A stretch of 64,000 nucleotides of DNA, taken from positions 372,001 to 436,000 of the forward strand of contig JAOAPC010000008.1 in the NCBI GenBank assembly GCA_025462735.1, in the 5' to 3' direction. The position numbers were made by a program, and so were the translations under genes. Of this stretch, positions 1 to 64,000 are shown piece after piece. This stretch comes from Acidobacteriaceae bacterium. GTDB taxonomy: Bacteria > Acidobacteriota > Terriglobia > Terriglobales > Acidobacteriaceae. Below the pieces are notes generated by a model, which saw nothing but the letters and a program-made list of their open reading frames with translations, ran no database searches and was not told the origin of the DNA. Positions within the stretch are counted from its first letter, which is position 1; each line of letters begins with the position of its first letter.

Positions 1-243
1 ACTTCCCGCGTGCACGTGCCGGTGTATGCGGGCAATCGGCAGGTGGGGAAAGCGACTTCGACGACCTGGTCTCCGGTGCTGAAAAAATTAATTGCACTGG
101 CCAGTGTAGAGACCGAACATTCGAAGCTCGGAACCAAGCTGCAGCTCGAAATTACGATCGAAGCAGTGCGGAAGAAGGCGGCAGCGACGGTGGTGAAAAT
201 GCCGTTTTTCAATCCGGCGAGGAAGACGGCGGTGCCGGTATAG
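1..243 (+). CDS. GcvT-family aminomethyltransferase, C-terminal part (partial at window start)
   Basis: The reading frame is open from base 1 and stops at 243, so only the last 80 residues are present. They match the C-terminal barrel of the glycine-cleavage T-protein family: a segment reading VGKATSTTWSP, then IALASVE, and finally the VVKMPFF motif close to the end. T-proteins transfer the aminomethyl carbon of glycine to tetrahydrofolate. YgfZ-like folate-binding relatives share this domain, so the exact member cannot be fixed from the tail alone. The 3' end overlaps the convergent small gene at 209-439 by 35 bases. Confidence 0.8.
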   Translation, partial: TSRVHVPVYAGNRQVGKATSTTWSPVLKKLIALASVETEHSKLGTKLQLEITIEAVRKKAAATVVKMPFFNPARKTAVPV

Positions 244-439
244 TATCGCCACGAGTGTACGTCCCGAGAACCGCGCACAGCTCCTGCTGGCGCAGCGTGC
301 AGCGTTCCAAATCAAGAAATCTTCCTGCGAACAATGCGGCTTGCGCGTCGGCGATCGCACACGCGATCTCCTCGACCAGAGTGCGGGCATCGTTGTATGA
401 CTGCTCTAGGGATTGCGGCTCTGACAGTGAATTACTCAC
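209..439 (-). CDS. Small hypothetical protein, helical
   Basis: A 76-residue protein starting at a GTG (439). It is mostly helical (about residues 8-60) with a proline/serine tail. The pattern LVEEIACAIADAQAALFAGRF followed by a second helix with RQQELCAVLG vaguely recalls the antiparallel helices of FlgN-like chaperones, but this is too weak to name a family. It ends inside the convergent GcvT-type gene, overlapping its last 35 bases. No strong ribosome binding site is visible. It may be a real lineage-specific gene; coding status is moderately supported by its composition only. Confidence 0.45.
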   Translation of the reverse strand: MSNSLSEPQSLEQSYNDARTLVEEIACAIADAQAALFAGRFLDLERCTLRQQELCAVLGTYTRGDTIPAPPSSSPD

Positions 440-531
440 AAGGCGCGGGTGACGAAGGCTTCTCGTCTTACCGTTCGTATCATCGGCTGTAAATCAAAAA
501 ACTTTAATGCGAGGACGAAAGCATTACCACA

Positions 532-575
532 GAGGCCATAGAGTTGCACAGAGACAGAGCTACACAGAGAAATCA
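532..575. repeat. CACAGAG-type dispersed word repeat
   Basis: Purine-rich sequence built from variants of the word CACAGAG (ACCACAGAGG, GCACAGAGAC, ACACAGAG) lying just downstream of apt. A related copy (AACCACAGAGGACACC) occurs near 25143-25170 after the cytochrome c gene. No coding or terminator role is evident. Confidence 0.5.
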
Positions 576-614
576 AGAACTGCCGCTCCTGTCGTAATCT
601 AGCAACGGCTCGGA

Positions 615-1172
615 CTACTTGTCATAATGCAGTAGCGAAAAGATGTCGTATTTTTTTAGCTTGTCGCGTGGATGAAGGAAATCCAGTTCGATCACAAAAC
701 CCAAACCGGCGATCTCCGCCCCCAGCGATTCGGCGAGATGGGCGGTGGCCTCGGCCGTCCCGCCTGTAGCGAGCAGGTCATCGACAATGATGACGCGTTG
801 CCCTTTCTGAATGGCGTCGCGGTGAATTTCGAGTGTGTTGGTGCCGTATTCGAGGGCGTAATCGTATTTGGCGGTGGCTGCCGGAAGCTTTCCAGGCTTG
901 CGCACGGGAACAAATCCGGCGTTGAGCCGGTAGGCCACCGTAGGCCCAAAAATAAAACCGCGGGCTTCCATACCCAGCACCAAGTCTATGTCTTTCGCCA
1001 AGTAATGCTCGGAGAGCGCGTCGATCAGCGTGGCGAAGCCCAGCTTATCTTTCAGCAGCGTGGTGATGTCATAGAACAAAATGCCGGGCTTGGGAAAATC
1101 CGGCACCTCGCGAATGAGCTTCTTCAGGTGTTCGCATTTCACACTCGCCTTCGACGACGAGGCATCCGGCAT
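615..1172 (-). CDS. apt: Adenine phosphoribosyltransferase
   Basis: A 185-residue type I phosphoribosyltransferase that makes AMP from adenine and PRPP in purine salvage. The PRPP-binding loop is at residues 127-141 ([15 protein letters not shown]), and the hood/flexible-loop region ([10 protein letters not shown]) is near 88-97. Its length is normal for Apt. The ATG follows directly on the TAA stop of acyP (TAA at 1173-1175, ATG at 1170-1172), so the two are almost certainly cotranscribed and probably translationally coupled. efp lies upstream on the same strand. Confidence 0.96.
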
Positions 1173-1463
1173 TTACCACGCTCCTTCAATACGAAATGTG
1201 TTCAGGCCCGGCACGGGCTTGGCTTCTAATTCTTGGACGTTGTCCACGCGGGCGGCTCTCGGTCCTTGCTGCAACCGCGATCGAAGGCCGGAAAGCTGAT
1301 CGCGCGTCCCCGTAGCCAGCACCTCTACGCTGCCATCAGAATTGTTGCGGACCCATCCGGAGATACCGAGCGTTTTTGCCTCGCGCTCAACAAACCAGCG
1401 GAAGCCCACACCCTGCACGCGTCCGCGAACTACGAATTGCTTAGTTTGTGCATCTGTTGGCAT
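1173..1463 (-). CDS. acyP: Acylphosphatase
   Basis: A 96-residue acylphosphatase that hydrolyses carboxyl-phosphate bonds such as acetyl phosphate. The signature GRVQGVGFRWF (residues 14-24) carries the catalytic Arg (R22), and WVRNNSDGSVEV carries the catalytic Asn (N40). The length is typical. It sits immediately upstream of apt with no intergenic base, and 239 bp downstream of efp on the same strand. Confidence 0.95.
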   Translation of the reverse strand: MPTDAQTKQFVVRGRVQGVGFRWFVEREAKTLGISGWVRNNSDGSVEVLATGTRDQLSGLRSRLQQGPRAARVDNVQELEAKPVPGLNTFRIEGAW

Positions 1464-1702
1464 GACACGGTTCAGTTAAAAACTCCAGCGCGAATCGACG
1501 GCGTTCAACTCGGACGGATCCAGCGCTTCACTGGCATCCCCACAAAAGCAGCGGCTAGCACAACAAGTGACGCAAGAACAACCTTCCTGGCCCGTTTGCA
1601 CGCGGGAGCTTCTCAGACGGAAGCGAAGGAATTAACGCCTCGAGAATGATCAGGCGGATGTGAACATCTACAGCGTCGAATTGCGATCCATCCCATGCCT
1701 GG

Positions 1703-2263
1703 CTATGCTCTCGACAAGTAAACTCCTTCAGCCGTGTCCACTTTTATTTTTTCGCCTTCATTGATAAACGGCGGAACCTGCACCACTAGCCCGGTTTCGG
1801 TCTTAGCAGGTTTCGTCACGCTGGATGCGGTCGCGCTCTTCAATCCGGGCTCAGTTTCGAGAACGGTCAACTCCACGGTCTGCGGGAGCTCAATGCCAAC
1901 CGCTTTACCGTCGTAGAACTCCACTTTGATCTGCAGGTTGGGAATCAGATAATCGACCGCATCGCCGAGAATGTCTCGGGTCAGGTGGAGCTGTTCGTAA
2001 TTCTCCGTGTTCATGAAGTAGTATCCGTCGCCATCGTTGTAGAGATATTCCATCTCGGTTTCGTCGACGTTGATTCTTTCGATGGGGTCGGGCGAGCGGA
2101 AACGGTGCTCGAACATGGCTCCGGTGCGCAGGTTGCGCAGCTTGGCCTGAATGAACGCCCGCAAGTTGCCGGGGGTGCGGTGCTCGACGCTGAATACGGA
2201 ATGCAGATCATTATTGTGCTTGATGATCATGCCGGGACGCAGTTGGGTGGCTGGAATGGCCAT
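1703..2263 (-). CDS. efp: Elongation factor P
   Basis: A 186-residue EF-P, which binds between the P and E sites and rescues ribosomes stalled on polyproline. All three OB-type domains are present: the N-terminal KOW-like domain (1-65), the central domain with [12 protein letters not shown], and the C-terminal domain ending [18 protein letters not shown]. The loop that enters the peptidyl-transferase centre reads RTPGNLRAF, so the tip residue is Asn33. Most studied EF-Ps carry a modified Lys (EpmA/YmfI type) or Arg (EarP type) there. No modification gene is seen in the window. The ATG at 2263 follows an AGGAGAG Shine-Dalgarno. Confidence 0.96.
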
Positions 2264-2544
2264 TGCTAAATCGCTCTCCTTGTTTCTTGAGCCTTGGCTT
2301 TGAACCTTGGCTTGTGGACCAGGACGTAATTATGACTGCCGAAGGACAAGGCAGCCATGATGCCGGTGTGGGCTAACCTCTGTATTTTATACGGCTTGGT
2401 TGAATTTGGGAATCCGACGAGAGGTGCGCAAAACGGGAACGACGAGGTCCGCGGAAATGTATATGCGCCTATCGCAGAGAGTTGCAGACAGCTAAAATGT
2501 AAGTGAACGAATCATAGTCTAAAATTTGGCGACGAGGTGTGTTC

Positions 2545-2835
2545 ATGGCAGAAGGCAAATATGAGAGCGGCAGTACAGTCGGCACGGCAATTACTTTTCT
2601 CCTGATCGGATTAGGCGCGGGCACAGTCATCGGCATGCTGCTGGCCCCGAAACCGGGCAAGCAGATGCGCCGCGATTTGCGCCGCGGATATGACACCGCG
2701 CGGGAGACCTTCGACGACTGGAAAGAGAACGCTAAAGACTTCGCCGAAGACGTGATGGAGCGCGGCTCCGATTTTGCCGATGATGTGCGCGACCGGGTCA
2801 CTCCGGTGGTGAAAGCGGTCAAGCAGCGCCGCTAG
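2545..2835 (+). CDS. YtxH domain-containing membrane-associated protein
   Basis: A 96-residue protein. The ATG at 2545 is preferred over the GTG at 2539 because GACGAGG lies 7 bases upstream. It has one glycine-rich transmembrane segment (about residues 12-34, ending MLLAPKPGKQMR), which is the hallmark of YtxH/general-stress proteins. A long amphipathic charged helix follows (RRDLRRGYDTARETFDDW and onward). The family is linked to envelope or general stress, with unknown mechanism. It is monocistronic and convergent with the AMIN-domain gene 17 bp downstream. Confidence 0.85.
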   Translation: MAEGKYESGSTVGTAITFLLIGLGAGTVIGMLLAPKPGKQMRRDLRRGYDTARETFDDWKENAKDFAEDVMERGSDFADDVRDRVTPVVKAVKQRR

Positions 2836-2852
2836 TTATTCAGAACTTAGTC

Positions 2853-4220
2853 TCAGAAAATTGCGCGGAAAAAGCTGCCGATTCGTCCGAAGAATCCCTT
2901 GTGCTCCGGCTTCGGAGCTGTGGGTGGCGGCAGCACCACCAATGGCGGGAGAGGGTCGGATGGCCTAGCCGAGAGCGGCAGAGCCGCTGCTTCCTCGATC
3001 ACGGGCGCAGGCGGATGGGCGGCACGTAATCGTGCCAGTTCTTTGGCGTTGAATACCAGCGGGGCCGAGATTTGCACCTTGCCGTCGTCGCCTGGAGCTC
3101 CTGCAGCTTTCGATTCTGCAATTGGGCTCGCGATTGGTTTCTCCGCAGTTCCGCCGTCGGTTCCAGCGCCCGCCGCAATCGAAGGCTCGCTGTTTGAATC
3201 CGCTAGAGCTAAATTGGCGCCCGTCTTCCCTTCCCGTACTACTGAGGCGGGGTCGACCGCCGCGCGCATAACAGGTTCTTGGGGCGAAGGACATCCGCAG
3301 GCCGCCAATGGTGTTTCGACCGACTGCATTCGGCCTTGGCGAAATAAAACCTGCTGCTCAGGTTTCACCTCATAAGTTCCGTTGCCGAGCAGCTCTGCAA
3401 CCACGATAGACGAGTTGCTTCCTGGCAGTGAGCTGACGCAGGTGTCCCCGCGCGCGTCTGACTTTATGGCCAGATTGAACTCACCCGGGCCAGGGAGCAG
3501 GATGCGAAAGTCGGGCGTGAGAATCGAATCCGAAGATTCAGCGAGATGATAATGGGTCTCGAGTGATCCGGTGTTCATGCCCAGCATTAAATCCTGCCCA
3601 TTGGGAGAAGTTGCGACTGAAACTGTGGTCCCCGGGCACACTCTTATTTCGCCGCCACGCGCAAGACGCAAAACCGCGGTTTCATCTTTAGCGGCGATGG
3701 ACGATCCGCTGGCCACCCGGCTACCGGCTTCAACCAACGTGCCGGAACTCCCTTGGGCGTAGGGAACTGCAATTGGCTGAACTCCCGGGGTGAGTGCGGG
3801 AACCGATGCCGGCTTGGCGTTCGCCGCTTCGTCAGACCGGATTCGTATATTCAGCCGGTTTCCCAAAGCATCCCAGGTGTAGCTGACCGGCGCGGCAAGA
3901 TCGAGCACAATGCGGGTGACGGCTGGCGCAACCTGATATTGGTTCATCCGGACGCCTTTGATCTGCTGGTTGCGGAAAGCAATCCGTTTGCGCGGGATGT
4001 TCAGGGTTGAGTCAGGAAGATCGATCACTAACCGCAGCGGGCCTTCAACCGTTTGCAACTGAGGCGTGAGCGGCTGCGTTGTAAGGATTTCGACGGTCGC
4101 GCCGCTCTCTGCGGGAATAACTCTGACCGACTGCACACCAGCCACCTGGCCGTTCGCAAACGCCGGCAAGCCGAATGCAGCCAGAACAAGTGCGCAAGAA
4201 TGGGCTCGGACACAAGACAA
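2853..4220 (-). CDS. AMIN-domain and FecR-like periplasmic protein
   Basis: A 455-residue exported protein. A signal peptide occupies residues 1-24 (hydrophobic, ending AFANGQ). An AMIN domain at about 30-130 (SVRVIPAESGATVEI, RLVIDLPDS, GVRMNQYQ, VTRIVLDL) probably binds peptidoglycan or localises the protein. A FecR-like beta segment follows at about 155-300 (VLRLARGGEIRVCPGTTVSV). The C-terminal 150 residues are proline/alanine-rich and disordered, ending in a short basic-aromatic tail (KGFFGRIGSFFRAIF). AMIN domains occur in amidases and secretins, but no enzymatic domain is visible here. A PilZ gene lies upstream on the same strand. Confidence 0.8.
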   Translation of the reverse strand: MSCVRAHSCALVLAAFGLPAFANGQVAGVQSVRVIPAESGATVEILTTQPLTPQLQTVEGPLRLVIDLPDSTLNIPRKRIAFRNQQIKGVRMNQYQVAPAVTRIVLDLAAPVSYTWDALGNRLNIRIRSDEAANAKPASVPALTPGVQPIAVPYAQGSSGTLVEAGSRVASGSSIAAKDETAVLRLARGGEIRVCPGTTVSVATSPNGQDLMLGMNTGSLETHYHLAESSDSILTPDFRILLPGPGEFNLAIKSDARGDTCVSSLPGSNSSIVVAELLGNGTYEVKPEQQVLFRQGRMQSVETPLAACGCPSPQEPVMRAAVDPASVVREGKTGANLALADSNSEPSIAAGAGTDGGTAEKPIASPIAESKAAGAPGDDGKVQISAPLVFNAKELARLRAAHPPAPVIEEAAALPLSARPSDPLPPLVVLPPPTAPKPEHKGFFGRIGSFFRAIF

Positions 4221-4323
4221 AGCAATTCCTGATTATGGAAGGTCTTGGGTTGAGAGTAGCACTAGTTCAGGGGGTTATAAAGTATCCGGCTTCAGACATC
4301 GCAGCCGGAACGTGCACCGAAGT

Positions 4324-4659
4324 TCATGATTCCGCGAGAAATTCGTACTCGTCGATAACGGCCGCGACGGGCACTTTTGAATCTGCCAGCCCATCATCGA
4401 CGCGCACAACCTTGCCTTTACAGCGAACGCGAATGCTTTCTGTAAGAGTGATTTCTGGCGGGAGAGTCAGGGTGAATTCGATAGCGGAACCCGCGCTCAT
4501 GGGAGCATCGAGATAAAAACATATGCCGCGCGCGCTTACGTCGCGGGTCTGTGCCGGAAGCGCCACGCTCGCATTGCCGGCATAGTTCACAGAGACAGGC
4601 AAGCGTAACGCGAAGCGACGAGTAGCGCGTTTTTCGCCCTGCTGGACTTCAACTTCCAT
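4324..4659 (-). CDS. PilZ domain protein
   Basis: A 111-residue single-domain PilZ protein, a probable cyclic-di-GMP receptor. The two ligand motifs are present: the basic cluster RRFALRLP (residues 14-21, RxxxR type) and DVSARG (40-45, [D/N]xSxxG type). A standalone PilZ often controls motility, polysaccharide or envelope functions through protein contacts. It lies 103 bp upstream of the AMIN/FecR gene on the same strand and may share its transcript; no promoter was assigned. Confidence 0.9.
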   Translation of the reverse strand: MEVEVQQGEKRATRRFALRLPVSVNYAGNASVALPAQTRDVSARGICFYLDAPMSAGSAIEFTLTLPPEITLTESIRVRCKGKVVRVDDGLADSKVPVAAVIDEYEFLAES

Positions 4660-4817
4660 GCGGAAGACTCTTAAACCCCTGTAAGAATGTAACTTCGGGA
4701 GCTACCTGTCAAGAGGAACTTACCATATGTCATGGGTTGGGGCCTGGTACATCCTCACGAAGCTGATGCATCGGCGCGCCGACATCGCTGAACAGAGCTT
4801 GATGTAATCTGGTTAGG

Positions 4818-5393
4818 ATGGTTTTCGTCCTCGACAATTACGATTCTTTCACCTACAACCTGGTGCAATATCTAGGCGAATTGGGCGCGGAAGTGGTTGT
4901 ACGCCGGAACGATCAGGTCACGGTCAAGGAAGTGAAGGCCATGCGACCGGAGCGCATCGTCATCTCGCCTGGCCCGTGTACACCGCAGGAAGCGGGCATC
5001 AGCATCGATTTGTTTCGGCAGCTCAGCGGGGAGTTTCCCATCCTGGGGGTCTGCCTGGGTCACCAGGCCTTGGGAGCCGCGTTTGGAGGAAAAGTGGTGC
5101 GAGCGCCGCACCTGATGCACGGAAAAACCAGCCAGGTGAAACACGATGGCCGCACCGTCTTCAAAGATCTGCAATCGCCGTTCACGGCTACGCGCTACCA
5201 CTCACTGATTGTGGAAGAGAAGGGTTTGCCGTCCGATCTTGAAGTCAGCGCCTGGACAACGGAGCCGGATGGCTCACGAACAATTATGGGGTTGCGGCAT
5301 AAAAGTCTTCCGGTGGAAGGGGTCCAGTTTCATCCGGAAAGCGTGTTGACGGAAGAAGGTAAGAAGCTGATTGGAAATTTTTTAAAGATGTAG
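4818..5393 (+). CDS. trpG: Anthranilate/aminodeoxychorismate synthase glutamine amidotransferase subunit
   Basis: A 191-residue class I glutamine amidotransferase that supplies ammonia to TrpE or PabB. The catalytic triad is Cys79 (GVCLGHQ), His173 and Glu175 (QFHPES). The start [15 protein letters not shown] is the standard TrpG/PabA N-terminus. TrpG and PabA cannot be told apart by sequence, and many bacteria use one protein for both roles. No trpE or pabB is in the window. It is convergent with the fused shikimate-pathway gene, so aromatic functions cluster here. Confidence 0.93.
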
Positions 5394-5434
5394 GGATCGG
5401 TGCCTTCACCCGCGCGCTCGGAGCTGCGGCGGTC

Positions 5435-5458
5435 CCCCGGACACGAGGGCGTCCGGGG
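5435..5458. repeat. Palindromic repeat between convergent trpG and aroDE
   Basis: A perfect 8-bp stem, CCCCGGAC (5435-5442) and GTCCGGGG (5451-5458), with an 8-nt loop. It fills the 65-bp gap between two converging stop codons. There is no T-tract, so it is not a classical terminator. It resembles, but is not identical to, the GACGGGCG family found elsewhere in the window. Confidence 0.6.
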
Positions 5459-7030
5459 CTACACTGCTCGTTTCTCCTTCAATCCATTTCTGGCTGCAGC
5501 TCTCTCGGCCAATGCCAAATTCACAATGCGCAACATTTCCTCTCGCGGCGCCGGCTTGCCGGTCCAGATTTCGAATTGCCGCGCTGCCTGATGCACAAAC
5601 ATCACGCTTCCCGGGATAGCTTCCGCGCCACGCTCTTTCGCGAGTTTCAGCAGCCGGGTCTCGGCGGGATCGTAAACCATGTCAAATACATACTTGGCCC
5701 TGATCTCCTCAGCGTTTAGGGGAGACTCGCGCGTGTTCCCCATCCCGACTGGCGTGGCATTGATGATGACGTCGAAATCTAATTTCTTCAGATCCGGGCG
5801 TTTCACGGTACGCGCCTTCGCCTGGCGAGCGAGTTTCTGCGCCGCCGCCACATTCCGGTTCAAAATGAAAATTTCTGCGCCGCGCTCTTTCAAGCCGAAC
5901 ACCGCAGCCCGTGCCGCTCCGCCAGCTCCCAATACCAGAATCCGGGCGCCGCTCAGTGGAATGCGTTGTTCCAACGGACGAACCACACCTGAGGTATCGG
6001 TGTTAAAGCCATAAAGTTTCCCATCCTGCGACCGAACGACAGTGTTGCAGGCGCCAATCTTCGAAGTGTGCGGATCGGTATTGTCCAGATACTTGAGGAT
6101 CGCCTCCTTATGCGGCATGGTAATGGCCAGACCGTGAATCGGTATTTCCCGGACGCAGGCGAGCAAGTCTTTCAGCGATTTCGTATTCAGCGCCAGAAAA
6201 ACTCCGTTCACATTTTCGCGTCGCAAAGCGGCATTCATGATCGCCGGCGAAAGAGAATGCGAAACCGGACTACCTGCCACGCCATAAACTTTCGTGGCCG
6301 CATCCACCTGATCGATGCGGTAGACAGTGCGTAGTTCCTGGGCCGTGACCTGGCCGGGCGCAGTCTTTTCGTCCGCCGTAAGAGCTGCGAAGGTGAACGC
6401 ACTACCGGCCCGGACACCCAGCACGCGGCTGATAATTCCCTGCTCACCCATGCACAACCCCACCAAGCTGTGCACATCCTGGTGCTTTTCGAGAAACTTC
6501 ATCATGGTGACGTTGTCAGTCAGGCTGGTGGCGGTGCTCACGATCTTGTAGAAGTCCGCCGGGTAGGCCGACATCTTCTTCAAGGTCTCATCCAGCTTCT
6601 GGGTCGCTCGAAAGTCGTGGAATGAGAGCACCAGTGCGGCTTTGCCCCGGAGTTTTGACAACTGAGCGGGTTTCAGCCGGACCGCAGTCTGAAGTTCAAC
6701 GTCCACCAGCTGGCAGCCTGCCTCGGCCACCTTGCCCAGGACCTCGAGTTGTGAGCTGATTGGGCCTTTGAATTTGCCTCCGCTGGCAACGCGCCGGCAG
6801 GTACCAATCACGGTGACGTGGGGATGGGTTTCGGTAAATTCCTTAATTTTGGCGATTGCGAGGCCCGGGCGCGCAATGTAATCTAACCTTAACTCAATAA
6901 AGGGGTTGTCTCTGGCGACGGTCTCGGCTTTTTCAAGCAGTTCACCGGGACTAGGGGCGGCAATGGCTACGCACACTCGCGATAGCCGCAGGTGCAGCAA
7001 CCTGGAATAGTGGGTATTTTCCGTGCCCAT
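5459..7030 (-). CDS. aroDE: Bifunctional 3-dehydroquinate dehydratase (type I) / shikimate dehydrogenase
   Basis: A 523-residue fusion catalysing steps 3 and 4 of the shikimate pathway. Residues about 15-240 are a type I dehydroquinase: VIGTCR, the catalytic His in SFHDF, and the Schiff-base Lys in ADFYKIVST. Residues about 245-515 are shikimate dehydrogenase: SHSLSPAIMN, ITMPHKE, GACNTVV, the NADP loop GAGGAARA, and NATPVGM. The order matches the plant and chlamydial DHQ-SDH enzymes, whereas most bacteria have separate genes. The ATG at 7030 follows no strong Shine-Dalgarno. The neighbour trpG uses chorismate made by this pathway. Confidence 0.95.
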   Translation of the reverse strand: MGTENTHYSRLLHLRLSRVCVAIAAPSPGELLEKAETVARDNPFIELRLDYIARPGLAIAKIKEFTETHPHVTVIGTCRRVASGGKFKGPISSQLEVLGKVAEAGCQLVDVELQTAVRLKPAQLSKLRGKAALVLSFHDFRATQKLDETLKKMSAYPADFYKIVSTATSLTDNVTMMKFLEKHQDVHSLVGLCMGEQGIISRVLGVRAGSAFTFAALTADEKTAPGQVTAQELRTVYRIDQVDAATKVYGVAGSPVSHSLSPAIMNAALRRENVNGVFLALNTKSLKDLLACVREIPIHGLAITMPHKEAILKYLDNTDPHTSKIGACNTVVRSQDGKLYGFNTDTSGVVRPLEQRIPLSGARILVLGAGGAARAAVFGLKERGAEIFILNRNVAAAQKLARQAKARTVKRPDLKKLDFDVIINATPVGMGNTRESPLNAEEIRAKYVFDMVYDPAETRLLKLAKERGAEAIPGSVMFVHQAARQFEIWTGKPAPREEMLRIVNLALAERAAARNGLKEKRAV

Positions 7031-7234
7031 TTAACCGCGCGATATTACAGGGACATAGCACCGGAGCGCAACAACATTGCACTGTTTTGGGGCAGTAAAC
7101 TTTTAAACATCCCCCGCAGTAGACCTGCGTAACCTTGACCCAGTCTGGTTACCTTGCTACTTTCCACATTGGAAGTTTCTTTGTTTTAAGCAACTTGGAG
7201 AAACATCGAGTCAGGCGCGGGCCTGGGAGGAACC

Positions 7235-8182
7235 ATGAAGAGAGCAGTATTTTTTTTGTTGCCGTTGATGGCCGGACTTTCCTGGGCGCAACAGGGCACA
7301 CCATCCGAGCCGACTCCTGACAGTACGGTGGGGACGACTGTTAACTTTCCGATCGAGAAGATACAAACCCCACGAAACGTTGACATTTACTGCGCTGGGT
7401 TCATTAAGAAGCCAGAATCCAAGGCCAAGTTCGTCACCGGCGGCCTGGAGTCGCCCTTCACGACCAACTTCGCAAACGGCGATGTCATTTACTTGCATGG
7501 CACAGGATACGAAGCCGGTCAGCAGTACACGATCATTCGCGAACTGAGGGACCTTAACCGCTCCGAACTCTTTCCGGGACAATTTGCGGCGGTGAAAGCG
7601 GCGGGCCGGCCATATGAAGAAGTAGCGCACGTCAGGATCATTGATACGCGTACCAAGATGGCGATTGCCCGCATCGAGTTCAGTTGCGACTCAGTCGCTC
7701 CCGGAGATTTGGTGACCCCGTTCGAGGGGAAACCAGCAGTCAATTTTCACCCTCCGCTGCGCTTCGACCGTTTCGCCCTGGCAAGTGGTCAAGTCAGTGG
7801 ACGCATCCTGCTCGCCAAAGACTTCGACTCCGAACTAGGCACCGGTAAGACGGTCTATTTGAACATTGGCGCGAACCAGGGATTGAAGGTGGGGGATTTC
7901 CTTCGCGCCGAACGCACAGCCAGCACGGTCGTGCATGATCCGGTAGACTCGCTTTCCTTTAAGGCGTCCTCTTACGAGATGACGCAGAACGAGCCTCCGA
8001 CGATAAATCCCGGCATGCTTGACCGCGGACATGGCCCGGTGATTGATACCAGCCAAATGCCGCGGCGAGGCGTTGGCGAAATCGTGATCATCGGGACTAC
8101 TCCGACGACCGCGACGGGAATGATCGTATTCTCGCTGGAGCCGGTGCACGTAGGCGATGCCGTGGAGCTCGACCAGCAGTAG
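7235..8182 (+). CDS. Secreted protein with FlgT-C-like end, function unknown
   Basis: A 315-residue exported protein; the ATG at 7235 is preceded by GGGAGG with 4-base spacing. The signal peptide is MKRAVFFLLPLMAGLSWAQ. The middle part is all-beta with no recognised domain. The C-terminal 120 residues contain two beta modules: VYLNIGANQGLKVGDFLRAER and, near the end, GEIVIIGTTPTTATGMI then VHVGDAVEL. These resemble the C-terminal domain of FlgT-like proteins seen in acidobacterial secreted proteins. It is a single-gene unit closed by a strong terminator. The role is unknown. Confidence 0.75.
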   Translation: MKRAVFFLLPLMAGLSWAQQGTPSEPTPDSTVGTTVNFPIEKIQTPRNVDIYCAGFIKKPESKAKFVTGGLESPFTTNFANGDVIYLHGTGYEAGQQYTIIRELRDLNRSELFPGQFAAVKAAGRPYEEVAHVRIIDTRTKMAIARIEFSCDSVAPGDLVTPFEGKPAVNFHPPLRFDRFALASGQVSGRILLAKDFDSELGTGKTVYLNIGANQGLKVGDFLRAERTASTVVHDPVDSLSFKASSYEMTQNEPPTINPGMLDRGHGPVIDTSQMPRRGVGEIVIIGTTPTTATGMIVFSLEPVHVGDAVELDQQ

Positions 8183-8205
8183 CTGGAATCAAAATATTCG
8201 CATGC

Positions 8206-8236
8206 TTCGGGAAGGAGAAATCCTTCCCGAATTTTT
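8206..8236 (+). terminator. Rho-independent terminator
   Basis: A perfect 11-bp stem, TTCGGGAAGGA (8206-8216) and TCCTTCCCGAA (8221-8231), with a GAAA tetraloop and a following T5 tract (8232-8236). It lies 24 bp after the stop of the secreted protein gene, and terminates it before the converging AMMECR1 gene. Confidence 0.92.
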
Positions 8237-8276
8237 GTGCGCTACGATGGCTCCGCATCGGTGCGCGAGGAAGAAG

Positions 8277-8873
8277 CTACGGACTGGGATCAGCAAACAC
8301 CTCGGCGGTGAACGCTTCGATGCGTGCGCCCGATAGCCATGCGTCGGGCGAGAGTCCTGCTTTAAGGCACGTCTGCTGCAGGAATGTAATCCGATCCCAT
8401 CCGTGCTCCGCCGGTACCTGAGGAAGTAAAAGCCCGCGCTGTGCCCCTTTAGAAAGCACCAGCCCATGGCGGCCAATGATGATCTCGTTCGGCGAAACCG
8501 CTTGCACAGGCGAAAGCACGCTGATGGAAATCTGGACCGTACGCGCCTCCGGCAGACTGATTGGTTGAAATCGCGGGTCTTCGCAAGCCGCTGCCCGCGC
8601 AGTTTCTATCACCGCGCGATAAACCGGCGAAATCGGCGCGGGAAAGCCCACGCAGCCGCGTAATTTCCGGTCCGAGTAGAGGGTCGTGAAAACCCCGCGC
8701 AGCTCCGCCAAGTGCGGCGACGGAGCAGGCACAGAAATCTCTCGTCCTTCGAGAAAAGAAAGGATCGATTCGTGCGCCATCTGCAGCAACAGCTTTCGTT
8801 CTTGGGGACTGTATTCCGTCGGTGCGCCAAGTGAGGTGAGAGCTGATGGCGGAGGTTCAGACTGCTGCGACAT
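8277..8873 (-). CDS. AmmeMemoRadiSam system protein A (AMMECR1 domain)
   Basis: A 198-residue AMMECR1-domain protein. The signature LRGCVG is at residues 71-76, with AACEDPRFQPIS and VQISISVLSP downstream. In many bacteria the family is encoded with a Memo-domain protein and a radical SAM enzyme (AmmeMemoRadiSam), but neither partner is in this window. The start overlaps the 3' end of pgsA by 17 bases, suggesting translational coupling. The biochemical function of the family is not settled. Confidence 0.9.
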   Translation of the reverse strand: MSQQSEPPPSALTSLGAPTEYSPQERKLLLQMAHESILSFLEGREISVPAPSPHLAELRGVFTTLYSDRKLRGCVGFPAPISPVYRAVIETARAAACEDPRFQPISLPEARTVQISISVLSPVQAVSPNEIIIGRHGLVLSKGAQRGLLLPQVPAEHGWDRITFLQQTCLKAGLSPDAWLSGARIEAFTAEVFADPSP

Positions 8874-9537
8874 TGCGCTTCTTGCGCCGGCTGAGGATGA
8901 ACGCCCGCCGTTGGCGCTTTACCACGTGTCGATCGATTCTCCGCCAGAACGCAGCGAAGTAATCCCCAGCTGAGATCAAAGAGAGAGCGACCATAAACCA
9001 GATCGCAAGAAGCGCGATCCAGTGAATGGGAAACACGTAGCGCCCGAGCGGCCATTCCTGCCAGTGGTGATCGAGAATCACAGCGACCACAGAAACGATC
9101 TGCACCAGCATCTTGAATTTTCCCAGGTCGCTGGCCTCAATGGTGAACCCTTCTGAGGCGGCAATGGCGCGGAGACCGCTGACCAGAAATTCTCTGCCGA
9201 TAATTACTACTGCGATCCACGCCGGAACCAGGTGTGGATTGAATTGCACTAGGGTGATAAAGGCCGCAGCTATCAGTAGCTTGTCTGCAAGAGGATCCAG
9301 CAGGATTCCCATGGTCGTGATCTGGCCGCGGCGACGAGCGAGGTAGCCATCAATTCCATCGGTAATCGAAGCTGCGATGAAGAGCGCAGAAGCCAGAATT
9401 TCTTTCTCGCCATTAGCACTAGAAAGCCGGCTGGTGGAAAGCACCCACATGAACAGAGGAATCATGCAAATGCGGATGAGCGTAATGGAATTGGGCAGAT
9501 TCACAACGAAGCCGCGGCGGGAGGTATCCCGCTGCAC
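8857..9537 (-). CDS. pgsA: CDP-diacylglycerol--glycerol-3-phosphate 3-phosphatidyltransferase
   Basis: A 226-residue integral membrane CDP-alcohol phosphatidyltransferase making phosphatidylglycerol phosphate. The motif DGYLARRRG...G...D...D is complete (DGYLARRRGQITTMG, then LLDPLADK). It has four or more transmembrane helices, and the N-terminus NLPNSITLIRI is typical. I place the start at the GTG 9537, which has GGAGG about 11 bases upstream. An upstream TTG (9573) and a GTG just before NLPNS are alternatives. The basic C-terminal tail is cytoplasmic. It overlaps the AMMECR1 gene. Confidence 0.92.
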   Translation of the reverse strand: MQRDTSRRGFVVNLPNSITLIRICMIPLFMWVLSTSRLSSANGEKEILASALFIAASITDGIDGYLARRRGQITTMGILLDPLADKLLIAAAFITLVQFNPHLVPAWIAVVIIGREFLVSGLRAIAASEGFTIEASDLGKFKMLVQIVSVVAVILDHHWQEWPLGRYVFPIHWIALLAIWFMVALSLISAGDYFAAFWRRIDRHVVKRQRRAFILSRRKKRNVAAV

Positions 9538-9581
9538 TCTTAGATTATCCTCCACCGCGATTCGCGAAAGCAACGCGCAAA

Positions 9582-9604
9582 AGGACGGGCTGCCCCGCCG
9601 TCCT
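9582..9604. repeat. Small palindrome upstream of pgsA
   Basis: A 7-bp stem, AGGACGG (9582-9588) and CCGTCCT (9598-9604), with a 9-nt C-rich loop, in the pgsA leader. It is a distant relative of the GACGGGCG palindromes. No T-tract follows on either strand. Confidence 0.4.
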
Positions 9605-9683
9605 AAGGTACTTCATTCCAACGAGGACTAAAGCCGTGGATACTAAGGCTCAAAAGGCGCACTCGCATTCACGGCGGTCAAAC

Positions 9684-10037
9684 TTACTTCGCGGGGGCCG
9701 GGGTGGCCGTGCTGTGATGGGCAATGATCTGGTCTTTGATCTTCTCGTAAAGCGATTGCGGAATTACCTTTTTGGTGACCAGTTCGCGCTTGGTGCGATA
9801 GGGCCGGCCAGCGATGATTTTCTGAGCATAAGTGCCGCCGATCCCAGGAATCGCATCGAGTTGGTCCTTGGTCGCGGAATTGATGTCCAGCTTTTCCTTC
9901 ATTGCTGCAACCGCTTTGGAAGCCTTAGCGGACATCGAAGAATCGGTGCTCGATTGCGCCCCAGCCAAGCCAATTACACCGAAGACAAGCGTTGCGCCGA
10001 GAATTGCTGGAAAAATCAGTCTCGTAAGTCTGCGCAT
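9684..10037 (-). CDS. Exported helix-hairpin-helix (ComEA-like) protein
   Basis: A 117-residue protein. The ATG at 10037 has AGAGGAGAG five bases upstream; the longer open frame upstream is not needed. The signal peptide is MRRLTRLIFPAILGATLVFGVIGLAGAQ. The mature part carries one helix-hairpin-helix motif, LDINSATKDQLDAIPGIGGTYAQKI, as in ComEA-type DNA-binding domains, followed by RPYRTKRELVTKKVIPQSLYEKI. ComEA binds transforming DNA in the periplasm. Here a competence role is only possible, since no comEC or other competence gene is nearby. It lies downstream of gdhA on the same strand. Confidence 0.85.
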   Translation of the reverse strand: MRRLTRLIFPAILGATLVFGVIGLAGAQSSTDSSMSAKASKAVAAMKEKLDINSATKDQLDAIPGIGGTYAQKIIAGRPYRTKRELVTKKVIPQSLYEKIKDQIIAHHSTATPAPAK

Positions 10038-10093
10038 AAATCTCTCCTCTCTTTCCTCGCATCTTGTGATGCCGGTTTTGTGCACGTCGGCCA

Positions 10094-11359
10094 TTACGCG
10101 TAAATCCCGCGTTGCCGGATGGTATAGGCGACACGGTCGATTGCCAGCATATAGGCGGCAATCCGGTTATTAACGCTGTGCGTATGGGCGTAACGGACAA
10201 CGTCCTCGAACGCGTTGACCATTATGTCTTCGAGTTGCTCGTTCACGACTGACTCTTTCCAGAAATATCCTTGGCGGTCTTGCACCCATTCGAAGTAAGA
10301 CGTAGTGACACCGCCGGCATTGCAAAGAATGTCCGGAATCACGAAAACGCCTTTTTCGGCAAGGATTTCGTCGGCAGCCGCGGTGGTGGGGCCGTTGGCG
10401 CCTTCGGCCAGAATGCGGCACTTAACGCGATCCGCGTTGCGGCTGGTGATCTGGTTCTCGGTCGCCGCTGGAACGAGGATTTCGCATTCGGTCAGCATCA
10501 ATTCGGCAGGATCGGCGCTTTCCGCTTCCCGGAAGCCCGTGATACTCCGCGTGCTCGCACGGTGCTTCTCCAAGGCTTCGACATCGATCCCATGCTTATT
10601 GTAAAGAGCGCCGTCCACTTCGATCACGCCGATGATCTGGTAACCCGCCTGGGCCATCAGTCGCGCGGCATTTGAACCAACGTTGCCAAAACCTTGCACA
10701 ATCACGCGCGTGTTCTCCGGTCTAAGGCCCAGCTTTTTAGTCGCCTGATCACAGACGATCATGATTCCTCGACCGGTTGCCTCCCGACGCCCGCGCGATC
10801 CGCCTATATTGATCGGCTTACCGGTGACTACGGCAGTGACTGTCTGGCGCATGTGCATGGAATAGGTGTCCATCATCCAGGCCATGGTCTGCTCGTTGGT
10901 GTTTATGTCGGGAGCAGGTACGTCTTTCTCGGGCCCAATAAATTCGATCAATTCGGCGGTGTAGCGGCGCGTCATGCGCTCCAGTTCACCCATCGACATT
11001 TTGTGGGGATCGCAAATCACGCCACCTTTGGCGCCACCGAACGGAATGTTAACTATGGCGCACTTCCACGTCATCCAGCTCGCTAGGGCGCGAACTTCGT
11101 CGAGCGTAACGTCGGGCGCATAACGAATGCCGCCTTTAGCCGGGCCGCGAGCAATCGAGTGCTGGACGCGAAATCCGGTGAAGACCTCCAGTTTTCCGTT
11201 ATCCATCGAAACCGGGATATGCACGATCAGTTCGCGGTTGGGATACTGGAGGACCTTCCATAGGCCTTCATCCAGGTTGAGCTTTTGCGCCGCAAAATTG
11301 AAGCGCGCAGATTGCGCCTCCCAGGGATTAATCTCCTGTTCGAGTGAAATAGTCTTCAT
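10094..11359 (-). CDS. gdhA: Glu/Leu/Phe/Val dehydrogenase, probable glutamate dehydrogenase
   Basis: A 421-residue dehydrogenase interconverting glutamate and 2-oxoglutarate plus ammonia with NAD(P). The ATG at 11359 has GGAGA five bases upstream. Substrate-binding motifs are GPAKGGIRY and the catalytic lysine in GGAKGG. PAPDINT and the Rossmann loop [16 protein letters not shown] follow, then [11 protein letters not shown]. The length fits hexameric small-type GDH. Cofactor preference cannot be read safely from the sequence. The HHH gene follows downstream after 56 bp. Confidence 0.94.
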
Positions 11360-11503
11360 AAAATCTCCGAATATAAGGGCCACAATGTTCCGCTGGCGGG
11401 GATAAGACTGTTGCCAGCAGGCAAACTCTCAGATTCTAGACAGCGCGGCGCGAGGAAGCAAGCAGAGCAGGGCAATTCATAAACACGAAAAGAATAAAAC
11501 GGA

Positions 11504-11887
11504 CTACTTCTTTTCTGATTTCGTGGCGGCAGGTTCTGTCTTGGACTTTTTGTCTTTGCTGTCTTTACTGTCCTTGCTTTCTTTTCTGTCTCTGTCCTTA
11601 CTGTCTCGATCTCTATCCTTGCTTTCTCTATCCTTGCTTTCAGTCGAGTCGGAGGAGGAATCGGACTTGGAACCTGAATCGGAGCCGGAAGCTGATGAAC
11701 CTGACGATTTCCTGGCGTAATCGGTGACGTACCAACCGGATCCCTTGAATTGCACCGCGGGCGCGGACAGCAGTTGCTCGACTTTGCCGCCACATTCGGG
11801 ACACTTCTTTACCGGCGGATCAGAGAACTTCTGAATGCGCTCAAAGCGATGACCGCATTTTTTGCACTCGTATTCGTGAAGTGGCAT
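11504..11887 (-). CDS. FmdB-family zinc ribbon protein with low-complexity tail
   Basis: A 127-residue protein. Residues 1-52 form the FmdB/CxxC_CxxC zinc ribbon with Cys8, Cys11, Cys29 and Cys32 and the conserved PLHEYECKKCGHRFE start. Residues about 60-127 are a highly repetitive, disordered stretch of Ser-Lys-Asp units (SKDRDR, ESKDSKDSKD). The DNA behind it is a short-period repeat, so the tail length may vary between strains. Many FmdB-like proteins end in a Ser-rich tail. The function is unknown, possibly regulatory. It diverges from rsmI. Confidence 0.85.
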   Translation of the reverse strand: MPLHEYECKKCGHRFERIQKFSDPPVKKCPECGGKVEQLLSAPAVQFKGSGWYVTDYARKSSGSSASGSDSGSKSDSSSDSTESKDRESKDRDRDSKDRDRKESKDSKDSKDKKSKTEPAATKSEKK

Positions 11888-11940
11888 GGAGAGTTAAACG
11901 CGAAGTCTGTTTTTGATTTTAGCAGGAGCAGGTTGCAATG

Positions 11941-12084
11941 GTTCAAGGTTTCAAGGTTTCAAGGTTTCGATGATTCGACATTTCGAATGTTTCGAAGGTT
12001 TTGAGATTTAGAGCATCATGTTGAAATTTGAAACTTTGAAACTTTGAAACGTTGGAACTTTGAAACGTGCAACTTGAAACCTGG
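11941..12084. repeat. Paired arrays of GTTTCAA words in inverted orientation
   Basis: The left array (11941-11969) holds three or more copies of GGTTTCAA with an 8-base period. The right array (about 12026-12084) holds four or more copies of the near-complement TTTGAAAC. The arms could pair into a long imperfect hairpin spanning the whole fmdB-rsmI divergent intergenic region. Base composition is far lower in GC than the flanks. There is no open frame of interest inside. Confidence 0.8.
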
Positions 12085-12125
12085 AACTTAAACTCGAAAC
12101 TGGCCCCGATGCTACACTCCCGCCT

Positions 12126-12977
12126 ATGACTGACGGCGATCTCGCGCCCGGGCTGTACCTCGTCGGGACCCCGATTGGCAATCTCGAGGACATGACGCTG
12201 CGGGCGATTCGGGTCTTGAAGCAAGCCGACTTAATCGCATGCGAAGACACGCGCCAAACTTTGAAGCTGCTGAATCATTATGGGATCGACACTCGCACCA
12301 TCAGCTACCACGAGCACAACGAGGCCGCGCGCGCGGCAGAATTGGTTGAGCACCTCGCACATGGCGCACGAATAGCAGTAGTGACGGATGCGGGAATGCC
12401 GGGAATCTCCGATCCAGGATTTCGGTTGCTGTCGCTGGCGATTGAACGCGGAGTGCCAGTGGTGCCGATTCCAGGGCCAGCGGCATTTGTGTCAGCGTTG
12501 GTCGCGAGCGGGCTGCCGATGGAATCTTTTTCTTTTCGTGGGTTCCTGTCACCGAAAAGCGGAGCGCGGCGGCGAGAGTTGGAACAGCTCCGAAATTCTG
12601 CGCAGACAGAGATTTTCTACGAAGCTCCGCACCGCATATTGGCCGCGCTGGAAGATGTGCTTGCGACGCTGGGCCCGGGCCGCCGTGTCGTGGTCGGCCG
12701 CGAGCTGACGAAAATCCATGAAGAATTCCTGCGCGGAACGGCGGCACAAGTTTTCGACACGGTGAAGAATCGGGGAGAGATCAAGGGCGAAATGGTAATG
12801 CTGATTGGCCCCGCCACAGAGCAAGAAACCCAAGCTCCCGTAGTTTCCGTGCGTGATCGAGTCGAGCAACTCATGCGCGAAGAAAAACTCGACGAGAAGT
12901 CTGCTCTCAAGAAAGCAGCAAAAGAACGCGGAATCTCGAAGAGCGAAGTCTATAGGGAATGGCATAGATCGAAGTAG
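12126..12977 (+). CDS. rsmI: 16S rRNA (cytidine(1402)-2'-O)-methyltransferase
   Basis: A 283-residue SAM-dependent tetrapyrrole-methylase-fold enzyme modifying C1402 in the ribosomal P site. The motifs are the N-terminal GTPIGNLEDMT (residues 14-24), ACEDTRQTLKLL, the loop VVTDAGMPGISDPG, and PIPGPAAFVSAL. The C-terminal RsmI helix-turn-helix segment is present (KSALKKAAKERGISKSEVY). The ATG at 12126 gives the normal length. Two small conserved genes follow within 12 bp on the same strand. Confidence 0.96.
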   Translation: MTDGDLAPGLYLVGTPIGNLEDMTLRAIRVLKQADLIACEDTRQTLKLLNHYGIDTRTISYHEHNEAARAAELVEHLAHGARIAVVTDAGMPGISDPGFRLLSLAIERGVPVVPIPGPAAFVSALVASGLPMESFSFRGFLSPKSGARRRELEQLRNSAQTEIFYEAPHRILAALEDVLATLGPGRRVVVGRELTKIHEEFLRGTAAQVFDTVKNRGEIKGEMVMLIGPATEQETQAPVVSVRDRVEQLMREEKLDEKSALKKAAKERGISKSEVYREWHRSK

Positions 12978-12989
12978 TAGTCCTTTATC

Positions 12990-13229
12990 ATGTTCTTCAG
13001 GATCATTGGCGAAATCTCCGCGATAGAGACGATCGCGACTGGGAGAAGTATTCGAGAGATCCGCCGCTTACGGAAGTGCTATGGCGGTCGACGATGGCGG
13101 AAGTTGAAGGGACTGGGTAAAATCGAGTTCCCGGATGGTACGATTTGTTTAGCGGAGCTGCACTGGTACGAAGCTCATGGTGTTGGCTCGAAAGAACTCA
13201 AGCTCAAGCGCATCCTGGAAGTATTATGA
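12990..13229 (+). CDS. Conserved small protein of unknown function (pair, first gene)
   Basis: A 79-residue basic protein with no signal or membrane segment. It begins MFFRIIGEISAIETIATG and has a conserved-looking core (RKCYGGRRWRKLKG, then AELHWYEAHGVG). I recall similar small proteins in diverse environmental bacteria, without a known function. Its TGA stop overlaps the ATG of the next gene (ATGA at 13226-13229), so the pair is almost surely translationally coupled. The HWYEAHG segment would suit a metal or nucleic-acid contact, but that is speculation. Confidence 0.75.
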   Translation: MFFRIIGEISAIETIATGRSIREIRRLRKCYGGRRWRKLKGLGKIEFPDGTICLAELHWYEAHGVGSKELKLKRILEVL

Positions 13230-13453
13230 GACGAAACGAGAAGAATTTTGTGGTGTGCGTCAGCAACAAGGGATATCCGGCTTCGCTCGAACTTCGCAAA
13301 CTCTACCAGGTACTTCCTGACGAGCAGGCGGCGAAACTGGGACAGATTCGAGTGGTCGATGAATCAGGGCAGGATTATCTGTATCCCGAGCAGTATTTCG
13401 CCCCCGTGCAACTACCGCAGGCCACCGAAAAAGCTGTGTTGCGTGCACGCTAG
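13226..13453 (+). CDS. Conserved small protein of unknown function (pair, second gene)
   Basis: A 75-residue protein. The ATG at 13226 overlaps the stop of the preceding gene by four bases. The sequence FVVCVSNKGYPASLELRKLYQVLPD followed by IRVVDESGQDYLYPEQYF is a compact alpha-beta pattern that I recognise as a recurrent small family next to the preceding one, without assigned function. There is no signal peptide. It probably shares the rsmI transcript. It ends one base before the stop of the convergent yqeY-like gene. Confidence 0.78.
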   Translation: MRRNEKNFVVCVSNKGYPASLELRKLYQVLPDEQAAKLGQIRVVDESGQDYLYPEQYFAPVQLPQATEKAVLRAR

Positions 13454-13912
13454 CTACTTCCCTGCCAGTTCCTTCTTTACCGCTTCGCTCACGACTTTCC
13501 CGTCCACGCGCACGCCCTGTGTCGCAAATTTGGCCATTGCGTTTTTCATCACCGTGCCCATGTCTTTCATGGTCGGCGCACCCATTTCTGCGATTACCGT
13601 CTTGACGCTGGCGGCGATGTCCGCCTCGCTGGCCGCCTTCGGCATGTAGGTTTCAATGACCGCGATTTCGGCAGCTTCTTTGTCAGCCATCTCCTGGCGG
13701 CCGCCTTTGGTGAATTGCTCGATCGAATCCTTGCGCTGCTTAATGAGCGTTCCAAGCACCTGCTGAGCTTCTTTGTCATCGAGCGGCGCCATTTTTTCGA
13801 TCTCGCGGTTCTTGAGCGCGGTCTTAACCATCCGCAAAGTCGAGAGCCGCGCTTCCTCGCGGGCTTTCATGGCGGCAGTGATGTCTTTCTGAATTTGGTC
13901 TACGAGGGGCAT
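13454..13912 (-). CDS. GatB/YqeY domain protein
   Basis: A 152-residue YqeY-like protein. The ATG at 13912 begins MPLVDQIQKDITAAMKARE, the usual start of the family; the open frame continues upstream through a repeat and should not be translated. The two helical lobes, including LGTLIKQRKDSIEQFTKGGRQEMADKE and the C-terminal PTMKDMGTVMKNAMAKF, match the domain shared with GatB, which binds tRNA. The cellular role is unresolved. It is convergent with the small gene pair, with adjacent stops. Confidence 0.92.
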   Translation of the reverse strand: MPLVDQIQKDITAAMKAREEARLSTLRMVKTALKNREIEKMAPLDDKEAQQVLGTLIKQRKDSIEQFTKGGRQEMADKEAAEIAVIETYMPKAASEADIAASVKTVIAEMGAPTMKDMGTVMKNAMAKFATQGVRVDGKVVSEAVKKELAGK

Positions 13913-13921
13913 GGGAGAATT

Positions 13922-13990
13922 ATAGCTACGTCGTTGGTTATTGGTCGGTCGTGGTTCGCTAACGACCAGTCGTCCTTCACTAACGACCAC
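13922..13990. repeat. GGTCGT/ACGACC word repeat upstream of yqeY
   Basis: This intergenic stretch is built from short words GTTGGTTATTGGTCGG, GGTCGTGG and the complementary AACGACCA, present in both orientations, so it can fold on itself. A second cluster of the same words occurs between hslV and hslU (55020-55119). It lies between the divergent yqeY and aminotransferase genes. Confidence 0.65.
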
Positions 13991-14059
13991 GCTGGGATTT
14001 TCCGATACACTAGTAAGTACTTTCTGAAATCCCCGATTTCATCTTAAAGGACTAATGCC

Positions 14060-15262
14060 ATGCTGCTGAAGAACCGTCTTTTCACCCCCGGCCCTACTCC
14101 TCTGCTGCCTGCTGCGCAGAATGCAATGGCAGCGTTTACGGCCCATCACCGCACCGCGGACTTCAAGGCTCTATACACCCGCGTTCTCGCCGACATGAAG
14201 GATTTCATCGGCACCGCGAATGATGTCTTAGTTGTTGCCTCGTCTGGAACCGGCGTAATGGAAGGATCGATCTCAAACCTGACCTCGCCTGGCGACAAGG
14301 TCCTGGTGCTGACCGCGGGAAAATTCGGCGAGCGCTGGCGCGATTTAGCCAAGGCTTACGGGTGCAATGTGGATCTAGTCGAGAAGCCTTATGGCGAGAC
14401 GTTTTCGTTGGATGAAGTTCGCTCGAAGCTGACGCCGGAAACCCGCGCAGTCTATGTTCAATCCACCGAAAGCTCTACTGGGGTCCGGCACGACGTGCAA
14501 GGGATCGCCAAGCTGGTGCGCGGAAATGGGGGCGACACGCTGCTGATCGTCGATGCGATTACCGGGCTCGGTACCACTCACTTTGACGTTGATGGCTGGG
14601 GCATTGACGTAATCATCGGCGGATCGCAAAAAGCGTTGATGATTCCTCCCGGTCTCGCCTATTGCGCGATCAGCGAGCGCGCATGGAAACGCATGGAGAC
14701 GACAAAGAATCCGCGCTACTACTTCGATTTCCGCAAAGAACGGAAGGCTGCTGCAAAGGGCGAATCAGCATTCACTCCGGCGACGTCGTTATTCGCGGCG
14801 TTGGGCGCGGCCCTCGATTTCATTCGCCAGATGGGTAATGGTGACTTGGCTTCCGGGCGCAAGGCTTTGGTAGACAATGCTGAGCTTGCTGCTGAGATGA
14901 CCCGCGCGGGCGTCAAGGCCCTGGGGCTGAAGTTGTTCGCGGCATCGCCGGGCGCGGCGCTCACGGCTGTGACCTCGCCGTCGGGACTTGACTCCGGCAA
15001 GATCGTCAAGGAATTCCGCGAATCATTCTCAGCCGTAGTAGCAAACGGGCAGGGTGATATGAAAGGTAAGCTGTTCCGCATTGCGCATATTGGCTACTAC
15101 GACTTTCTGGATACGGTTGGCATTCTGGCCGCGCTCGAGCACGTACTGGCCGCGGTGACAGACAAAACGGTTGAATACGGAGTTGCCGTGCGCGCAGCGC
15201 AGCAAGCATTCGCACGCTCTCGAAGCGGTGAGTTGGCCGAAATGGCTGGGGCGAAGAGCTAG
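14060..15262 (+). CDS. Class V aminotransferase, likely phosphoserine aminotransferase-type role
   Basis: A 400-residue PLP enzyme of the alanine-glyoxylate/serine-pyruvate aminotransferase family. The start is NRLFTPGPTPLL, the substrate/PLP region has SSGTGVMEG, and the PLP-binding aspartate is in IVDAITGLG. The Schiff-base lysine is K191 (GGSQKALMIPPG). serA lies 531 bp downstream on the same strand. In methanogens a related class V enzyme (MJ0959) acts as phosphoserine aminotransferase. By context this protein probably transaminates phosphohydroxypyruvate, though a glyoxylate role is not excluded. Start: ATG 14060 after AAAGGAC. Confidence 0.88.
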   Translation: MLLKNRLFTPGPTPLLPAAQNAMAAFTAHHRTADFKALYTRVLADMKDFIGTANDVLVVASSGTGVMEGSISNLTSPGDKVLVLTAGKFGERWRDLAKAYGCNVDLVEKPYGETFSLDEVRSKLTPETRAVYVQSTESSTGVRHDVQGIAKLVRGNGGDTLLIVDAITGLGTTHFDVDGWGIDVIIGGSQKALMIPPGLAYCAISERAWKRMETTKNPRYYFDFRKERKAAAKGESAFTPATSLFAALGAALDFIRQMGNGDLASGRKALVDNAELAAEMTRAGVKALGLKLFAASPGAALTAVTSPSGLDSGKIVKEFRESFSAVVANGQGDMKGKLFRIAHIGYYDFLDTVGILAALEHVLAAVTDKTVEYGVAVRAAQQAFARSRSGELAEMAGAKS

Positions 15263-15303
15263 TTGACCCGTGCCACGAACAAATCGCAAAGGGCGAGCCG
15301 CCG

Positions 15304-15690
15304 CTAGTTGACTTGGAAACTCATCGCCGCCGAAGTCGCAGCCGCGGTACCACCACCATACAGGCCTCCCGGAGTGCCCGGATTGGTAACTGTAACTGGA
15401 ATGGCTGGATTGGCAATCGAAACCGCGCTGGCCGGAATCGTGGCGGTAACTTTGGTTGCGCTTACGAATGTTGTGGTCATGGCTGCGCCGTTGAACTTTA
15501 CAAGTGCCTGCGAGCCAAAATTCGTCCCATCTACTTCGAGGGTAAACTGCGAACTGCCGGCCGCTGTGCTAGGCGGAACGAGCTGAGCAATAGCTGGCTT
15601 AGTGCCGGGTTGCACGGGCATGGTGGCAGGTTTTGAGTAGCCGCATCCAACGCCAGTTGCCGCCAATAAGACGACCATTAGTAGCTTCAT
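15304..15690 (-). CDS. IPT/TIG-domain lipoprotein
   Basis: A 128-residue predicted lipoprotein. A hydrophobic leader MKLLMVVLLAATGVGC ends in a lipobox-like VGC with Cys16. One TIG/IPT beta-sandwich follows (IAQLVPPSTAAGSSQFTLEV, then GTNFGSQALVKFNGA), ending in a Gly/Ala-rich strand. Such domains usually mediate adhesion or carbohydrate contacts. It is inserted on the opposite strand between the aminotransferase and serA, so it has its own transcript. Confidence 0.8.
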   Translation of the reverse strand: MKLLMVVLLAATGVGCGYSKPATMPVQPGTKPAIAQLVPPSTAAGSSQFTLEVDGTNFGSQALVKFNGAAMTTTFVSATKVTATIPASAVSIANPAIPVTVTNPGTPGGLYGGGTAAATSAAMSFQVN

Positions 15691-15792
15691 AGTTTCTCTC
15701 CAGTGAGTGCTTGCGAACTGGAGGCAAGTTTAGGTAACGAGGCACGCCAGAGTGTCGGTATGCTGTAACTTTCTTGTAAAGGAATCATCGAG

Positions 15793-17394
15793 ATGAAAAT
15801 CGTAATCGCGGAAAAAATGTCTTCGTCGGCGGTAGATCTGTTGCGCGAGCCCGACTGGACGGTCATCACTCCCGACCAACTGAACGGTAGCCTGGCAAAG
15901 GAGCTTGAAGACGCAGACGCTCTGCTGGTGCGCTCAGCGGTGCAGGTGGATGCAGCCCTGCTTGCCAACGCCTCAAAGCTGCGCGTAATCGGCCGCGCCG
16001 GGGTTGGCGTTGACAACATTGAGCTCGAGCCCGCGACCCGTCAGGGCATCGCGGTGATGAACACGCCTGGCGCGAATGCCGTCGCCGTGGCGGAGATCAC
16101 AATTGGCCTCATGCTCAGCATGGCGCGTTTCATCCCACGCGCGAATGAACTCATGCACTCGGGAAAATGGGAGAAGAAATCACTGCAGGGCACAGAACTG
16201 CGGGGCAAGACCCTCGGGATTGTCGGGTTGGGCAAGATTGGGCTGGAAGTCGCGAAACGTGCTCGTGCCTTCGGCATGGAGATCATGGGGCACGATCCGT
16301 TCGTTTCGCCGAATATCGCGAAGGAAAATGGCATTCGTTTGGCATCACTCGATGAGCTCTACAGCGCATCAGACTATTTAAGTCTTCATGTTGGGCTGAC
16401 ACCGCAGACCGAGAACATGATCAACGCCGAGTCGCTGAAGAAAATGAAAAAGGGTGTGCGGCTGGTCAATTGCGCGCGCGGCGAACTGGTGGACGAATCT
16501 GCGCTGGCCTCGGCCCTTAAGGCGGGTCAAGTGAATGCAGCGGCTTTGGACGTCTTCGTGCACGAGCCATTGAAGGATTCGCCCCTGCAAAAGATGGAAA
16601 ACGTAATTCTCACGCCGCACATTGCAGGCTCGACTAACGAGGCGCAGGAAGCGGTGGGGCAGCAGATCGCACTCCAGGTCAAGGAATATCTGAAGCACGG
16701 CGTAATCCAGAATGCTGTCAACGTACCGTCGGTTTCGCACGACGAGTATGTGCAGATGAAGCCGTATATTGTGCTTGCCGAAAGGTTGGGGTCGTTTCTG
16801 GCGCAGATCAGTGGCAGCGGGGTGGAGGAAATTTCCATCGCCTACACCGGCCATATCACAGAATGGAAAACTGAACTCATCCGCAACGCGACCATCAAAG
16901 GCATTCTGAATGTTGCCGTCGACGAGACCGCAAACCTGGTGAATGCCGCCAGTCTGGCCTCGTCCCGCGGGCTCAGGGTCCATGAAGAGCGGAAGCCCAA
17001 AGCCTCAACTGGCGGGGTCGGAAGCGTGCTCTCCATCGAGATCAGTACGGAAAAAGAAAGGCACATCGCGAAGGGCGCGGTGCTGAGAGAGAATGTGCTG
17101 CGACTACTGCACGTGGATGGCATTGATGCGGAGGCGCCACTTGCGCAGAACCTGATTTACCTGCGCAACCAGGACGTGCCGGGCGTTATTGGGAAAGTTG
17201 GCACCATCCTCGGCAAGCACGATGTCAATATTGCGAACTTCTCGCTCGGCCGCAGGAGCGGCGAACCACAACCCAGTCAACCCTTCGAGGCCATTGCCGT
17301 CGTGCAAGTGGATGGCAAAGTTTCAGAATCCGCGGTCGCAGAGTTGCGCGGCATACCGGCCGTGCACGAGGCGAAGGCAATTCATCTCGAATAG
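15793..17394 (+). CDS. serA: D-3-phosphoglycerate dehydrogenase
   Basis: A 533-residue long-form (type I) PGDH, the first step of phosphorylated serine synthesis. The nucleotide loop is GIVGLGKIGLEVAKRA; the catalytic Arg is in CARGELVDE, and the Glu/His are in VHEPL and LTPHIAGSTNEA. The allosteric substrate-binding domain spans about residues 320-450 (SIAYTGHITEW). The ACT domain at about 455-533 (YLRNQDVPGVIGKVGTILG) usually mediates serine feedback. It is preceded by an aminotransferase likely to act next in the pathway, and followed 27 bp later by a beta-barrel gene. Confidence 0.96.
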   Translation: MKIVIAEKMSSSAVDLLREPDWTVITPDQLNGSLAKELEDADALLVRSAVQVDAALLANASKLRVIGRAGVGVDNIELEPATRQGIAVMNTPGANAVAVAEITIGLMLSMARFIPRANELMHSGKWEKKSLQGTELRGKTLGIVGLGKIGLEVAKRARAFGMEIMGHDPFVSPNIAKENGIRLASLDELYSASDYLSLHVGLTPQTENMINAESLKKMKKGVRLVNCARGELVDESALASALKAGQVNAAALDVFVHEPLKDSPLQKMENVILTPHIAGSTNEAQEAVGQQIALQVKEYLKHGVIQNAVNVPSVSHDEYVQMKPYIVLAERLGSFLAQISGSGVEEISIAYTGHITEWKTELIRNATIKGILNVAVDETANLVNAASLASSRGLRVHEERKPKASTGGVGSVLSIEISTEKERHIAKGAVLRENVLRLLHVDGIDAEAPLAQNLIYLRNQDVPGVIGKVGTILGKHDVNIANFSLGRRSGEPQPSQPFEAIAVVQVDGKVSESAVAELRGIPAVHEAKAIHLE

Positions 17395-17421
17395 GTGATC
17401 GCGCAGCGTGAAAGGAATGGA

Positions 17422-18042
17422 ATGCTGAAGAAAGCGTTGTCGGCGGGGACGCTCATTATTTTGTTCGTGTCGTTTTCTGCGGCGCAGGAGGTCGGCCATT
17501 TTGATGCCAGCGTCGGTTACGGTGCGGCTTTCAGCAAGACGTCGAGTAATGGATTTAACGGGGTCACCGTCTCGCCGACGAATGCAGGAATGATTCTCGG
17601 CACCTTCCGTTTCCGCTTTAACCGGACGCACGGGATCGAACTAAATATTGGCCGCACTAACAATTCGCAGGTTTATATCCTGGGCTCCAACGATTATCGC
17701 GTGCAGACCACAATCACGGAATACAGCGGCGCTTATGTGTTCAGCCCGTTTCACTTTCAGAAGCTAGAGCCGTTCCTGTTGGCCGGCGGCGGCGCCCTGC
17801 GCTTCGATCCGGGCAACCAATTGATCAACGGGAATGCCTCCCCGTTCGGTGCTGCCCGGCAGACCTCGATGGCGTTCCTTTACGGTGGAGGAGTGGATTA
17901 TCGCGTTTGGTGGCGAATCGGCCTCCGACTTCAGTACCGAGGACTGATTTATAAGGAGCCCACATTCCATGTGACGCAGTTTTTCACCGGGGTGCGAGGA
18001 CACATAGCTGAGCCCTCGCTCGGAATCGTTTTCAATTTCTGA
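17422..18042 (+). CDS. Outer-membrane beta-barrel protein
   Basis: A 206-residue exported protein. The ATG at 17422 follows AAAGGA with short spacing. The signal peptide is MLKKALSAGTLIILFVSFSAAQ. The mature part has eight alternating amphipathic strands (for example GTFRFRFNRTHGIELNIG, FLYGGGVDYRVWWRIGLRL) and ends in a C-terminal Phe (IVFNF), the usual BAM-recognised ending of an OmpA/OmpX-like small barrel. The specific function is unknown. Its stop directly abuts the stop of the convergent M50 protease gene. Confidence 0.82.
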   Translation: MLKKALSAGTLIILFVSFSAAQEVGHFDASVGYGAAFSKTSSNGFNGVTVSPTNAGMILGTFRFRFNRTHGIELNIGRTNNSQVYILGSNDYRVQTTITEYSGAYVFSPFHFQKLEPFLLAGGGALRFDPGNQLINGNASPFGAARQTSMAFLYGGGVDYRVWWRIGLRLQYRGLIYKEPTFHVTQFFTGVRGHIAEPSLGIVFNF

Positions 18043-19158
18043 TCAGGATTCGAGCGCGGCCTTGCGCAGCTTGCGAGTCTCGGCCAGCAGTGCCATAGAG
18101 TGCATAAGGTTCTGCAAGGTGATGATTCCCACCAGTTGCTGATTGTCTACCACCGGAATGATGCTCAGGTTGCGAGCGCTGAGTTTGCGAAAAGCTGAGG
18201 ACAGAGACTCGCTCTTTTGGGCGACGTCGAAAATTCGATTCATCACCGCCTGCACGTAGCCGTTCCCTTCCCGCCGCAGGGTTTGAAGGATCTTCTGCTT
18301 TGAGACTACGCCCACCATATCTGCTCCGCGGATGACGGGAAAATCGTCCTGCAAGGAATGGACGGCTTTCTCGAGTGCATCCTCGAGCGTGTCGGCCGGC
18401 GAGAGCGTAGCGAAATCGGTAAGCATGATGTCTTCGAGGTGCACTGTCTCAAGCACCGAGCGAAACACCGCCGAACGCTCTTCGATCTGCGCCGCGATAA
18501 ACAGGAAAATACCGATTACCGAGAACCAGTAATTCCACCAGCCTGCGGCCATGAATGCGATCGCGAAGCCGCGGCCGAGGCTTATCGCACGGCGAGTGGC
18601 GCTGACAGGATCCATGGAGCGGCTGAAGATTGCGCGCAGAACACGTCCGCCATCCATTGGATACGCAGGCAAAAGATTAAATAGTCCAAGCCAGAGGTTC
18701 GCCCAAACCAGGCTGTGCGGCAGGTTCTGCGAAGTCACATACGGGTCCGCCCACAAGCGGTCATGAGGCATGGCGACGCTGACGCTAAGGAAGACCGCGG
18801 AAACTCCGGCGATCAAAAAGTTTACGATCGGGCCTGCAGCGGCGATTCGCGCGTCGCGCTTCCAATCTGCCGGCACCTCGGGTTGGGATTCGTCGAAGAT
18901 TGTGACCCCGCCGATAGGCAACAGCACAATGCCCTTTGGCGGAATTCCTGAGTGCTTTCCTACGAGCGCATGACCCAGCTCGTGCAACACTACTGAGCCG
19001 AACACGATGGCCAGCAGCGCCGTCCCTCGCCAGGGGCTGATGGCATTTCGCGCCATCTGCTCATTCGCCAATACAAAAAGCAGCAACAGTAAGAACGAGA
19101 GGTGGATTCGGATTTCGACTCCGAAGATTCGTCCCGCGTGAATGGACCAGGTTCGCAT
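18043..19158 (-). CDS. M50 site-2-type metalloprotease with CBS domain pair
   Basis: A 371-residue polytopic membrane zinc protease. The ATG at 19158 (AGAAGG upstream) is chosen; the open frame runs further upstream into the divergent rsmD region. The zinc motif HELGH is at residues 59-63 and the third ligand is in LLPAYPMDGGRVL (around 171-183). Five to six transmembrane helices are predicted. Two CBS domains at about 245-365 (LEDIMLTDF, VVSKQKILQTL, IPVVDNQQLVGIITLQNLM) suggest control by an adenine nucleotide. Family members cleave membrane substrates such as anti-sigma factors; the substrate here is unknown. Confidence 0.93.
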   Translation of the reverse strand: MRTWSIHAGRIFGVEIRIHLSFLLLLLFVLANEQMARNAISPWRGTALLAIVFGSVVLHELGHALVGKHSGIPPKGIVLLPIGGVTIFDESQPEVPADWKRDARIAAAGPIVNFLIAGVSAVFLSVSVAMPHDRLWADPYVTSQNLPHSLVWANLWLGLFNLLPAYPMDGGRVLRAIFSRSMDPVSATRRAISLGRGFAIAFMAAGWWNYWFSVIGIFLFIAAQIEERSAVFRSVLETVHLEDIMLTDFATLSPADTLEDALEKAVHSLQDDFPVIRGADMVGVVSKQKILQTLRREGNGYVQAVMNRIFDVAQKSESLSSAFRKLSARNLSIIPVVDNQQLVGIITLQNLMHSMALLAETRKLRKAALES

Positions 19159-19261
19159 CGCCTTCTGTAATCTTATACGGTTATACGACCGGTCGCGGAC
19201 CCGCGTTGCGAACATTCGACACGGGAGTGCACGCTGAGAGTTTCTCAACCGGGTCAAAGCC

Positions 19262-19825
19262 ATGCGCATCATTGCTGGGAAATTTCGCAGCCGTCGGTTA
19301 GGACCGATACGTGGCACGGATATCAGGCCAACCTCGGACCGACTGCGAGAAACTTTGTTCAACGTACTCAGCGCCGGTAATCCCGCAGGGCTCGAAGGTT
19401 CAGTATGGTTGGATCTGTTCGCCGGAACTGGGGCTGTAGGAATCGAGGCGCTCAGTCGCGGTGCGGCGATGGTTTATTTTGTCGAGTCATCCAAGCCTGC
19501 GGTCGAACTGCTTCGCCGGAATTTGCAGCCACTCGGAGTTAATGGCAAATTCCAAATTCTGCAGCAAAATGTCGAGCGCGCAATTCCACTTCTCGATCGG
19601 CAGCGGGTCAGACCTGATTTCATCTTTCTTGATCCACCATATGCACTGCGAGAGGCGTATCAGGCAACCCTAGCGGCTTTGGGAAATTCGACGCTTATCG
19701 AACGGGGATTGATCGTGACCGAACACGAGAGGAAATTCGATCCCGGCGAAGAGTTTCGAGGTATTCACCGGGTTCGCAAGCTGGAGCAAGGCGATGCGGC
19801 TCTAAGCTTTTACCGACGAAAATAG
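19262..19825 (+). CDS. rsmD: 16S rRNA (guanine(966)-N2)-methyltransferase
   Basis: A 187-residue SAM-dependent methyltransferase modifying G966 of 16S rRNA. It starts MRIIAGKFRSRRL and carries PTSDRLRETLFNVL. The SAM loop is LDLFAGTGAVGIEALSRGA and the catalytic DPPY is at 124-127. The start is 103 bp from the start of the divergent M50 protease gene. In many genomes rsmD is followed by coaD, but here an unrelated convergent gene follows. Confidence 0.95.
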   Translation: MRIIAGKFRSRRLGPIRGTDIRPTSDRLRETLFNVLSAGNPAGLEGSVWLDLFAGTGAVGIEALSRGAAMVYFVESSKPAVELLRRNLQPLGVNGKFQILQQNVERAIPLLDRQRVRPDFIFLDPPYALREAYQATLAALGNSTLIERGLIVTEHERKFDPGEEFRGIHRVRKLEQGDAALSFYRRK

Positions 19826-19867
19826 TTCCATCACCTTCCCGCTTGGCCAAAAGCCAAAGGTCGAAGA

Positions 19868-20419
19868 CTACATCAGCAACTCATCCGCTCGTCGGACGAT
19901 TGGGTGCTGCATTTCCTGCAGCTCATTCTTGACGCAATTCAATCCGTAGACGCACTGCTCAAAATGATCAGACAGGCGCTCGAACAGCGGAGCAACTTTC
20001 GTATATTCGAAGCAGTCGAACTTGGAAACAATGTAATAACTTTCCTTGCCCGCCTTCACCCAGTCGATAAAGCTCTCCAGACGATTGCGGCGCAAGCGCA
20101 GGTGGTTGATGCTTTCCGGGAACATGCCGGTGAAGAACAGAGTGTAGTCGCCGATGTGCTTGCGGACCTGCCGCTCGCGGTCGAAAGAGGGGGCAGGACC
20201 GAAAACCGGGTTCGATTCCACCAGCATCTCGCCGACGTCGGTAAGCGGCTTGCCGGCTTCGTTGCGGACCTTGAAGAGCTGCTCGGCATCACAGAACTCA
20301 GCCAGCAGGTGGGCGACATAGCCTACAAGCTCCGCGTCCCGAATCCCGATTTCGTGGGCATAATGGCGCCCCACCATTTCAAGAAATAGCTTCTGCAGCG
20401 GATGATCGTCGGAAATCAT
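19868..20419 (-). CDS. Conserved hypothetical protein, soluble helical
   Basis: A 183-residue cytoplasmic protein with no signal or membrane segment, largely alpha-helical. Recognisable stretches are the N-terminal LQKLFLEMVGRHYAHEIGI, ELVGYVAHLLAEFCD and YIVSKFDCFEYTKVAPLFERL. I do not recognise a characterised family. Its upstream region is a perfect 17-bp tandem array. The last unit supplies an AGAGGAG Shine-Dalgarno before the ATG, so each repeat carries an SD-like word. Copy-number changes could affect expression. Its codon use and length look like a real gene. Confidence 0.75.
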   Translation of the reverse strand: MISDDHPLQKLFLEMVGRHYAHEIGIRDAELVGYVAHLLAEFCDAEQLFKVRNEAGKPLTDVGEMLVESNPVFGPAPSFDRERQVRKHIGDYTLFFTGMFPESINHLRLRRNRLESFIDWVKAGKESYYIVSKFDCFEYTKVAPLFERLSDHFEQCVYGLNCVKNELQEMQHPIVRRADELLM

Positions 20420-20420
20420 T

Positions 20421-20488
20421 TATGCTCCTCTGGCCAATATGCTTCTCTGGCCAATATGCTTCTCTGGCCAATATGCTTCTCTGGCCAA
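20421..20488. repeat. 17-bp tandem repeat, four copies, in 5' leader
   Basis: Four consecutive 17-bp units start at 20421, 20438, 20455 and 20472, with consensus TATGCTTCTCTGGCCAA; only the first differs (CTCCTC for CTTCTC). Read on the minus strand, each unit holds GGCCAGAGAAG or GGCCAGAGGAG. The gene-proximal unit gives the likely Shine-Dalgarno of the gene at 19868-20419. Confidence 0.95.
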
Positions 20489-20839
20489 CTCCGATTTGGA
20501 TGCACCGCAATTCGCCCTTCTGGGTTAGATACCGCATTAAACAGGGCAAAACAAGTAACTTTCGTAGTGCGAACTACTGCGCGTTCCCTCTTGGTTATAA
20601 ACCCGTGAATTTATACAGGGTTGCTGGAATGTGGGATTGTTGTCACTTTCGAGCGAGGGCTGCTAATTACCTTCCAGCGGCCGGATTCGCAGACTTTCCA
20701 GATAGGACACTTTCGGATAGCCCAGACCTTTCGAGTACAATTCCGGCTGCAAGGGAACCTGACCGTATTTCCGCTTCCCGAAGTTGTTCGCAAATGGCGG
20801 AACTGACCCCGAGGGGCGAGTAATTTCACTGAACGAGCC
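20489..20839. other. Intergenic region without a recognisable gene
   Basis: 351 bases between the tandem array and ridA. Short open frames occur on both strands but none has a plausible start site or composition. It must contain the promoters of the two divergent neighbours, but I could not assign boxes with confidence. A small AT-rich stretch near 20595-20625 (TTATAAACCC) is the best candidate promoter-like sequence. Confidence 0.5.
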
Positions 20840-21283
20840 ATGAATCGTAAGAATATTTCAAGCGGCACTCCCTGGGAGCCAGTTGTCGGCTACTCCCGCG
20901 CTGTCCGCATCGGCAACTACGTGTGCGTTTCGGGAACAACCGCAACCGGGCCGGACGGCAAAATCGCTGGGCGCGGAGACGTTTATGCCCAAGCCGTACA
21001 AACACTAAAGAACATCGAATCCGCGTTGAAGAAAGCTGGCGCGAGTTTAGCCGATGTGGTGCGCACACGCATGTATGTGACCAACATCGCAGACTGGGAG
21101 AAAGTCGGAAAGGCGCATGGCGAATTCTTTGGCGAGATTCGCCCCGCAACTGCGATGTTGGGGATCACGGCGCTGGTCTCGCCGGACATGCTGGTTGAAA
21201 TTGAAGCCGAAGCGATGATCGCTGAATCCACGGCCAAGAAGCGAGCTCCGAAGAAAGTGGCACGGGGGAAAAGAAAACGATGA
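20840..21283 (+). CDS. RidA/YjgF family protein
   Basis: A 147-residue RidA-like enamine/imine deaminase family protein. Features are [54 protein letters not shown], where the Arg is the usual carboxylate-binding residue, and [22 protein letters not shown] basic C-terminal extension ([15 protein letters not shown]) of about 18 residues is unusual for the family. It overlaps the downstream amidohydrolase by four bases (ATGA), so the pair forms an operon. RidA proteins destroy reactive 2-aminoacrylate; others act on pathway-specific imines. Confidence 0.92.
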
Positions 21284-22587
21284 AAAGCTCCATGACGCAG
21301 ACGAAATCCTTATCAGTGATTCTGGTTCTGCTGGCACTCTCTACCGCAGTTTCCGCCCAGACATCCGGCAAGCGGACGGTTATACACGCGGGCAAGCTGC
21401 TTGACGTAAAAACTGGCAGAGTGGAGACGAACCAGGCCATCGTCATCGAAGGCGACAAGATCGTGAGCGTCGGTCCGGTTTCGGCGGTCAAAACTTCTCC
21501 CAGCGATCGCACGATCGATTTACCGAATGCGACCGTCCTGCCCGGTTTGATTGACGCGCACACCCATCTCACTTTCAATCCGCACTTTGGGTATGAAAAT
21601 CTAGCTATATCCGTACCGCGAGAAGCGCTAATTGGCGCGCACAACGCTCGCGTGACGCTCGAAGCAGGCATTACGACGGTGCGCAATGTAGGGGCAGACG
21701 GTTACGCCGACGTTGCTCTTCGCGACGCCATCAATGCTGGCGATGTCCCAGGGCCTCGTATGCTGGTCAGCGGCCCGCCACTTGGCATTACAGGCGGACA
21801 TTGCGACAACGATTTGCTTCCTTATGAGTACCACGCCATCGAGGCTGGGGTTGCGGATGGAGTAGAGCAAGTGCAGCACAAGGTGCGCGAAGTCATCAAG
21901 TACGGCGCCGATCTCATTAAGGTCTGTGCGACCGGCGGTGTGCTCTCGAAGGGGGACGATGCCAACGCCTCGCAATACACTCTGGAGGAAATGAGAGCTA
22001 TTGTCGCCGATGCCCACCGGCTCGGGAGAAAAGTTGCCGCGCATGCGCACGGCGCGCAGGGTGTGATCTGGGCGTCGGAAGCCGGCGTGGATTCGGTTGA
22101 GCACGGGCACCTGATGAACGACGCCGCTATCGCCACGCTGAAGAAGAATGGCACCTACCTTGTCCCGACTCTTTATCTCCTCGACTGGCAACAAGGACAC
22201 GCCGCCGAGGCCAACCTTCCCGATTACGCGAAGAAAAAAATGGAAATGGTTTCGCAAGTTGGCAAAGCGAATGCCAAAAAGGCGTTTGAAGTCGGAGTCA
22301 AGATTGGGATGGGGACCGATGCGGCCGTGTATCCGCACGGATTAAACGCGCACGAACTGGCTGTATACGTGAGTCTCGGCATGAGTCCTTTGCAAGCGAT
22401 TCAAACCGCGACGATCAATGATGCAGATCTGCTGGGTTGGTCTGACAAGGTGGGAACTATTGACCCCGGCAAATGGGCGGACATCATCGCCGTCGACGAC
22501 GACCCGTCGCACGATGTTACCACCCTGCAAAATGTAAAGTTCGTGATGAAGGGCGGCGAAGTAGTGAAGAACGAGTACTCTAAATAA
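21280..22587 (+). CDS. Exported metal-dependent amidohydrolase
   Basis: A 435-residue amidohydrolase of the imidazolonepropionase/prolidase-like group. The signal peptide is at residues about 8-27 (ending AVSAQ). Metal ligands are DAHTH, the probable carboxylated Lys in [23 protein letters not shown] and GTDAAV. The C-terminal beta-domain ends [10 protein letters not shown]. Relatives hydrolyse Xaa-Pro dipeptides or cyclic amides in the periplasm; the substrate is not deducible. The start overlaps ridA and a strong bidirectional terminator follows. Confidence 0.9.
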
Positions 22588-22621
22588 AACTACGCGACGG
22601 ACCCCGACATCGTTCAAAACA

Positions 22622-22649
22622 AAAAAGCCGGCCAGAAGGCCGGCTTTTT
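22622..22649. terminator. Bidirectional rho-independent terminator
   Basis: The stem AAAAAGCCGGCC (22622-22633) and GGCCGGCTTTTT (22638-22649) is a perfect 12-bp inverted repeat with an AGAA loop. A-tract and T-tract lie on opposite sides, so it works for both the amidohydrolase (plus) and HU (minus) genes converging here. Confidence 0.95.
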
Positions 22650-22663
22650 CATTAAATCGAAAA

Positions 22664-22957
22664 CTATTTCTTGGGTGCGATCGCGTCTTTCGCCGCCTTG
22701 GCGACGCGGAACTTTACGACCGTCTTAGCCTTGATCTGAATCGGCTCACCGGTCTGCGGGTTACGTCCCATGCGGGCTTTGCGGTGCGCCTTCACTAGGC
22801 GTCCGAGGCCGGGGACCACAAATACGCCGCTCTTCTTGGTTTCTTTAATTGCGGTGTCGGCCAGGTGCTCCAGAAATGAGGCCGCCGTCTTGTTATTCAA
22901 TTCCGTCTTCTCCGCCAAATGGCGGATGAGTTGCGTCTTAGTCAGTCCTGATGCCAT
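22664..22957 (-). CDS. HU-family DNA-binding protein
   Basis: A 97-residue histone-like protein. It starts with SGLTKTQLIRHLAEKTEL and has the beta-arm region PGLGRLVKAHRKARMGRNPQTGEPIQI, with the intercalating-proline NPQTGE motif, and a Lys-rich end. A strong Shine-Dalgarno (AGAGGAGG, 4-base spacing) precedes the ATG at 22957. It compacts chromosomal DNA as a dimer. It is a single-gene unit with a shared terminator. Whether it is HU or an IHF-like paralogue cannot be decided from one copy. Confidence 0.95.
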   Translation of the reverse strand: MASGLTKTQLIRHLAEKTELNNKTAASFLEHLADTAIKETKKSGVFVVPGLGRLVKAHRKARMGRNPQTGEPIQIKAKTVVKFRVAKAAKDAIAPKK

Positions 22958-23220
22958 GAATCCTCCTCTTAAGTTAGCGAAATGATTTCCTGTCAGAATG
23001 CGACTTCATCTTAATACTGTGAGCTGTGGAAAAACAGCGGATTAACCATATTTTATGCGGGTTTTTGGCTTTGTGAACCAAAAAAGGCCACAAAAATCAC
23101 GTTCTGCAGCACGACGGCTTCAAAAAGGGCATGTAAAACGCGCTTTCGAACGCTTGACCAGCCGCTTCAGCAGTCGCCAACCGCCGCGGGAGGCCATTGG
23201 CCTCAGCCTATAATTTCTGA

Positions 23221-23901
23221 ATGCTCGGCAGGCTGTCGCTAGTTCTTTGCTTGTGGCTATTGTTTGCGGCGACCCTCGTCCGGGCGCAGCAAGCTCCTCC
23301 AGCCTCAGACTCGCTTTCTATTTCTACGAATGCGCTGCCCAAAGCCTCACTCTGGGAACCGTATATAGCGAACCTGCAAGCTTCGGGCGGAATTGAGCCT
23401 TATCACTGGCACATTGTTGCGGGTTCTGTGCCCCGCGGCTTTGTACTGAATGAAAGTGGCACATTGACGGGTGTTCTGGATGAACCTGGCGAATACGAAT
23501 TCATGGTTCTTGTTACTGATAACGACAAGCCACCCAAGTATGGCAAGCAGCAACTTGTGCTCAGTACCGAGATCCCGATGACTGCAGACTGGCTGCGGAA
23601 AGTGCAAGTCAGCGGCCAGCGAATCGACGGATCAATTAAGGTTTCTAATCACACCGGGCGCGATTTTGATCTGACGTTCATTGTGCTGGCAGTAAATGAC
23701 ATCGGGCGGGCTACCGCGATTGGGTATCAACACTTCGCGCTGAAGCGAGACACGCGGGACATGGAAATTCCCTTTGGCGATACGCTCTCCCCCGGGAACT
23801 ACGTTGTGAATGTCGATGTAGTCGGGGAGGAGCCAGTCTCGTATCGGATATTTCGCGCTCGGCTGGTGACTGAAAATGAATCGATTACTCAAGGACCGTA
23901 A
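23221..23901 (+). CDS. Secreted protein with putative Ig-like domain
   Basis: A 226-residue exported protein with signal peptide MLGRLSLVLCLWLLFAATLVRAQ. Residues about 33-120 form a He_PIG-type Ig-like fold (LWEPYIANLQASGGIEPYHWHIVAG, VPRGFVLNESGTLTGVLDEPGEYEFMVLVTD). The second half is a further beta-sandwich of unknown type. No catalytic motif is seen. It is probably an envelope or cell-surface accessory protein. It is followed by an 846-bp region without a clear gene. Confidence 0.78.
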   Translation: MLGRLSLVLCLWLLFAATLVRAQQAPPASDSLSISTNALPKASLWEPYIANLQASGGIEPYHWHIVAGSVPRGFVLNESGTLTGVLDEPGEYEFMVLVTDNDKPPKYGKQQLVLSTEIPMTADWLRKVQVSGQRIDGSIKVSNHTGRDFDLTFIVLAVNDIGRATAIGYQHFALKRDTRDMEIPFGDTLSPGNYVVNVDVVGEEPVSYRIFRARLVTENESITQGP

Positions 23902-24747
23902 TCGGGACTGGCACAAGATTGGGCCGGGCGCAGCGCCCCCGCCTGGAAGCTTAAAGGGCCGTTCTTATGTTGGGGGAGGAGCGAGTGGAGAACCGGCCGC
24001 TCCAGAACGCATTGACGCTGCCTATAACGCGCGAACGCTCGGTCCGCAGCGCTAAAAATAAGAGTCCCGAGGTGATGTTGATCTCATTCGTCTCGGCCAG
24101 TAGCTCGCTTTAGACCCTTGCCGACCTGCATTGATTACTATCCTTACGGACTGTAACCGGCGATCGTGCTCGGGCTCCGGGCTTACCGCCAACCGGATAA
24201 ATCAGTTCAACGCCTGCGGGACTCTATCCTGCCTTCGACTGGGTTTCTTGTTCTCCTCGACCAGCGCTTTGCTATAGAGCCTTACTGGCCCTCCTTCAGT
24301 CATTCTGCATGAGTGATCCGCCAGTTCGCTGGTTGCCCAGCATTCTCGCGTTAACTCTTGCTTCCTGCCGAAGGTGACCTCGCTTGACCCCCGGACGCCG
24401 CACCAACCGGAAAAACTTCAGAAACTGTCAAAGAACGATTATGGTTTTACACCTTATAAAAACTGGGTCAACAGAAAAAACGAATTTGGATGTGCTTTGA
24501 TTTCAATCGAGTGCAGCTCATTCACAGGCGTGTGCAGCGCAATTGGTGCAGGCACGAATTCGGACGATCACAATGCATGCGGGTTTGGAGGTTTTTCGGG
24601 GATTTACGTAAGACCTTCGTCTTATGCGAGCCGCAAAAAATAGAATGCCATTTGTGAAAATCACGCACAATCCGCGCCAGTCTTGCTAACCGCGCAACCT
24701 GGGTTCGCGATGCGGTATAACTAAATTGATCTGCCGACGTTTACCGG
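23902..24747. other. Unexplained 846-bp intergenic region
   Basis: No frame in this stretch is convincing; the longest plus-strand frame (24374-24643) has poor composition and no ribosome site. The first 500 bases are GC-rich, with a compact palindrome GGGCGCAGCGCCC near 23926-23938. The last 350 are clearly richer in A and T, with a small TAAGAC/GTCTTA hairpin at 24609-24624. On the minus strand 24208-24330 shows a short stop-free stretch that may be a decayed gene. I looked for tmRNA, RNase P, SRP RNA and 6S hallmarks and found none. Confidence 0.55.
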
Positions 24748-25131
24748 ATGCGCAAAATCCTATCTTCAAAACTAAAACTCCAGTGCCTGGCCTGCGCTGT
24801 CGCGCTCCTGCTTGCTCTGTGCTGCGGATGTGAAGTCCAGCGGCGCAGAAGCGATTCCGAGTTAGGATTGAGCCCGCAACAGGCCTCGGGGAGGCACATC
24901 TATGATCAGTATTGTGACCGCTGCCACGCGCCTTATTCTTCTCGAAAACGGCAGGGACCGAGCCTGAGAGGCGTGTTCAAGCGCCAATATCTCCAGGCTA
25001 GCGGTCTACCGGCCAATGATGACCGCGCCAGGGACATCATTCGCATGGGGCGGAACAAGATGGAGGGCTTCAGCAATGTGCTCACCGACGAACAGGTTAA
25101 TGATCTCCTCGCATACCTGCACACGTTGTAA
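24748..25131 (+). CDS. Class I c-type cytochrome, exported
   Basis: A 127-residue monohaem cytochrome c. A hydrophobic leader covers residues about 9-28 (CLACAVALLLALCCGC); the final Cys could be lipidated, although the lipobox is not canonical. The haem site is CDRCH, and a distal Met is likely in RNKMEGFSN. The fold ends with LTDEQVNDLLAYLHTL, the common C-terminal helix. It probably carries electrons in the periplasm; the partner oxidase is not in this window. It is monocistronic. Confidence 0.9.
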   Translation: MRKILSSKLKLQCLACAVALLLALCCGCEVQRRRSDSELGLSPQQASGRHIYDQYCDRCHAPYSSRKRQGPSLRGVFKRQYLQASGLPANDDRARDIIRMGRNKMEGFSNVLTDEQVNDLLAYLHTL

Positions 25132-25142
25132 TTTCGAACGCT

Positions 25143-25170
25143 TAACCACAGAGGACACCGAGATATACAG
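25143..25170. repeat. CACAGAG-type dispersed word repeat, second copy
   Basis: AACCACAGAGGACACCGAGATA and following bases resemble the motif at 532-575. A 14-15 bp direct repeat (TTAAGATTCAACTC, TTAAGATTCAATCTC) lies just downstream at about 25213-25241. Confidence 0.45.
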
Positions 25171-25259
25171 GGATGCCATGAACTAAAATTGCCGCGAGCT
25201 GTTGTCCAGAATTAAGATTCAACTCTTAAGATTCAATCTCTTCCTCCTCGAGGTCGTTC

Positions 25260-26843
25260 ATGGCTGATACCGAGTTGAAATCTGCACCTGCAAACGGAAG
25301 CAATCTGTCCCCCGGATCTCCCAGTACTGAGGTCTATGCGATCTTCGGTGCCGAGCCCGAAGTGCAGGCGTACGCCATGGCAAAGTATTCGCGATCGTCG
25401 CTGTCAATGAAGGAGTCGCTGAAGGAGATCAGCCAACAGAAAGCAGAGAAATTTCTAAATACCTTTTATTTCCAGTACGGACACCGTTCGATTGCAGATC
25501 TCGCTCACATCGCCCTGGCAGTCGAAAAACTCTCGATACTGGCCGCAATTGTCATCGCTGACGAGCAGCGATGGGACGGGCAGGAGCGGTCGACGCGCTA
25601 TCAGGATTTCAGAAAAAGCGGCTACTATACGCCGGATTTCGGCGGCGACAATGACGCACGAGAGCTCTATACCCGGACAATTGACAGCCTGTTCTCCGAA
25701 TATGAGGCAATCTCCGAGCGCATGTTCCGGTATCTCGCCGAAATCACCCCCAAGCCCACGGAGATGAAGCAGGAAGCATACGATCGGACTCTCAAAGCCC
25801 GCGCATTCGACATTTCCCGATACCTGCTGCCGCTCGCAACCAACACTTCACTTGGGGAAATCGTCAACGCGCGGACCTTGGAAACCCAAGTCTCCCACCT
25901 GCTCTCGCACCCTCATGCGGAGGTCCGGCGTTTGGGAGGACTACTCAAGCAAGCGGCCGCTTCCGCGGCGTACAACGTCAACCAAGAATCGTATCGCCAG
26001 TTGGTGCATGACATAAAAGAGCTCTCTCCTGAACTGGGAGCGCGGGCGGGAAAAGAGCTACTGAAAGAGGTGCGGGTCTCGCCGACGCTAGTCAAGTACG
26101 CCGATCCGAATCCATATGAAATAGAGACAAGGCTAGAATTGCGGCAGATGGCGTCTGAGCTAATGAAAGGCGCTCCCGTCAAGAAAGCCCGCCCAGTTGA
26201 CCTGCTTGATAGCGAACCGCTGGAAATCGAACTGGCATGCACTCTTTTGTATGAGCATTGCCCTTACTCATACCGGCAGATTCTGCGTGAGGTGGAAGAC
26301 ATAGGCGAGGCCAGGCGGCGCGAAATAATCGATGCCGGCGTGCGTCATCGTGGAAAGCACGATGAAATGCTGCGCGCCTTTTGCGCAGGGCAACAGTTCC
26401 GGTTCGACATTCTGATGGACATTGGCGGGTTTCGCGACATGCACCGGCACCGGCGCTGCATTCAGATCGAGCAGGGGTTCACGGCGCAACACGGATACGA
26501 AATTCCCGAGCAGCTTGAGCAAGCGGGAACACTTGCGAAATACCGAGCAGCGATGGAGCGGGCATCCAACGCGGTCGCGACTCTGGAGAGAAGCGGCACC
26601 CCTGAAGCTGCAGAAAGTGCGCAGTATGCGATTCCTCTTGGATTCCGTAAGCGTACTCTCTTCAAGATGGACTTCGCCGAAGCGGTTTACATTTCCGAGC
26701 TGCGCACCGGCCCGGCAGGGCACTTCTCTTACCGTAACGCAGCTTACGCGATGTTCGAGGAGGTCCGGAAACGATATCCGGCGCTAGCGGGATATTTCCG
26801 CGTACACAATGTGCGCGAACCGGTGGATTTGTTACAGAGATAA
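25260..26843 (+). CDS. thyX: Double-domain FAD-dependent thymidylate synthase-like protein
   Basis: A 527-residue protein made of two ThyX-like halves; ordinary ThyX is about 220-250 residues. ThyX makes dTMP from dUMP with methylene-tetrahydrofolate and FAD. The canonical signature RHRxxSxNExSxRY appears to be divided. The first half keeps GHRS (74-77) and the tail part ERSTRY (109-114) but lacks RHR. The second half has RHR at 396-398 (DMHRHRRCIQ) but lacks the SxRY part. A composite site is therefore possible. Whether it is the functional thymidylate synthase is inferred, not shown. No thyA is in the window. Confidence 0.82.
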   Translation: MADTELKSAPANGSNLSPGSPSTEVYAIFGAEPEVQAYAMAKYSRSSLSMKESLKEISQQKAEKFLNTFYFQYGHRSIADLAHIALAVEKLSILAAIVIADEQRWDGQERSTRYQDFRKSGYYTPDFGGDNDARELYTRTIDSLFSEYEAISERMFRYLAEITPKPTEMKQEAYDRTLKARAFDISRYLLPLATNTSLGEIVNARTLETQVSHLLSHPHAEVRRLGGLLKQAAASAAYNVNQESYRQLVHDIKELSPELGARAGKELLKEVRVSPTLVKYADPNPYEIETRLELRQMASELMKGAPVKKARPVDLLDSEPLEIELACTLLYEHCPYSYRQILREVEDIGEARRREIIDAGVRHRGKHDEMLRAFCAGQQFRFDILMDIGGFRDMHRHRRCIQIEQGFTAQHGYEIPEQLEQAGTLAKYRAAMERASNAVATLERSGTPEAAESAQYAIPLGFRKRTLFKMDFAEAVYISELRTGPAGHFSYRNAAYAMFEEVRKRYPALAGYFRVHNVREPVDLLQR

Positions 26844-26922
26844 ATCGTTAGAGAAACCGTTCGCAGCGCTAAAGCGCGTCGCCACAAAAAAGAGAATTCG
26901 CATTCCCAACGAAAAATGGGGC

Positions 26923-26942
26923 GACGGGCGTCCTCGCCCGTC
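26923..26942. repeat. REP-like palindrome, GACGGGCG family
   Basis: A perfect 8-bp stem, GACGGGCG (26923-26930) and CGCCCGTC (26935-26942), with loop TCCT, in the gap between thyX and the convergent MCE gene. It could act as a weak terminator, but there is no T-tract. Confidence 0.85.
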
Positions 26943-26976
26943 TAACCTGAACGGGCAGCACAAGCTTTGGTTCTGA

Positions 26977-28050
26977 TCAGAAAACCTTCAGATGTATGGT
27001 CAGGTACTTTTTTGGATTCTGCCGAATGGCTTTGATCAGCTCTTGCGTATCGGTCAGCAGCTTGTCCGTGTTGTTATACATCGACGGATCGCGGAGAAAC
27101 TTTCCGGCGCTGCCCTCACCGGCATCCAGGCGATCGGTGATGCTGGAGACCCGGTCCATCGTGTTTCGGAGTTTTTGGGCGAATTGCTGGTCTTTCGTGA
27201 GCGTCCCTAACGCGCCCTTGCCGGAATTGATGTCGTCAGTAAGCTGCTTGAAGTTTGCGACTGTCTGCTGCGCTGTGTCGTACAGAGAAGGATCTTTGAG
27301 AAGTTTGCCAGCGGTGCCCTTTCCGGAGTTCAAATCATCGATGAGAAGGTTGATTTTATCCAGGGACGCATTCGCTTTGTTGTAAAGATCGTCGTTGTTG
27401 AGCAACTTTCCCAAGCTGCCCTGGCCTTGCGAGATTTCACTCACCAGCTTCTGAAAATCACTAACGGTAGCGTTGACCCGGTTGTAGAGGGCCGCGTCGT
27501 AAATCAACTTTCCGACGGAACCCTGCCCACTCTCCACAAACGCAATAATGCGGTCCATACGCGCCAGCAGGGCCTGCATGTTCTGAAGAGCATTTTGAGT
27601 AGAGCGCATGACGTCCTGATATCCAGATTGTTCGCTGCTCTTCAGGACGTCGTTGTTGGATACTTCAGGGCCAGCCGCTGTTGAGCTATCAATGTTGATA
27701 TAGGTTTCACCCAACACGCCCGCGGTCGACAGCAAGGTTTTCGAGTCTTTCCTCAGACTAAAGCTATATTTGCCGTTCACCTTCATCGTGACTTCCACCG
27801 GAGCTAGCGGCTGGTTTCGAACTATGCGGATCTGGCTGACGTTCCCGATGTCCACGCCGCTGAGGCGAACCGGAGCGCCTACGCGAAGCCCCTGAGCATC
27901 AAAAAAGTATGATCGCAAGATGAGTTTAGGAGTGAAGATCCCACCGCTGCCGCTCATCAGAATGATGAGCACCGCCAACACCACAATGGCAGCTACTACC
28001 GTGATGCCAACTTTCAGTTGAGACCATTTCAACTGCTTTTGGCTAGGCAA
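26977..28050 (-). CDS. MlaD-type MCE domain protein with repeated helical tail
   Basis: A 357-residue protein. One N-terminal transmembrane helix (about 13-33) is followed by an MCE domain at about 40-125 (SYFFDAQGLRVGAPVRLSGVDIG, GVLGETYINID). The rest, about 165-340, is five copies of a roughly 34-residue unit with consensus G-x-G-x-x-G-K-L-x-x-D-x-x-L-Y, each followed by an amphipathic helix. MCE proteins carry phospholipids between membranes; the tail probably forms an extended hexameric coil. No MlaE/MlaF permease or ATPase genes are adjacent. Confidence 0.88.
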   Translation of the reverse strand: MPSQKQLKWSQLKVGITVVAAIVVLAVLIILMSGSGGIFTPKLILRSYFFDAQGLRVGAPVRLSGVDIGNVSQIRIVRNQPLAPVEVTMKVNGKYSFSLRKDSKTLLSTAGVLGETYINIDSSTAAGPEVSNNDVLKSSEQSGYQDVMRSTQNALQNMQALLARMDRIIAFVESGQGSVGKLIYDAALYNRVNATVSDFQKLVSEISQGQGSLGKLLNNDDLYNKANASLDKINLLIDDLNSGKGTAGKLLKDPSLYDTAQQTVANFKQLTDDINSGKGALGTLTKDQQFAQKLRNTMDRVSSITDRLDAGEGSAGKFLRDPSMYNNTDKLLTDTQELIKAIRQNPKKYLTIHLKVF

Positions 28051-28147
28051 CTATCCTCCCAAGCAGACCGGCTGCGGACAAAAACACGCCGCACCCGAAC
28101 GGCATTGCCGCCGGATTTTTCTGATCATAGCAGAATGGCCGGTATTT

Positions 28148-30568
28148 TTAGGCCACGGACGGCACAGCATGAAGCTTTCCACGCAACCCAAGCGCCAGTA
28201 GATACGCGAGCGCGCCGCAGATGAGCGTGGCGTTCAATCCAAACTGGATAGCAATAACCATGGCCAGAACTGACCCCAAAACGCTGGAAGCAGCATTCAT
28301 GGCCCAAGCCCATTCGATGGAATCGGAATTGCCACTCGGCCCGCGATGCGCTGCAAGCGCACTTAGTCCGGCCGGGAATGGCATCCCCATAACGAAGCCC
28401 AACGGAACAAGCACAAGAGTGCTGATCATTACTTTGACTGCGAAAGATAGGCCAATCCCGTGACCGAGAAATGACGGCAACATGGCGGTATAAACCACAA
28501 GAGCCGAAACGATAATAGCCAGCGGCAACCACAGTCGCGCGGGTCGGACGATGCAGTACTTGGAGACGATGCTGCCCGCGCCACTCGAGAGCAGCATAAG
28601 AAACACAACAACTGTAAGAGCGTAGGTGGGATGGCCTAAAAACAGAACGAAGCGCTGAATGAAAGTTATTTCCACCAAAATATAACCGAGGCCGATCGCG
28701 ACAAAATACAGAAGCGTCGCAGCGGGTGTTCTCGCGGCTTCGGGTTGTAGAGTCCTGGTTTGCAAAATCTTGCTTTCGAGAATCAAGGGGACGAGCAAGA
28801 ATGCAACCACCGCAAGCAGTGAGATCATCAGCAACGCGAATAGGACCGCGACACCCAAGTTCACCTTCCAGTCCATAGCGTCCGTGCCGCTTATGGAGCG
28901 CCAGATCTGGCTTGGCTTCAAGGTGAAGAAAAAGAAAGGCGCATTGTCAGTGACCGGAGCAACGTTGTATGCGTACTGCCGGGCGAAGGAAATGGGAGCA
29001 TTGCTCTTAATCAGATCAGTAAAGGCATTTTGAGTTGACCTTGAAGGTGCATATAAGAGCTTCAATTCGGAATAGGTTTGCAGATGACTCTGAACCGCCG
29101 CCTCCTCATCGGCAGTGAACGCGCTCTTTTTTGCCAGGACTGTGACCGGTATGCCGTCGTCATCCAGTTCTCCTTCGGAGATGACTAGAAAATGACGCGC
29201 GGTCTCGGCTTCTCCGAGTTCGTGCAGGGCCTGCATGGCTACCGAAACCACGCGCAACGCTTCCCTCGGCTCCTGAAATTCCCAACGCGTGACCGCGATG
29301 ATGCCGTCCGGCCTCAGATGCTCGAAATACTCCCGAAACGCTTCGGTGGTGTAAAGACTATTTTCGCTGAGCGCGAACGCACCAGCGGCGGTTGATGCCC
29401 ACGTGTCCACCAGGGTCATCTGCACTACGTCAAAGTTGTTGGACGCATTGCGAATAAAGGAGCGGCCGTCGCCGATATGCAGGTGCACATCAGGCCGCTG
29501 ATACAGGTGATAGGCGAAGTTTGCGTAGCGGTCACGCATGATCGTATTCGCGATGATGGGATTAATCTCGATCCCGGTAACGCTCGGGCTTCCATTAACG
29601 ATTGCGCGAAGAACGTCAACGCCCCCGCCCGGACCAATGATTGCGTAATCCCCATGCGGCCTGAGTGCATTGACCACTCCGGGCGCAGCGCCCATAAGGT
29701 TCTGCTCCCATTCCGATCCTGCCCAGTGAGCAGGGTCGGCATTCATGATGTAGGTATTCGCGTCGGCATCGATCACGATGACGCGCGAGCCGTCGTCATT
29801 GCGGTCAACTTCGACCCGCGAGATGGCGTTCCAGCGTGCGATTTCGACATTCTTGCGGCGGATACCTTTTGCCCAAACTACGTCGACCAGATGCGTGGAC
29901 GAATTCACAATGATCAGCGCAGCAAGGGCTGCACTGGTCCAGACCGCGCGATTTCGCCAGCACAAAGGCGAAGTCCAAACCACCGATGCTACGGCGGAAA
30001 CCAGCGCTGCCACCAGGATGGCGCTGGGCGCGCCGATCCAATTTAGAAGTGGAACGACCGCCAAACAGGCGATGGCTCCTCCAATGAGGTCAGCGCCATA
30101 GAGTCGGGAGATGCGGGATGGCTCGCGGGCGAAGATTACTGAGAACTGCAGTCCGGTCAGGAAAAAAGGTACGGCCGAGCATAGGTAGATCAGGCTCAAG
30201 CGCAGAAAATTCGCCGCGGTTAGATCGAGCGAAACAGGCACGTGTAAGACGATCACGAGCACGGCCACGATAACGATGGCGTTCAGCAGGCTGCCGACAG
30301 CTGCGAGGCTGCGCGTGTTTCGTGTATCCAGTCGCCTCTTCCAGAGATGCGCAAATACTCCACCAGCACCGAGGCCAAGCAGCGCGATGGAAATCGCGAG
30401 AAATGCAAAGTGATAAAAGAGCACAACCGAGAAGAGTCGAGTCAGCGCCAATTCCAACAGCAATGCCGAGAAACTGGCGAGCGCAATTCCCGGCAATAAT
30501 GTTTTTTCTCGCAGCTCGCTGACCGCTTGGGTGTCGACCTGCGGATGGATTTCACTGGTGACTGACAT
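28148..30568 (-). CDS. Membrane-embedded spermidine synthase-like protein
   Basis: An 806-residue protein. N-terminal transmembrane helices (about 24-215) lead into a spermidine-synthase-like Rossmann domain (about 230-510). The SAM-type loop reads YAIIGPGGGVDVLRAI, followed by VTGIEINP, GDGRSFIRN and DVVQMTLVDTW. A second set of six or more helices follows (about 575-800). Such fused proteins are common in environmental bacteria. An aminopropyltransferase activity is plausible, but the canonical polyamine-site residues cannot be confirmed by eye. It lies in a tight minus-strand run with acpS and the MCE gene. Confidence 0.82.
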   Translation of the reverse strand: MSVTSEIHPQVDTQAVSELREKTLLPGIALASFSALLLELALTRLFSVVLFYHFAFLAISIALLGLGAGGVFAHLWKRRLDTRNTRSLAAVGSLLNAIVIVAVLVIVLHVPVSLDLTAANFLRLSLIYLCSAVPFFLTGLQFSVIFAREPSRISRLYGADLIGGAIACLAVVPLLNWIGAPSAILVAALVSAVASVVWTSPLCWRNRAVWTSAALAALIIVNSSTHLVDVVWAKGIRRKNVEIARWNAISRVEVDRNDDGSRVIVIDADANTYIMNADPAHWAGSEWEQNLMGAAPGVVNALRPHGDYAIIGPGGGVDVLRAIVNGSPSVTGIEINPIIANTIMRDRYANFAYHLYQRPDVHLHIGDGRSFIRNASNNFDVVQMTLVDTWASTAAGAFALSENSLYTTEAFREYFEHLRPDGIIAVTRWEFQEPREALRVVSVAMQALHELGEAETARHFLVISEGELDDDGIPVTVLAKKSAFTADEEAAVQSHLQTYSELKLLYAPSRSTQNAFTDLIKSNAPISFARQYAYNVAPVTDNAPFFFFTLKPSQIWRSISGTDAMDWKVNLGVAVLFALLMISLLAVVAFLLVPLILESKILQTRTLQPEAARTPAATLLYFVAIGLGYILVEITFIQRFVLFLGHPTYALTVVVFLMLLSSGAGSIVSKYCIVRPARLWLPLAIIVSALVVYTAMLPSFLGHGIGLSFAVKVMISTLVLVPLGFVMGMPFPAGLSALAAHRGPSGNSDSIEWAWAMNAASSVLGSVLAMVIAIQFGLNATLICGALAYLLALGLRGKLHAVPSVA

Positions 30569-30602
30569 GAAGGGCGTTACTGTAACAAAGAGTCTCGCCG
30601 GA

Positions 30603-30980
30603 CTAGCTTTCCAGGATCACACTGGCAATGGCCTGCTCGGGAGTGTGAGAGATCGAAAGCGAAATATTCTTCGTGTTTAGACGCGCCGCAAACTCGGCGG
30701 CTTTGCCATGGAATTTGATGGTAGGACGTCGCCCCGGTTCACGTGCCACTTCGACATCTCGCCAGCGCACGCCATAGTTCCATCCGGTGCCGAGGGCTTT
30801 CATGCCAGCTTCCTTGGCCGCGAACCGGGCCGCGTATCTCTCCACCCGGTTTGCCTTGGAGTCGCAATACCGAATCTCGCCATCTGTAAAGATGCGGCGA
30901 ATGAAGCGCTCACCAAACCTCTTAATCGATTCTGCAATTCGAGGTACTTCGGCTATATCGATTCCGGTGCCAACGATCAT
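30603..30980 (-). CDS. acpS: Holo-[acyl-carrier-protein] synthase
   Basis: A 125-residue phosphopantetheinyl transferase that activates acyl carrier protein. The start is MIVGTGIDIAEVPRI with Asp8, and the second metal ligand is E57 in ARFAAKEAGMKALGTG. A basic substrate surface (RRIFTDGEIRYC) is present. The length is normal. It is 21 bp from DUF488 upstream and 34 bp from the spermidine-synthase-like gene downstream, all on the same strand. Confidence 0.96.
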   Translation of the reverse strand: MIVGTGIDIAEVPRIAESIKRFGERFIRRIFTDGEIRYCDSKANRVERYAARFAAKEAGMKALGTGWNYGVRWRDVEVAREPGRRPTIKFHGKAAEFAARLNTKNISLSISHTPEQAIASVILES

Positions 30981-31001
30981 TGCGATACGTTAGCACAGGA
31001 G

Positions 31002-31532
31002 CTAGAGTAGCCGGTCGCCACGATAGATCAGCCGGCCGTCTACAACTCTGGCTTCGGACATTAGCTGGTGCGGCTTTGCTGGCTTTTCATTATCAATGTG
31101 CAACACCTCACGCCCATGCGCGACCAACCAGTCGGAGACCATCATGCGATGGCACTTAAAGTAGATGCGCTCGGCACACATGTAAGCCGTGCGTGAATGT
31201 GACGCGATCTCGATCAGTTCCGCCATGGCGCGTTCGAACTCAGGCGTGAGCATGTAATCCGCATAGTTGCGGAAGCTTTCGCTACGCAACGCTATGTTGG
31301 GCGAATCTGTTAGAGACTTCTTCCGCCTACCGCCGAGTTCTTTCATCCAGAGATATCGGATTCCAGCTTCAGGCAGAGTTTTTTCCAGTGATTCGCGATT
31401 GAAATGCGGCAACCGACGCGACATCGGCAGGGAACGAATGTCAACAAGCGTTTCGATTGAGTGAGCTTGCAGAGCTTCGATTAATTCCTGCAGAGTGCGC
31501 GTGGAATGGCCGATGGTGTAAAGGGTGGCCAA
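31002..31532 (-). CDS. DUF488 family protein
   Basis: A 176-residue DUF488 protein. Family motifs are the start LYTIGHSTRTLQELI, VDIRSLPMSRRLPHFN, and the Cys-rich CAERIYFKCHR. The function is unknown; the conserved Cys and Arg suggest a nucleotide or metal site. It is 17 bp downstream of the MazF-like gene on the same strand. Confidence 0.9.
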   Translation of the reverse strand: MATLYTIGHSTRTLQELIEALQAHSIETLVDIRSLPMSRRLPHFNRESLEKTLPEAGIRYLWMKELGGRRKKSLTDSPNIALRSESFRNYADYMLTPEFERAMAELIEIASHSRTAYMCAERIYFKCHRMMVSDWLVAHGREVLHIDNEKPAKPHQLMSEARVVDGRLIYRGDRLL

Positions 31533-31549
31533 GATTACTCATGCTCTAG

Positions 31550-31873
31550 CTAACCAAGGCCCAGGGCGATTGCCAAGGCGCGGTTCAGTTCCGACAACTT
31601 TAAAGACGACAACGACCCGACATATTGCGTCAAAGCGGATTTTCCTATGCTGACCAAATTGTCACACGCGATCCAGCTCGGATGTTTCATCCCTTCGTCT
31701 ACGCCGATCTGCACCTGCGTTGAAAGCGATTCGCCGTTGGTGAACACTGGCGCGCAAATCACGGTAGAGAATCTCGAATCGATCAGCACTTGACGACTCA
31801 CTACGACATAGGTTCGAAAATGTTTCGGATCCGTGGCAGGCCGGTGAACACGATACAGATGTCCTCGCTTCAT
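31550..31873 (-). CDS. MazF/PemK-family toxin
   Basis: A 107-residue probable endoribonuclease toxin of type II toxin-antitoxin systems. The fold markers are [38 protein letters not shown], and the central Asp/Ser strand [19 protein letters not shown] use the ATG at 31873; a TTG at 31882 adds three residues. It follows the ribbon-helix-helix antitoxin within 13 bp on the same strand, the standard order. Family members cut mRNA at short sequence motifs; the target here is unknown. Confidence 0.88.
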
Positions 31874-31886
31874 CTCCGCCAAGTCT

Positions 31887-32117
31887 TCACAGATCAGCCT
31901 GGTCTTTCAGCACATCTTCGACCTCAGCATTGAGACGGTCCGCCGCCCTATTCAGAATTGCGAGGTCGTGTGCATCTATCCGAGCACGCTCTTGTTGCCG
32001 TAAGTAAAGGCGCAGGACATGTTCAATCAACGCGGAACGCGAACTTTTCGATCCAGCAAGCCGGTCAATCCCGTTCAAAACATCGCGCGAAAGTGTGATA
32101 GATGTCTTCTCTTTCAT
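31887..32117 (-). CDS. Ribbon-helix-helix antitoxin
   Basis: A 76-residue CopG/Arc-like protein. The N-terminal DNA-binding strand [18 protein letters not shown] is followed by helices [19 protein letters not shown]. The C-terminal acidic helix ([18 protein letters not shown]) probably wraps the toxin. It is the first gene of the toxin-antitoxin pair and most likely autoregulates its own promoter, though no operator was assigned. The upstream neighbour is the SSS transporter, 25 bp away. Confidence 0.86.
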
Positions 32118-32142
32118 ACTACCAATATACTACCACAGGTTC

Positions 32143-33981
32143 TTACCCTCTGAAGTACAAATACGCTCCGAGAATGCACACCAGAACCAGCGCTGATCCT
32201 GCGACCTCGCGCCAACTCCAGCTCGCACGGGTCCTGGCGCTGTCTTCTCCGGTAGTGGTTTCAAATGTGAGGCTGCTGATCCTTTGATAATCAGGCTCGG
32301 CCGTCATGTGACTCACGACTACCATCACAATGGCAGAAACGATTGTGATCAAGACGCTGAAATATTGGAAATAGATATTGTTAACGATCCACAGGAAAGT
32401 GCCTTGCGGATATCCGTTCTGCAATCCCCTTAATCCCAAGCTGACCGGCGTATCCACCAGCATGCGGAAAACTCCGAGCGCGAAGCCGACGATCATGGCC
32501 CAGAGCGCGCCTTTGGCATTCATGCGTTTAAAGAACACACCGAGGAAGAACACGACAAAAATCGGAGGCGCAAGGTATCCCTGCACCGCCTGTAGATACG
32601 TGTAGAGGCCCTGCGCGCCTTTGATGACGGGAATCCAGGCAAGAGCCACCACTACCATTGCAGCAGTCGCCATGCGGCCAACACGAACGAGTTGGTGCTG
32701 CGACGCCCCCGGCCGCCACTTCTCGTACAGATCAACGGTGAACAAAGTGGAGCAGGCGTTGAACACACCAGCCAGCGATCCCATTAGCGCGGAAAGCAAT
32801 CCCGCCACAACCAAGCCGCGCAACCCTGGCGGCAACAGATACTGCACCATCATCGGAAATGCACCCTGGGCAACGGAAGAGATTGGCTTACCGTCTGCAC
32901 CGATCATCGCTCCCAGTGCAGGGACCTTACCGCTCTTTGCCAGCGCGTAACAAATGAGGCCCGGAATGATAAACAGATACACGGGAAAAAGCTTCAGGAA
33001 CGAGGCGAATATCGCGCCTCGCCGGGCCACCGCTTCATTCGGGGCGCCCAGCGCGCGTTGCACAATGTACTGATCGGTACACCAATACCAGAGCCCTATA
33101 ATCGGCGCGCAAAACAACATGCCAAGCCAGGGAAAATAGCCGTTGAAATACCAGGCTTCTTTCACGACATTCCCGACCGCGTCAGTCTCGAGAACCGGCG
33201 CCCAAGTACCTTGTACGCCTGCCGGTATTAATGGCTTCCAAAGATTGAACATATCGGAGCCACACCAGTGGCGGAGTTCGTGCCATCCTCCCAGCTTGTG
33301 CAGACCGTAAAAGGTGAGCGACGCCGATCCTAGGATGAGTACAAATGTTTGCACCGCGTCGTTGTAAGCGACGGCACGCATCCCGCCCAAAGCGGTGTAC
33401 AGACCGGTCAACCCGATCACCAGCACGGAGCCAATCCAGAAGCTGTCTATGTTGGTGTCGCCGACCCTGATATGCAGTTCGGGAAGCAGCGTGCCGAATA
33501 CCACCCCGCCGGCAAAAATTCCCACCGCGATTTTCGAGACGATGAAGGTGATAATAGAAACGATCGAGAGCACATATCGTGAGCTGGTACTGAAGCGCCG
33601 CTCAAGAAATTCCGGCATGGTGAAAACCATGGAGCGCATATAGAAGGGCACGAAAACCCATGCCAGCACCAGCAAACACCAGGCATGCAGTTCATAGTGC
33701 GCCAGAGCTACGCCGCTGGTCGCACCCGCTCCAGCTAAGCCGACGACGTGTTCTGAGCCGATGTTAGACGCGAAGATGGACGCGCCAATGATCCACCACC
33801 CGAGGTTCCGGCCGGCCAGGAAATAATCCGCAGCCGAGTCTTTGCCCTTCTTGACCACCCACCAGGCGACTGTCAGCAGAATTCCGAAATAAATCGCGAT
33901 TACGAGCCAGTCAATTCCGGTGATCTGGGTCTTCGATGGGGTTGCGAGGAATGCCAAGGCCAAGGCAGGATTCGCGCTCAT
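32143..33981 (-). CDS. Sodium:solute symporter (SSS/SGLT family)
   Basis: A 612-residue transporter with about 14 transmembrane helices. It shows features of the sugar-type SSS branch: FLAGRNLGWWIIGASIFASNIGSEHVVGLAG in the first repeat, YTALGGMRAVAYNDAVQ, and WYWCTDQYIVQRALGAPN. The substrate is probably a sugar, myo-inositol or an organic acid, but motifs do not decide it. The sodium site is plausible from the first helix. It is 58 bp downstream of selA on the same strand. Confidence 0.9.
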   Translation of the reverse strand: MSANPALALAFLATPSKTQITGIDWLVIAIYFGILLTVAWWVVKKGKDSAADYFLAGRNLGWWIIGASIFASNIGSEHVVGLAGAGATSGVALAHYELHAWCLLVLAWVFVPFYMRSMVFTMPEFLERRFSTSSRYVLSIVSIITFIVSKIAVGIFAGGVVFGTLLPELHIRVGDTNIDSFWIGSVLVIGLTGLYTALGGMRAVAYNDAVQTFVLILGSASLTFYGLHKLGGWHELRHWCGSDMFNLWKPLIPAGVQGTWAPVLETDAVGNVVKEAWYFNGYFPWLGMLFCAPIIGLWYWCTDQYIVQRALGAPNEAVARRGAIFASFLKLFPVYLFIIPGLICYALAKSGKVPALGAMIGADGKPISSVAQGAFPMMVQYLLPPGLRGLVVAGLLSALMGSLAGVFNACSTLFTVDLYEKWRPGASQHQLVRVGRMATAAMVVVALAWIPVIKGAQGLYTYLQAVQGYLAPPIFVVFFLGVFFKRMNAKGALWAMIVGFALGVFRMLVDTPVSLGLRGLQNGYPQGTFLWIVNNIYFQYFSVLITIVSAIVMVVVSHMTAEPDYQRISSLTFETTTGEDSARTRASWSWREVAGSALVLVCILGAYLYFRG

Positions 33982-34039
33982 GTTTGGCTAATCACCCTCC
34001 GACGAAGAAGTGATCCAAAAACATTCTTGCTAGTTTCAC

Positions 34040-35530
34040 CTATGGTGCGATTTGGGCAAGTATCTGTCTCAAGACCTCGTCCTGAGCGGGAAAAACGGTG
34101 CGCAGATCGAGCAGAATCCGGCCTTCTTCCACGCGAGCGATCACTGGCGGGTTGAAGGTACGCAGGCGAGTGGCAAGCTCATTCGCGCTCAGGCTGGTCC
34201 GCGTGAGCGCGATCAAAGTCGTCGGCAGAACTGCCGAAGGAGCCGAGCCGCCGCCGATCAGGGATTCGCCGTCTATGAGATCGGCAACTATTTTTGCAGA
34301 ATTAATTTGTGAAATTAATGTTTCAGCACGCTTTGTAATTTCGGATTTCGAAAGCTGCATCATTCTTAGCGCCGGGACGCCATTGTGATCACGCTTAATG
34401 TAGGCCAGCAACGTGGCTTCCAGTGCCGCGTACGTGAGCTTATCGACGCGGAACGCCCGGAACAGCGAGTTGCTACGCATTTTTTGGACCAGGTCTTCAC
34501 GCCCGCTGATCAGGCCAGCTTGCGGACCTCCCAGCAGCTTGTCGCCACTGTAGGTCACGACGTGGACACCGCAGCGCACGCTATCGAGAACGCTGGGTTC
34601 GCTGTTTATCCCAATTGTGCGGAGATCGAACAACGCCCCGCTGCCTAAATCTTCCATAAGGGGCAGCTTGTGTTTTGCAGCGAGTGCCACTAGTTCGCTG
34701 AGATCGGGCTGTTCGGTGAATCCGGTGATCTCAAAATTCGAACGATGGACGCGCAGCAGCAGCTTGGTTCGTTCATTGACGGCGCGTTCGTAATCCGCGA
34801 TTCGCGTGCGATTTGTGGTGCCGACTTCATGCAGAGTAGCGCCGGACTTCGCCATCACATCGGGAATGCGGAATGAGCCGCCGATTTCAACTAGCTCTCC
34901 ACGCGAGACGATGACCTCGCCGCCCTCGGCGAGCGTATTCAATGCCAGCAACACGGCGGCGGCGTTGTTGTTGACGACAATGGTGGAGACAAGAGGAAGA
35001 CGGGCGGGGACGCCCGTCGCTCCAGTTTCCTCAGAGCGTGTGGGGGCGCGCACCCCTGCCCGTCCGGTCGACCCCGTGCCGACACTCTCCTGAGAGAGCA
35101 GCTTGCGAAACAGTCGATCCACGTGAACATCCCGCTTACCGCGTTCGCCGGAATCAAGATTGAATTCGAGGTTTGAGTAGGCTTCCGCGGTTTCGCGAAT
35201 GTGGTCCATCGCGGATGCCGCGAGCGGTGCGCGTCCCAGATTGGTGTGCAGAATTACTCCGGTTGCATTGATCACCGGCAGCAACGAATAGCCGAGTGCC
35301 CGACCTAGTTCGTTTCGGATCGCGTCGTGAATGCCAGCGATCGCAATCCGCAGCTTGTCTGAGTCAAGATGGCCCGCGGCAATCTCATCTCGCAAACGCG
35401 CGAGCACGGCCCGGCATGCATCGGTCGTCGCGGCTTGCCCCTCGTGAGCTATCAGGGCAGCGACTTCGGGCTCGCGGAGAAGTTCATCAATCCCCGGCAG
35501 CTCCGGGTATAGGTCGGCGTGAGCTTTCAT
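34040..35530 (-). CDS. selA: L-seryl-tRNA(Sec) selenium transferase with in-frame repeat insertion
   Basis: A 496-residue PLP enzyme that converts seryl-tRNA(Sec) to selenocysteyl-tRNA(Sec). Markers are PVINATGVILHTNLGRAPL, VVNNNAAAVLL, SRGELVEIGGSFRIPDV and the PLP lysine K331 in YSGDKLLGG (K295 in E. coli). Residues about 147-180, between LLSQE and STIVVNNNAA, are extra. They are encoded by REP-like palindromes on the plus strand (34999-35018 and 35042-35056), which accounts for the shifted lysine. The frame is intact. selB and tRNA-Sec are not in the window, and no selenoprotein was recognised. Confidence 0.94.
   Translation of the reverse strand: MKAHADLYPELPGIDELLREPEVAALIAHEGQAATTDACRAVLARLRDEIAAGHLDSDKLRIAIAGIHDAIRNELGRALGYSLLPVINATGVILHTNLGRAPLAASAMDHIRETAEAYSNLEFNLDSGERGKRDVHVDRLFRKLLSQESVGTGSTGRAGVRAPTRSEETGATGVPARLPLVSTIVVNNNAAAVLLALNTLAEGGEVIVSRGELVEIGGSFRIPDVMAKSGATLHEVGTTNRTRIADYERAVNERTKLLLRVHRSNFEITGFTEQPDLSELVALAAKHKLPLMEDLGSGALFDLRTIGINSEPSVLDSVRCGVHVVTYSGDKLLGGPQAGLISGREDLVQKMRSNSLFRAFRVDKLTYAALEATLLAYIKRDHNGVPALRMMQLSKSEITKRAETLISQINSAKIVADLIDGESLIGGGSAPSAVLPTTLIALTRTSLSANELATRLRTFNPPVIARVEEGRILLDLRTVFPAQDEVLRQILAQIAP
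34999..35018. repeat. REP-like palindrome inside selA
   Basis: A perfect 8-bp stem, GACGGGCG (34999-35006) and CGCCCGTC (35011-35018), with loop GGGA. It is followed by the GCTCCA flank seen in other copies. A second GC-rich imperfect palindrome (GGGGCGCGCACCCC) sits at about 35042-35056. Together they encode part of the extra segment in SelA. Confidence 0.9.
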
Positions 35531-35581
35531 GAGGAACGATTATCCACGTACAGCGGAGCACATCGCAAGCAGGGGATGCAA

Positions 35582-35597
35582 TCCCACGGGCGTGGGA
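35582..35597. repeat. Palindrome between selA and recG
   Basis: The stem TCCCAC (35582-35587) and GTGGGA (35592-35597) with loop GGGC lies in the 104-bp gap between recG and selA. It is an outlying variant, not the core family. Confidence 0.5.
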
Positions 35598-35634
35598 CCG
35601 TTCGACTTCGCTCAGGGCAGGCTGCGTCACCCGT

Positions 35635-37842
35635 CTAACCTACCTCCACCAGTCCGTATGTCTTCTGCCAGCGTGTGCGCATCTGCCAGAGCGCACGATC
35701 TATTTCGGTCTGCGAAATTTCTGAATTCGGTCCGGAAATAACTGCGGCTGCTTCTTTCCTTGCGAGCTCTAGCAGATCTCGATCGCGGATCAAGTTTGCA
35801 ACCTGAAAGCTGGGCATGCCTGCCTGTCGTGTTCCGAAAAATTCTCCAGGACCGCGCATTTCGAGATCCAGCTCGGCAATTTGGAAACCGTCCGTCGTAC
35901 GCACCATCGCATCCAGCCGGCGCTCCGCTTCCTCTGAGACTTTGCCGCTGGTCATCAGAATGCAGTAGGACTTCGCAGCGCCGCGCCCGATCCGGCCACG
36001 CAACTGATGCAGCTGCGCCAGGCCGAAACGTTCGGCATGTTCAATGACCATAACAGCTGCGTTTGGAACATCGACTCCGACTTCGATCACCGTTGTCGCA
36101 ACCAGGATCTGGATTTTGCCCTGCTGGAAAAGACGCATGACCTGCTCTTTCAAATCGGGGTCCATCCGCCCGTGCAAGACTGCGACATTCAGATTCGGAA
36201 ATATCTTCTTGCTCAGCTCGCCGTACATCTTCATGGCGGCCTTGAGCTCGGTCTCTTCGTTTTCTCCGATGACTGGGTAGACAACGTAAGCCTGATGTCC
36301 AGCCGTGACCTGCTTGCGCACAAACTGCCATACTTCATCTGCACGTTCGTCGCCGACGCGGCGGGTCACAATTGGAGTGCGCCCGGGAGGCATCTCATCC
36401 AGAACGCTAATGTCGAGGTCACCGTAGAGTGTTAGAGCAAGAGTGCGGGGGATGGGAGTCGCGGTCATGACCAGGACATCGGGCTCGGCTGTACCATTGT
36501 CCATCTGGGGACGGGCGCCCTCGCCCGTCCGGCCGAGCGAAGCTCGACGACTCGTCGCATCGCCTACCTCTCCGCTTTTCTTCATGAGCTTGAAGCGCTG
36601 CAGGACTCCGAAGCGGTGCTGCTCATCGACGATCACCAAGCCCAGCTTTTCGAATTCAACTTTTTGTTCGATCAGCGCATGAGTGCCGATCACCAGTTGT
36701 GCACTTCCCTGAGCAATGTGGCGGCGGATTTCACGCTTGCGATCTTGTTCGAGTGAGCCGGTGAGGAGAACGATTCGATACCCCGAGGGCTCGAGAATCT
36801 GGCGGGCGGAAAAGTAGTGCTGCTGCGCCAGAATTTCGGTCGGAGCCATGAGCGCAACCTGATATCCGTTTTCAATGGCGATGATGGCGGCTTCGAAGGC
36901 CACCAGCGTCTTGCCCGAGCCCACATCGCCTTGCAACAGACGGCGCATGGGATAAGGCTTTTCCATGTCCGCGGCAATTTCTTTGAGGGTCCGCTTTTGC
37001 GCTCCGGTGGGATGAAACGGCAGAATTTTCTTGATCGCCTCCCGCACGCGGTCGTTCAGCTCGAATTCGATTCCTGTTTGGGCCTTTTGCTCACGACGCT
37101 TCAGTTCGAGGCCCAGCTCAATAAAGAAAAGCTCCTCGAAGATAAGGCGGATGTGAGCTGGGGTCCGCGAGCCCTGCAGGTGGTGAAAACTTTCTCCCGC
37201 CTCCGGCCAATGAACTTTCCAGAGTGCCTCGCGCGGCGGCAACAAGTCGAGACGCTGGCGGACGGCGGCCGGAATGGATTCCGGCAACTCTGGCGTAAGG
37301 TTTTCGAGCGCGGTTCTTATAGTCCGGCGAAACCACTTCGACGTTAGCCGCCCCTGGCCTGCCGACTCATAAATCGGAACAATCCGCCCGATTTCTAACG
37401 ACTCAGCGGCCTTTTGCTCGGCTGCTTCACCCTCGGCCTCGCCCAGAAATTCGAATTGTGGCTGCACCAGTTGCAGTTCGCCGCGACTTTCTTCCACGCG
37501 CCCATAAAGTGCTAACATTTGGCCGGGCTGGAACTTATCTTTCAGGTAGGCAGCATTGAACCAGATACATTTCAGCCGGGCGCGCCCTTGGCCGGCGGTC
37601 ATTTGGAAGATCGGCATGCGCCGGGTGCGGAACAGGCCGGAGGTACGGACCTCGGCAATGACCGTCGCCATTTCTCCCGCGCGCAGTTCGGCTATGCCCC
37701 GAGGATTCAGACGATCTTCATAGCGAAACGGCAGATAATGAAGCAGATCATCAGCGGTGGCGATGCCTTTGGTGGCCAGAATTTCCGCAATACGAGGGCC
37801 AATTCCTTTCACGTATTGAACAGGAGTGGAGGGTTCTAGCAT
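35635..37842 (-). CDS. recG: ATP-dependent DNA helicase RecG with in-frame repeat insertion
   Basis: A 735-residue helicase that reverses stalled replication forks. The N-terminal wedge OB domain (LNPRGIAELRAGEMATVIAEV) is followed by the helicase core. Motifs are GDVGSGKT, DEQHRFG and TATPIPRTL, then the C-terminal lobe with VATTVIEVGVDVPNA and QLRGRIGRG. Between QRFKLMKKSG and DVLVMTATP about 28 residues (near 426-453) are extra and include TGEGARP, encoded by a REP-like palindrome at 36509-36530. The insertion lies in a loop between motifs II and III. ATG 37842 is preferred over TTG 37860. Confidence 0.95.
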   Translation of the reverse strand: MLEPSTPVQYVKGIGPRIAEILATKGIATADDLLHYLPFRYEDRLNPRGIAELRAGEMATVIAEVRTSGLFRTRRMPIFQMTAGQGRARLKCIWFNAAYLKDKFQPGQMLALYGRVEESRGELQLVQPQFEFLGEAEGEAAEQKAAESLEIGRIVPIYESAGQGRLTSKWFRRTIRTALENLTPELPESIPAAVRQRLDLLPPREALWKVHWPEAGESFHHLQGSRTPAHIRLIFEELFFIELGLELKRREQKAQTGIEFELNDRVREAIKKILPFHPTGAQKRTLKEIAADMEKPYPMRRLLQGDVGSGKTLVAFEAAIIAIENGYQVALMAPTEILAQQHYFSARQILEPSGYRIVLLTGSLEQDRKREIRRHIAQGSAQLVIGTHALIEQKVEFEKLGLVIVDEQHRFGVLQRFKLMKKSGEVGDATSRRASLGRTGEGARPQMDNGTAEPDVLVMTATPIPRTLALTLYGDLDISVLDEMPPGRTPIVTRRVGDERADEVWQFVRKQVTAGHQAYVVYPVIGENEETELKAAMKMYGELSKKIFPNLNVAVLHGRMDPDLKEQVMRLFQQGKIQILVATTVIEVGVDVPNAAVMVIEHAERFGLAQLHQLRGRIGRGAAKSYCILMTSGKVSEEAERRLDAMVRTTDGFQIAELDLEMRGPGEFFGTRQAGMPSFQVANLIRDRDLLELARKEAAAVISGPNSEISQTEIDRALWQMRTRWQKTYGLVEVG
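36509..36530. repeat. REP-like palindrome inside recG
   Basis: A perfect 9-bp stem, GGACGGGCG (36509-36517) and CGCCCGTCC (36522-36530), with loop CCCT. A further small palindrome CGAGC/GCTCG follows at 36534-36546. Both lie within the recG coding sequence without breaking the frame. Confidence 0.92.
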
Positions 37843-37905
37843 CTGAAGGGATGGTAACAAAAGCGGCAGGCAGCACTCGGATGAGGGCTGTTTACAGGTC
37901 CTGCG

Positions 37906-38151
37906 GTGTCAAAACCAGCTAGAGTGAATTTCGTTCAGTCCCTGATCGCCGTCCTGGCAGGAAATCTAGTGTATTTCCTTCTTATGCCGCACCTGCCACC
38001 TGCCGCGCGGCACCATCCACCTGCCGCGTGGCACCATCCACCGCAGCTCGATCTCGGGGTGCTGGTGGACTTCTGGTTCTGCGTTGTGTTCCTCGGGCTA
38101 ATAAAAACCTTCAGCAAATGGGGACGCGGTTCACGCCAGCAACAGCGGTAA
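37906..38151 (+). CDS. Small hypothetical membrane protein
   Basis: An 81-residue protein with a GTG start at 37906 and two hydrophobic helices (about 9-28 and 49-66). The linker contains a duplicated stretch (HLPPAARHHPPAAWHHPP) arising from a 21-bp tandem duplication in the DNA around 37990-38032. The pattern, with a Gly-Asn turn in the first helix and DFWFCVVFLGLIK at the end, looks like a small family I have seen in this phylum, but I cannot name it. It stands alone on the plus strand. Confidence 0.6.
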   Translation: MSKPARVNFVQSLIAVLAGNLVYFLLMPHLPPAARHHPPAAWHHPPQLDLGVLVDFWFCVVFLGLIKTFSKWGRGSRQQQR

Positions 38152-38194
38152 CTCGGGTCATTTAGCTACCCGAAGGCAGACTCAGCAGCCCGCC

Positions 38195-40303
38195 TCACCA
38201 GACGCGGCACATATTCTCACGCACCATCGCCTGACCTTTGTGGCAACCGAATGCGTGGGCAAATTCTGGCATGTTGGAAACGACGTTATTCACCCGGAAT
38301 CGATCCAAAGGATGCGGATTGCTTAGGACGAGTGTGCGCATCATCTCAGGGCGCACATTGCTGCACCAGACATTTGCATATCCAAGAAAGAAACGCTGCA
38401 GGTTCGTAATACCGTCTTCGCCTTTGGTATCGAGATCGATCGCCTTATCTTTCAGGTTCGCCTTTAATGCCGAAAGAGCCAGGCGAACTCCGCCGTTATC
38501 GGCTGTGTTTTCGCCCAAGGTCAGGCGGCCGTTTTGCTTTACCCCGATGTCGGGGATGTCCTGGGTGTATTCGTCGGCGATGCAGTCGGCACGTTTGTCG
38601 TACGCCTGGGCGTCAGCCGCAGTCCACCAATCACGCAGGTTGCCATCTTTATCGAACTTGCGGCCTTGATCGTCGAATCCATGGGTGGTCTCGTGCCCGA
38701 TCACCGCGCCAGCTGCACCGTAGTTCACCGCGTCATCCTGGGTAGGATCGAAAAACGGAGGCTGCAAGATTCCCGCCGGAAAATTAATCGTGTTGGTCTG
38801 AGCGTCTTCGTAGGCATTGACCGTCGGAGGCGTCATTTGCCATTCCGTGCGGTCGAGCGGTTTCCCGATCTTCTGAAGCTGGCGGTGCATTTCGAACGCG
38901 GCCGCGTGCTGCACGTTAGCCAGATGGTTGTCGACAGTGATTTGCAATGAGGAATAATCGCGCCAATGATCGGGGTAGCCGATTTTATCAACCACCGCTG
39001 CGAGTTTTTCATGGGCCTGCTGCTTAGTCTGCGGGCTCATCCAATCGACGGAGTCGATGTCCTTACCCAGCGCGGATTCAATATCGTTCACCATCTTCTG
39101 TACTCGCGCCTTGCTCTCGGGCGGGAAGTAATGCGTAGCATAGGCCTGCCCGAGCGCCTCGCCAATCTCATGGTCTTCCGATTCCACACATCTGCGCCAC
39201 AACGGTTCAATCTCTTTCGCGCCGAACAAGGTCTGGCCGTAGAACTCGAAATTGGCATTCACGAAGTCAGTGCTTAAAGCGCCCGCCTCGCCATTCAATA
39301 GCGAAGCTTTCAAATAAATCTTCCAGTGATCGAGCGGTTCGGTTTTGATCAGCTGCTCCATGCCACGAAAGAAATCAGGCGAAGTGACAATGAATTTACC
39401 CGTGTGCGGAGCTTGCACTAATTCCAGATAATGGTCGAAGTTGAACGAAGGCGTAAGCTTCCTGACCGCGTCCAGATCCATTTCGTTATCGAGGTTCTTG
39501 GGATCGCGCCGCTTCACAATTTCCATGGCGGACTTCGCCATCGCGGTTTCCATTTGCAATACAACTTCGCCGCCGGATTGCGCCTGCGCCTGGGGAGTCC
39601 CCGCAAGTTCCAAAAGGCGCGCAAGGAAGGCCACGTATTTTTTTCTGATTTCGACCGACTTGGCATCGTTGTCCAGATAGAACTCGCGCCCGGGAAGCCC
39701 CATCCCTCCCTGGTCAAATTGGGCAATGACGTGAGTAGTGTCGTGGTAGTCCGGTTGCGCTCCAAAACCAAACATAGTTGCATAGGTCTCCGGATCGGAA
39801 GGAGCCCATGCGTCAGGTATGGACGTATGAATAAACGCCATGACTTCTGCAATCTGGTCTTTGCTGGTCATGCCGTCGATGCGGGCAAGTTGGGGACGCA
39901 ACCAGCTAAGCGCATCGGCATCTCTTTTTGACTGATTGGTGCAGGCGGACCAATAATCCCCGATTTTCTGCTCAACCGGCGTCCGCTGCGCTGGAGCCTT
40001 GGCTGCGGTGCCGAGAATTGTCTGGTGAACCGCAGCCGTGTTCCACAACGCTAATTTCCCGAAGCTGCCCCAGAAGACTTCGTCCGCGGGCACTGGATTC
40101 TTTTCGATCCAGCGACTGCACGAGTATTGGTAGAAATCGGTGCAGGGATCGATGGCCGGGTTCACACTCTTCGCGTCGAAGTGATCCAGATTTGGGGCTG
40201 GCTGGTCCGCTGAAGGAGTGGACGAGGCTGCTGAAGTAGTTTGCGAAAATGCGGTGAACGAGAGGCAGTAAAGGAACAGAATCAGGCTTCCAAACACACG
40301 CAT
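38195..40303 (-). CDS. M13-family metallopeptidase (neprilysin-like), exported
   Basis: A 702-residue zinc peptidase. The ATG at 40303 (GAGGTG upstream) gives a signal peptide MRVFGSLILFLYCLSFTAFSQ. The zinc signature HETTH and the third ligand in GENTADNGG are both present, with the N-terminal DPCTDFYQYSCSRWI and the C-terminal NPHPLDRFRVN and CRVW ending. It probably degrades periplasmic peptides. The M13 gene is the last minus-strand gene of the sigma-anti-sigma-DUF4097-PDZ cluster, 108 bp downstream of the PDZ gene. Confidence 0.94.
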   Translation of the reverse strand: MRVFGSLILFLYCLSFTAFSQTTSAASSTPSADQPAPNLDHFDAKSVNPAIDPCTDFYQYSCSRWIEKNPVPADEVFWGSFGKLALWNTAAVHQTILGTAAKAPAQRTPVEQKIGDYWSACTNQSKRDADALSWLRPQLARIDGMTSKDQIAEVMAFIHTSIPDAWAPSDPETYATMFGFGAQPDYHDTTHVIAQFDQGGMGLPGREFYLDNDAKSVEIRKKYVAFLARLLELAGTPQAQAQSGGEVVLQMETAMAKSAMEIVKRRDPKNLDNEMDLDAVRKLTPSFNFDHYLELVQAPHTGKFIVTSPDFFRGMEQLIKTEPLDHWKIYLKASLLNGEAGALSTDFVNANFEFYGQTLFGAKEIEPLWRRCVESEDHEIGEALGQAYATHYFPPESKARVQKMVNDIESALGKDIDSVDWMSPQTKQQAHEKLAAVVDKIGYPDHWRDYSSLQITVDNHLANVQHAAAFEMHRQLQKIGKPLDRTEWQMTPPTVNAYEDAQTNTINFPAGILQPPFFDPTQDDAVNYGAAGAVIGHETTHGFDDQGRKFDKDGNLRDWWTAADAQAYDKRADCIADEYTQDIPDIGVKQNGRLTLGENTADNGGVRLALSALKANLKDKAIDLDTKGEDGITNLQRFFLGYANVWCSNVRPEMMRTLVLSNPHPLDRFRVNNVVSNMPEFAHAFGCHKGQAMVRENMCRVW

Positions 40304-40411
40304 AGATATCACCTCGTTGCCCGTCGGACCGCAGGCGCGGAAAAGATTAACATACGGGAGAAACAAACCAAACGACGCCGACTGAAATCAGTACTCGCGG
40401 AGTCCGTCGCG

Positions 40412-41512
40412 CTAGATATCGCTTTCCTTGACCCAGTTCTTGAGTTCACGCTGGAGCTCTTTCTGCTGTTCGTGCAGGTCAAGCTGCAATTTTTCCATGT
40501 CCTGCTTGAACTCGCTTTGGTGACTGAGCACCTGTTCTTGCATTTGTTTCTTCAGGTGTTCCATTTGAGGTTGAAGCCGCTTCAATTCAGCGGTGGTCAG
40601 TTCCGGTATGACCTTAGCCAGTTCGGAACCGGCATTGACTAATTGCGCGCAGCTTGCATCCTCTACGTAAGCGGCATTCTTCAGTGATCCGGAGCGCCGT
40701 GGCTCGGGAAGGGTCAGGGTTAGAGTCTGCTCCTTCCGGTCACGCATTACGGTAACAGCTGCTTTGCCAGCCTTGCGCTCGCGCAGAAGCCGGGTGAAGT
40801 CGCTGCAGTCGTTGACCGGTGATCCATTTACTTTCACAATTACGTCGCCGGCGTGGAAGCCAGCCTGGTCGGCCCGACTACCCCTTTCAACCGTGCGTAT
40901 CAGGACGCCGTTGCCGCTTTTCACGCCGAAGAAATCGCCAAGCTGCGGAGTGAGGTTCTCGACCATGATCCCGCTACTACGCGGCGAATGAATTACTACA
41001 ACCGTAGGCACATCGATTTCCGGCATATTGATAGGTGGGATGTGGATCGCGGGAACGTTGATCGGCGGCATCTTGAAATTAAAGCTTTGGTCGACGCTGC
41101 GCTCTGTGAGCTGCGCTTTGAGGGTCATAGGCTGACCCGCGCGATTGATACCAATTGTTACGGTGCGCCCGGGAGGAATTTCATGCACAACGCGCCGCAA
41201 CTGTTCGACGCTTTCGATCTTCTGATCGTTGATATTGAGAATGACGTCATGTTCCTTTAATCCCGCTTTTCCCGCGGGCGCATCCTGGTCCACCATCGTG
41301 ACCTCGACGCCGCTTTCCTCTTTCAGGTGCAGATTGCCTAAACGGTCAGGCGTAATGTCGCGGGTATCGACCCCCAAATATGAGCTGCCACCGGGCTCGT
41401 CGCCGAGTAATACGTAAGGCTGGCTTTCTGGCTGCGCCCCCAACCTGGCCGGCACGGTTCCGGCCACTAGAAATGCAACTGCTATCGCCAGTATTCGTGA
41501 TTGTGTTTTCAT
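40412..41512 (-). CDS. Exported protein with two PDZ domains, no protease domain
   Basis: A 366-residue protein with signal peptide at residues 1-26. PDZ1 spans about 38-135 (YLGVDTRDITPDRLGN, AGLKEHDVILNINDQKIESVEQL). A linker of repeated P-x-I motifs (MPPINVPAIHIPPINMPEIDVP) lies at about 148-170. PDZ2 spans about 175-270 (GVLIRTVERGSRADQAGFHAGDVIVKVNG). The C-terminal 90 residues form a charged coiled coil. There is no catalytic triad, unlike DegP. It sits 11 bp downstream of the DUF4097 gene in the sigma-factor cluster, suggesting a scaffold or sensor role. Confidence 0.86.
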   Translation of the reverse strand: MKTQSRILAIAVAFLVAGTVPARLGAQPESQPYVLLGDEPGGSSYLGVDTRDITPDRLGNLHLKEESGVEVTMVDQDAPAGKAGLKEHDVILNINDQKIESVEQLRRVVHEIPPGRTVTIGINRAGQPMTLKAQLTERSVDQSFNFKMPPINVPAIHIPPINMPEIDVPTVVVIHSPRSSGIMVENLTPQLGDFFGVKSGNGVLIRTVERGSRADQAGFHAGDVIVKVNGSPVNDCSDFTRLLRERKAGKAAVTVMRDRKEQTLTLTLPEPRRSGSLKNAAYVEDASCAQLVNAGSELAKVIPELTTAELKRLQPQMEHLKKQMQEQVLSHQSEFKQDMEKLQLDLHEQQKELQRELKNWVKESDI

Positions 41513-41522
41513 GGTCTCCCTC

Positions 41523-42707
41523 CTACTGCCCGCGACGAATATAGATATTGCCCATGGTGGTGCGGATCTTCAGCACCGGGCCGCCGCCGTTCAAACTTCC
41601 TTCTGCCGAAATCAGCTTCGGCTCCCACTGACCTCCCTCCGATGAAACCCTGATCTCTGGAAAGTCGGTGGTGATGCGATGCCCGCTCGCCGCTTCAATA
41701 CTGGCGCGCAAGGTGACGTGCATGCTTGGCGCCAAATACACAGTGATGTCACCGGCGCCAGTTTCGAGTTCGGAACCATTGGCGATGGCTGAGGCAATAA
41801 ATTTTGCCGTGATCGTTCCTGCTCCGGTTTCAACATGAGCTGCGGGTACGCCGTAGAGCTCAATACTACCCCCGCCGGTTTCGGCCTTGACCAAGCCGGT
41901 CGCTGAAGTGAGCTTGAGACTCCCGCCACCGGTTTCCATGGTGGCCTCCCCGCCAACGTCACCAAGATCAATGCTGCCGCCGCCGGTTTCCGCTGTCACC
42001 TTACCGGTACACTTGTCCACGTGAATGCTGCCCCCGCCAGTTTGCAGCGAAGCTCCCTGCGCTCCTGAGACCAGCACTACGTTTCCACCGCCGCTCTCAG
42101 CAACGACTTTGCCCTTCGCGGAACCGATGTGGATTGACCCTCCACCGGTACGGACCGTCAGTTCGCCGCCAACATTGCCTACATCAATTGATCCGCCACC
42201 GGTCTCCGCGCTAATGGCGCCGCCGATGTCATCCAGATGAATGGAACCGCCCCCGCTCTCGGCTTCGAGGCGTCCGGAAATTCCGGTGGTCACAATTTCG
42301 CCCCCATCGGTCTCAATCTTTACCAGTTCCATGTCACGAGGCACGGTCACTGTGACGTCGGATGAAAATTTGTGCGGATGTCCGGCTTCCCACTCTCCGA
42401 CAATCCACGCCGTGTCGCCTCGAACATATGAGCTGACTTTGTAAGACTCGAACTGACGCCGGGCACGGTCTTCAGATCCCTCGTAGGACTGGTTGCGAAT
42501 TACATAAGAAATCCCCTGCGACCCGCCGCCTTGGACCCGTACGGCTCCGACGTCTACCTTGATGTGCAGATTCCGGACGCCCGAGAGCGAGCCATTTAAT
42601 ACATTCGTCCAGTAATTCCCCTCTTTTTGAACTGAACTCTGCTGGGCAACACACACGGTGGCAAGCAGTGCCGCCAGCATCCCGAATTTAGCTAAAGTTT
42701 TTTGCAT
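41523..42707 (-). CDS. DUF4097-type beta-repeat protein
   Basis: A 394-residue exported protein; the ATG at 42707 follows AGGAACC. Signal peptide about 1-22. A long array of near-identical strands, each ending GGGSI(H/D), spans about residues 140-285 with a period near 18-20 residues, which suggests a regular beta-helix. The DNA is correspondingly repetitive (CCGCCACCGGT-type words). DUF4097 proteins often lie beside ECF sigma/anti-sigma genes. It is 20 bp downstream of the anti-sigma gene and 11 bp upstream of the PDZ gene. The function is unknown. Confidence 0.85.
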   Translation of the reverse strand: MQKTLAKFGMLAALLATVCVAQQSSVQKEGNYWTNVLNGSLSGVRNLHIKVDVGAVRVQGGGSQGISYVIRNQSYEGSEDRARRQFESYKVSSYVRGDTAWIVGEWEAGHPHKFSSDVTVTVPRDMELVKIETDGGEIVTTGISGRLEAESGGGSIHLDDIGGAISAETGGGSIDVGNVGGELTVRTGGGSIHIGSAKGKVVAESGGGNVVLVSGAQGASLQTGGGSIHVDKCTGKVTAETGGGSIDLGDVGGEATMETGGGSLKLTSATGLVKAETGGGSIELYGVPAAHVETGAGTITAKFIASAIANGSELETGAGDITVYLAPSMHVTLRASIEAASGHRITTDFPEIRVSSEGGQWEPKLISAEGSLNGGGPVLKIRTTMGNIYIRRGQ

Positions 42708-42727
42708 GGTTCCTGTTTTTGGTGTCC

Positions 42728-43654
42728 TCAATTCATTTCTGGTAATTGCGCGATCAAAGTTCGCGCTTGCGAACGGATATACCGATTTTCATCTTTCGCC
42801 GCCAGACGCTGCAGCACGATGCGGACGCTACTATCGGCCCGCACCGGCTCGAGAAGGCGCAAGGCTTCAATTCTTACTCCCGGATTCGCGTCCGACATCA
42901 GAGACTCAAGCACCGCGTCCCGAACCTGCACATCATCCTTGACGTACGGGCCAAGGCTATCCAGCGCCTTCAGCCGCACACCCGTGTTCGAGTCATAGCG
43001 CAAAGCATAAAGCAGGGCTTCGCGCACGTGAATATTATTAGGCTGCTGGGTAAGCAGATTGACGGAGTCCATCCGCACGCCGGCGTTGAAATTATTTCGC
43101 GCCGCATACAAAAGAAGCTGCTGAATATTCGGATCGCCGAGCGAACCATGGGCCTCCTGCGGAGCCACGGTCTCGTATTTGATTGTGACCTGATTGGACC
43201 CGGGCTGCTGGGCGATAGAACTGATGCCGCTTACCGATGCCAGGGAAGGCTGCGCCGTGGGCGCGGGAGTACCTACCGGAGCGTTAACCATTTTGTAAGT
43301 CGCCCCGATGCCGCCCGCGAAACCAACGATAAAGATTGCGGCCGCCAGCGCCGGGGCAAAGCGGACCTGGTTCAGCCAGTGAACCGGGTCGAATATTAGT
43401 CGAGACCACCATCCGCCCTGTTCCGCCGATTCCAGCCCTTCCTGTAGCCGCATGCGGGACGCCGCGAGGAAGCTCGGGCTTGGGTCGCGCATGGGAAATT
43501 GCGCGAAATCTGCTCGGAGCTTCTTTACTGATTCCAGCTCAGCTGCGCAATTCCTGCAGCGCACGACATGCTGCTCCAGTTCATGACGAGCATCGTCGGG
43601 CAGCTCATCGTAAACGTAAAGAAGAACGCTTTGTTGTACCCATTCGCATTTCAT
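42728..43654 (-). CDS. Anti-sigma factor with HEAT-repeat extracytoplasmic domain
   Basis: A 308-residue protein; the ATG at 43654 follows AGAGGCG. The N-terminus is a zinc anti-sigma domain (HVVRCRNC, H-x3-C-x2-C type, near residues 28-35). One transmembrane helix (about 100-120, APALAAAIFIVGFAGGIGA) follows. The outer part at about 165-305 is made of four or more HEAT-like repeats (GVRMDSVNLL, VREALLYALRYDSNTGVRLKALDSL, GVRIEALRLL). This architecture is unusual; the HEAT part probably senses or binds an envelope protein. It is cotranscribed with the sigma gene, despite a REP pair in the spacer. Confidence 0.87.
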   Translation of the reverse strand: MKCEWVQQSVLLYVYDELPDDARHELEQHVVRCRNCAAELESVKKLRADFAQFPMRDPSPSFLAASRMRLQEGLESAEQGGWWSRLIFDPVHWLNQVRFAPALAAAIFIVGFAGGIGATYKMVNAPVGTPAPTAQPSLASVSGISSIAQQPGSNQVTIKYETVAPQEAHGSLGDPNIQQLLLYAARNNFNAGVRMDSVNLLTQQPNNIHVREALLYALRYDSNTGVRLKALDSLGPYVKDDVQVRDAVLESLMSDANPGVRIEALRLLEPVRADSSVRIVLQRLAAKDENRYIRSQARTLIAQLPEMN

Positions 43655-43668
43655 AGTCGCCTCTGTTC

Positions 43669-43731
43669 GACGGGCGAGACGCCCGTCACTCCACAACACT
43701 GCTGTTGGAGAGACGGGCGTCCCCGCCCGTC
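43669..43731. repeat. Paired REP-like palindromes (BIME-like) in sigma/anti-sigma spacer
   Basis: Unit 1 is GACGGGCG (43669-43676) and CGCCCGTC (43680-43687). Unit 2 is GACGGGCG (43712-43719) and CGCCCGTC (43724-43731). The linker between them (43688-43711) can itself form an imperfect hairpin (CTCCA to TGGAG). The paired layout matches the copy at 63222-63290. Confidence 0.92.
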
Positions 43732-43744
43732 CTCAAACAGAAAC

Positions 43745-44335
43745 TCATCTCATGTCTGCCAGCGTCGCGCGCAGCTTCTGGGTTGCACGGAACAGCGTGT
43801 TCTTGGCGGTCTCCTCGGTCGTGTTCAACATTTCGCCGACGGTCCGCAATTTCAGTCCTTGATAGTGTTTCAACTCGAAGACTACGCGCTCGCGCGGGGT
43901 TAGCTTTTCGAGCGCGCGCGAAATTCTGCCGCCCAATTCCCGCCGCATCAGATCGCGCTCGGGGTTCGCGCCGCTGCGCCCGTCCGCCACCTGTGCTAGC
44001 ACGTCGAACTGCTCGCCTTCAGAATCCACAACTACTGGCGCATCTTCTTTTCGAACCTGTTTCTTGCGGAGGTTGTCCAGGCACAAATTGGTCACGATCC
44101 GGTAGATCCAGGTGTAAAAAGAGCACTCGAAACGGAAGCGGCCAATATTCTTGTACGCCTTCAGGAAGGCTTCCTGATAAACGTCCTGGGCTTCATGGTC
44201 TGATCCGGTCAGGTGCATCGCCAAACGTAGCACTGCCTGGTCGTAATGGCGCACCAGCTCCTCGAAGGCAGAGCGATTGCCGCGCTGCGCTTCGCGCACC
44301 AGGAGCGTGTCGTCGATACGACTCTGACTCAACAT
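43745..44335 (-). CDS. RNA polymerase ECF-type sigma factor
   Basis: A 196-residue sigma-70-family factor. Region 2 reads AFEELVRHYDQAVLRLAMHLTGSDHEAQDVYQEAFLKAYKNIGRFRFECSF at residues about 20-70, with the core-binding segment VYQEAF and the -10 segment FYTWIYRIVTN. Region 4 ends with LTPRERVVFELKHYQGLKLRTVGEMLNTTEETAKNTLFRATQKL. Residues before Met (44335) in the open frame up to 44503 look non-coding. The anti-sigma gene follows after 90 bp. It probably controls this cluster and itself. Confidence 0.92.
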   Translation of the reverse strand: MLSQSRIDDTLLVREAQRGNRSAFEELVRHYDQAVLRLAMHLTGSDHEAQDVYQEAFLKAYKNIGRFRFECSFYTWIYRIVTNLCLDNLRKKQVRKEDAPVVVDSEGEQFDVLAQVADGRSGANPERDLMRRELGGRISRALEKLTPRERVVFELKHYQGLKLRTVGEMLNTTEETAKNTLFRATQKLRATLADMR

Positions 44336-44645
44336 GTGGACCCCGGTGACAGGCTGCCGCGTTCCACTGCTTGGTTCCACCCTTTTGACAGGCTCAGGGG
44401 ATGACTGGCCCCGAACTCGCTCCGGATGAGAACCCCTGCCAACCGGAGATTGTACTGCCCATGCATCGGCCGGCATCTCTGTTGTCCTTGGTCGCCGGAA
44501 CACGTACCTCCCCGGCTACAAGGAGATAGACGGAGACAGGGACAGTTGGTAAGCAGAAGAAACCACGAAACAGCGGCATGAGGAGCGCACCAGCCGCTAC
44601 CCCGGAGGCAATCCTAAGATACTCCAGCCAGCACCGCGCCGGACG
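44336..44645. other. Intergenic region upstream of the sigma factor gene
   Basis: 310 bases between the 885-residue protein gene and the sigma gene, both on the minus strand. It is the expected site of a sigma-factor promoter, possibly autoregulated, but I could not identify its boxes. No hairpin terminator with a T-tract is visible after the stop at 44646. Confidence 0.5.
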
Positions 44646-47303
44646 TTATGGCTGTGCAGTCAGGATGGGCACTACCGCCGTGTCGACCGTGCCCGGGTCG
44701 TCTCTGAGCTTGAGATACAGCGCCTTCCCTTTGGGAGCAGGAATGGCCAGGGCAGCTTCCACGAAGCCATCGGGAACGGTAACCGAGTTGGTGAAATCGG
44801 GGTCAGCGCTTACGGCATCGATGAGGAAAAGCTTGTCGCCGCTGAGAGTGCACGGTTTATCCGCAATCGGCTTCTCGGGCCCTGAGGGCGATTCTGCAAC
44901 TCCGCTCTTTTCAGGCGCTGAGCTTTGTTCCGAGGCCTTTTGGGAGACTAAGCTGTTTTCCGAGCCACCATTCTTTTCGGATTTCGAGTTCTCCCCGGTG
45001 GACCCTTCTTCCCGCGCCGGCCTCTTTTCAGCCCCTGGACTTCTCCCTGCACTCTTCACCGGAGCCGTGCAGCGCACTTCTTTCAGATCGGGCATGCGTA
45101 CCAGATTTGCCAGTAGCTGCCAGTCGCCTTCAACCCCGTCGGGGCTTACCGGACGAAACTTCAACGGTCCGAAGGCCGAAGGTCCTAGCAGCTTCATGGG
45201 ATCGAGCATGGCAAAAATCGTCTTCGAATCTTGCCGCGTGAGGTTGCCATCCTTCTCGCTCAGCAGAACGTGAAATGACTCGTCCTGTGTTGCAACTTCG
45301 ACTCTCTCTGCCGGAGGGAAAGTCTCCGGCACCTGGGTCTTCAAAAAGAAATTCAGTCGTCCGTCCTGCGGGAGTTCGTCGGGGTTGCCAAGCTGGATCA
45401 TTGGGGGAGAGTCACTGCTGTCGAGTTGGACGCTTTTGCTCAAGAGGTTTAGCTGCGGCCGTGGGGCTGCGATTGCGGTGCTTAGGTCAAGCGTACGGCC
45501 GTCTTTCAAGGCGACCTGGGCCGTCACCGAAGCACCCGCCTTCAGCTTAGCTCCCGACGTGGCATCGTGCGCCACGAGTTTAAGCTCATCATGCTGGTTG
45601 TCACGGGAAAGATTTTCAGGGGTGAATGTGACGCCGCTCAATTCCAGCTTTGAAACTTCATCGAGACGAGTGCCTCGCAATATTCCGTTGAGGTCTCCGG
45701 CATGGACCGTGAACGTATCCAGACGAGCGGCCTCGGAGTAAGTATGCAGCGAAACCTTATCTGCTTCGGCGAGGCCGAATTTCTTCACCAGCACTTGCAC
45801 AGAACCAGCGCTGGCATTCTGTAGCGGGACTTTCAATTCCAGTTCATAAGGTTTTGCGGCCTTCCACTCCACAGGAACGGTTTTTCCGTATGTGTTCTCC
45901 AATAGCACTTCGCTGACGCAGCAAGCGTCCGGTGACTGCACGTGCAAAGTATCCTCGCGACCGATAATCAGCGCGCTTGCGTCTTTCGAAGCAACCACCC
46001 ACTGAGAAGCTTGAGACGTACGGAGCCGGAATCGCGGCCCTTCGAAGGAATGGAACCCCCACGAGCCACGCAGAATGCCGCTAGCCTCTCCGTCCAGGGA
46101 TTTCGCTTCCATGGTGTGAGTTTCAATCACGAATCCGCCGAGAGCTGGATCCGGATGAGCGGGAAGATCAAAGCCCTTCCCGGATTTACTTTCCACATGA
46201 AGCACGAAATTGTGCGCCAACTCCGTGGCAAAAACCAGAGGCGCTCCTTCCGCCGGCAAAACAAGATCTAGCTTACTGGCGCAGAATACCTGCGCCGCAT
46301 CGACTGTCCGCAATGGCGGCGGAACAACAGCATGCACCGGGGGCAAGGCAATCACCAAAACCGATTTTGGATTACGAAATGAAGGCGGATTGTTCAGGCG
46401 AAGGTTGAGATCGTCTTTGCGAGGCAACGCGAGCGCGGGAATGTATTGATACTGCGCCGTGTGGGCTGTGCTCAGAATGCGCACCGCATCCACGACGGCG
46501 CCAACATATGCGCTGTAATAGCCGCCTCTGGCTGTCGGCGTGGCGCTAAGCTGAGCGAGCAAATCCGTCGACGGTCCCGAGGTCAGAGTCGCGACCATGT
46601 TTTGACTGTGCTGATCGTCGAGCACCATCTGATCGGTATTCTGTGTAAGGCAGGGCACCTGCTGGGCGCTTGGTTTATCGAAGCACTGCTGATCGAGCTT
46701 AATGTTGAGGCTTCTCGCGAGCATGGTGGCGCGCGTTTTTAGCTGCTCCGGATCAACCACGGATGTCTCGCGAACCGCCTCCAGATATGCTTCCAATCGT
46801 GAGCGATCCAGGCTGAGCTGCTGCAGATCCTGTGCGGCACGGACGAAAGCCCCGGGTTTGCCGCGAACCGCAGATCGCAAAGTAGAAAACGCTCCTCCGG
46901 TCTCCGGCGCAAGCAGGACAACAGCCTGGTCAGCATCAGTGGGGACGGTAACAAAGATGCCCTCTTCGTGAACGGGCTTCGTCCAGGTCTCGGCGCGGGT
47001 AAACCAGGACTCGGGCGGAGGGTTGGTCGCTCCTCGCAAAAAGACCACGACCATCAGGTAGTGAACCGACTGGCTGTCAGGCAGGTCTGGATGCACCCAC
47101 AGGCGGTCCCCAGGCTGCAGGTTCGGCACTTCTGCGATGGGTACGGTCACGCCTTCGCGCTGCACATGCACCTGAAACTTGGGTCCGATAAGATCAAAAG
47201 CTGCATTGTCGGCGCGAGCAGTTGTGGTCAAGAGTATGAGAGCGGAAAAGCAGAAACCGGCGATTACGCGGCCCAAATAAGGTTTTAAGAATCGCAAACG
47301 CAC
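44646..47303 (-). CDS. Large secreted protein of unknown function
   Basis: An 885-residue exported protein with a signal peptide at residues 1-32 (ending TTARADN). The body is mixed alpha-beta with no recognised domain. It holds regular stretches such as GPKFQVHVQREGVTVPIAEVP and PPVHAVVPPPL, and several beta-rich segments that look like Ig-like modules (for example VEWKAAKPYELELKVPLQNASAG). A low-complexity Ser/Glu/Lys linker (SGRSP...SEKNGGSENSLV) covers about 735-800. It is the gene upstream of the sigma/anti-sigma cluster on the same strand, and may be part of it. Confidence 0.6.
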   Translation of the reverse strand: MRLRFLKPYLGRVIAGFCFSALILLTTTARADNAAFDLIGPKFQVHVQREGVTVPIAEVPNLQPGDRLWVHPDLPDSQSVHYLMVVVFLRGATNPPPESWFTRAETWTKPVHEEGIFVTVPTDADQAVVLLAPETGGAFSTLRSAVRGKPGAFVRAAQDLQQLSLDRSRLEAYLEAVRETSVVDPEQLKTRATMLARSLNIKLDQQCFDKPSAQQVPCLTQNTDQMVLDDQHSQNMVATLTSGPSTDLLAQLSATPTARGGYYSAYVGAVVDAVRILSTAHTAQYQYIPALALPRKDDLNLRLNNPPSFRNPKSVLVIALPPVHAVVPPPLRTVDAAQVFCASKLDLVLPAEGAPLVFATELAHNFVLHVESKSGKGFDLPAHPDPALGGFVIETHTMEAKSLDGEASGILRGSWGFHSFEGPRFRLRTSQASQWVVASKDASALIIGREDTLHVQSPDACCVSEVLLENTYGKTVPVEWKAAKPYELELKVPLQNASAGSVQVLVKKFGLAEADKVSLHTYSEAARLDTFTVHAGDLNGILRGTRLDEVSKLELSGVTFTPENLSRDNQHDELKLVAHDATSGAKLKAGASVTAQVALKDGRTLDLSTAIAAPRPQLNLLSKSVQLDSSDSPPMIQLGNPDELPQDGRLNFFLKTQVPETFPPAERVEVATQDESFHVLLSEKDGNLTRQDSKTIFAMLDPMKLLGPSAFGPLKFRPVSPDGVEGDWQLLANLVRMPDLKEVRCTAPVKSAGRSPGAEKRPAREEGSTGENSKSEKNGGSENSLVSQKASEQSSAPEKSGVAESPSGPEKPIADKPCTLSGDKLFLIDAVSADPDFTNSVTVPDGFVEAALAIPAPKGKALYLKLRDDPGTVDTAVVPILTAQP

Positions 47304-47498
47304 TACTCCCTCTTCCTAAGATGCTGGTTTGTTCCTCTTTATGCTATCAGCCCCGTGCCGGGTCGCAAGACTCGGTTGTTCAAAAGAATCTTGTAATTCG
47401 ACACCTATGCTATTGAATGGAAAGGGGGATCAATCGGTGCAGCAGGTTCGCCTAACCGCGGAGAAAGTGCTATTCCTCGACGCTGGTAACATCGGGGT

Positions 47499-48485
47499 GT
47501 GCTGCTCGAAATCCGAAATTTAAGCATTGAATTTCCCGGGACGCCAAAACCGCTCGTCGCCGTACGCGACGTTGGCTTCAAACTCTCTCGCGGCGAGGTG
47601 CTTGGGTTAGTGGGTGAATCGGGGTCGGGGAAATCCGTCACTTCACTCGCGATTATGCGGCTGCTTCCTCCGCAAGCGACCATCGGCGGAGAAATTCGTT
47701 TTGCGGCAAACGGCGGCGCTCCGCAGAACCTGCTTACACTCGACGCGGAACATGTCCGGCAACTGCGCGGCTCCGGAATTTCGATGATCTTCCAAGAGCC
47801 GATGACGGCGCTGAATCCCGTCATGCGCGTTGGAGAACAGGTGGCAGAAGCGGTACGCGCCCACAATAGCGTCGCTAAGAAGGAATCCTGGGACCGCGCC
47901 GTTGAGGCCTTGCGCGAAGTTGCGATACCGGATCCTGAGCGCCGTGCTCACGATTATCCCCATCAGCTTTCAGGAGGAATGCGGCAACGAGTGATGATTG
48001 CGATGGCAATCGTCAATCGTCCTCAACTACTGATCGCCGACGAACCGACCACCGCGCTCGATGTGACCATCCAGGCGCAAATTCTTGATCTGCTCGCCAG
48101 CTTGCGGGAGAAGTTCGGGCTGACGATGCTTTTCATTTCGCACGATCTCGCGGTGGTTTCAAAAGTTGCTGACCGGGTTGCAGTCATGTACGCGGGAAGC
48201 CTGGTCGAACTTGGTCCGCGCGAGGAGATTTTTCGTGTGCCCGCTCATCCCTATACGCGCGGCCTGCTCGATGCAGTCCCCACGCTGAATACGGAGCGCG
48301 GCCGTCCATTGCAGACGATTGAAGGCACAGTTCCACCGCTGCGCGATGTTCCGCCCGGATGCCCGTTTGAGCCGCGATGCGACTTACGGATCCCGGAATG
48401 TGCTCGCGCCCTCCCTCCGTTGGTGGAGATCAGTCCAAGCCATTGGGCGCGATGTCCGGTCGCAAATGCGAAGCGCGCTTTATAA
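47499..48485 (+). CDS. Peptide/nickel-type ABC transporter ATP-binding protein
   Basis: A 328-residue OppD/DppD-like ATPase. The start is a GTG at 47499. Walker A is GESGSGKS, the Q-loop is in SMIFQEPMTAL, the signature is LSGGMRQRVMIAMAI, Walker B is LLIADEPTTALDV, and the H-loop is LFISHDLAVV. The C-terminal oligopeptide-transport domain (HPYTRGLLDAVPTL, CPFEPRCDLRIPEC with Cys residues for a possible Fe-S cluster) is complete. No permease or partner ATPase lies adjacent in the window, so it is an orphan unit here. Confidence 0.92.
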   Translation: MLLEIRNLSIEFPGTPKPLVAVRDVGFKLSRGEVLGLVGESGSGKSVTSLAIMRLLPPQATIGGEIRFAANGGAPQNLLTLDAEHVRQLRGSGISMIFQEPMTALNPVMRVGEQVAEAVRAHNSVAKKESWDRAVEALREVAIPDPERRAHDYPHQLSGGMRQRVMIAMAIVNRPQLLIADEPTTALDVTIQAQILDLLASLREKFGLTMLFISHDLAVVSKVADRVAVMYAGSLVELGPREEIFRVPAHPYTRGLLDAVPTLNTERGRPLQTIEGTVPPLRDVPPGCPFEPRCDLRIPECARALPPLVEISPSHWARCPVANAKRAL

Positions 48486-48529
48486 TCCGTGTTCTGCCTC
48501 ACACTTTAGGCGTCAGATTCCGGTGAAGA

Positions 48530-49282
48530 TTGCGCATACTGCTGCTCAGCGACATTCACAGTAACGTGGAAGCTCTGGAGGCGTGCCTTGCCGCCGCCCC
48601 TCCAACCGATGCGACCGTCAACCTGGGTGACATTGTTGGCTACGGAGCGAGCCCGAACGAAGTTACCGAACGCGTGTGCGGATTGGGAGGAATTTTTGTT
48701 CGCGGCAACCATGACAAAGTAGTGGCGGGCATCGATACTCTAGAAGGTTTCAATCCCATCGCCGGTGTGGCGGCGCTTTGGAACCGCGAGCAGCTTACCA
48801 GCGAGCATCTGGCCTGGTTGCGCGCTTTGCCGAAAGGACCGGTGCTGAGTGACATCTCCAGTGTGCAGTACGTGCACGGCGCTCCCGACGATGAAGATCG
48901 CTACGTGGTCACGCTCGAAGATGCCGCTCTGCAACTAAGACAGGCGACTGCGAACATCACATTTTTTGGGCATACCCACATTCAGGGCGCATTCTTTCTG
49001 CGAGACGGAGTTGTACAGGCGGTTCGCCCGGCATACGCGACCGTAGGAAAACAGGAAACCTGGGACTTGCAGCTCGAATCCGGATTAAACTACATGATCA
49101 ATCCCGGATCGATTGGACAGCCTCGTGATGGAGACTGGCGGGCTGCGTTTGCTGTTTTCGACTCGGAACAGCGGATAGTGACCTTTTTTCGGGCTCCTTA
49201 CCAAATACGAGCGGCGCAGGAAAAAATTTTAGCGGCGGGCCTTCCAGCGCGATTGGCCACAAGACTCGCAGCAGGAAGTTAA
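48530..49282 (+). CDS. Calcineurin-like metallophosphoesterase
   Basis: A 250-residue YfcE/MJ0936-type phosphoesterase with a TTG start. All metal motifs are present: SDIHSN (Asp8 and His10), VNLGDIVGYG, FVRGNHDK and FFGHTHIQG, then NPGSIGQPRDG. It probably hydrolyses small phosphodiesters or 2',3'-cyclic nucleotides; the substrate is not given. It is followed within 4 bp by an RNase HI gene, forming an operon. Confidence 0.91.
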   Translation: MRILLLSDIHSNVEALEACLAAAPPTDATVNLGDIVGYGASPNEVTERVCGLGGIFVRGNHDKVVAGIDTLEGFNPIAGVAALWNREQLTSEHLAWLRALPKGPVLSDISSVQYVHGAPDDEDRYVVTLEDAALQLRQATANITFFGHTHIQGAFFLRDGVVQAVRPAYATVGKQETWDLQLESGLNYMINPGSIGQPRDGDWRAAFAVFDSEQRIVTFFRAPYQIRAAQEKILAAGLPARLATRLAAGS

Positions 49283-49286
49283 CGTG

Positions 49287-49850
49287 ATGAAAGTCCCTCC
49301 TGACAACTATTTGATTGCACACACCGACGGCGGCGCGCGTGGCAATCCGGGTCCCGCAGGCTACGGCGTCGTGATTCATGATGCGCAGGGACACAAGGTT
49401 GCGGCGCTCAGCCAATATCTTGGAAAACAGACCAATAACGTCGCGGAATACCAGGCGCTCATCGCCGCGCTGGAATACGCAGTCGAGCATGACTCCCGCC
49501 CCCTGAAGGTTGTCAGCGATTCGGAGCTGCTTGTCCGCCAGATCAAGGGTATCTACAAAGTAAAAGAGCCGACCTTGCGCGATCTACACGCACGCGCTCG
49601 CCAACTGATAAACAAATTGGAATGGTTTGACATTGAACACGTTCTACGCGGACATAATCGCGAGGCCGATGATCTGGCAAATGAAGCCATGGACAAGGGT
49701 TCCGGGAAGACTCCGTTTCGCGCCCCCCACGCCGCTCCAAGTCAGCAGGTGCAAAGAGAATTCAAAGGGATCGTGCGTGATGGAAAGATCGAACTGCTTG
49801 ATGGGGATCTGCCCGAAGGCACGGCGGTTGAGGTCCGCATGAAGCGCTAG
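49287..49850 (+). CDS. Ribonuclease HI-like protein with additional C-terminal module
   Basis: A 187-residue protein. ATG 49287 follows AGGAAG; a GTG at 49284 is an alternative. Residues about 5-135 are RNase HI: YLIAHTDGGARGNPGPAGYG, NVAEYQALIAAL, VSDSELLV and the final Asp in EADDLANEAM, which are the four carboxylates needed to cut RNA in RNA-DNA hybrids. About 30 residues at the end (FKGIVRDGKIELLDGD then LPEGTAVEVRM) resemble a DUF104-type small beta module also seen in antitoxin-like proteins. This tail is not in classical RNase HI. Confidence 0.88.
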   Translation: MKVPPDNYLIAHTDGGARGNPGPAGYGVVIHDAQGHKVAALSQYLGKQTNNVAEYQALIAALEYAVEHDSRPLKVVSDSELLVRQIKGIYKVKEPTLRDLHARARQLINKLEWFDIEHVLRGHNREADDLANEAMDKGSGKTPFRAPHAAPSQQVQREFKGIVRDGKIELLDGDLPEGTAVEVRMKR

Positions 49851-49856
49851 CCGATT

Positions 49857-49878
49857 TCCGCCAATGCGATGTGGCGGA
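49857..49878. terminator. Possible weak convergent hairpin
   Basis: The stem TCCGCCA (49857-49863) and TGGCGGA (49872-49878) with an 8-nt loop lies between the RNase HI stop and the FAH gene stop. No T-tract follows on either strand, so the terminator role is weak. Confidence 0.4.
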
Positions 49879-50667
49879 TCAATCACTCACCACGTTTCGT
49901 AACGTCCCAACTCCTGCGACTCTGACTTCCACTGTGTCTACTGCTACTAGTGGCCCGACTCCACTCGGAGTTCCGGTGGCAATCAGGTCTCCGGGAAGCA
50001 GGGTCATTACCTGCGCAATATGGCGAATCACGACGTCCAGCGCAAAAATAAAATCGCGAGTATTGCCTTGCTGTTTTGTTTTTCCATTCACTCGCGTTTC
50101 CACCTCAACTCCGGCCCACGGGTCAATTGAGTCCGTCACCACGGGTCCAACCGGACAGAACGTGTCGAATCCTTTGGCGCGAGTCCATTGGCCATCTTTG
50201 TTCTGCAGGTCCCGAGCTGTGACGTCATTCACGCACGTGTAGCCGAGAATGTACGGCCTGACGTCTTCATCCACTTTGAGATTCCGGCATATTTTGCCGA
50301 TCACGACACCCAACTCGCCCTCGTGGTCGACACGAGCAGAAATCTTGGGACGCACGACGGTTTGCTTTGGGCCGATTATTGCCGACGAAGGCTTTAGAAA
50401 AATCAGCGGCTCAACCGGAACGTCGTGCCCAAGTTCAGCCGCATGCTCGCGATAATTCCGTCCGACACAAACAATTTTGGACGGCTCGACCGGAGCCAGC
50501 AGCGTAGCTTCGTCAAGCGGAATATGAGGAATTTTCTTCGCTATAGATTCCAGCGCCTTCTTGTCTGGAGGAAATGCCAGAGTTCGCGTGATCTCCTCGC
50601 GTCCGGCGATAGTTTCAATACATCCAAAGTGAGAAGAGCCATCTAATTCGAAGCGGCAATATTTCAT
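49879..50667 (-). CDS. Fumarylacetoacetate hydrolase (FAH) family protein
   Basis: A 262-residue FAH-superfamily enzyme. Metal-binding motifs are [11 protein letters not shown] (Glu-x-Glu pair) and [13 protein letters not shown]. Also present are [21 protein letters not shown], and the C-terminal [13 protein letters not shown]. Relatives include acylpyruvase, 2-oxo-hept-3-ene-dioate hydratase and homoprotocatechuate isomerase/decarboxylase. The exact reaction is undetermined. It is a single-gene unit on the minus strand. Confidence 0.9.
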
Positions 50668-50881
50668 GTTTTTCGCAGAAATTATTTCAGGCTTGGAACT
50701 CGAACCGTCAGGGGACTATGCCAGAGACCTGCGGCGAAAGCAAGCAAATCAGAACTGCAGGAAACAAACCCAAGCTCGAAGAGAGCATCTCAAAGTGTTG
50801 ATTTGGCGAGAACTGGGGATTTAACCATAGCTTCGGGATCAACGAAGCGACACACGCTTAACCGCGTACCTCGAAATCTGC

Positions 50882-52285
50882 TTGTCGACACCACAGGAAA
50901 AATATCGCGTGGCTATTGGACCTTCAATTCAGCGCAAGGAAGTAAGAACGCCGCCCCCCGGCCCCGTGGAGGTTGAGCGGCGAAAGCACGACCCTGCGTC
51001 AGAAGAGAGGTACCAGGCCCACGCACCCCAACCCGTCGCCAAAGGTGTTTTCCGCTCTATCGGACTTGGCATGATCACGGGCGCCGCAGACGACGACCCA
51101 TCGGCTATCGGCACTTACGCTACCGCGGGCGCGAAGTTCGGCCCAGCCTTACTGTGGATTGCGCCGGTGGCGCTCCCAATGATGTTCGCGGTCGTGTATC
51201 TATCTTCCAAGCTCGGCCAAGTCACAGGGCAAGGATTGTTCGCGATAATCCGCCAGCATTATCCGCGTTGGTTGCTGCTCATGATGTTAGGAGCTGTGCT
51301 CGTGGGAAACACCATCGAGGCTGGCGCGGATATCGGCGGAATGGCTGCAGCGCTCAGGCTGCTAGTACCGATTCCCGCGGCGGTGATTGTCATTGTGATC
51401 ACCCTTTCCGTGCTCGCTCTCCAGATCTGGGGATCGTACACCATGATTCGGAACATATTTCGTTGGCTTGCGCTGGCGTTATTGGCTTATCTCGGCTCCG
51501 CTTTGCTAGCCCACCCCGGACTAATTTCCACGCTAAAGGGAACTCTGGTTCCAACCATTCGGCTGAATCGTCAATTTGTGGAAATTGTTGTGGCGGTAAT
51601 TGGCAGCTCGCTTTCGGCGTATCTCTACACCTGGCAATCGAACCAGGAGGTTGAGGAAGATATTTCGATGGGCCGCAGGCGACTGGTTGACCGAATGGGA
51701 ACGACCAAAGCCGAACTCAGTCACTCGGCTCATGACATCGGCTTTGGCATGTTTTTCTCCAGCCTGGTGATGTACTTCATCATCTTATCAACCGGCGCTA
51801 CTCTATTCCGCGCCGGCAAATTTGACATCAACACGGCGGCCGACGCGGCGCAGGCATTGCAGCCTTTGGCGGGAAAGTTCGCCGAACTCTTGTTTGCGCT
51901 TGGAGTAATCGGTGTCGGCTTCATTGCCATCCCTGTGATGACCGCTGGAGCCGCATACGACTTTTGTCAAACGTTCAGTTTGAGGCACGGCCTTCATACG
52001 CCTGCACGGCAATCGCGAGCCTTCTACGCTGCGATCGTCATTATCACTGCCATCGCGATGGGCATGAATTTTCTCGGTTTGAATCCCATTAAGGCCCTGG
52101 TATGGGCCGGGATCGTGCAAGGTCTTTCGACGCCTTTCCTGATGCTGCTGCTCATGCGAATGACCAATAACCGACGGATCATGGGGCGATGGGTGAACAC
52201 CAGGGCGCTCAATATCCTCGGATGGCTGACCACAGCCGCGATATCCGCCGCCGCGATAGCTCTAGTAGTCTTCTGGCTAAAGTAG
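50882..52285 (+). CDS. Nramp-related transporter with atypical metal-site motifs
   Basis: A 467-residue membrane protein (11 helices predicted) of the Nramp fold. The start is a TTG at 50882. The first-helix motif, normally DPGN, here reads ADDDPSAIGTY, and the sixth-helix motif, normally MPHN, reads SAYLYTWQSNQE. The 45-residue N-terminal extension is cytoplasmic and hydrophilic. The missing Asn and Met argue against classical Mn2+/Fe2+ transport. It resembles the Nramp-related magnesium-transporter branch more, by general pattern only. Compare mntH at 59878. Confidence 0.85.
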   Translation: MSTPQEKYRVAIGPSIQRKEVRTPPPGPVEVERRKHDPASEERYQAHAPQPVAKGVFRSIGLGMITGAADDDPSAIGTYATAGAKFGPALLWIAPVALPMMFAVVYLSSKLGQVTGQGLFAIIRQHYPRWLLLMMLGAVLVGNTIEAGADIGGMAAALRLLVPIPAAVIVIVITLSVLALQIWGSYTMIRNIFRWLALALLAYLGSALLAHPGLISTLKGTLVPTIRLNRQFVEIVVAVIGSSLSAYLYTWQSNQEVEEDISMGRRRLVDRMGTTKAELSHSAHDIGFGMFFSSLVMYFIILSTGATLFRAGKFDINTAADAAQALQPLAGKFAELLFALGVIGVGFIAIPVMTAGAAYDFCQTFSLRHGLHTPARQSRAFYAAIVIITAIAMGMNFLGLNPIKALVWAGIVQGLSTPFLMLLLMRMTNNRRIMGRWVNTRALNILGWLTTAAISAAAIALVVFWLK

Positions 52286-52298
52286 CCGGATATTGGTA

Positions 52299-53420
52299 CT
52301 AGGGAACAGCTTCGCTCGCTTCTTCTGATCGAGGACTTTCGTTGCCACGAGCGTCAACCGCAGAAATCGAATAAGAGTATTGGTGACCAGGAGCGACGTC
52401 GGAGTCACGGAGAGCCGGCGTCTTTACCAGTTCCGTATTTATCTTGACGGACTCGCCGCCTGCCTCGCGGCGATAGACGTTGTATCCGGCCAAATCTGCC
52501 TCGCTATTTCCTGCCCAAACAAGATCGATGAACGGCTTCTGCCCCGGCCCGGAGAAGACTGCTTGTAATCCGGTGGGCGGTTTCGGCGGGAAAACGTCAT
52601 GCGCCACAACTCGGACCGGCGGGCCATCGTCGCCTTCCACCTGCGCGGACCCACTGGCTTGCTCAACCAACGTCACAACTGTTAAGCGATAGTCGTATGT
52701 TTTCTCCGACTCGAAGCCGGTGTCGAGCAGGGAGGGGTTGGTCTCTCCAGAGGCTTGAGCTTCGCCTGCAACCGAATCGTGGTTGCTTGCAACATCGCGG
52801 CGATAAATCCGATATGCATAATGCAGTCCGGGAATCTCTCGCGCCGGCGACACGGGATCCCATGCCAGCAGGACTCCTTCGGCGGTAAGACGCGCGCGTA
52901 GATTTTCAGGCGGAGGCAACGTGGGCGCGGATGGAACCTGCACCTGATTCGACAGCCCAGCGCTCCTGCCGTACGAATTCAAAACGCTGACCGCGTACAC
53001 CAGGTTCGAGGTGGGCGACTGCAGCTGCAAGCTGGGTGAAAGCTGGTCGGTATAGGCAGCTTGGGGCGGTATCGGTTTCTGTGATTTTGGCGGTGCTTTT
53101 CTGCGGAACGACACACCTTGCTTAGATCCGGCTTTCGGAGTCGGCAGCTCAGCGACCGGCGTTCCGCAACCGTGCATTATCGGTCCGACATTACGACAGA
53201 TCCGTGTGGGACCCACATGCCGGAAAGTTTGATGATCGGTGGTTTCCTCCGGCACCGACCAGGCGAGGTGAACTTCGTTTCCTTTTCGCGCTGCCCTGAG
53301 ATCTCTTACCGGGCGCGCCAGTTCAAGCGACGGCGGTTCTGGAATTCCGGGAGTGCCGCAACTCGCAAGCAAGGCAAGGGCAGCGAAGGCCAGTCCCAGT
53401 TTTAGTTTGCTGAATCTCAT
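52299..53420 (-). CDS. Fibronectin type III-like lipoprotein
   Basis: A 373-residue lipoprotein. ATG 53420 gives the leader MRFSKLKLGLAFAALALLASC with lipobox LASC. The longer open frame beyond it reads into the REP repeat and is not used. Three FN3-like domains follow (VRDLRAARKGNEVHLAWSVPEE; PPENLRARLTAEGVLLAWDPV; PPTGLQAVFSGPGQKPFIDLVWAG). It probably sits in the outer membrane facing the periplasm or surface. The function is unknown. The downstream neighbour is the convergent Nramp gene, 13 bp away. Confidence 0.83.
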   Translation of the reverse strand: MRFSKLKLGLAFAALALLASCGTPGIPEPPSLELARPVRDLRAARKGNEVHLAWSVPEETTDHQTFRHVGPTRICRNVGPIMHGCGTPVAELPTPKAGSKQGVSFRRKAPPKSQKPIPPQAAYTDQLSPSLQLQSPTSNLVYAVSVLNSYGRSAGLSNQVQVPSAPTLPPPENLRARLTAEGVLLAWDPVSPAREIPGLHYAYRIYRRDVASNHDSVAGEAQASGETNPSLLDTGFESEKTYDYRLTVVTLVEQASGSAQVEGDDGPPVRVVAHDVFPPKPPTGLQAVFSGPGQKPFIDLVWAGNSEADLAGYNVYRREAGGESVKINTELVKTPALRDSDVAPGHQYSYSISAVDARGNESPRSEEASEAVP

Positions 53421-53453
53421 CTGTCGCGAAAGACTAACACTTCGACAGTTTAG

Positions 53454-53578
53454 TGGAGGCACGGGCGTCCTCGCCCGTGCGATTCCTTGGGACATCAAAA
53501 TGAGGTTCACGGGACTTTCTAAACCTCGAAATTGTCGCAACAGCGATAGCAGCACGGGCGAGGACGCCCGCGCCTCCA
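53454..53578. repeat. 125-bp element with inverted REP-like ends
   Basis: The left arm (53454-53480) and right arm (53552-53578) are inverted copies matching at 26 of 27 bases. Each carries the palindromic core GCACGGGCG/CGCCCGTGC with loop TCCT or AGGA. The 71-bp interior has no gene. It lies in the 198-bp gap between hslU and the lipoprotein gene. Confidence 0.92.
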
Positions 53579-53618
53579 AGTTCGAGTCTAAAAAGTGGAT
53601 TCAGGCAAAAAAGAATTG

Positions 53619-55019
53619 CTAGAGGATATACCGGCTCAAATCCTGGTCCTTAACAATGTCGGACAGGGCTTTGCTGACGTATTCGGCGTCCACGGTGATG
53701 TGCTCGCCCTTTCTTTCCGGCGCAGAGAAGCTGATGTCATCTAGAACGCGCTCCATGATCGTATGCAGACGCCGCGCGCCGATATTTTCTGTGCCCTCGT
53801 TCACGCGGAACGCAAAACGCGCAATCTCTGCCAGCGCGTCTTTGGTGAATTCCAGCTTCACGCCTTCGGTCTCGAGCAACGCAGTGTATTGCTTGACCAG
53901 CGAAGATTTCGGCTCCGTCAGGATGCGGATGAAATCGTCCATGGTGAGCGACTGCAACTCCACTCGAATCGGAAAACGCCCTTGCAGTTCGGGGATCAGG
54001 TCGCTGGGCTTTGAAACGTGGAAGGCCCCCGCCGCGATGAAGAGGATATGGTCAGTGCGGACCATCCCGTAGCGGCTGTTTACGGTCGTGCCCTCAACAA
54101 TGGGAAGGATGTCGCGCTGCACGCCTTCGCGCGAAACGTCCGGGCCATGGCCGCCTTCGCGGCCGGCGATCTTGTCGATCTCGTCGAGAAAAATAATTCC
54201 CGAGTCTTCCACCCGGTCGATGGCAACGCGCGTGACCTGGTCCATATCGATCAGCCGCTGCTCTTCTTCCTGGATCAGGTATTCAAACGCCTCGTTGACC
54301 TTCATCTTCCGCTTCTTGGTGCGCTGGCCGAAGATGTTGGGCAACATGTCCTTGATGTTGACGTCCATCTCCTCGACGCCCTGGTTGGAGATGATTTCGA
54401 AGGACGGAAAATTACGCTCCCGCGTTTCTATTTCCACCACGCGTTCGTCGAGCTTGCCCTCGCGCAGTTGCTGGCGGAGTTTTTCACGCGTGCGCGAGTA
54501 GGAATCGCCCGAAGAAGCTTCCAGGGTGAAACCCGCCTCGGGATGCGCCGCCGGCGCTGCCGGAGGAAGAAGAATATCCAGCAAGCGCTCTTCCGCATTC
54601 AGCTCAGCTTTGTCGGCGACGTCTTCGAGTTTTTCCTCGCGAACGTTATCAATCGCGATCTCTAGCAGATCGCGGATCATCGACTCGACGTCGCGGCCGA
54701 CGTAACCCACTTCCGTAAACTTCGAGGCCTCTACCTTCAGGAACGGAGAGTTTGCAAGTTTGGCCAGCCTGCGCGCAATTTCGGTCTTGCCCACGCCCGT
54801 CGGGCCGATCATGATGATGTTCTTTGGAATCACTTCCTCGGCAAGATCCTCAGGAAGCTTCTGCCGGCGCATGCGATTGCGCAAAGCAATAGCCACGGCG
54901 CGCTTCGCGTCCTTTTGCCCGACGACGTGCTTATCGAGCTCGACAACGATCTCACGCGGCGTGAGCTCGTCGAGTGCGAGTTGTTCTTCTTCGGCGCTAG
55001 CAGGCAGGTAAATAGCCAT
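53619..55019 (-). CDS. hslU: ATP-dependent protease ATPase subunit HslU
   Basis: A 466-residue AAA+ unfoldase partner of HslV. Markers are the start [30 protein letters not shown], Walker [10 protein letters not shown], the pore loop (VGYVGRD), Walker [11 protein letters not shown], the sensor region (GRFPIRVEL), and the C-terminal tail DLSRYIL that activates HslV. The I-domain lies at about 115-245. hslV is 100 bp upstream on the same strand. The DNA between them is a word-repeat region, so coupling is not tight. Confidence 0.97.
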
Positions 55020-55119
55020 ATCGGTCGTTGGTCGTAGGTCGGTCGTCGTTGGCTTGGCGAATCAGCTCTTTAGGTCTAGGGCTTTGGCTAACGGCCAATG
55101 ACGAACGACCAAAGGCTAA
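55020..55119. repeat. GGTCGT/ACGACC word repeat between hslV and hslU
   Basis: 100 bases built from words such as GGTCGTTGGTCGTAGG at one end and GACGAACGACCAAAGG at the other, in opposite orientation. This matches the composition and word style of the cluster at 13922-13990. There is no convincing promoter or terminator signal. Confidence 0.65.
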
Positions 55120-55662
55120 TCACAATTCCTCTATCGTAACTTTCTCATTCGTGTAGATGCACATTTTGCCGGCGATCTTCATTGCCTCTTCAGCAATTTG
55201 GCGGGCCGAAAGTTGCGTGTGGTCTGCCAAGGCTTGGGCAGCAGCATGAGCGTATGGCCCGCCGCTGCCAATGGCCGCGATCCCTCCATCCGGCTCAATC
55301 ACGTCACCTTGACCGCTCAGCAAAAAAGTCTGCTCTTTGTCAGAAACCAGCAGCAGGGCTTCCAAGTGCCGCAAAAACTTGTCGGTACGCCAATCCTTTG
55401 CCAGTTCGACCGCCCCGCGGCCAACGTTGCCATGATACTGCTCCAGCTTCGCCTCAAACCGGCTGAAAAGCGAAAACGCATCGGCGGTCGACCCGGCGAA
55501 ACCCGCCAGAATCTTATCCTGATAAAGCCGCCGGATTTTCTTCGCCGAATGCTTAATGATGCTTTCGCCAAGCGTGACTTGGCCGTCTCCGGCCATGACG
55601 ACGGTGCCATTCCGGCGGACACAAAGAACTGTGGTGGAGCGAATCAGGCGATTCTGGGGCAT
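55120..55662 (-). CDS. hslV: ATP-dependent protease peptidase subunit HslV
   Basis: A 180-residue N-terminal-nucleophile protease. The probable catalytic threonine is in the N-terminal RSTTVLCV after a nine-residue propeptide. Other markers are [37 protein letters not shown], and [22 protein letters not shown]. It assembles as a dodecamer with HslU. aconitase is downstream. The longer propeptide relative to E. coli HslV may reflect lineage variation or an alternative start. Confidence 0.96.
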
Positions 55663-55739
55663 GAAAGCAAGCTTGATTATACCAGCCGAATAGAACCACA
55701 GTTGCCACCCGCGTGTGCGTAGGCCCGCAGGCCAGACCT

Positions 55740-58433
55740 TTAGCCGTGTACCGATTGGGGCTTTTCTGCAAGCAACTGCCTCAACACATACTGCAATATT
55801 CCGCCGTTAGTGTAATACAGGGCTTCTTGCGGGGTATCGATGCGAACCAGAGCCTCGAACTCTTTGGACTCCTTGCCGGCTTTGGCGCGGACCTTGATCC
55901 GCTGCCCAGCGGAGAATTTCTCCACTACATCGCGGATTCCGCCGATCTCAAATACTTCGTCCCCGGTCAGCCCCAGCGACTCCGCACTCTGATCCGCGAG
56001 GAATTGCAGAGGCAGAATTCCCATGCCGACAAGATTGGAGCGATGGATGCGCTCGTAGCTCTCGGCGATGACCGCATGCACTCCGAGCAGCAGGGGGCCT
56101 TTTGCTGCCCAATCCCGGGATGAGCCGGAACCATATTCCTTGCCAGCGAGGATGACTAGCGGCACGCCATCCGAAATATACTTTTCAGACGCTTCGAAGA
56201 TGCTCATCTCCGCGCCATCCGGCAGATGTTTGGTGAATCCCCCCTCCAGGTTTGGCACCATCTTGTTGCGGAGGCGTACGTTAGCGAAGGTCCCCCGCAC
56301 CATGACCTCGTGATTGCCGCGTCGCGAACCGTAAGAATTGAAATCTGCCGGCTTCACCCCGTGTTCCTGCAAATATTTTCCGGCGGGACTGTCTTTCTTG
56401 ATTGAGCCTGCCGGGGAGATGTGATCGGTGGTCACGCTGTCGCCAAGCACCGCGAGCACACGCGCTTTGCGGATGTCGCTCACTGGCGCCGGCTTTGATG
56501 ACATTTCGTCAAAATATGGCGCGCGCTGAATGTAAGTTGAACCCGCGTCCCAGGCGTAGGTCTCTCCTTCAGGAATTTCCAGCGAACGCCAATGCTCGTC
56601 TCCTTCGAAGACGTCGGCGTAACTCTTCACGAACATGGAGGATGAAATCGAATGCTGCACGACTTCATCCACCTCGCGTTGAGTTGGCCAAAGGTCGGCT
56701 AGATAAACCGGATTGCCCTCACGGTCCTTGCCCAGCGCGTCTTTTCGCAGATCGACGTCGATTCGTCCGGCCAGTGCGAATGCCACCACCAGCGGCGGGG
56801 ACATTAAATAGTTGGCGCGAACATCGGGATTGATTCGACCTTCAAAATTTCGGTTCCCTGAGAGCACCGACGCGACCACTAGGTTCTTGCGATCGATTTC
56901 TTCAGAAATTTCCGGCGGCAACGGACCCGAGTTCCCAATGCAGGTCGTACAGCCGTACCCGACCACGTGAAACTTTAACTTCTCGAGATATGGCATCAGC
57001 CCGGCATTGTCGAGGTAGTCGCGAACAACTTTCGATCCCGGCGCAAGCGAGGTCTTCACCCATTCGGGAACTTGTAGCCCACGCTCGACGGCCTTCTTGG
57101 CAAGCAGGCCGGCAGCCAGCATCACCGACGGATTAGAAGTATTGGTGCAGCTGGTGATGGCGGCGATCACAACTTTGCCGTGACTCAAATGGCCGTTGCC
57201 GGAGACAGCGTCTGCAGGCTGGCCTTTGCTGGTTTTGATCAAGGAAGGTAGCGCACTCTCAAAAGATTCCTTTGCACCCGAAAGCGGAACCCGGTCCTGA
57301 GGGCGCTTCGGTCCTGCCAGGCTCGGCTCAACCGTGTCCAGGTCCAGTCCCAGCAGCTCAGAATATTCCGCCTCGGGCGTGCTCTCATCATGAAAGAGCC
57401 CCTGCTCGCGGCTATAAGCTTCGACCAGTGCGATCTGTTCATCCGTGCGCCCCGTAAGACGCAAATAGGTCAGGGTTTCGCTGTCTATAGGGAAAATTCC
57501 GCAAGTCGCACCGTACTCGGGCGACATGTTTCCAATGGTGGCGCGATCGGCCAGGGGCAGGTCTTTCAGCCCCGGCCCGAAATATTCCACAAACTTGCCA
57601 ACGACGCCGTGCTTGCGAAGCATTTCCGTGATCGTGAGCACCAGGTCGGTTGCGGTTGCGCCCTCGCGCAAGCGGCCCGTAAGTCTTACACCCACGACCT
57701 GCGGGATCAGCATGGAGACCGGTTGTCCGAGCATTGCGGCTTCGGCTTCAATTCCGCCCACACCCCAACCGAGCACGCCGAGGCCATTGATCATCGTCGT
57801 GTGCGAGTCCGTGCCGACTAGCGTGTCCGGATATGCGAGTCGTTTCCCATTCGCCTCGTTCACAAACACGACGCGGGCCAGATACTCCAGATTTACCTGG
57901 TGCACAATGCCGGTATCCGGCGGCACGATGGCCATGTTGCGAAACGCCGTCTGCCCCCAGCGCAGGAAAGCGTAGCGTTCTTTGTTGCGCAGGAATTCGA
58001 GTTCCGCATTCATCGCAAACGCCTGCACCTTGCCGAACTCATCCACCTGAACCGAGTGGTCGATCACCAACTCCGCCGGCTGTAGCGGATTGATGAGCGC
58101 AGGATTGCCGCCAAGTTTCTCCATTGCGTCCCGCATGGACGCGAGGTCTACCACCGCCGGGACGCCAGTGAAATCCTGCATCAGCACGCGGCTTGGAGTG
58201 AAAGCAATTTCTTTTTGCGATTTCGTGTTGCTGTTCCAGGAAGCCAGAGCGCGAATGTCTTCCGCCTTTACGTTTCGCCCATCTTCGGTACGCAACAAAT
58301 TCTCGAGCAAGATGCGCAGCGAGAATGGCAGGTGCTTGGTCGAAATGCCCTGCTTATCGAGCGCGTCGAGCCGAAAAATCTCGTATTCCTTGCTGCCGAT
58401 TTTCAGCGTAGAACGGGAATGAAAGCTATCCAT
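55740..58433 (-). CDS. acnA: Aconitate hydratase A
   Basis: An 897-residue TCA-cycle enzyme of the AcnA/IRP1 type converting citrate to isocitrate. The three Fe-S cysteine positions are visible in [11 protein letters not shown] and [11 protein letters not shown]. The C-terminal substrate-binding swivel domain includes [14 protein letters not shown] and [18 protein letters not shown]. The length is normal. It is monocistronic, with a 127-bp gap to the next minus-strand gene. The ATG at 58433 begins [13 protein letters not shown]. Confidence 0.97.
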
Positions 58434-58560
58434 GGACCAGCCTTCCGCATGAATTTGTTGTGGCGAGGAGCAACACTTAGTTTAGTCGTTCGTAGAAGAT
58501 TTTGCGCCGTCAGTGGCGATTCCAAAGGTCACTCAGCGGCATGCGCTGGAGGACTAGCGC

Positions 58561-59379
58561 TTAATGCCCAAATATTCGGTGCGGCACCAAATAGGTGAAC
58601 CCAGCGAATACCTCCCACTGAGTTGAAGTACTGGTAAGACCATGATCGAACCCACCGTCGAATACCAAGTTTTTACTCGCGCTGTAGCTCAATGCCCATA
58701 AATTCCCGACGGCATTTCCGCGGAGAAATGGCTGTGTCACGTGCCACACTTCGCCCGACAGACCAAACCTCAGCGTCAGAGGATGTGAGACCGAGAGCGA
58801 TTGCCCGACTTGAGCCCGTCGGACTGGATCATTTACAACTTCATTAAAGAATAAATTCGCGTCGTAGTGGAATTTCTTGACGTCTCCACTGCCAAGCAGG
58901 AGCGCGGAATTTCTGGAACTGCCGATGTCGAGATCGGGTGCGTTCCCACCGTAAATGCTATGGAAATAGCTCGCAGAAATTGTGGGCATCGCCCCTTCGC
59001 CCGGATACAAAACGACTTGCGCGCCCAGCGACACTCCTCCCGCATCATTCCTTGATTGCCTGCCGCGGCGACTGTGTGCGACCGGTTCGATTCCGGCCAG
59101 CAGCTCGATCCGTCGTGAGACAGCAAACTTCACAACTTCGTTGACACTAGTTTGCGAAGAAAGCTCCGGAGATGTCCACGCGCTGAGCACGCCGCTCTCG
59201 AATTGAAGGTATCCCTTGGGCGAAAGTGCGGCTGGTGTAGAAACCGTCGGCCTGCCCGGGTTCGCGATGGGACCGTTGGGATCCTGCGCTGAAACCTCTG
59301 AAGCTTTTGGTCCTTGCTGCGCCGCAGCCGCGATCGCCAGAATCACAATCTCGGCCAATGTTAGCCAATAACGACGCAT
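58561..59379 (-). CDS. Outer-membrane transporter-like beta-barrel protein
   Basis: A 272-residue exported protein. ATG 59379 gives a signal-like leader MRRYWLTLAEIVILAIAAAAQ. The mature part alternates amphipathic strands (FESGVLSAWTSPELSSQTSVNE, RRIELLAGIEPVAH, NLVFDGGFDHGLTS, TQWEVFAGFTYLV), a pattern like DUF3187 or phenol-transport barrels. It ends HRIFGH, not with the typical aromatic residue. The function is not known. It is separated by 70 bp from the universal stress protein upstream. Confidence 0.7.
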   Translation of the reverse strand: MRRYWLTLAEIVILAIAAAAQQGPKASEVSAQDPNGPIANPGRPTVSTPAALSPKGYLQFESGVLSAWTSPELSSQTSVNEVVKFAVSRRIELLAGIEPVAHSRRGRQSRNDAGGVSLGAQVVLYPGEGAMPTISASYFHSIYGGNAPDLDIGSSRNSALLLGSGDVKKFHYDANLFFNEVVNDPVRRAQVGQSLSVSHPLTLRFGLSGEVWHVTQPFLRGNAVGNLWALSYSASKNLVFDGGFDHGLTSTSTQWEVFAGFTYLVPHRIFGH

Positions 59380-59449
59380 AAGTTCTTGAGTGTTGGATTT
59401 TCTCTTTTCCGGAGACAGCGGTAGCTCAGACAAAACTTACAGTAGAAGT

Positions 59450-59866
59450 TTACTTCGCCCTCAGCAGCAGCACTGGCACGCTGACGTTGTGCTGCACGCG
59501 GCTCGCGGTGGTTCCAAGAAACAGATCCGCGAAGAAACGGTGGCCGTGCGTGCTCATAGCTACTAAGTCGCAGCCTTTTTGCTTGACCCAGCGAATGATT
59601 TCCTTGGCCGGATCTCCATAGGCCAGTTCGGCGTCCGCGGAGATGCCAGACGCCTCAAACTCAGAGCGAACTTTTTTTAAGTAGTCGGTGTCCTCCGCGA
59701 TCTCGCGGCTGACCGCGTCTCCGCCATAGGTCCGCGCCGCCCAGCCGTCGGCCACATGCAACAGCACAACGCGGCCATGCGCCAATTTCGCGAGCTGCTT
59801 CACATGGTCGATGATCGCCCGATCGGTTGGCGTCCCATCGACGGTCACAAGAATCGTTTTGTACAT
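59450..59866 (-). CDS. Universal stress protein (UspA-like)
   Basis: A 138-residue UspA fold. The ATG at 59866 with AGAGAGG upstream is used; a longer open frame running into mntH is not. The start is YKTILVTVDGTPTDRAI, and the ATP-type signature MSTHGHRFFADLFLGTTASRVQHNVSVPVLLL matches the ATP-binding UspFG class (G-x2-G-x9-G-S/T). It is 11 bp downstream of mntH. Similar MntH-USP fusions and neighbours occur in other bacteria, so it may regulate or protect the transporter. Confidence 0.92.
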   Translation of the reverse strand: MYKTILVTVDGTPTDRAIIDHVKQLAKLAHGRVVLLHVADGWAARTYGGDAVSREIAEDTDYLKKVRSEFEASGISADAELAYGDPAKEIIRWVKQKGCDLVAMSTHGHRFFADLFLGTTASRVQHNVSVPVLLLRAK

Positions 59867-59877
59867 GTTCGGCCTCT

Positions 59878-61299
59878 CTAACCGCCGACAATCACGTGCC
59901 ACGCCGAGCGCAGCGAATCCGGAAGTCCCCAAATATCGAGAGCAGTAATCAAAATGGCGCTGCCCCAACCACCCGCCATCAACAACCACCCATTTTTCCA
60001 CCTGCCCATCTTCGCCCCCGAACTGGTGAAGTGTAGAAGCGGAAACATGGCGAACGGGAGTTGCAGTGCCAGCACAACCTGGCTCAAAGTAAGCAAATCG
60101 TTCACGCTTGCGTCGCCCCGAACCCCGATAATCACAACCGCCGGAACGATGGCCAGAGAGCGTGTGATCAGGCGACGAAGCCACGGCTGAATGCGCCAGT
60201 GCATAAAGCCTTCCATCACAACCTGCCCAGCGAGCGTGCCGGTGATGGTGCTGCTTTGACCGCTGGCCAGCAGAGCCACAACGAACAACGTGCTCGCCAG
60301 CGTCGTTCCCAGCAATGGAGCGAGCGTCAGATATGCGATGCGAATCCAATCACTGTTGGGGCTGAACGTAATGACATCACCGCCGGCTACCTGCACGCTG
60401 GTTTTTCCGTAGAAAACCAGAGCCGCCAATACCAAGATGGCAGCGTTCACCAGGAAAGCGACAGTCAAGGCGGTGGTTGAATCAATCATGTTAAAGCGGA
60501 TCGCGCTTCGAATGGAATGCTCATCTTTCTGCAGCTTGCGACTTTGCACCAGAGCCGAATGCAAATACAGATTGTGCGGCATCACCGTGGCCCCAATCAT
60601 GCCGATCGCAATATAGATCATCCCAGCCTGACGAAAGCTCGGGCTCACCAGCGCTCGCCCCATCTCCAGAAAATTCGGGCGAGTTTGAGGAAGCACAAAA
60701 ATCTCGATGAGATAGCAGACCGCGATGGTCAGAATAAGCACAAGAACGACCGCCTCAATAGTCCGCATACCATAACGCTGTAGCGCCAACAACAGCAGCA
60801 CGTCGATGCCGGTGATGATGACGGCCCAGAGAAGCGGAATGTGAAACATCAGATTAATGGCGACCGCACTGCCGAGCACCTCTGCCAGATCGCAGGCGCC
60901 AATCGCGATTTCGCACAGCACCCAGTTCGGCCACCGAGTCCATCGCGGATACCAGTCGCGGCAACACTGCGCCAGATCTTTTCCGGTTACAACCCCCAGG
61001 CGGGCAGCGATCACCTGCATGAAGATCGCCATCAGGCTTGCGAGGCCGACGACCCACAGCAGGCCGTACTTGTATTGCGCGCCTCCGGCCAGGTCGGTGC
61101 CCCAGTTGCCAGGGTCCATGTAACCGACACTCACCAGAATGGCCGGCCCGATGAACGCGCGCCATTGCTGCCAGAACCCCGCTGCGTGGTGCGGCACCTC
61201 CACGGTGCTGTGCATGCCCTCGAGGGAAACATGCCTGGGAGCTACAGCAGTAGTGGCAACAGGTTCGGAACTGTTAGGAGTTGGCGTCGGCCGATCCAT
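59878..61299 (-). CDS. mntH: Canonical Nramp divalent metal transporter
   Basis: A 473-residue MntH/Nramp transporter for Mn2+ and Fe2+. Canonical motifs are DPGNWGTDLAGG in helix 1 and VMPHNLYLHSALVQSR in helix 6. Eleven transmembrane helices are predicted. A 45-residue hydrophilic N-terminus precedes them. It forms a tight two-gene unit with the universal stress protein. It is divergent from purD over 127 bp, and no MntR-type operator was identified. Contrast with the unusual Nramp-like gene at 50882. Confidence 0.95.
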   Translation of the reverse strand: MDRPTPTPNSSEPVATTAVAPRHVSLEGMHSTVEVPHHAAGFWQQWRAFIGPAILVSVGYMDPGNWGTDLAGGAQYKYGLLWVVGLASLMAIFMQVIAARLGVVTGKDLAQCCRDWYPRWTRWPNWVLCEIAIGACDLAEVLGSAVAINLMFHIPLLWAVIITGIDVLLLLALQRYGMRTIEAVVLVLILTIAVCYLIEIFVLPQTRPNFLEMGRALVSPSFRQAGMIYIAIGMIGATVMPHNLYLHSALVQSRKLQKDEHSIRSAIRFNMIDSTTALTVAFLVNAAILVLAALVFYGKTSVQVAGGDVITFSPNSDWIRIAYLTLAPLLGTTLASTLFVVALLASGQSSTITGTLAGQVVMEGFMHWRIQPWLRRLITRSLAIVPAVVIIGVRGDASVNDLLTLSQVVLALQLPFAMFPLLHFTSSGAKMGRWKNGWLLMAGGWGSAILITALDIWGLPDSLRSAWHVIVGG

Positions 61300-61383
61300 C
61301 GCGTAGGACTATCTTACTGAATGCGGTCAAAATGGAGCATGCGTGTCCCGCCGGGTCTGCCCCCGAATCACCGATTCTCAGGT

Positions 61384-61412
61384 TTGACATAGATTTCCCC
61401 TGCCCCTAACCT
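61384..61412 (+). promoter_or_regulatory. Candidate sigma-70-like promoter for purD
   Basis: A perfect -35 box TTGACA (61384-61389) is followed at 17 bp by TAACCT (61407-61412), which matches the -10 consensus at three of six positions. The purD ATG lies 15 bases downstream, a short leader. The assignment rests on the -35 and the spacing only. Confidence 0.4.
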
Positions 61413-61426
61413 TGTTCTCTCTGGCC

Positions 61427-62698
61427 ATGAAAGTTCTGCTCATCGGCAATGGCGGTCGCGAACACGCGCTCGCGTGGAAACTGCGGCAATCACCGCGGGT
61501 CACCAAACTTTATTGCGCGCCCGGGAATGGCGGCATCAGTCGCGAGGCTGAATGCGTCCCTGCCGACTTGAAGAGCCTGGAGGCGATCGTCGCACTTGCG
61601 ACCCAACTCGAGCCCGACCTTACTGTGGTCGGCCCGGAACTGCCGCTTCAGCTCGGAATCGTGGACGAATTTACGCGCCGGGGCTGGCCGATCTTCGGCC
61701 CAACAAAAGCCGCCGCGCAACTTGAGACCAGCAAAAGTTTCGCCAAGGAATTCATGCAGCGCCACCGAATCCCAACTTCGCACTATGCGATTTGCGATTC
61801 AGCTGATGAGGTGAAAGAGGCGCTCGGCCGTTTCAGCACACCCGTGGTGGTGAAGGCGGATGGGCTCGCGGCTGGAAAGGGCGTGGTCATCTGCAAGACT
61901 AAAGATGAAGCTGCTGCCGTGGCCGCCGAGATGCTCACCGGAAAAATGCTCGGCGAAGCTGGCACGCGAGTGGTGATTGAAGAATGCCTGAAGGGAGACG
62001 AACTTTCATTCCTGGTTCTCAGCGACGGAGAACGCGTTGCGCCCTTGGTGGCCGCGCAAGATCACAAGCGTGTGGGCGATGGCGACACTGGCCCCAACAC
62101 AGGTGGCATGGGCGCGTATTCGATTCCCCAACTGCTGGACGAGCAGATGACGAATTGGCTGCTGCAGCACATTGCTCGCCCAGTGGTTGCGGGCATGAAG
62201 GCGGGAGGTATGGAGTACAAGGGCATACTTTATTGCGGGTTGATGATGACCGCGCGCGGCCCCATGGTGCTCGAATTCAACTGCCGCTTTGGCGATCCTG
62301 AGACCCAGCCCATCATGATGCGGCTCGACAGTGATTTGCTCGAGGCCATTGAGGCGTCGATCGAGGGCCGCGTGAGCGATGGCGATTTTCGCTGGTCGCC
62401 GGAAGCGTCCGTGTGCGTGGTAATGGCTTCAGGTGGATATCCCGGCACAATCGAAGTCGGCAAGAAAATTAGCGGGATCGAAGAAGCCGACAGAGTGGAC
62501 GGTGTGAAAGTATTTCACGCCGGGACGAGCGTGCGCGACGGAGCTTTCTATACGGCGGGAGGAAGGGTGCTGGGCGTGACCGCTCGGGCCCAGAACCTGC
62601 AGACCGCGGTTGACCGCGCATACGAAGCCGTCGGCAAGATTCAATTTGATGGCGCGCATTACCGGAAAGACATCGGCGCGCACGCGTTGAGAAAATAA
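61427..62698 (+). CDS. purD: Phosphoribosylamine--glycine ligase
   Basis: A 423-residue ATP-grasp enzyme for the second step of purine synthesis. ATG 61427 gives [19 protein letters not shown], the family start; a TTG at 61412 adds five residues. Motifs are [16 protein letters not shown]-grasp [15 protein letters not shown], the metal site in [13 protein letters not shown], and the C-terminal domain with [11 protein letters not shown]. It is followed by purE within 20 bp in an operon-like arrangement. purK is not seen. Confidence 0.97.
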
Positions 62699-62718
62699 TC
62701 GAGGAGAACGCAAAACGA

Positions 62719-63222
62719 ATGTCCAATCCTGTAGTTTCAATTGTGATGGGAAGCGATTCTGATCTTGAGATCATGCGCGAAGCAGGAACAGCGCTCGAGG
62801 GTTTCGGCATTGCCTACGAGATCGATGTCACCTCGGCACACCGTTCGCCCGACAGAACTGCAGACTATGCGCGCAAGGCCGCAGACCGCGGAATTCGCGT
62901 GATTATTGCAGGAGCGGGCGGGGCGGCACATTTGGCAGGAGTGATCGCCGCGCATACGACTCTTCCCGTGATCGGAGTGCCCATTTCTGCGACCTCCCTG
63001 AACGGATTAGATTCGCTGCTCGCCACGGTACAGATGCCGGCCGGAATTCCGGTGGCGACGGTTGCGATCGGAAAACCGGGGGCCACCAATGCTGGAATCC
63101 TGGCTGCGCAAATTTTGGGAGTGGCTGATTCTGCAATCGCGCAGAAACTTCATGCGCACAAGGCGAAGTTGGCGAAGGGAGTGGAGGAGAAATCGAAGAA
63201 GTTGAAGGACAGTTTGAAGTAG
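62719..63222 (+). CDS. purE: N5-carboxyaminoimidazole ribonucleotide mutase
   Basis: A 167-residue class I PurE. The start is [14 protein letters not shown], with [34 protein letters not shown] and [22 protein letters not shown]. The C-terminal helix is Lys-rich. A strong GAGGAGA precedes the ATG. Class I PurE acts with PurK (absent from the window) in the CAIR pathway. A BIME-like repeat begins at the last base of its stop codon. Confidence 0.96.
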
Positions 63223-63290
63223 CACGGGCGAGGACGCCCGTGCCTCCACCCCACGACCTGCTGTGGAACGACGGGGGTCCACGCCCGTCG
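63222..63290. repeat. Paired REP-like palindromes after purE
   Basis: Unit 1 is GCACGGGCG (63222-63230) and CGCCCGTGC (63235-63243) with loop AGGA. Unit 2 is CGACGGGGG (63269-63277) and CGCCCGTCG (63282-63290), with one mismatch. The linker has CTCCACCCC...TGTGGA, similar to the copy at 43688-43711. It separates the converging purE and galU genes. Confidence 0.92.
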
Positions 63291-63301
63291 AAGTGCAAAT
63301 A

Positions 63302-64000
63302 TCAATCCAGCTTCAGAGTCCGCAGATATTCTTTAAGCGGACCTCCCAAATCTTCTCGCTTTAACGCGAATTCAACAGTCGCCTTCAGGAAGCCAAGCTT
63401 GTCACCGGTATCGTGCCGTTTGCCTTCGTAAACATAGGCGTACATTTTTTCTTTCTTCAGCAGCAGGCGCATCGCGTCGGTCAGTTGCAATTCCCCACCC
63501 GTACCCACCTGCGTTTGCTCAAGCACGTCGAAGATGGTCGGCGTCAAAATGTAGCGCCCAATGATCGCCAGGTTCGAAGGGGCTTCTTCAAAAGGCGGCT
63601 TTTCCACCATGTTCAGAATTTCGTATAACCGCCCGCCCTGGCGTCCGTCGGCAGGCTTCACATCGAGCACGCCGTAGGCAGAAATCGCCGCGCCTTCGAC
63701 GATCTGGGTCGCAATCACCGAACATTGCGTCTCCTCAAAGACCTGCATCATTTGCTTCAGCACCGGAACCTCAGCGTCAATCACGTCATCGGCGAGCAGC
63801 ACGGCAAAAGCTTCACGTCCGACTAGTTCCCGTGCAGTCAGCACCGCATGGCCGAGACCCAAAGCCTCTTTTTGACGCACGTAGGCCACATGGATCATGT
63901 CTGAAATCTGGCGCACAACTTTCAGCAGATCCGTCTTGCCCTTCTCTTCCAGAATTTTCTCGAGCTCATAGCTGACGTCGAAATGGTCTTCGATGGCGGA
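63302..64000 (-). CDS. galU: UTP--glucose-1-phosphate uridylyltransferase (partial, start beyond window)
   Basis: The frame is open through base 64000, giving the last 232 residues of a GalU-type nucleotidyltransferase producing UDP-glucose. Characteristic stretches are AIEDHFDVSYELE, YVRQKEALGLGHAVLTARELVG, FAVLLADDVID, and TGGELQLTDAMRLLL. GalU supplies UDP-glucose for exopolysaccharide and envelope glycans. The N-terminal signature GxGTRxxP lies outside the window. It is convergent with purE across the paired repeat. Confidence 0.95.
   Translation of the reverse strand, partial: SAIEDHFDVSYELEKILEEKGKTDLLKVVRQISDMIHVAYVRQKEALGLGHAVLTARELVGREAFAVLLADDVIDAEVPVLKQMMQVFEETQCSVIATQIVEGAAISAYGVLDVKPADGRQGGRLYEILNMVEKPPFEEAPSNLAIIGRYILTPTIFDVLEQTQVGTGGELQLTDAMRLLLKKEKMYAYVYEGKRHDTGDKLGFLKATVEFALKREDLGGPLKEYLRTLKLD

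Follow-up and report, generated by a model that had tools for sequence, protein, structure and literature searches.

How can perfect palindromes of a single repeat family lie within two core genes, selA and recG, and leave both reading frames open? The question was raised by a stretch of 64,000 nucleotides from an Acidobacteriaceae bacterium (the window), in which the initial annotation read the palindromes as repeats that can enter protein loops. The current work suggests that they are very probably REP/REPIN hairpins, most likely moved by RAYT transposases and tolerated in frame in loops of SelA and RecG, and that the same loops have been loaded repeatedly.

The first host gene, selA (L-seryl-tRNA(Sec) selenium transferase; 34040..35530, minus strand), matches the Pfam SelA family at 441.7 bits and the Aquifex structure 3w1h, and its best named matches come from Acidobacteria/Terriglobia. 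Residues 150-181 (34988..35083, minus strand) have no counterpart in 3w1h, nor in 10 aligned relatives from other families. This insert consists of two elements: a perfect type 1 REP palindrome, GACGGGCG-GGGA-CGCCCGTC (34999..35018, plus strand), with the tag CTGGAGC on the minus strand, and an older, decayed type-2 copy (about 35037..35067, minus strand), which is read as GRAGVRAPTR in another codon phase. The reading frame is uninterrupted across the palindrome. The SGDKLLGG motif has its lysine at K331, where the PLP lysine had first been placed, and this residue never varies in alignments of 11 and of 35 sequences. In the structure model of SelA (mean pLDDT 88), the sole segment of at least 3 residues below 50 is 150-174. 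Since selB and tRNA-Sec were found in the genome, and no extended part of the model other than the insert falls below pLDDT 50, SelA is probably functional.

The second host gene, recG (ATP-dependent DNA helicase; 35635..37860, minus strand), matches the Pfam families RecG_wedge, DEAD, Helicase_C and RecG_dom3_C and the structure 1gm5. Its extra segment, residues 430-460 (36481..36573, minus strand), lies between DEQHRFG and TATPIPR; Thermotoga RecG (1gm5) has only 3 residues at this place. Within it are a perfect 22-nt type 2 REP palindrome with the loop CCCT (36509..36530, plus strand) and a second small hairpin of the type-2 REP, CGAGC-GAA-GCTCG (36531..36548, plus strand), a layout also present beside the RAYT gene at C23. 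Here too the frame is uninterrupted; the RecG structure model (mean pLDDT 43, from 5 sequences) was too poor for use. In relatives, the RecG loop is empty or filled differently (for each of the two proteins, 29 relatives out of 40 searched were aligned). The sequence bears out the two palindromes of one family at their positions and the intact frames, and segments of about 28-32 residues are missing from the solved structures, in agreement with the 28-34 extra residues originally claimed.

The palindromes form one REP/REPIN-type repeat family; they are short and dispersed, with a core of 20-22 nt, and mostly extragenic. The 4.4-Mb genome, a draft of 24 contigs, contains 51 perfect copies and none of the reversed pattern. 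In the window, 7 matches with at most 2 mismatches were found, versus 0.07 expected from shuffles. A pattern scan of the window places one of the family members in an intergenic region (26923..26942, plus strand); a head-to-head, REPIN-like pair consists of a member at a gene edge (43669..43687, plus strand) and an intergenic one (43712..43731, plus strand). A profile built for nhmmer gained few copies over the exact pattern and was replaced by a mismatch scan with a reversed-sequence control, in which 50 perfect matches were found versus 0, 6 versus 0 with one mismatch, and 19 versus 2 with two; matches with 3 (21 versus 10) or 4 mismatches (55 versus 35) were not trusted. A search of viral contigs with the tagged pattern returned 0 matches.

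With the wider tag (GT[AG]G, TGGAG or TGGGG; chance level about 4% per random 9-mer), exactly one side is tagged in 41 of 50 copies, both sides in 3 and neither in 6. When GT[AG]G alone is counted, at up to 9 nt from the hairpin, these numbers are 24, 1 and 25. In the window's genome, the tag is often GTGGAG, a few bases off the stem. Neighbour pairs less than 150 nt apart, scored without regard to orientation, contain 27 of the 75 elements with at most two mismatches, and head-to-head (inverted) pairs, as in REPINs and BIMEs, were found among the family copies.

Among the 50 of 51 copies that were fetched, 34 are intergenic, confirming that intergenic members exist, 2 sit on a gene edge, and the other 14 fall within 13 genes; a stricter gene-score cut-off leaves 13 internal copies. 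Genes were called with a codon-usage script, which misses frames truncated at the far end of short stretches. The 50 copies were drawn from about 730 kb of whole sequence, where 3 of the 12 perfect copies are internal, and from shorter stretches picked around palindromes. Compared with a coding share of 79%, internal copies are strongly depleted (odds ratio 0.10), and they have tags and flanks in common with the intergenic ones. For 14 other repeat patterns in 967 kb, 10 of 70 copies are internal; thus, intragenic location is not peculiar to the palindrome family of selA and recG.

Both palindromes are read in the same ACG-GGC phase, as initially noted; this is phase 2, to which 12 of the 14 internal perfect copies belong (P 8e-5 under equal phases). 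However, codon usage alone predicts 59-91% for phase 2, so the shared phase is no independent signal and was rejected as a sign of a special mechanism. Most weak, chance-level intragenic matches are also in phase 2, and phases 0 and 1 are used by the copies in mtaB and a dapA-like gene and by the old selA copy.

The 13 host genes include selA, recG, ligA, mutS2, carB, lipB, ispE and lpxB. A ten-gene orthologue set was compared among relatives, with G005 and G007 excluded for low completeness. Empty sites were found in G002, G004, G013, G017 and G021 for ligA, in G006, G013, G017 and G021 for lpxB, and in G002, G006 and G017 for carB. A hairpin scan flags one hairpin in two sites scored as empty (lpxB of G013 and carB of G006). 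Repeat-free relatives with the same extra residues had been named as the observation that would speak against repeat insertion; in the repeat-poor G006, G017 and G021 the loops are mostly short, with SelA of G006 as an exception, and they are filled in REP-richer congeners. In homologous loops of relatives, hairpins occur at 5.7 per kb versus 1.2 elsewhere in those genes (the broken recG of G004 was entered by hand as na). None of the 15 copies in G002 lies inside the 12 genes, nor does any among 10 listed places of 24 in G003; the copies of G001 and G004 within these genes were counted after the lists had been seen. The mode of insertion resembles that of the RPE of Rickettsia: in frame, in conserved genes, and with empty sites in relatives.

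A candidate mover was found in the RAYT class of the C23 gene. Matches above 100 bits are present in 11 of 12 REP-rich relatives (8-89 copies) versus 2 of 12 hand-picked REP-free genomes (Fisher P 0.0006), the 100-bit line having been set after the result was seen; at E 1e-10, 12 of 12 and 6 of 12 match. In G156, the RAYT gene of this class (C19:956-1399) lies between GTGTAGC-GACGGGCG hairpins, with the exact stem on both sides and the exact GTAG tag, forming a REPtron with the same stem as the selA palindrome. In the window's own genome, none of the Y1/RAYT genes found is bordered by a perfect GACGGGCG copy. Its C23 gene is flanked in the same layout by CCCGGACG and GGGCGGGT stems, and the nearest exact copy to its C17 gene lies about 230-280 bp downstream. 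The C17 gene was considered as the cognate RAYT on account of these nearby copies and rejected, as the hairpins closest to it belong to another family. In G093, 15 copies occur but no close RAYT, and the best RAYT hits of G180, G183 and G112 contain a stop.

Co-occurrence and gene layout suggest that the hairpins are non-autonomous elements of this Terriglobia-like Acidobacteriota genome, with RAYT-class Y1 transposases as their most likely movers. Insertions into genes would be tolerated if they are in frame, without a stop codon and in a loop. The SelA and RecG copies may then be read through as flexible residues of presumably exposed loops, in proteins that would still be produced and work, and related species would have taken up elements repeatedly in the same permissive loops.

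We consider it rather probable that RAYT-driven REPs re-load the same core-protein loops independently and repeatedly in sister species, which would turn these loops into a standing, transposase-fed supply of new protein sequence. One ancestral insertion per loop followed by divergence, perhaps with REP-to-REP conversion and no repeated hits, is unlikely. In its favour are copies that are alike among species, namely the type-2 copy at the same selA site in the window's genome, G002, G003 and G004, and the GATG.LARP copy of mutS2 in the window's genome, G001 and G004. However, the recG loop of G001, a sister species, contains a pair of elements in forward orientation versus one reverse element in the window, the REP types in carB and lpxB differ between the window's genome and G001, and ligA is empty in G002, yet filled in its sister G003 (support 0.968). 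If repeated re-loading is true, it would settle for the studied group whether such loops are insertion hotspots or carry one old insertion, a question left open for Rickettsia in the cited part of PMC3767692.

Retention of the hairpins for a function, for example on mRNA or on repair-protein activity, as speculated in a section of PMC3733652, is improbable. The presence of recG, mutS2 and ligA among the hosts and the filling of several loops in several species are consistent with it, but the host genes are otherwise unrelated, the inserts vary between sisters, and relatives lacking inserts retain the genes. Ordinary loop expansion, with palindromes that formed in situ by chance within GC-rich coding sequence, is very improbable; some long loops of relatives, such as SelA of G006 (36 residues) and G013, show no clear repeat, but the excess over the reversed control, the tags and flanks common to intragenic and intergenic copies, and the hairpin density in homologous loops stand against it, and for the perfect copies a chance origin is already refuted. 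An assembly or binning artefact is hardly credible, although the genome is a draft, since the frames are open, selA and recG are kept adjacent in the separately assembled G001-G004, and inserts occur at the same places there, recG of G004 being broken in its draft.

In-frame palindromic insertions are known in Rickettsia (sections of PMC2229807 and PMC3767692), and in-frame REP copies are known in O. terrae and other bacteria from several phyla, where the host genes include DNA repair genes and a DNA ligase (sections of PMC3733652). A mobile-type family does sit in frame here, but the kind of event has already been reported, and "little-described", as the initial annotation had it, is too strong. 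The GTAG-tagged REPs in the cited sections of PMC3733652 are likewise short, tagged, RAYT-associated palindromes, mostly intergenic and some in frame in genes, where dimers encode 20-30 residues and Xanthomonas recB copies lie at about the same site. The present family differs from them in phylum, stem and its often displaced GTGGAG tag, and adds to those sections empty sites, the co-occurrence of a RAYT class, and copies of opposite orientation in one sister species. According to the cited parts of PMC2229807 and PMC3767692, RPE are also in-frame palindromic repeats, spread over numerous unrelated genes and frequently found at one shared site in orthologues; however, they measure 105-146 bp (PMC2229807) and occur in obligate intracellular hosts, whereas the present repeats have a much shorter core, RAYT-class genes in a 4.4-Mb genome, and a host with Acidobacteria/Terriglobia rather than Rickettsiales affinity, and do not belong to RPE. 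The inverted pairs and the REPtron layout are like those of REPINs/BIMEs and tnpA_REP in the cited parts of PMC3116915 and PMC6006769; the in-frame REPs of the latter occur within subclass 2.4 tnpA_REP genes, the transposase genes themselves, whereas those described here are in core genes.

These results extend in-frame palindrome insertion to Acidobacteriota, with sites found both empty and filled within one genus and with a candidate transposase, and make two questions testable: recurrence at the same loops, and the movement of REPs into genes by RAYT. The loops provide a natural map of the sites at which core enzymes accept about 30 additional residues. One copy in a peptidase gene (C14:4667) brings no net length gain, and plain insertion therefore fails to explain it. 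The copy in an M56 peptidase gene (C15) falls outside the matched domain.

The minus-strand genes selA and recG both stay open across their palindromes, a perfect GACGGGCG-GGGA-CGCCCGTC at 34999-35018 in selA and a 22-nt palindrome at 36509-36530 in recG, as the initial annotation had stated. The lysine of the SGDKLLGG motif in SelA is at position K331, where it had been placed, and we take it to be the PLP lysine. The proposed extra residues are borne out: nothing in Aquifex SelA (3w1h) corresponds to residues 150-181 of SelA, and RecG 430-460 stand in place of 3 residues in Thermotoga RecG (1gm5). The selA insert is a composite of a perfect type-1 palindrome and a decayed type-2 copy, and the recG insert is a single type-2 copy in reverse orientation. 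The window contains 7 family matches at up to 2 mismatches, compared with 0.07 expected. The sequence finding is correct, and stronger than it was originally put.

In oriented form, type 1 reads (G)TGGAGN-GACGGGCG-TCCT-CGCCCGTC and type 2 reads GTGTGGG-GACGGGCG-CCCT-CGCCCGTC-CGGCCGAGC...GCTCG. The genome containing the window (G000; 4.36 Mb, 24 contigs) has 51 perfect copies and no match to the reversed control pattern. Among 50 fetched copies, the tag is located on exactly one side in 41, on both sides in 3 and on neither in 6, where a random 9-mer would contain it about 4% of the time. When the tag is restricted to GT[AG]G, 24 copies have it on one side, 1 on both and 25 on neither. Close pairs account for 27 of 75 elements (up to 2 mismatches). 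A survey of 200 genomes from the order gave 34 with one or more perfect copies, 11 of them with at least ten, and 166 without any; the control pattern occurs at most once per genome. The tagged pattern was absent from the viral contigs searched. A separate 17-bp unit, TATGCTTCTCTGGCCAA, is found in head-to-tail copies at 20421-20488 of the window.

Intergenic members, also noted initially, make up 34 of the 50 fetched copies, while 2 lie at gene edges and 14 are internal, in 13 genes. Relative to a coding share of 79%, taken from our own gene calls over 730 kb, genes show an approximately tenfold deficit of copies (odds ratio 0.10). Besides selA and recG, the hosts identified by NCBIfam models above cut-off are mtaB, the 2-oxoacid dehydrogenase E2 subunit, mutS2, lpxB, ligA, lipB (two copies), ispE and carB. 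The dapA-like and peptidase hosts fall under NCBIfam cut-offs yet have Pfam matches (DHDPS and Peptidase_S9, respectively); the remaining host is a Peptidase_M56 gene. In the G000 peptidase gene at C14:3326-5758, the perfect palindrome at C14:4667 (locus L117) brings no net length change relative to several relatives, as though residues had been replaced. Other repeat families, with GTCGGACA and GGCACG stems, are also present in mutS2 (C12:625399) and ispE (C14:112767).

The ACG-GGC codon phase, first seen as shared by selA and recG, extends to 12 of the 14 internal perfect copies; the exceptions are those of mtaB (phase 0) and the dapA-like gene (phase 1). The phase itself, however, needs no special preference. 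A product-of-codon-frequencies model, with frequencies from G000 genes, expects it at 59-91% depending on the loop, so it matches the expectation from acceptable codons and residues (TGVLAR, TGEDAR).

The alignments of SelA and RecG each comprise 29 loci, from a search of 40 relatives. The extra segments are lacking from every aligned genome outside the family (10 genomes for SelA, 9 for RecG). Much of the same family has short versions, and congeners carry different inserts in the same loops. When ten further genes were compared in nine relatives, empty sites were found for ligA in G002, G004, G013, G017 and G021, for lpxB in G006, G013, G017 and G021, and for carB in G002, G006 and G017. In G001, a sister species with 87% identity across 12 genes, recG holds two elements, in the orientation opposite to that of the window's single element. 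Copy numbers are consistent with the pattern of empty and filled sites: against the 51 of G000, perfect copies number 12 in G001, 15 in G002, 24 in G003, 26 in G004, 13 in G016, 4 in G013, 1 in G017 and 0 in G006 and G021. Because the loops were picked from the window genome, only relatives count for hairpin density, which in the homologous loops is 7.9 per kb in G001-G004, 4.4 in G013 and G016, and 2.9 in G006, G017 and G021, compared with 1.2 outside the loops of the same genes. The lpxB loop insert of G004 (locus L202) resembles a REP with a CCTTCGACAAGCTCAGGGCAGG repeat nested inside.

The same set of 12 genes, roughly 0.5% of a genome, holds 3 of the 12 perfect copies of G001 (recG, ligA, mutS2; P 3e-5) and 5 of the 26 of G004 (selA, mutS2 twice, ispE, lipB; P 2e-7), in counts made post hoc from listed places. 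The matched stretches were hit by none of the 15 G002 copies and none of 10 listed G003 places (of 24); the counts took in G001-G004, with G013 and G016 left out. Part of the excess can be explained by shared descent. Several species apparently share the type-2 copy of selA and the copy of mutS2, so inheritance and fresh insertion probably both contribute.

The likely mover of the repeat is a RAYT, the REP-associated class of Y1 transposase, of the type encoded on contig C23 of G000. Y1_Tnp (PF01797) has 12 matches in G000, and the C23 gene (C23:64944-65471) carries a tagged hairpin pair of type-2 layout at its end. The protein of this gene has matches above 100 bits in 11 of the 12 REP-rich genomes (8-89 copies; G093 is the exception) versus 2 of 12 REP-free genomes (Fisher P 0.0006), the REP-free set being hand-chosen and the 100-bit line set post hoc; at E 1e-10 the figures are 12 of 12 versus 6 of 12. 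The best matches in G180, G183 and G112 contain a stop. In G156, exact GACGGGCG hairpins with GTGTAGC tags accompany the gene C19:956-1399, at 852-871, 1443-1462, 1540-1559 and 1630-1649. Hairpins lie near all 12 RAYT loci inspected, with stems varying from genome to genome, and a perfect exact-stem copy borders none of the Y1/RAYT genes found in G000. The C23 RAYT gene (L087/L298) takes its stop codon, TAG, from the neighbouring tagged repeat. Elsewhere in G000 (locus L123, C17:38000-46000), a Y1 transposase gene is located amid a dense mix of palindromic repeat families, each with its own stem.

Tolerance of RAYT-linked REPs in loops is an already known kind of mechanism, and the comparative evidence for it in this case is good. 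PMC3733652 describes GTAG and CGTC REPs in genes of several species, REP dimers encoding 20-30 residues, DNA repair genes as many of the hosts, copies at roughly one common site in Xanthomonas recB, and Y1 transposase (TIRYT) genes as well as one repeat family in Koribacter. PMC6006769 reports tnpA_REP genes with in-frame REPs, and Acidobacteria with class 3 transposases. Rickettsia palindromic elements (RPEs) are in frame in 19 reading frames, and a guanylate kinase bearing one is active with altered substrate affinity, according to the review PMC2229807. For RPE-4/6/7, hotspots were weighed against one diverged insertion in PMC3767692, which favours a single origin and leaves hotspots possible. 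Intragenic REPs in Acidobacteriota were not found in the partial coverage of the literature searched.

In G000, selB (374.7 bits) and tRNA-Sec (69.9 bits) are present, so the selenocysteine pathway looks complete; a second tRNA-Sec match scores 47.1 (cut-off 47) and may represent a different tRNA. The RecG model was of too low quality for use. The SelA model (35 sequences) has a mean pLDDT of 88, with 150-174 as the only segment of at least 3 residues under 50 and two more ten-residue blocks averaging 59 and 63. The best named SelA matches, which would put the window within Terriglobia, are from MAGs of Acidobacteria, Terriglobia and Candidatus Sulfotelmatobacter.
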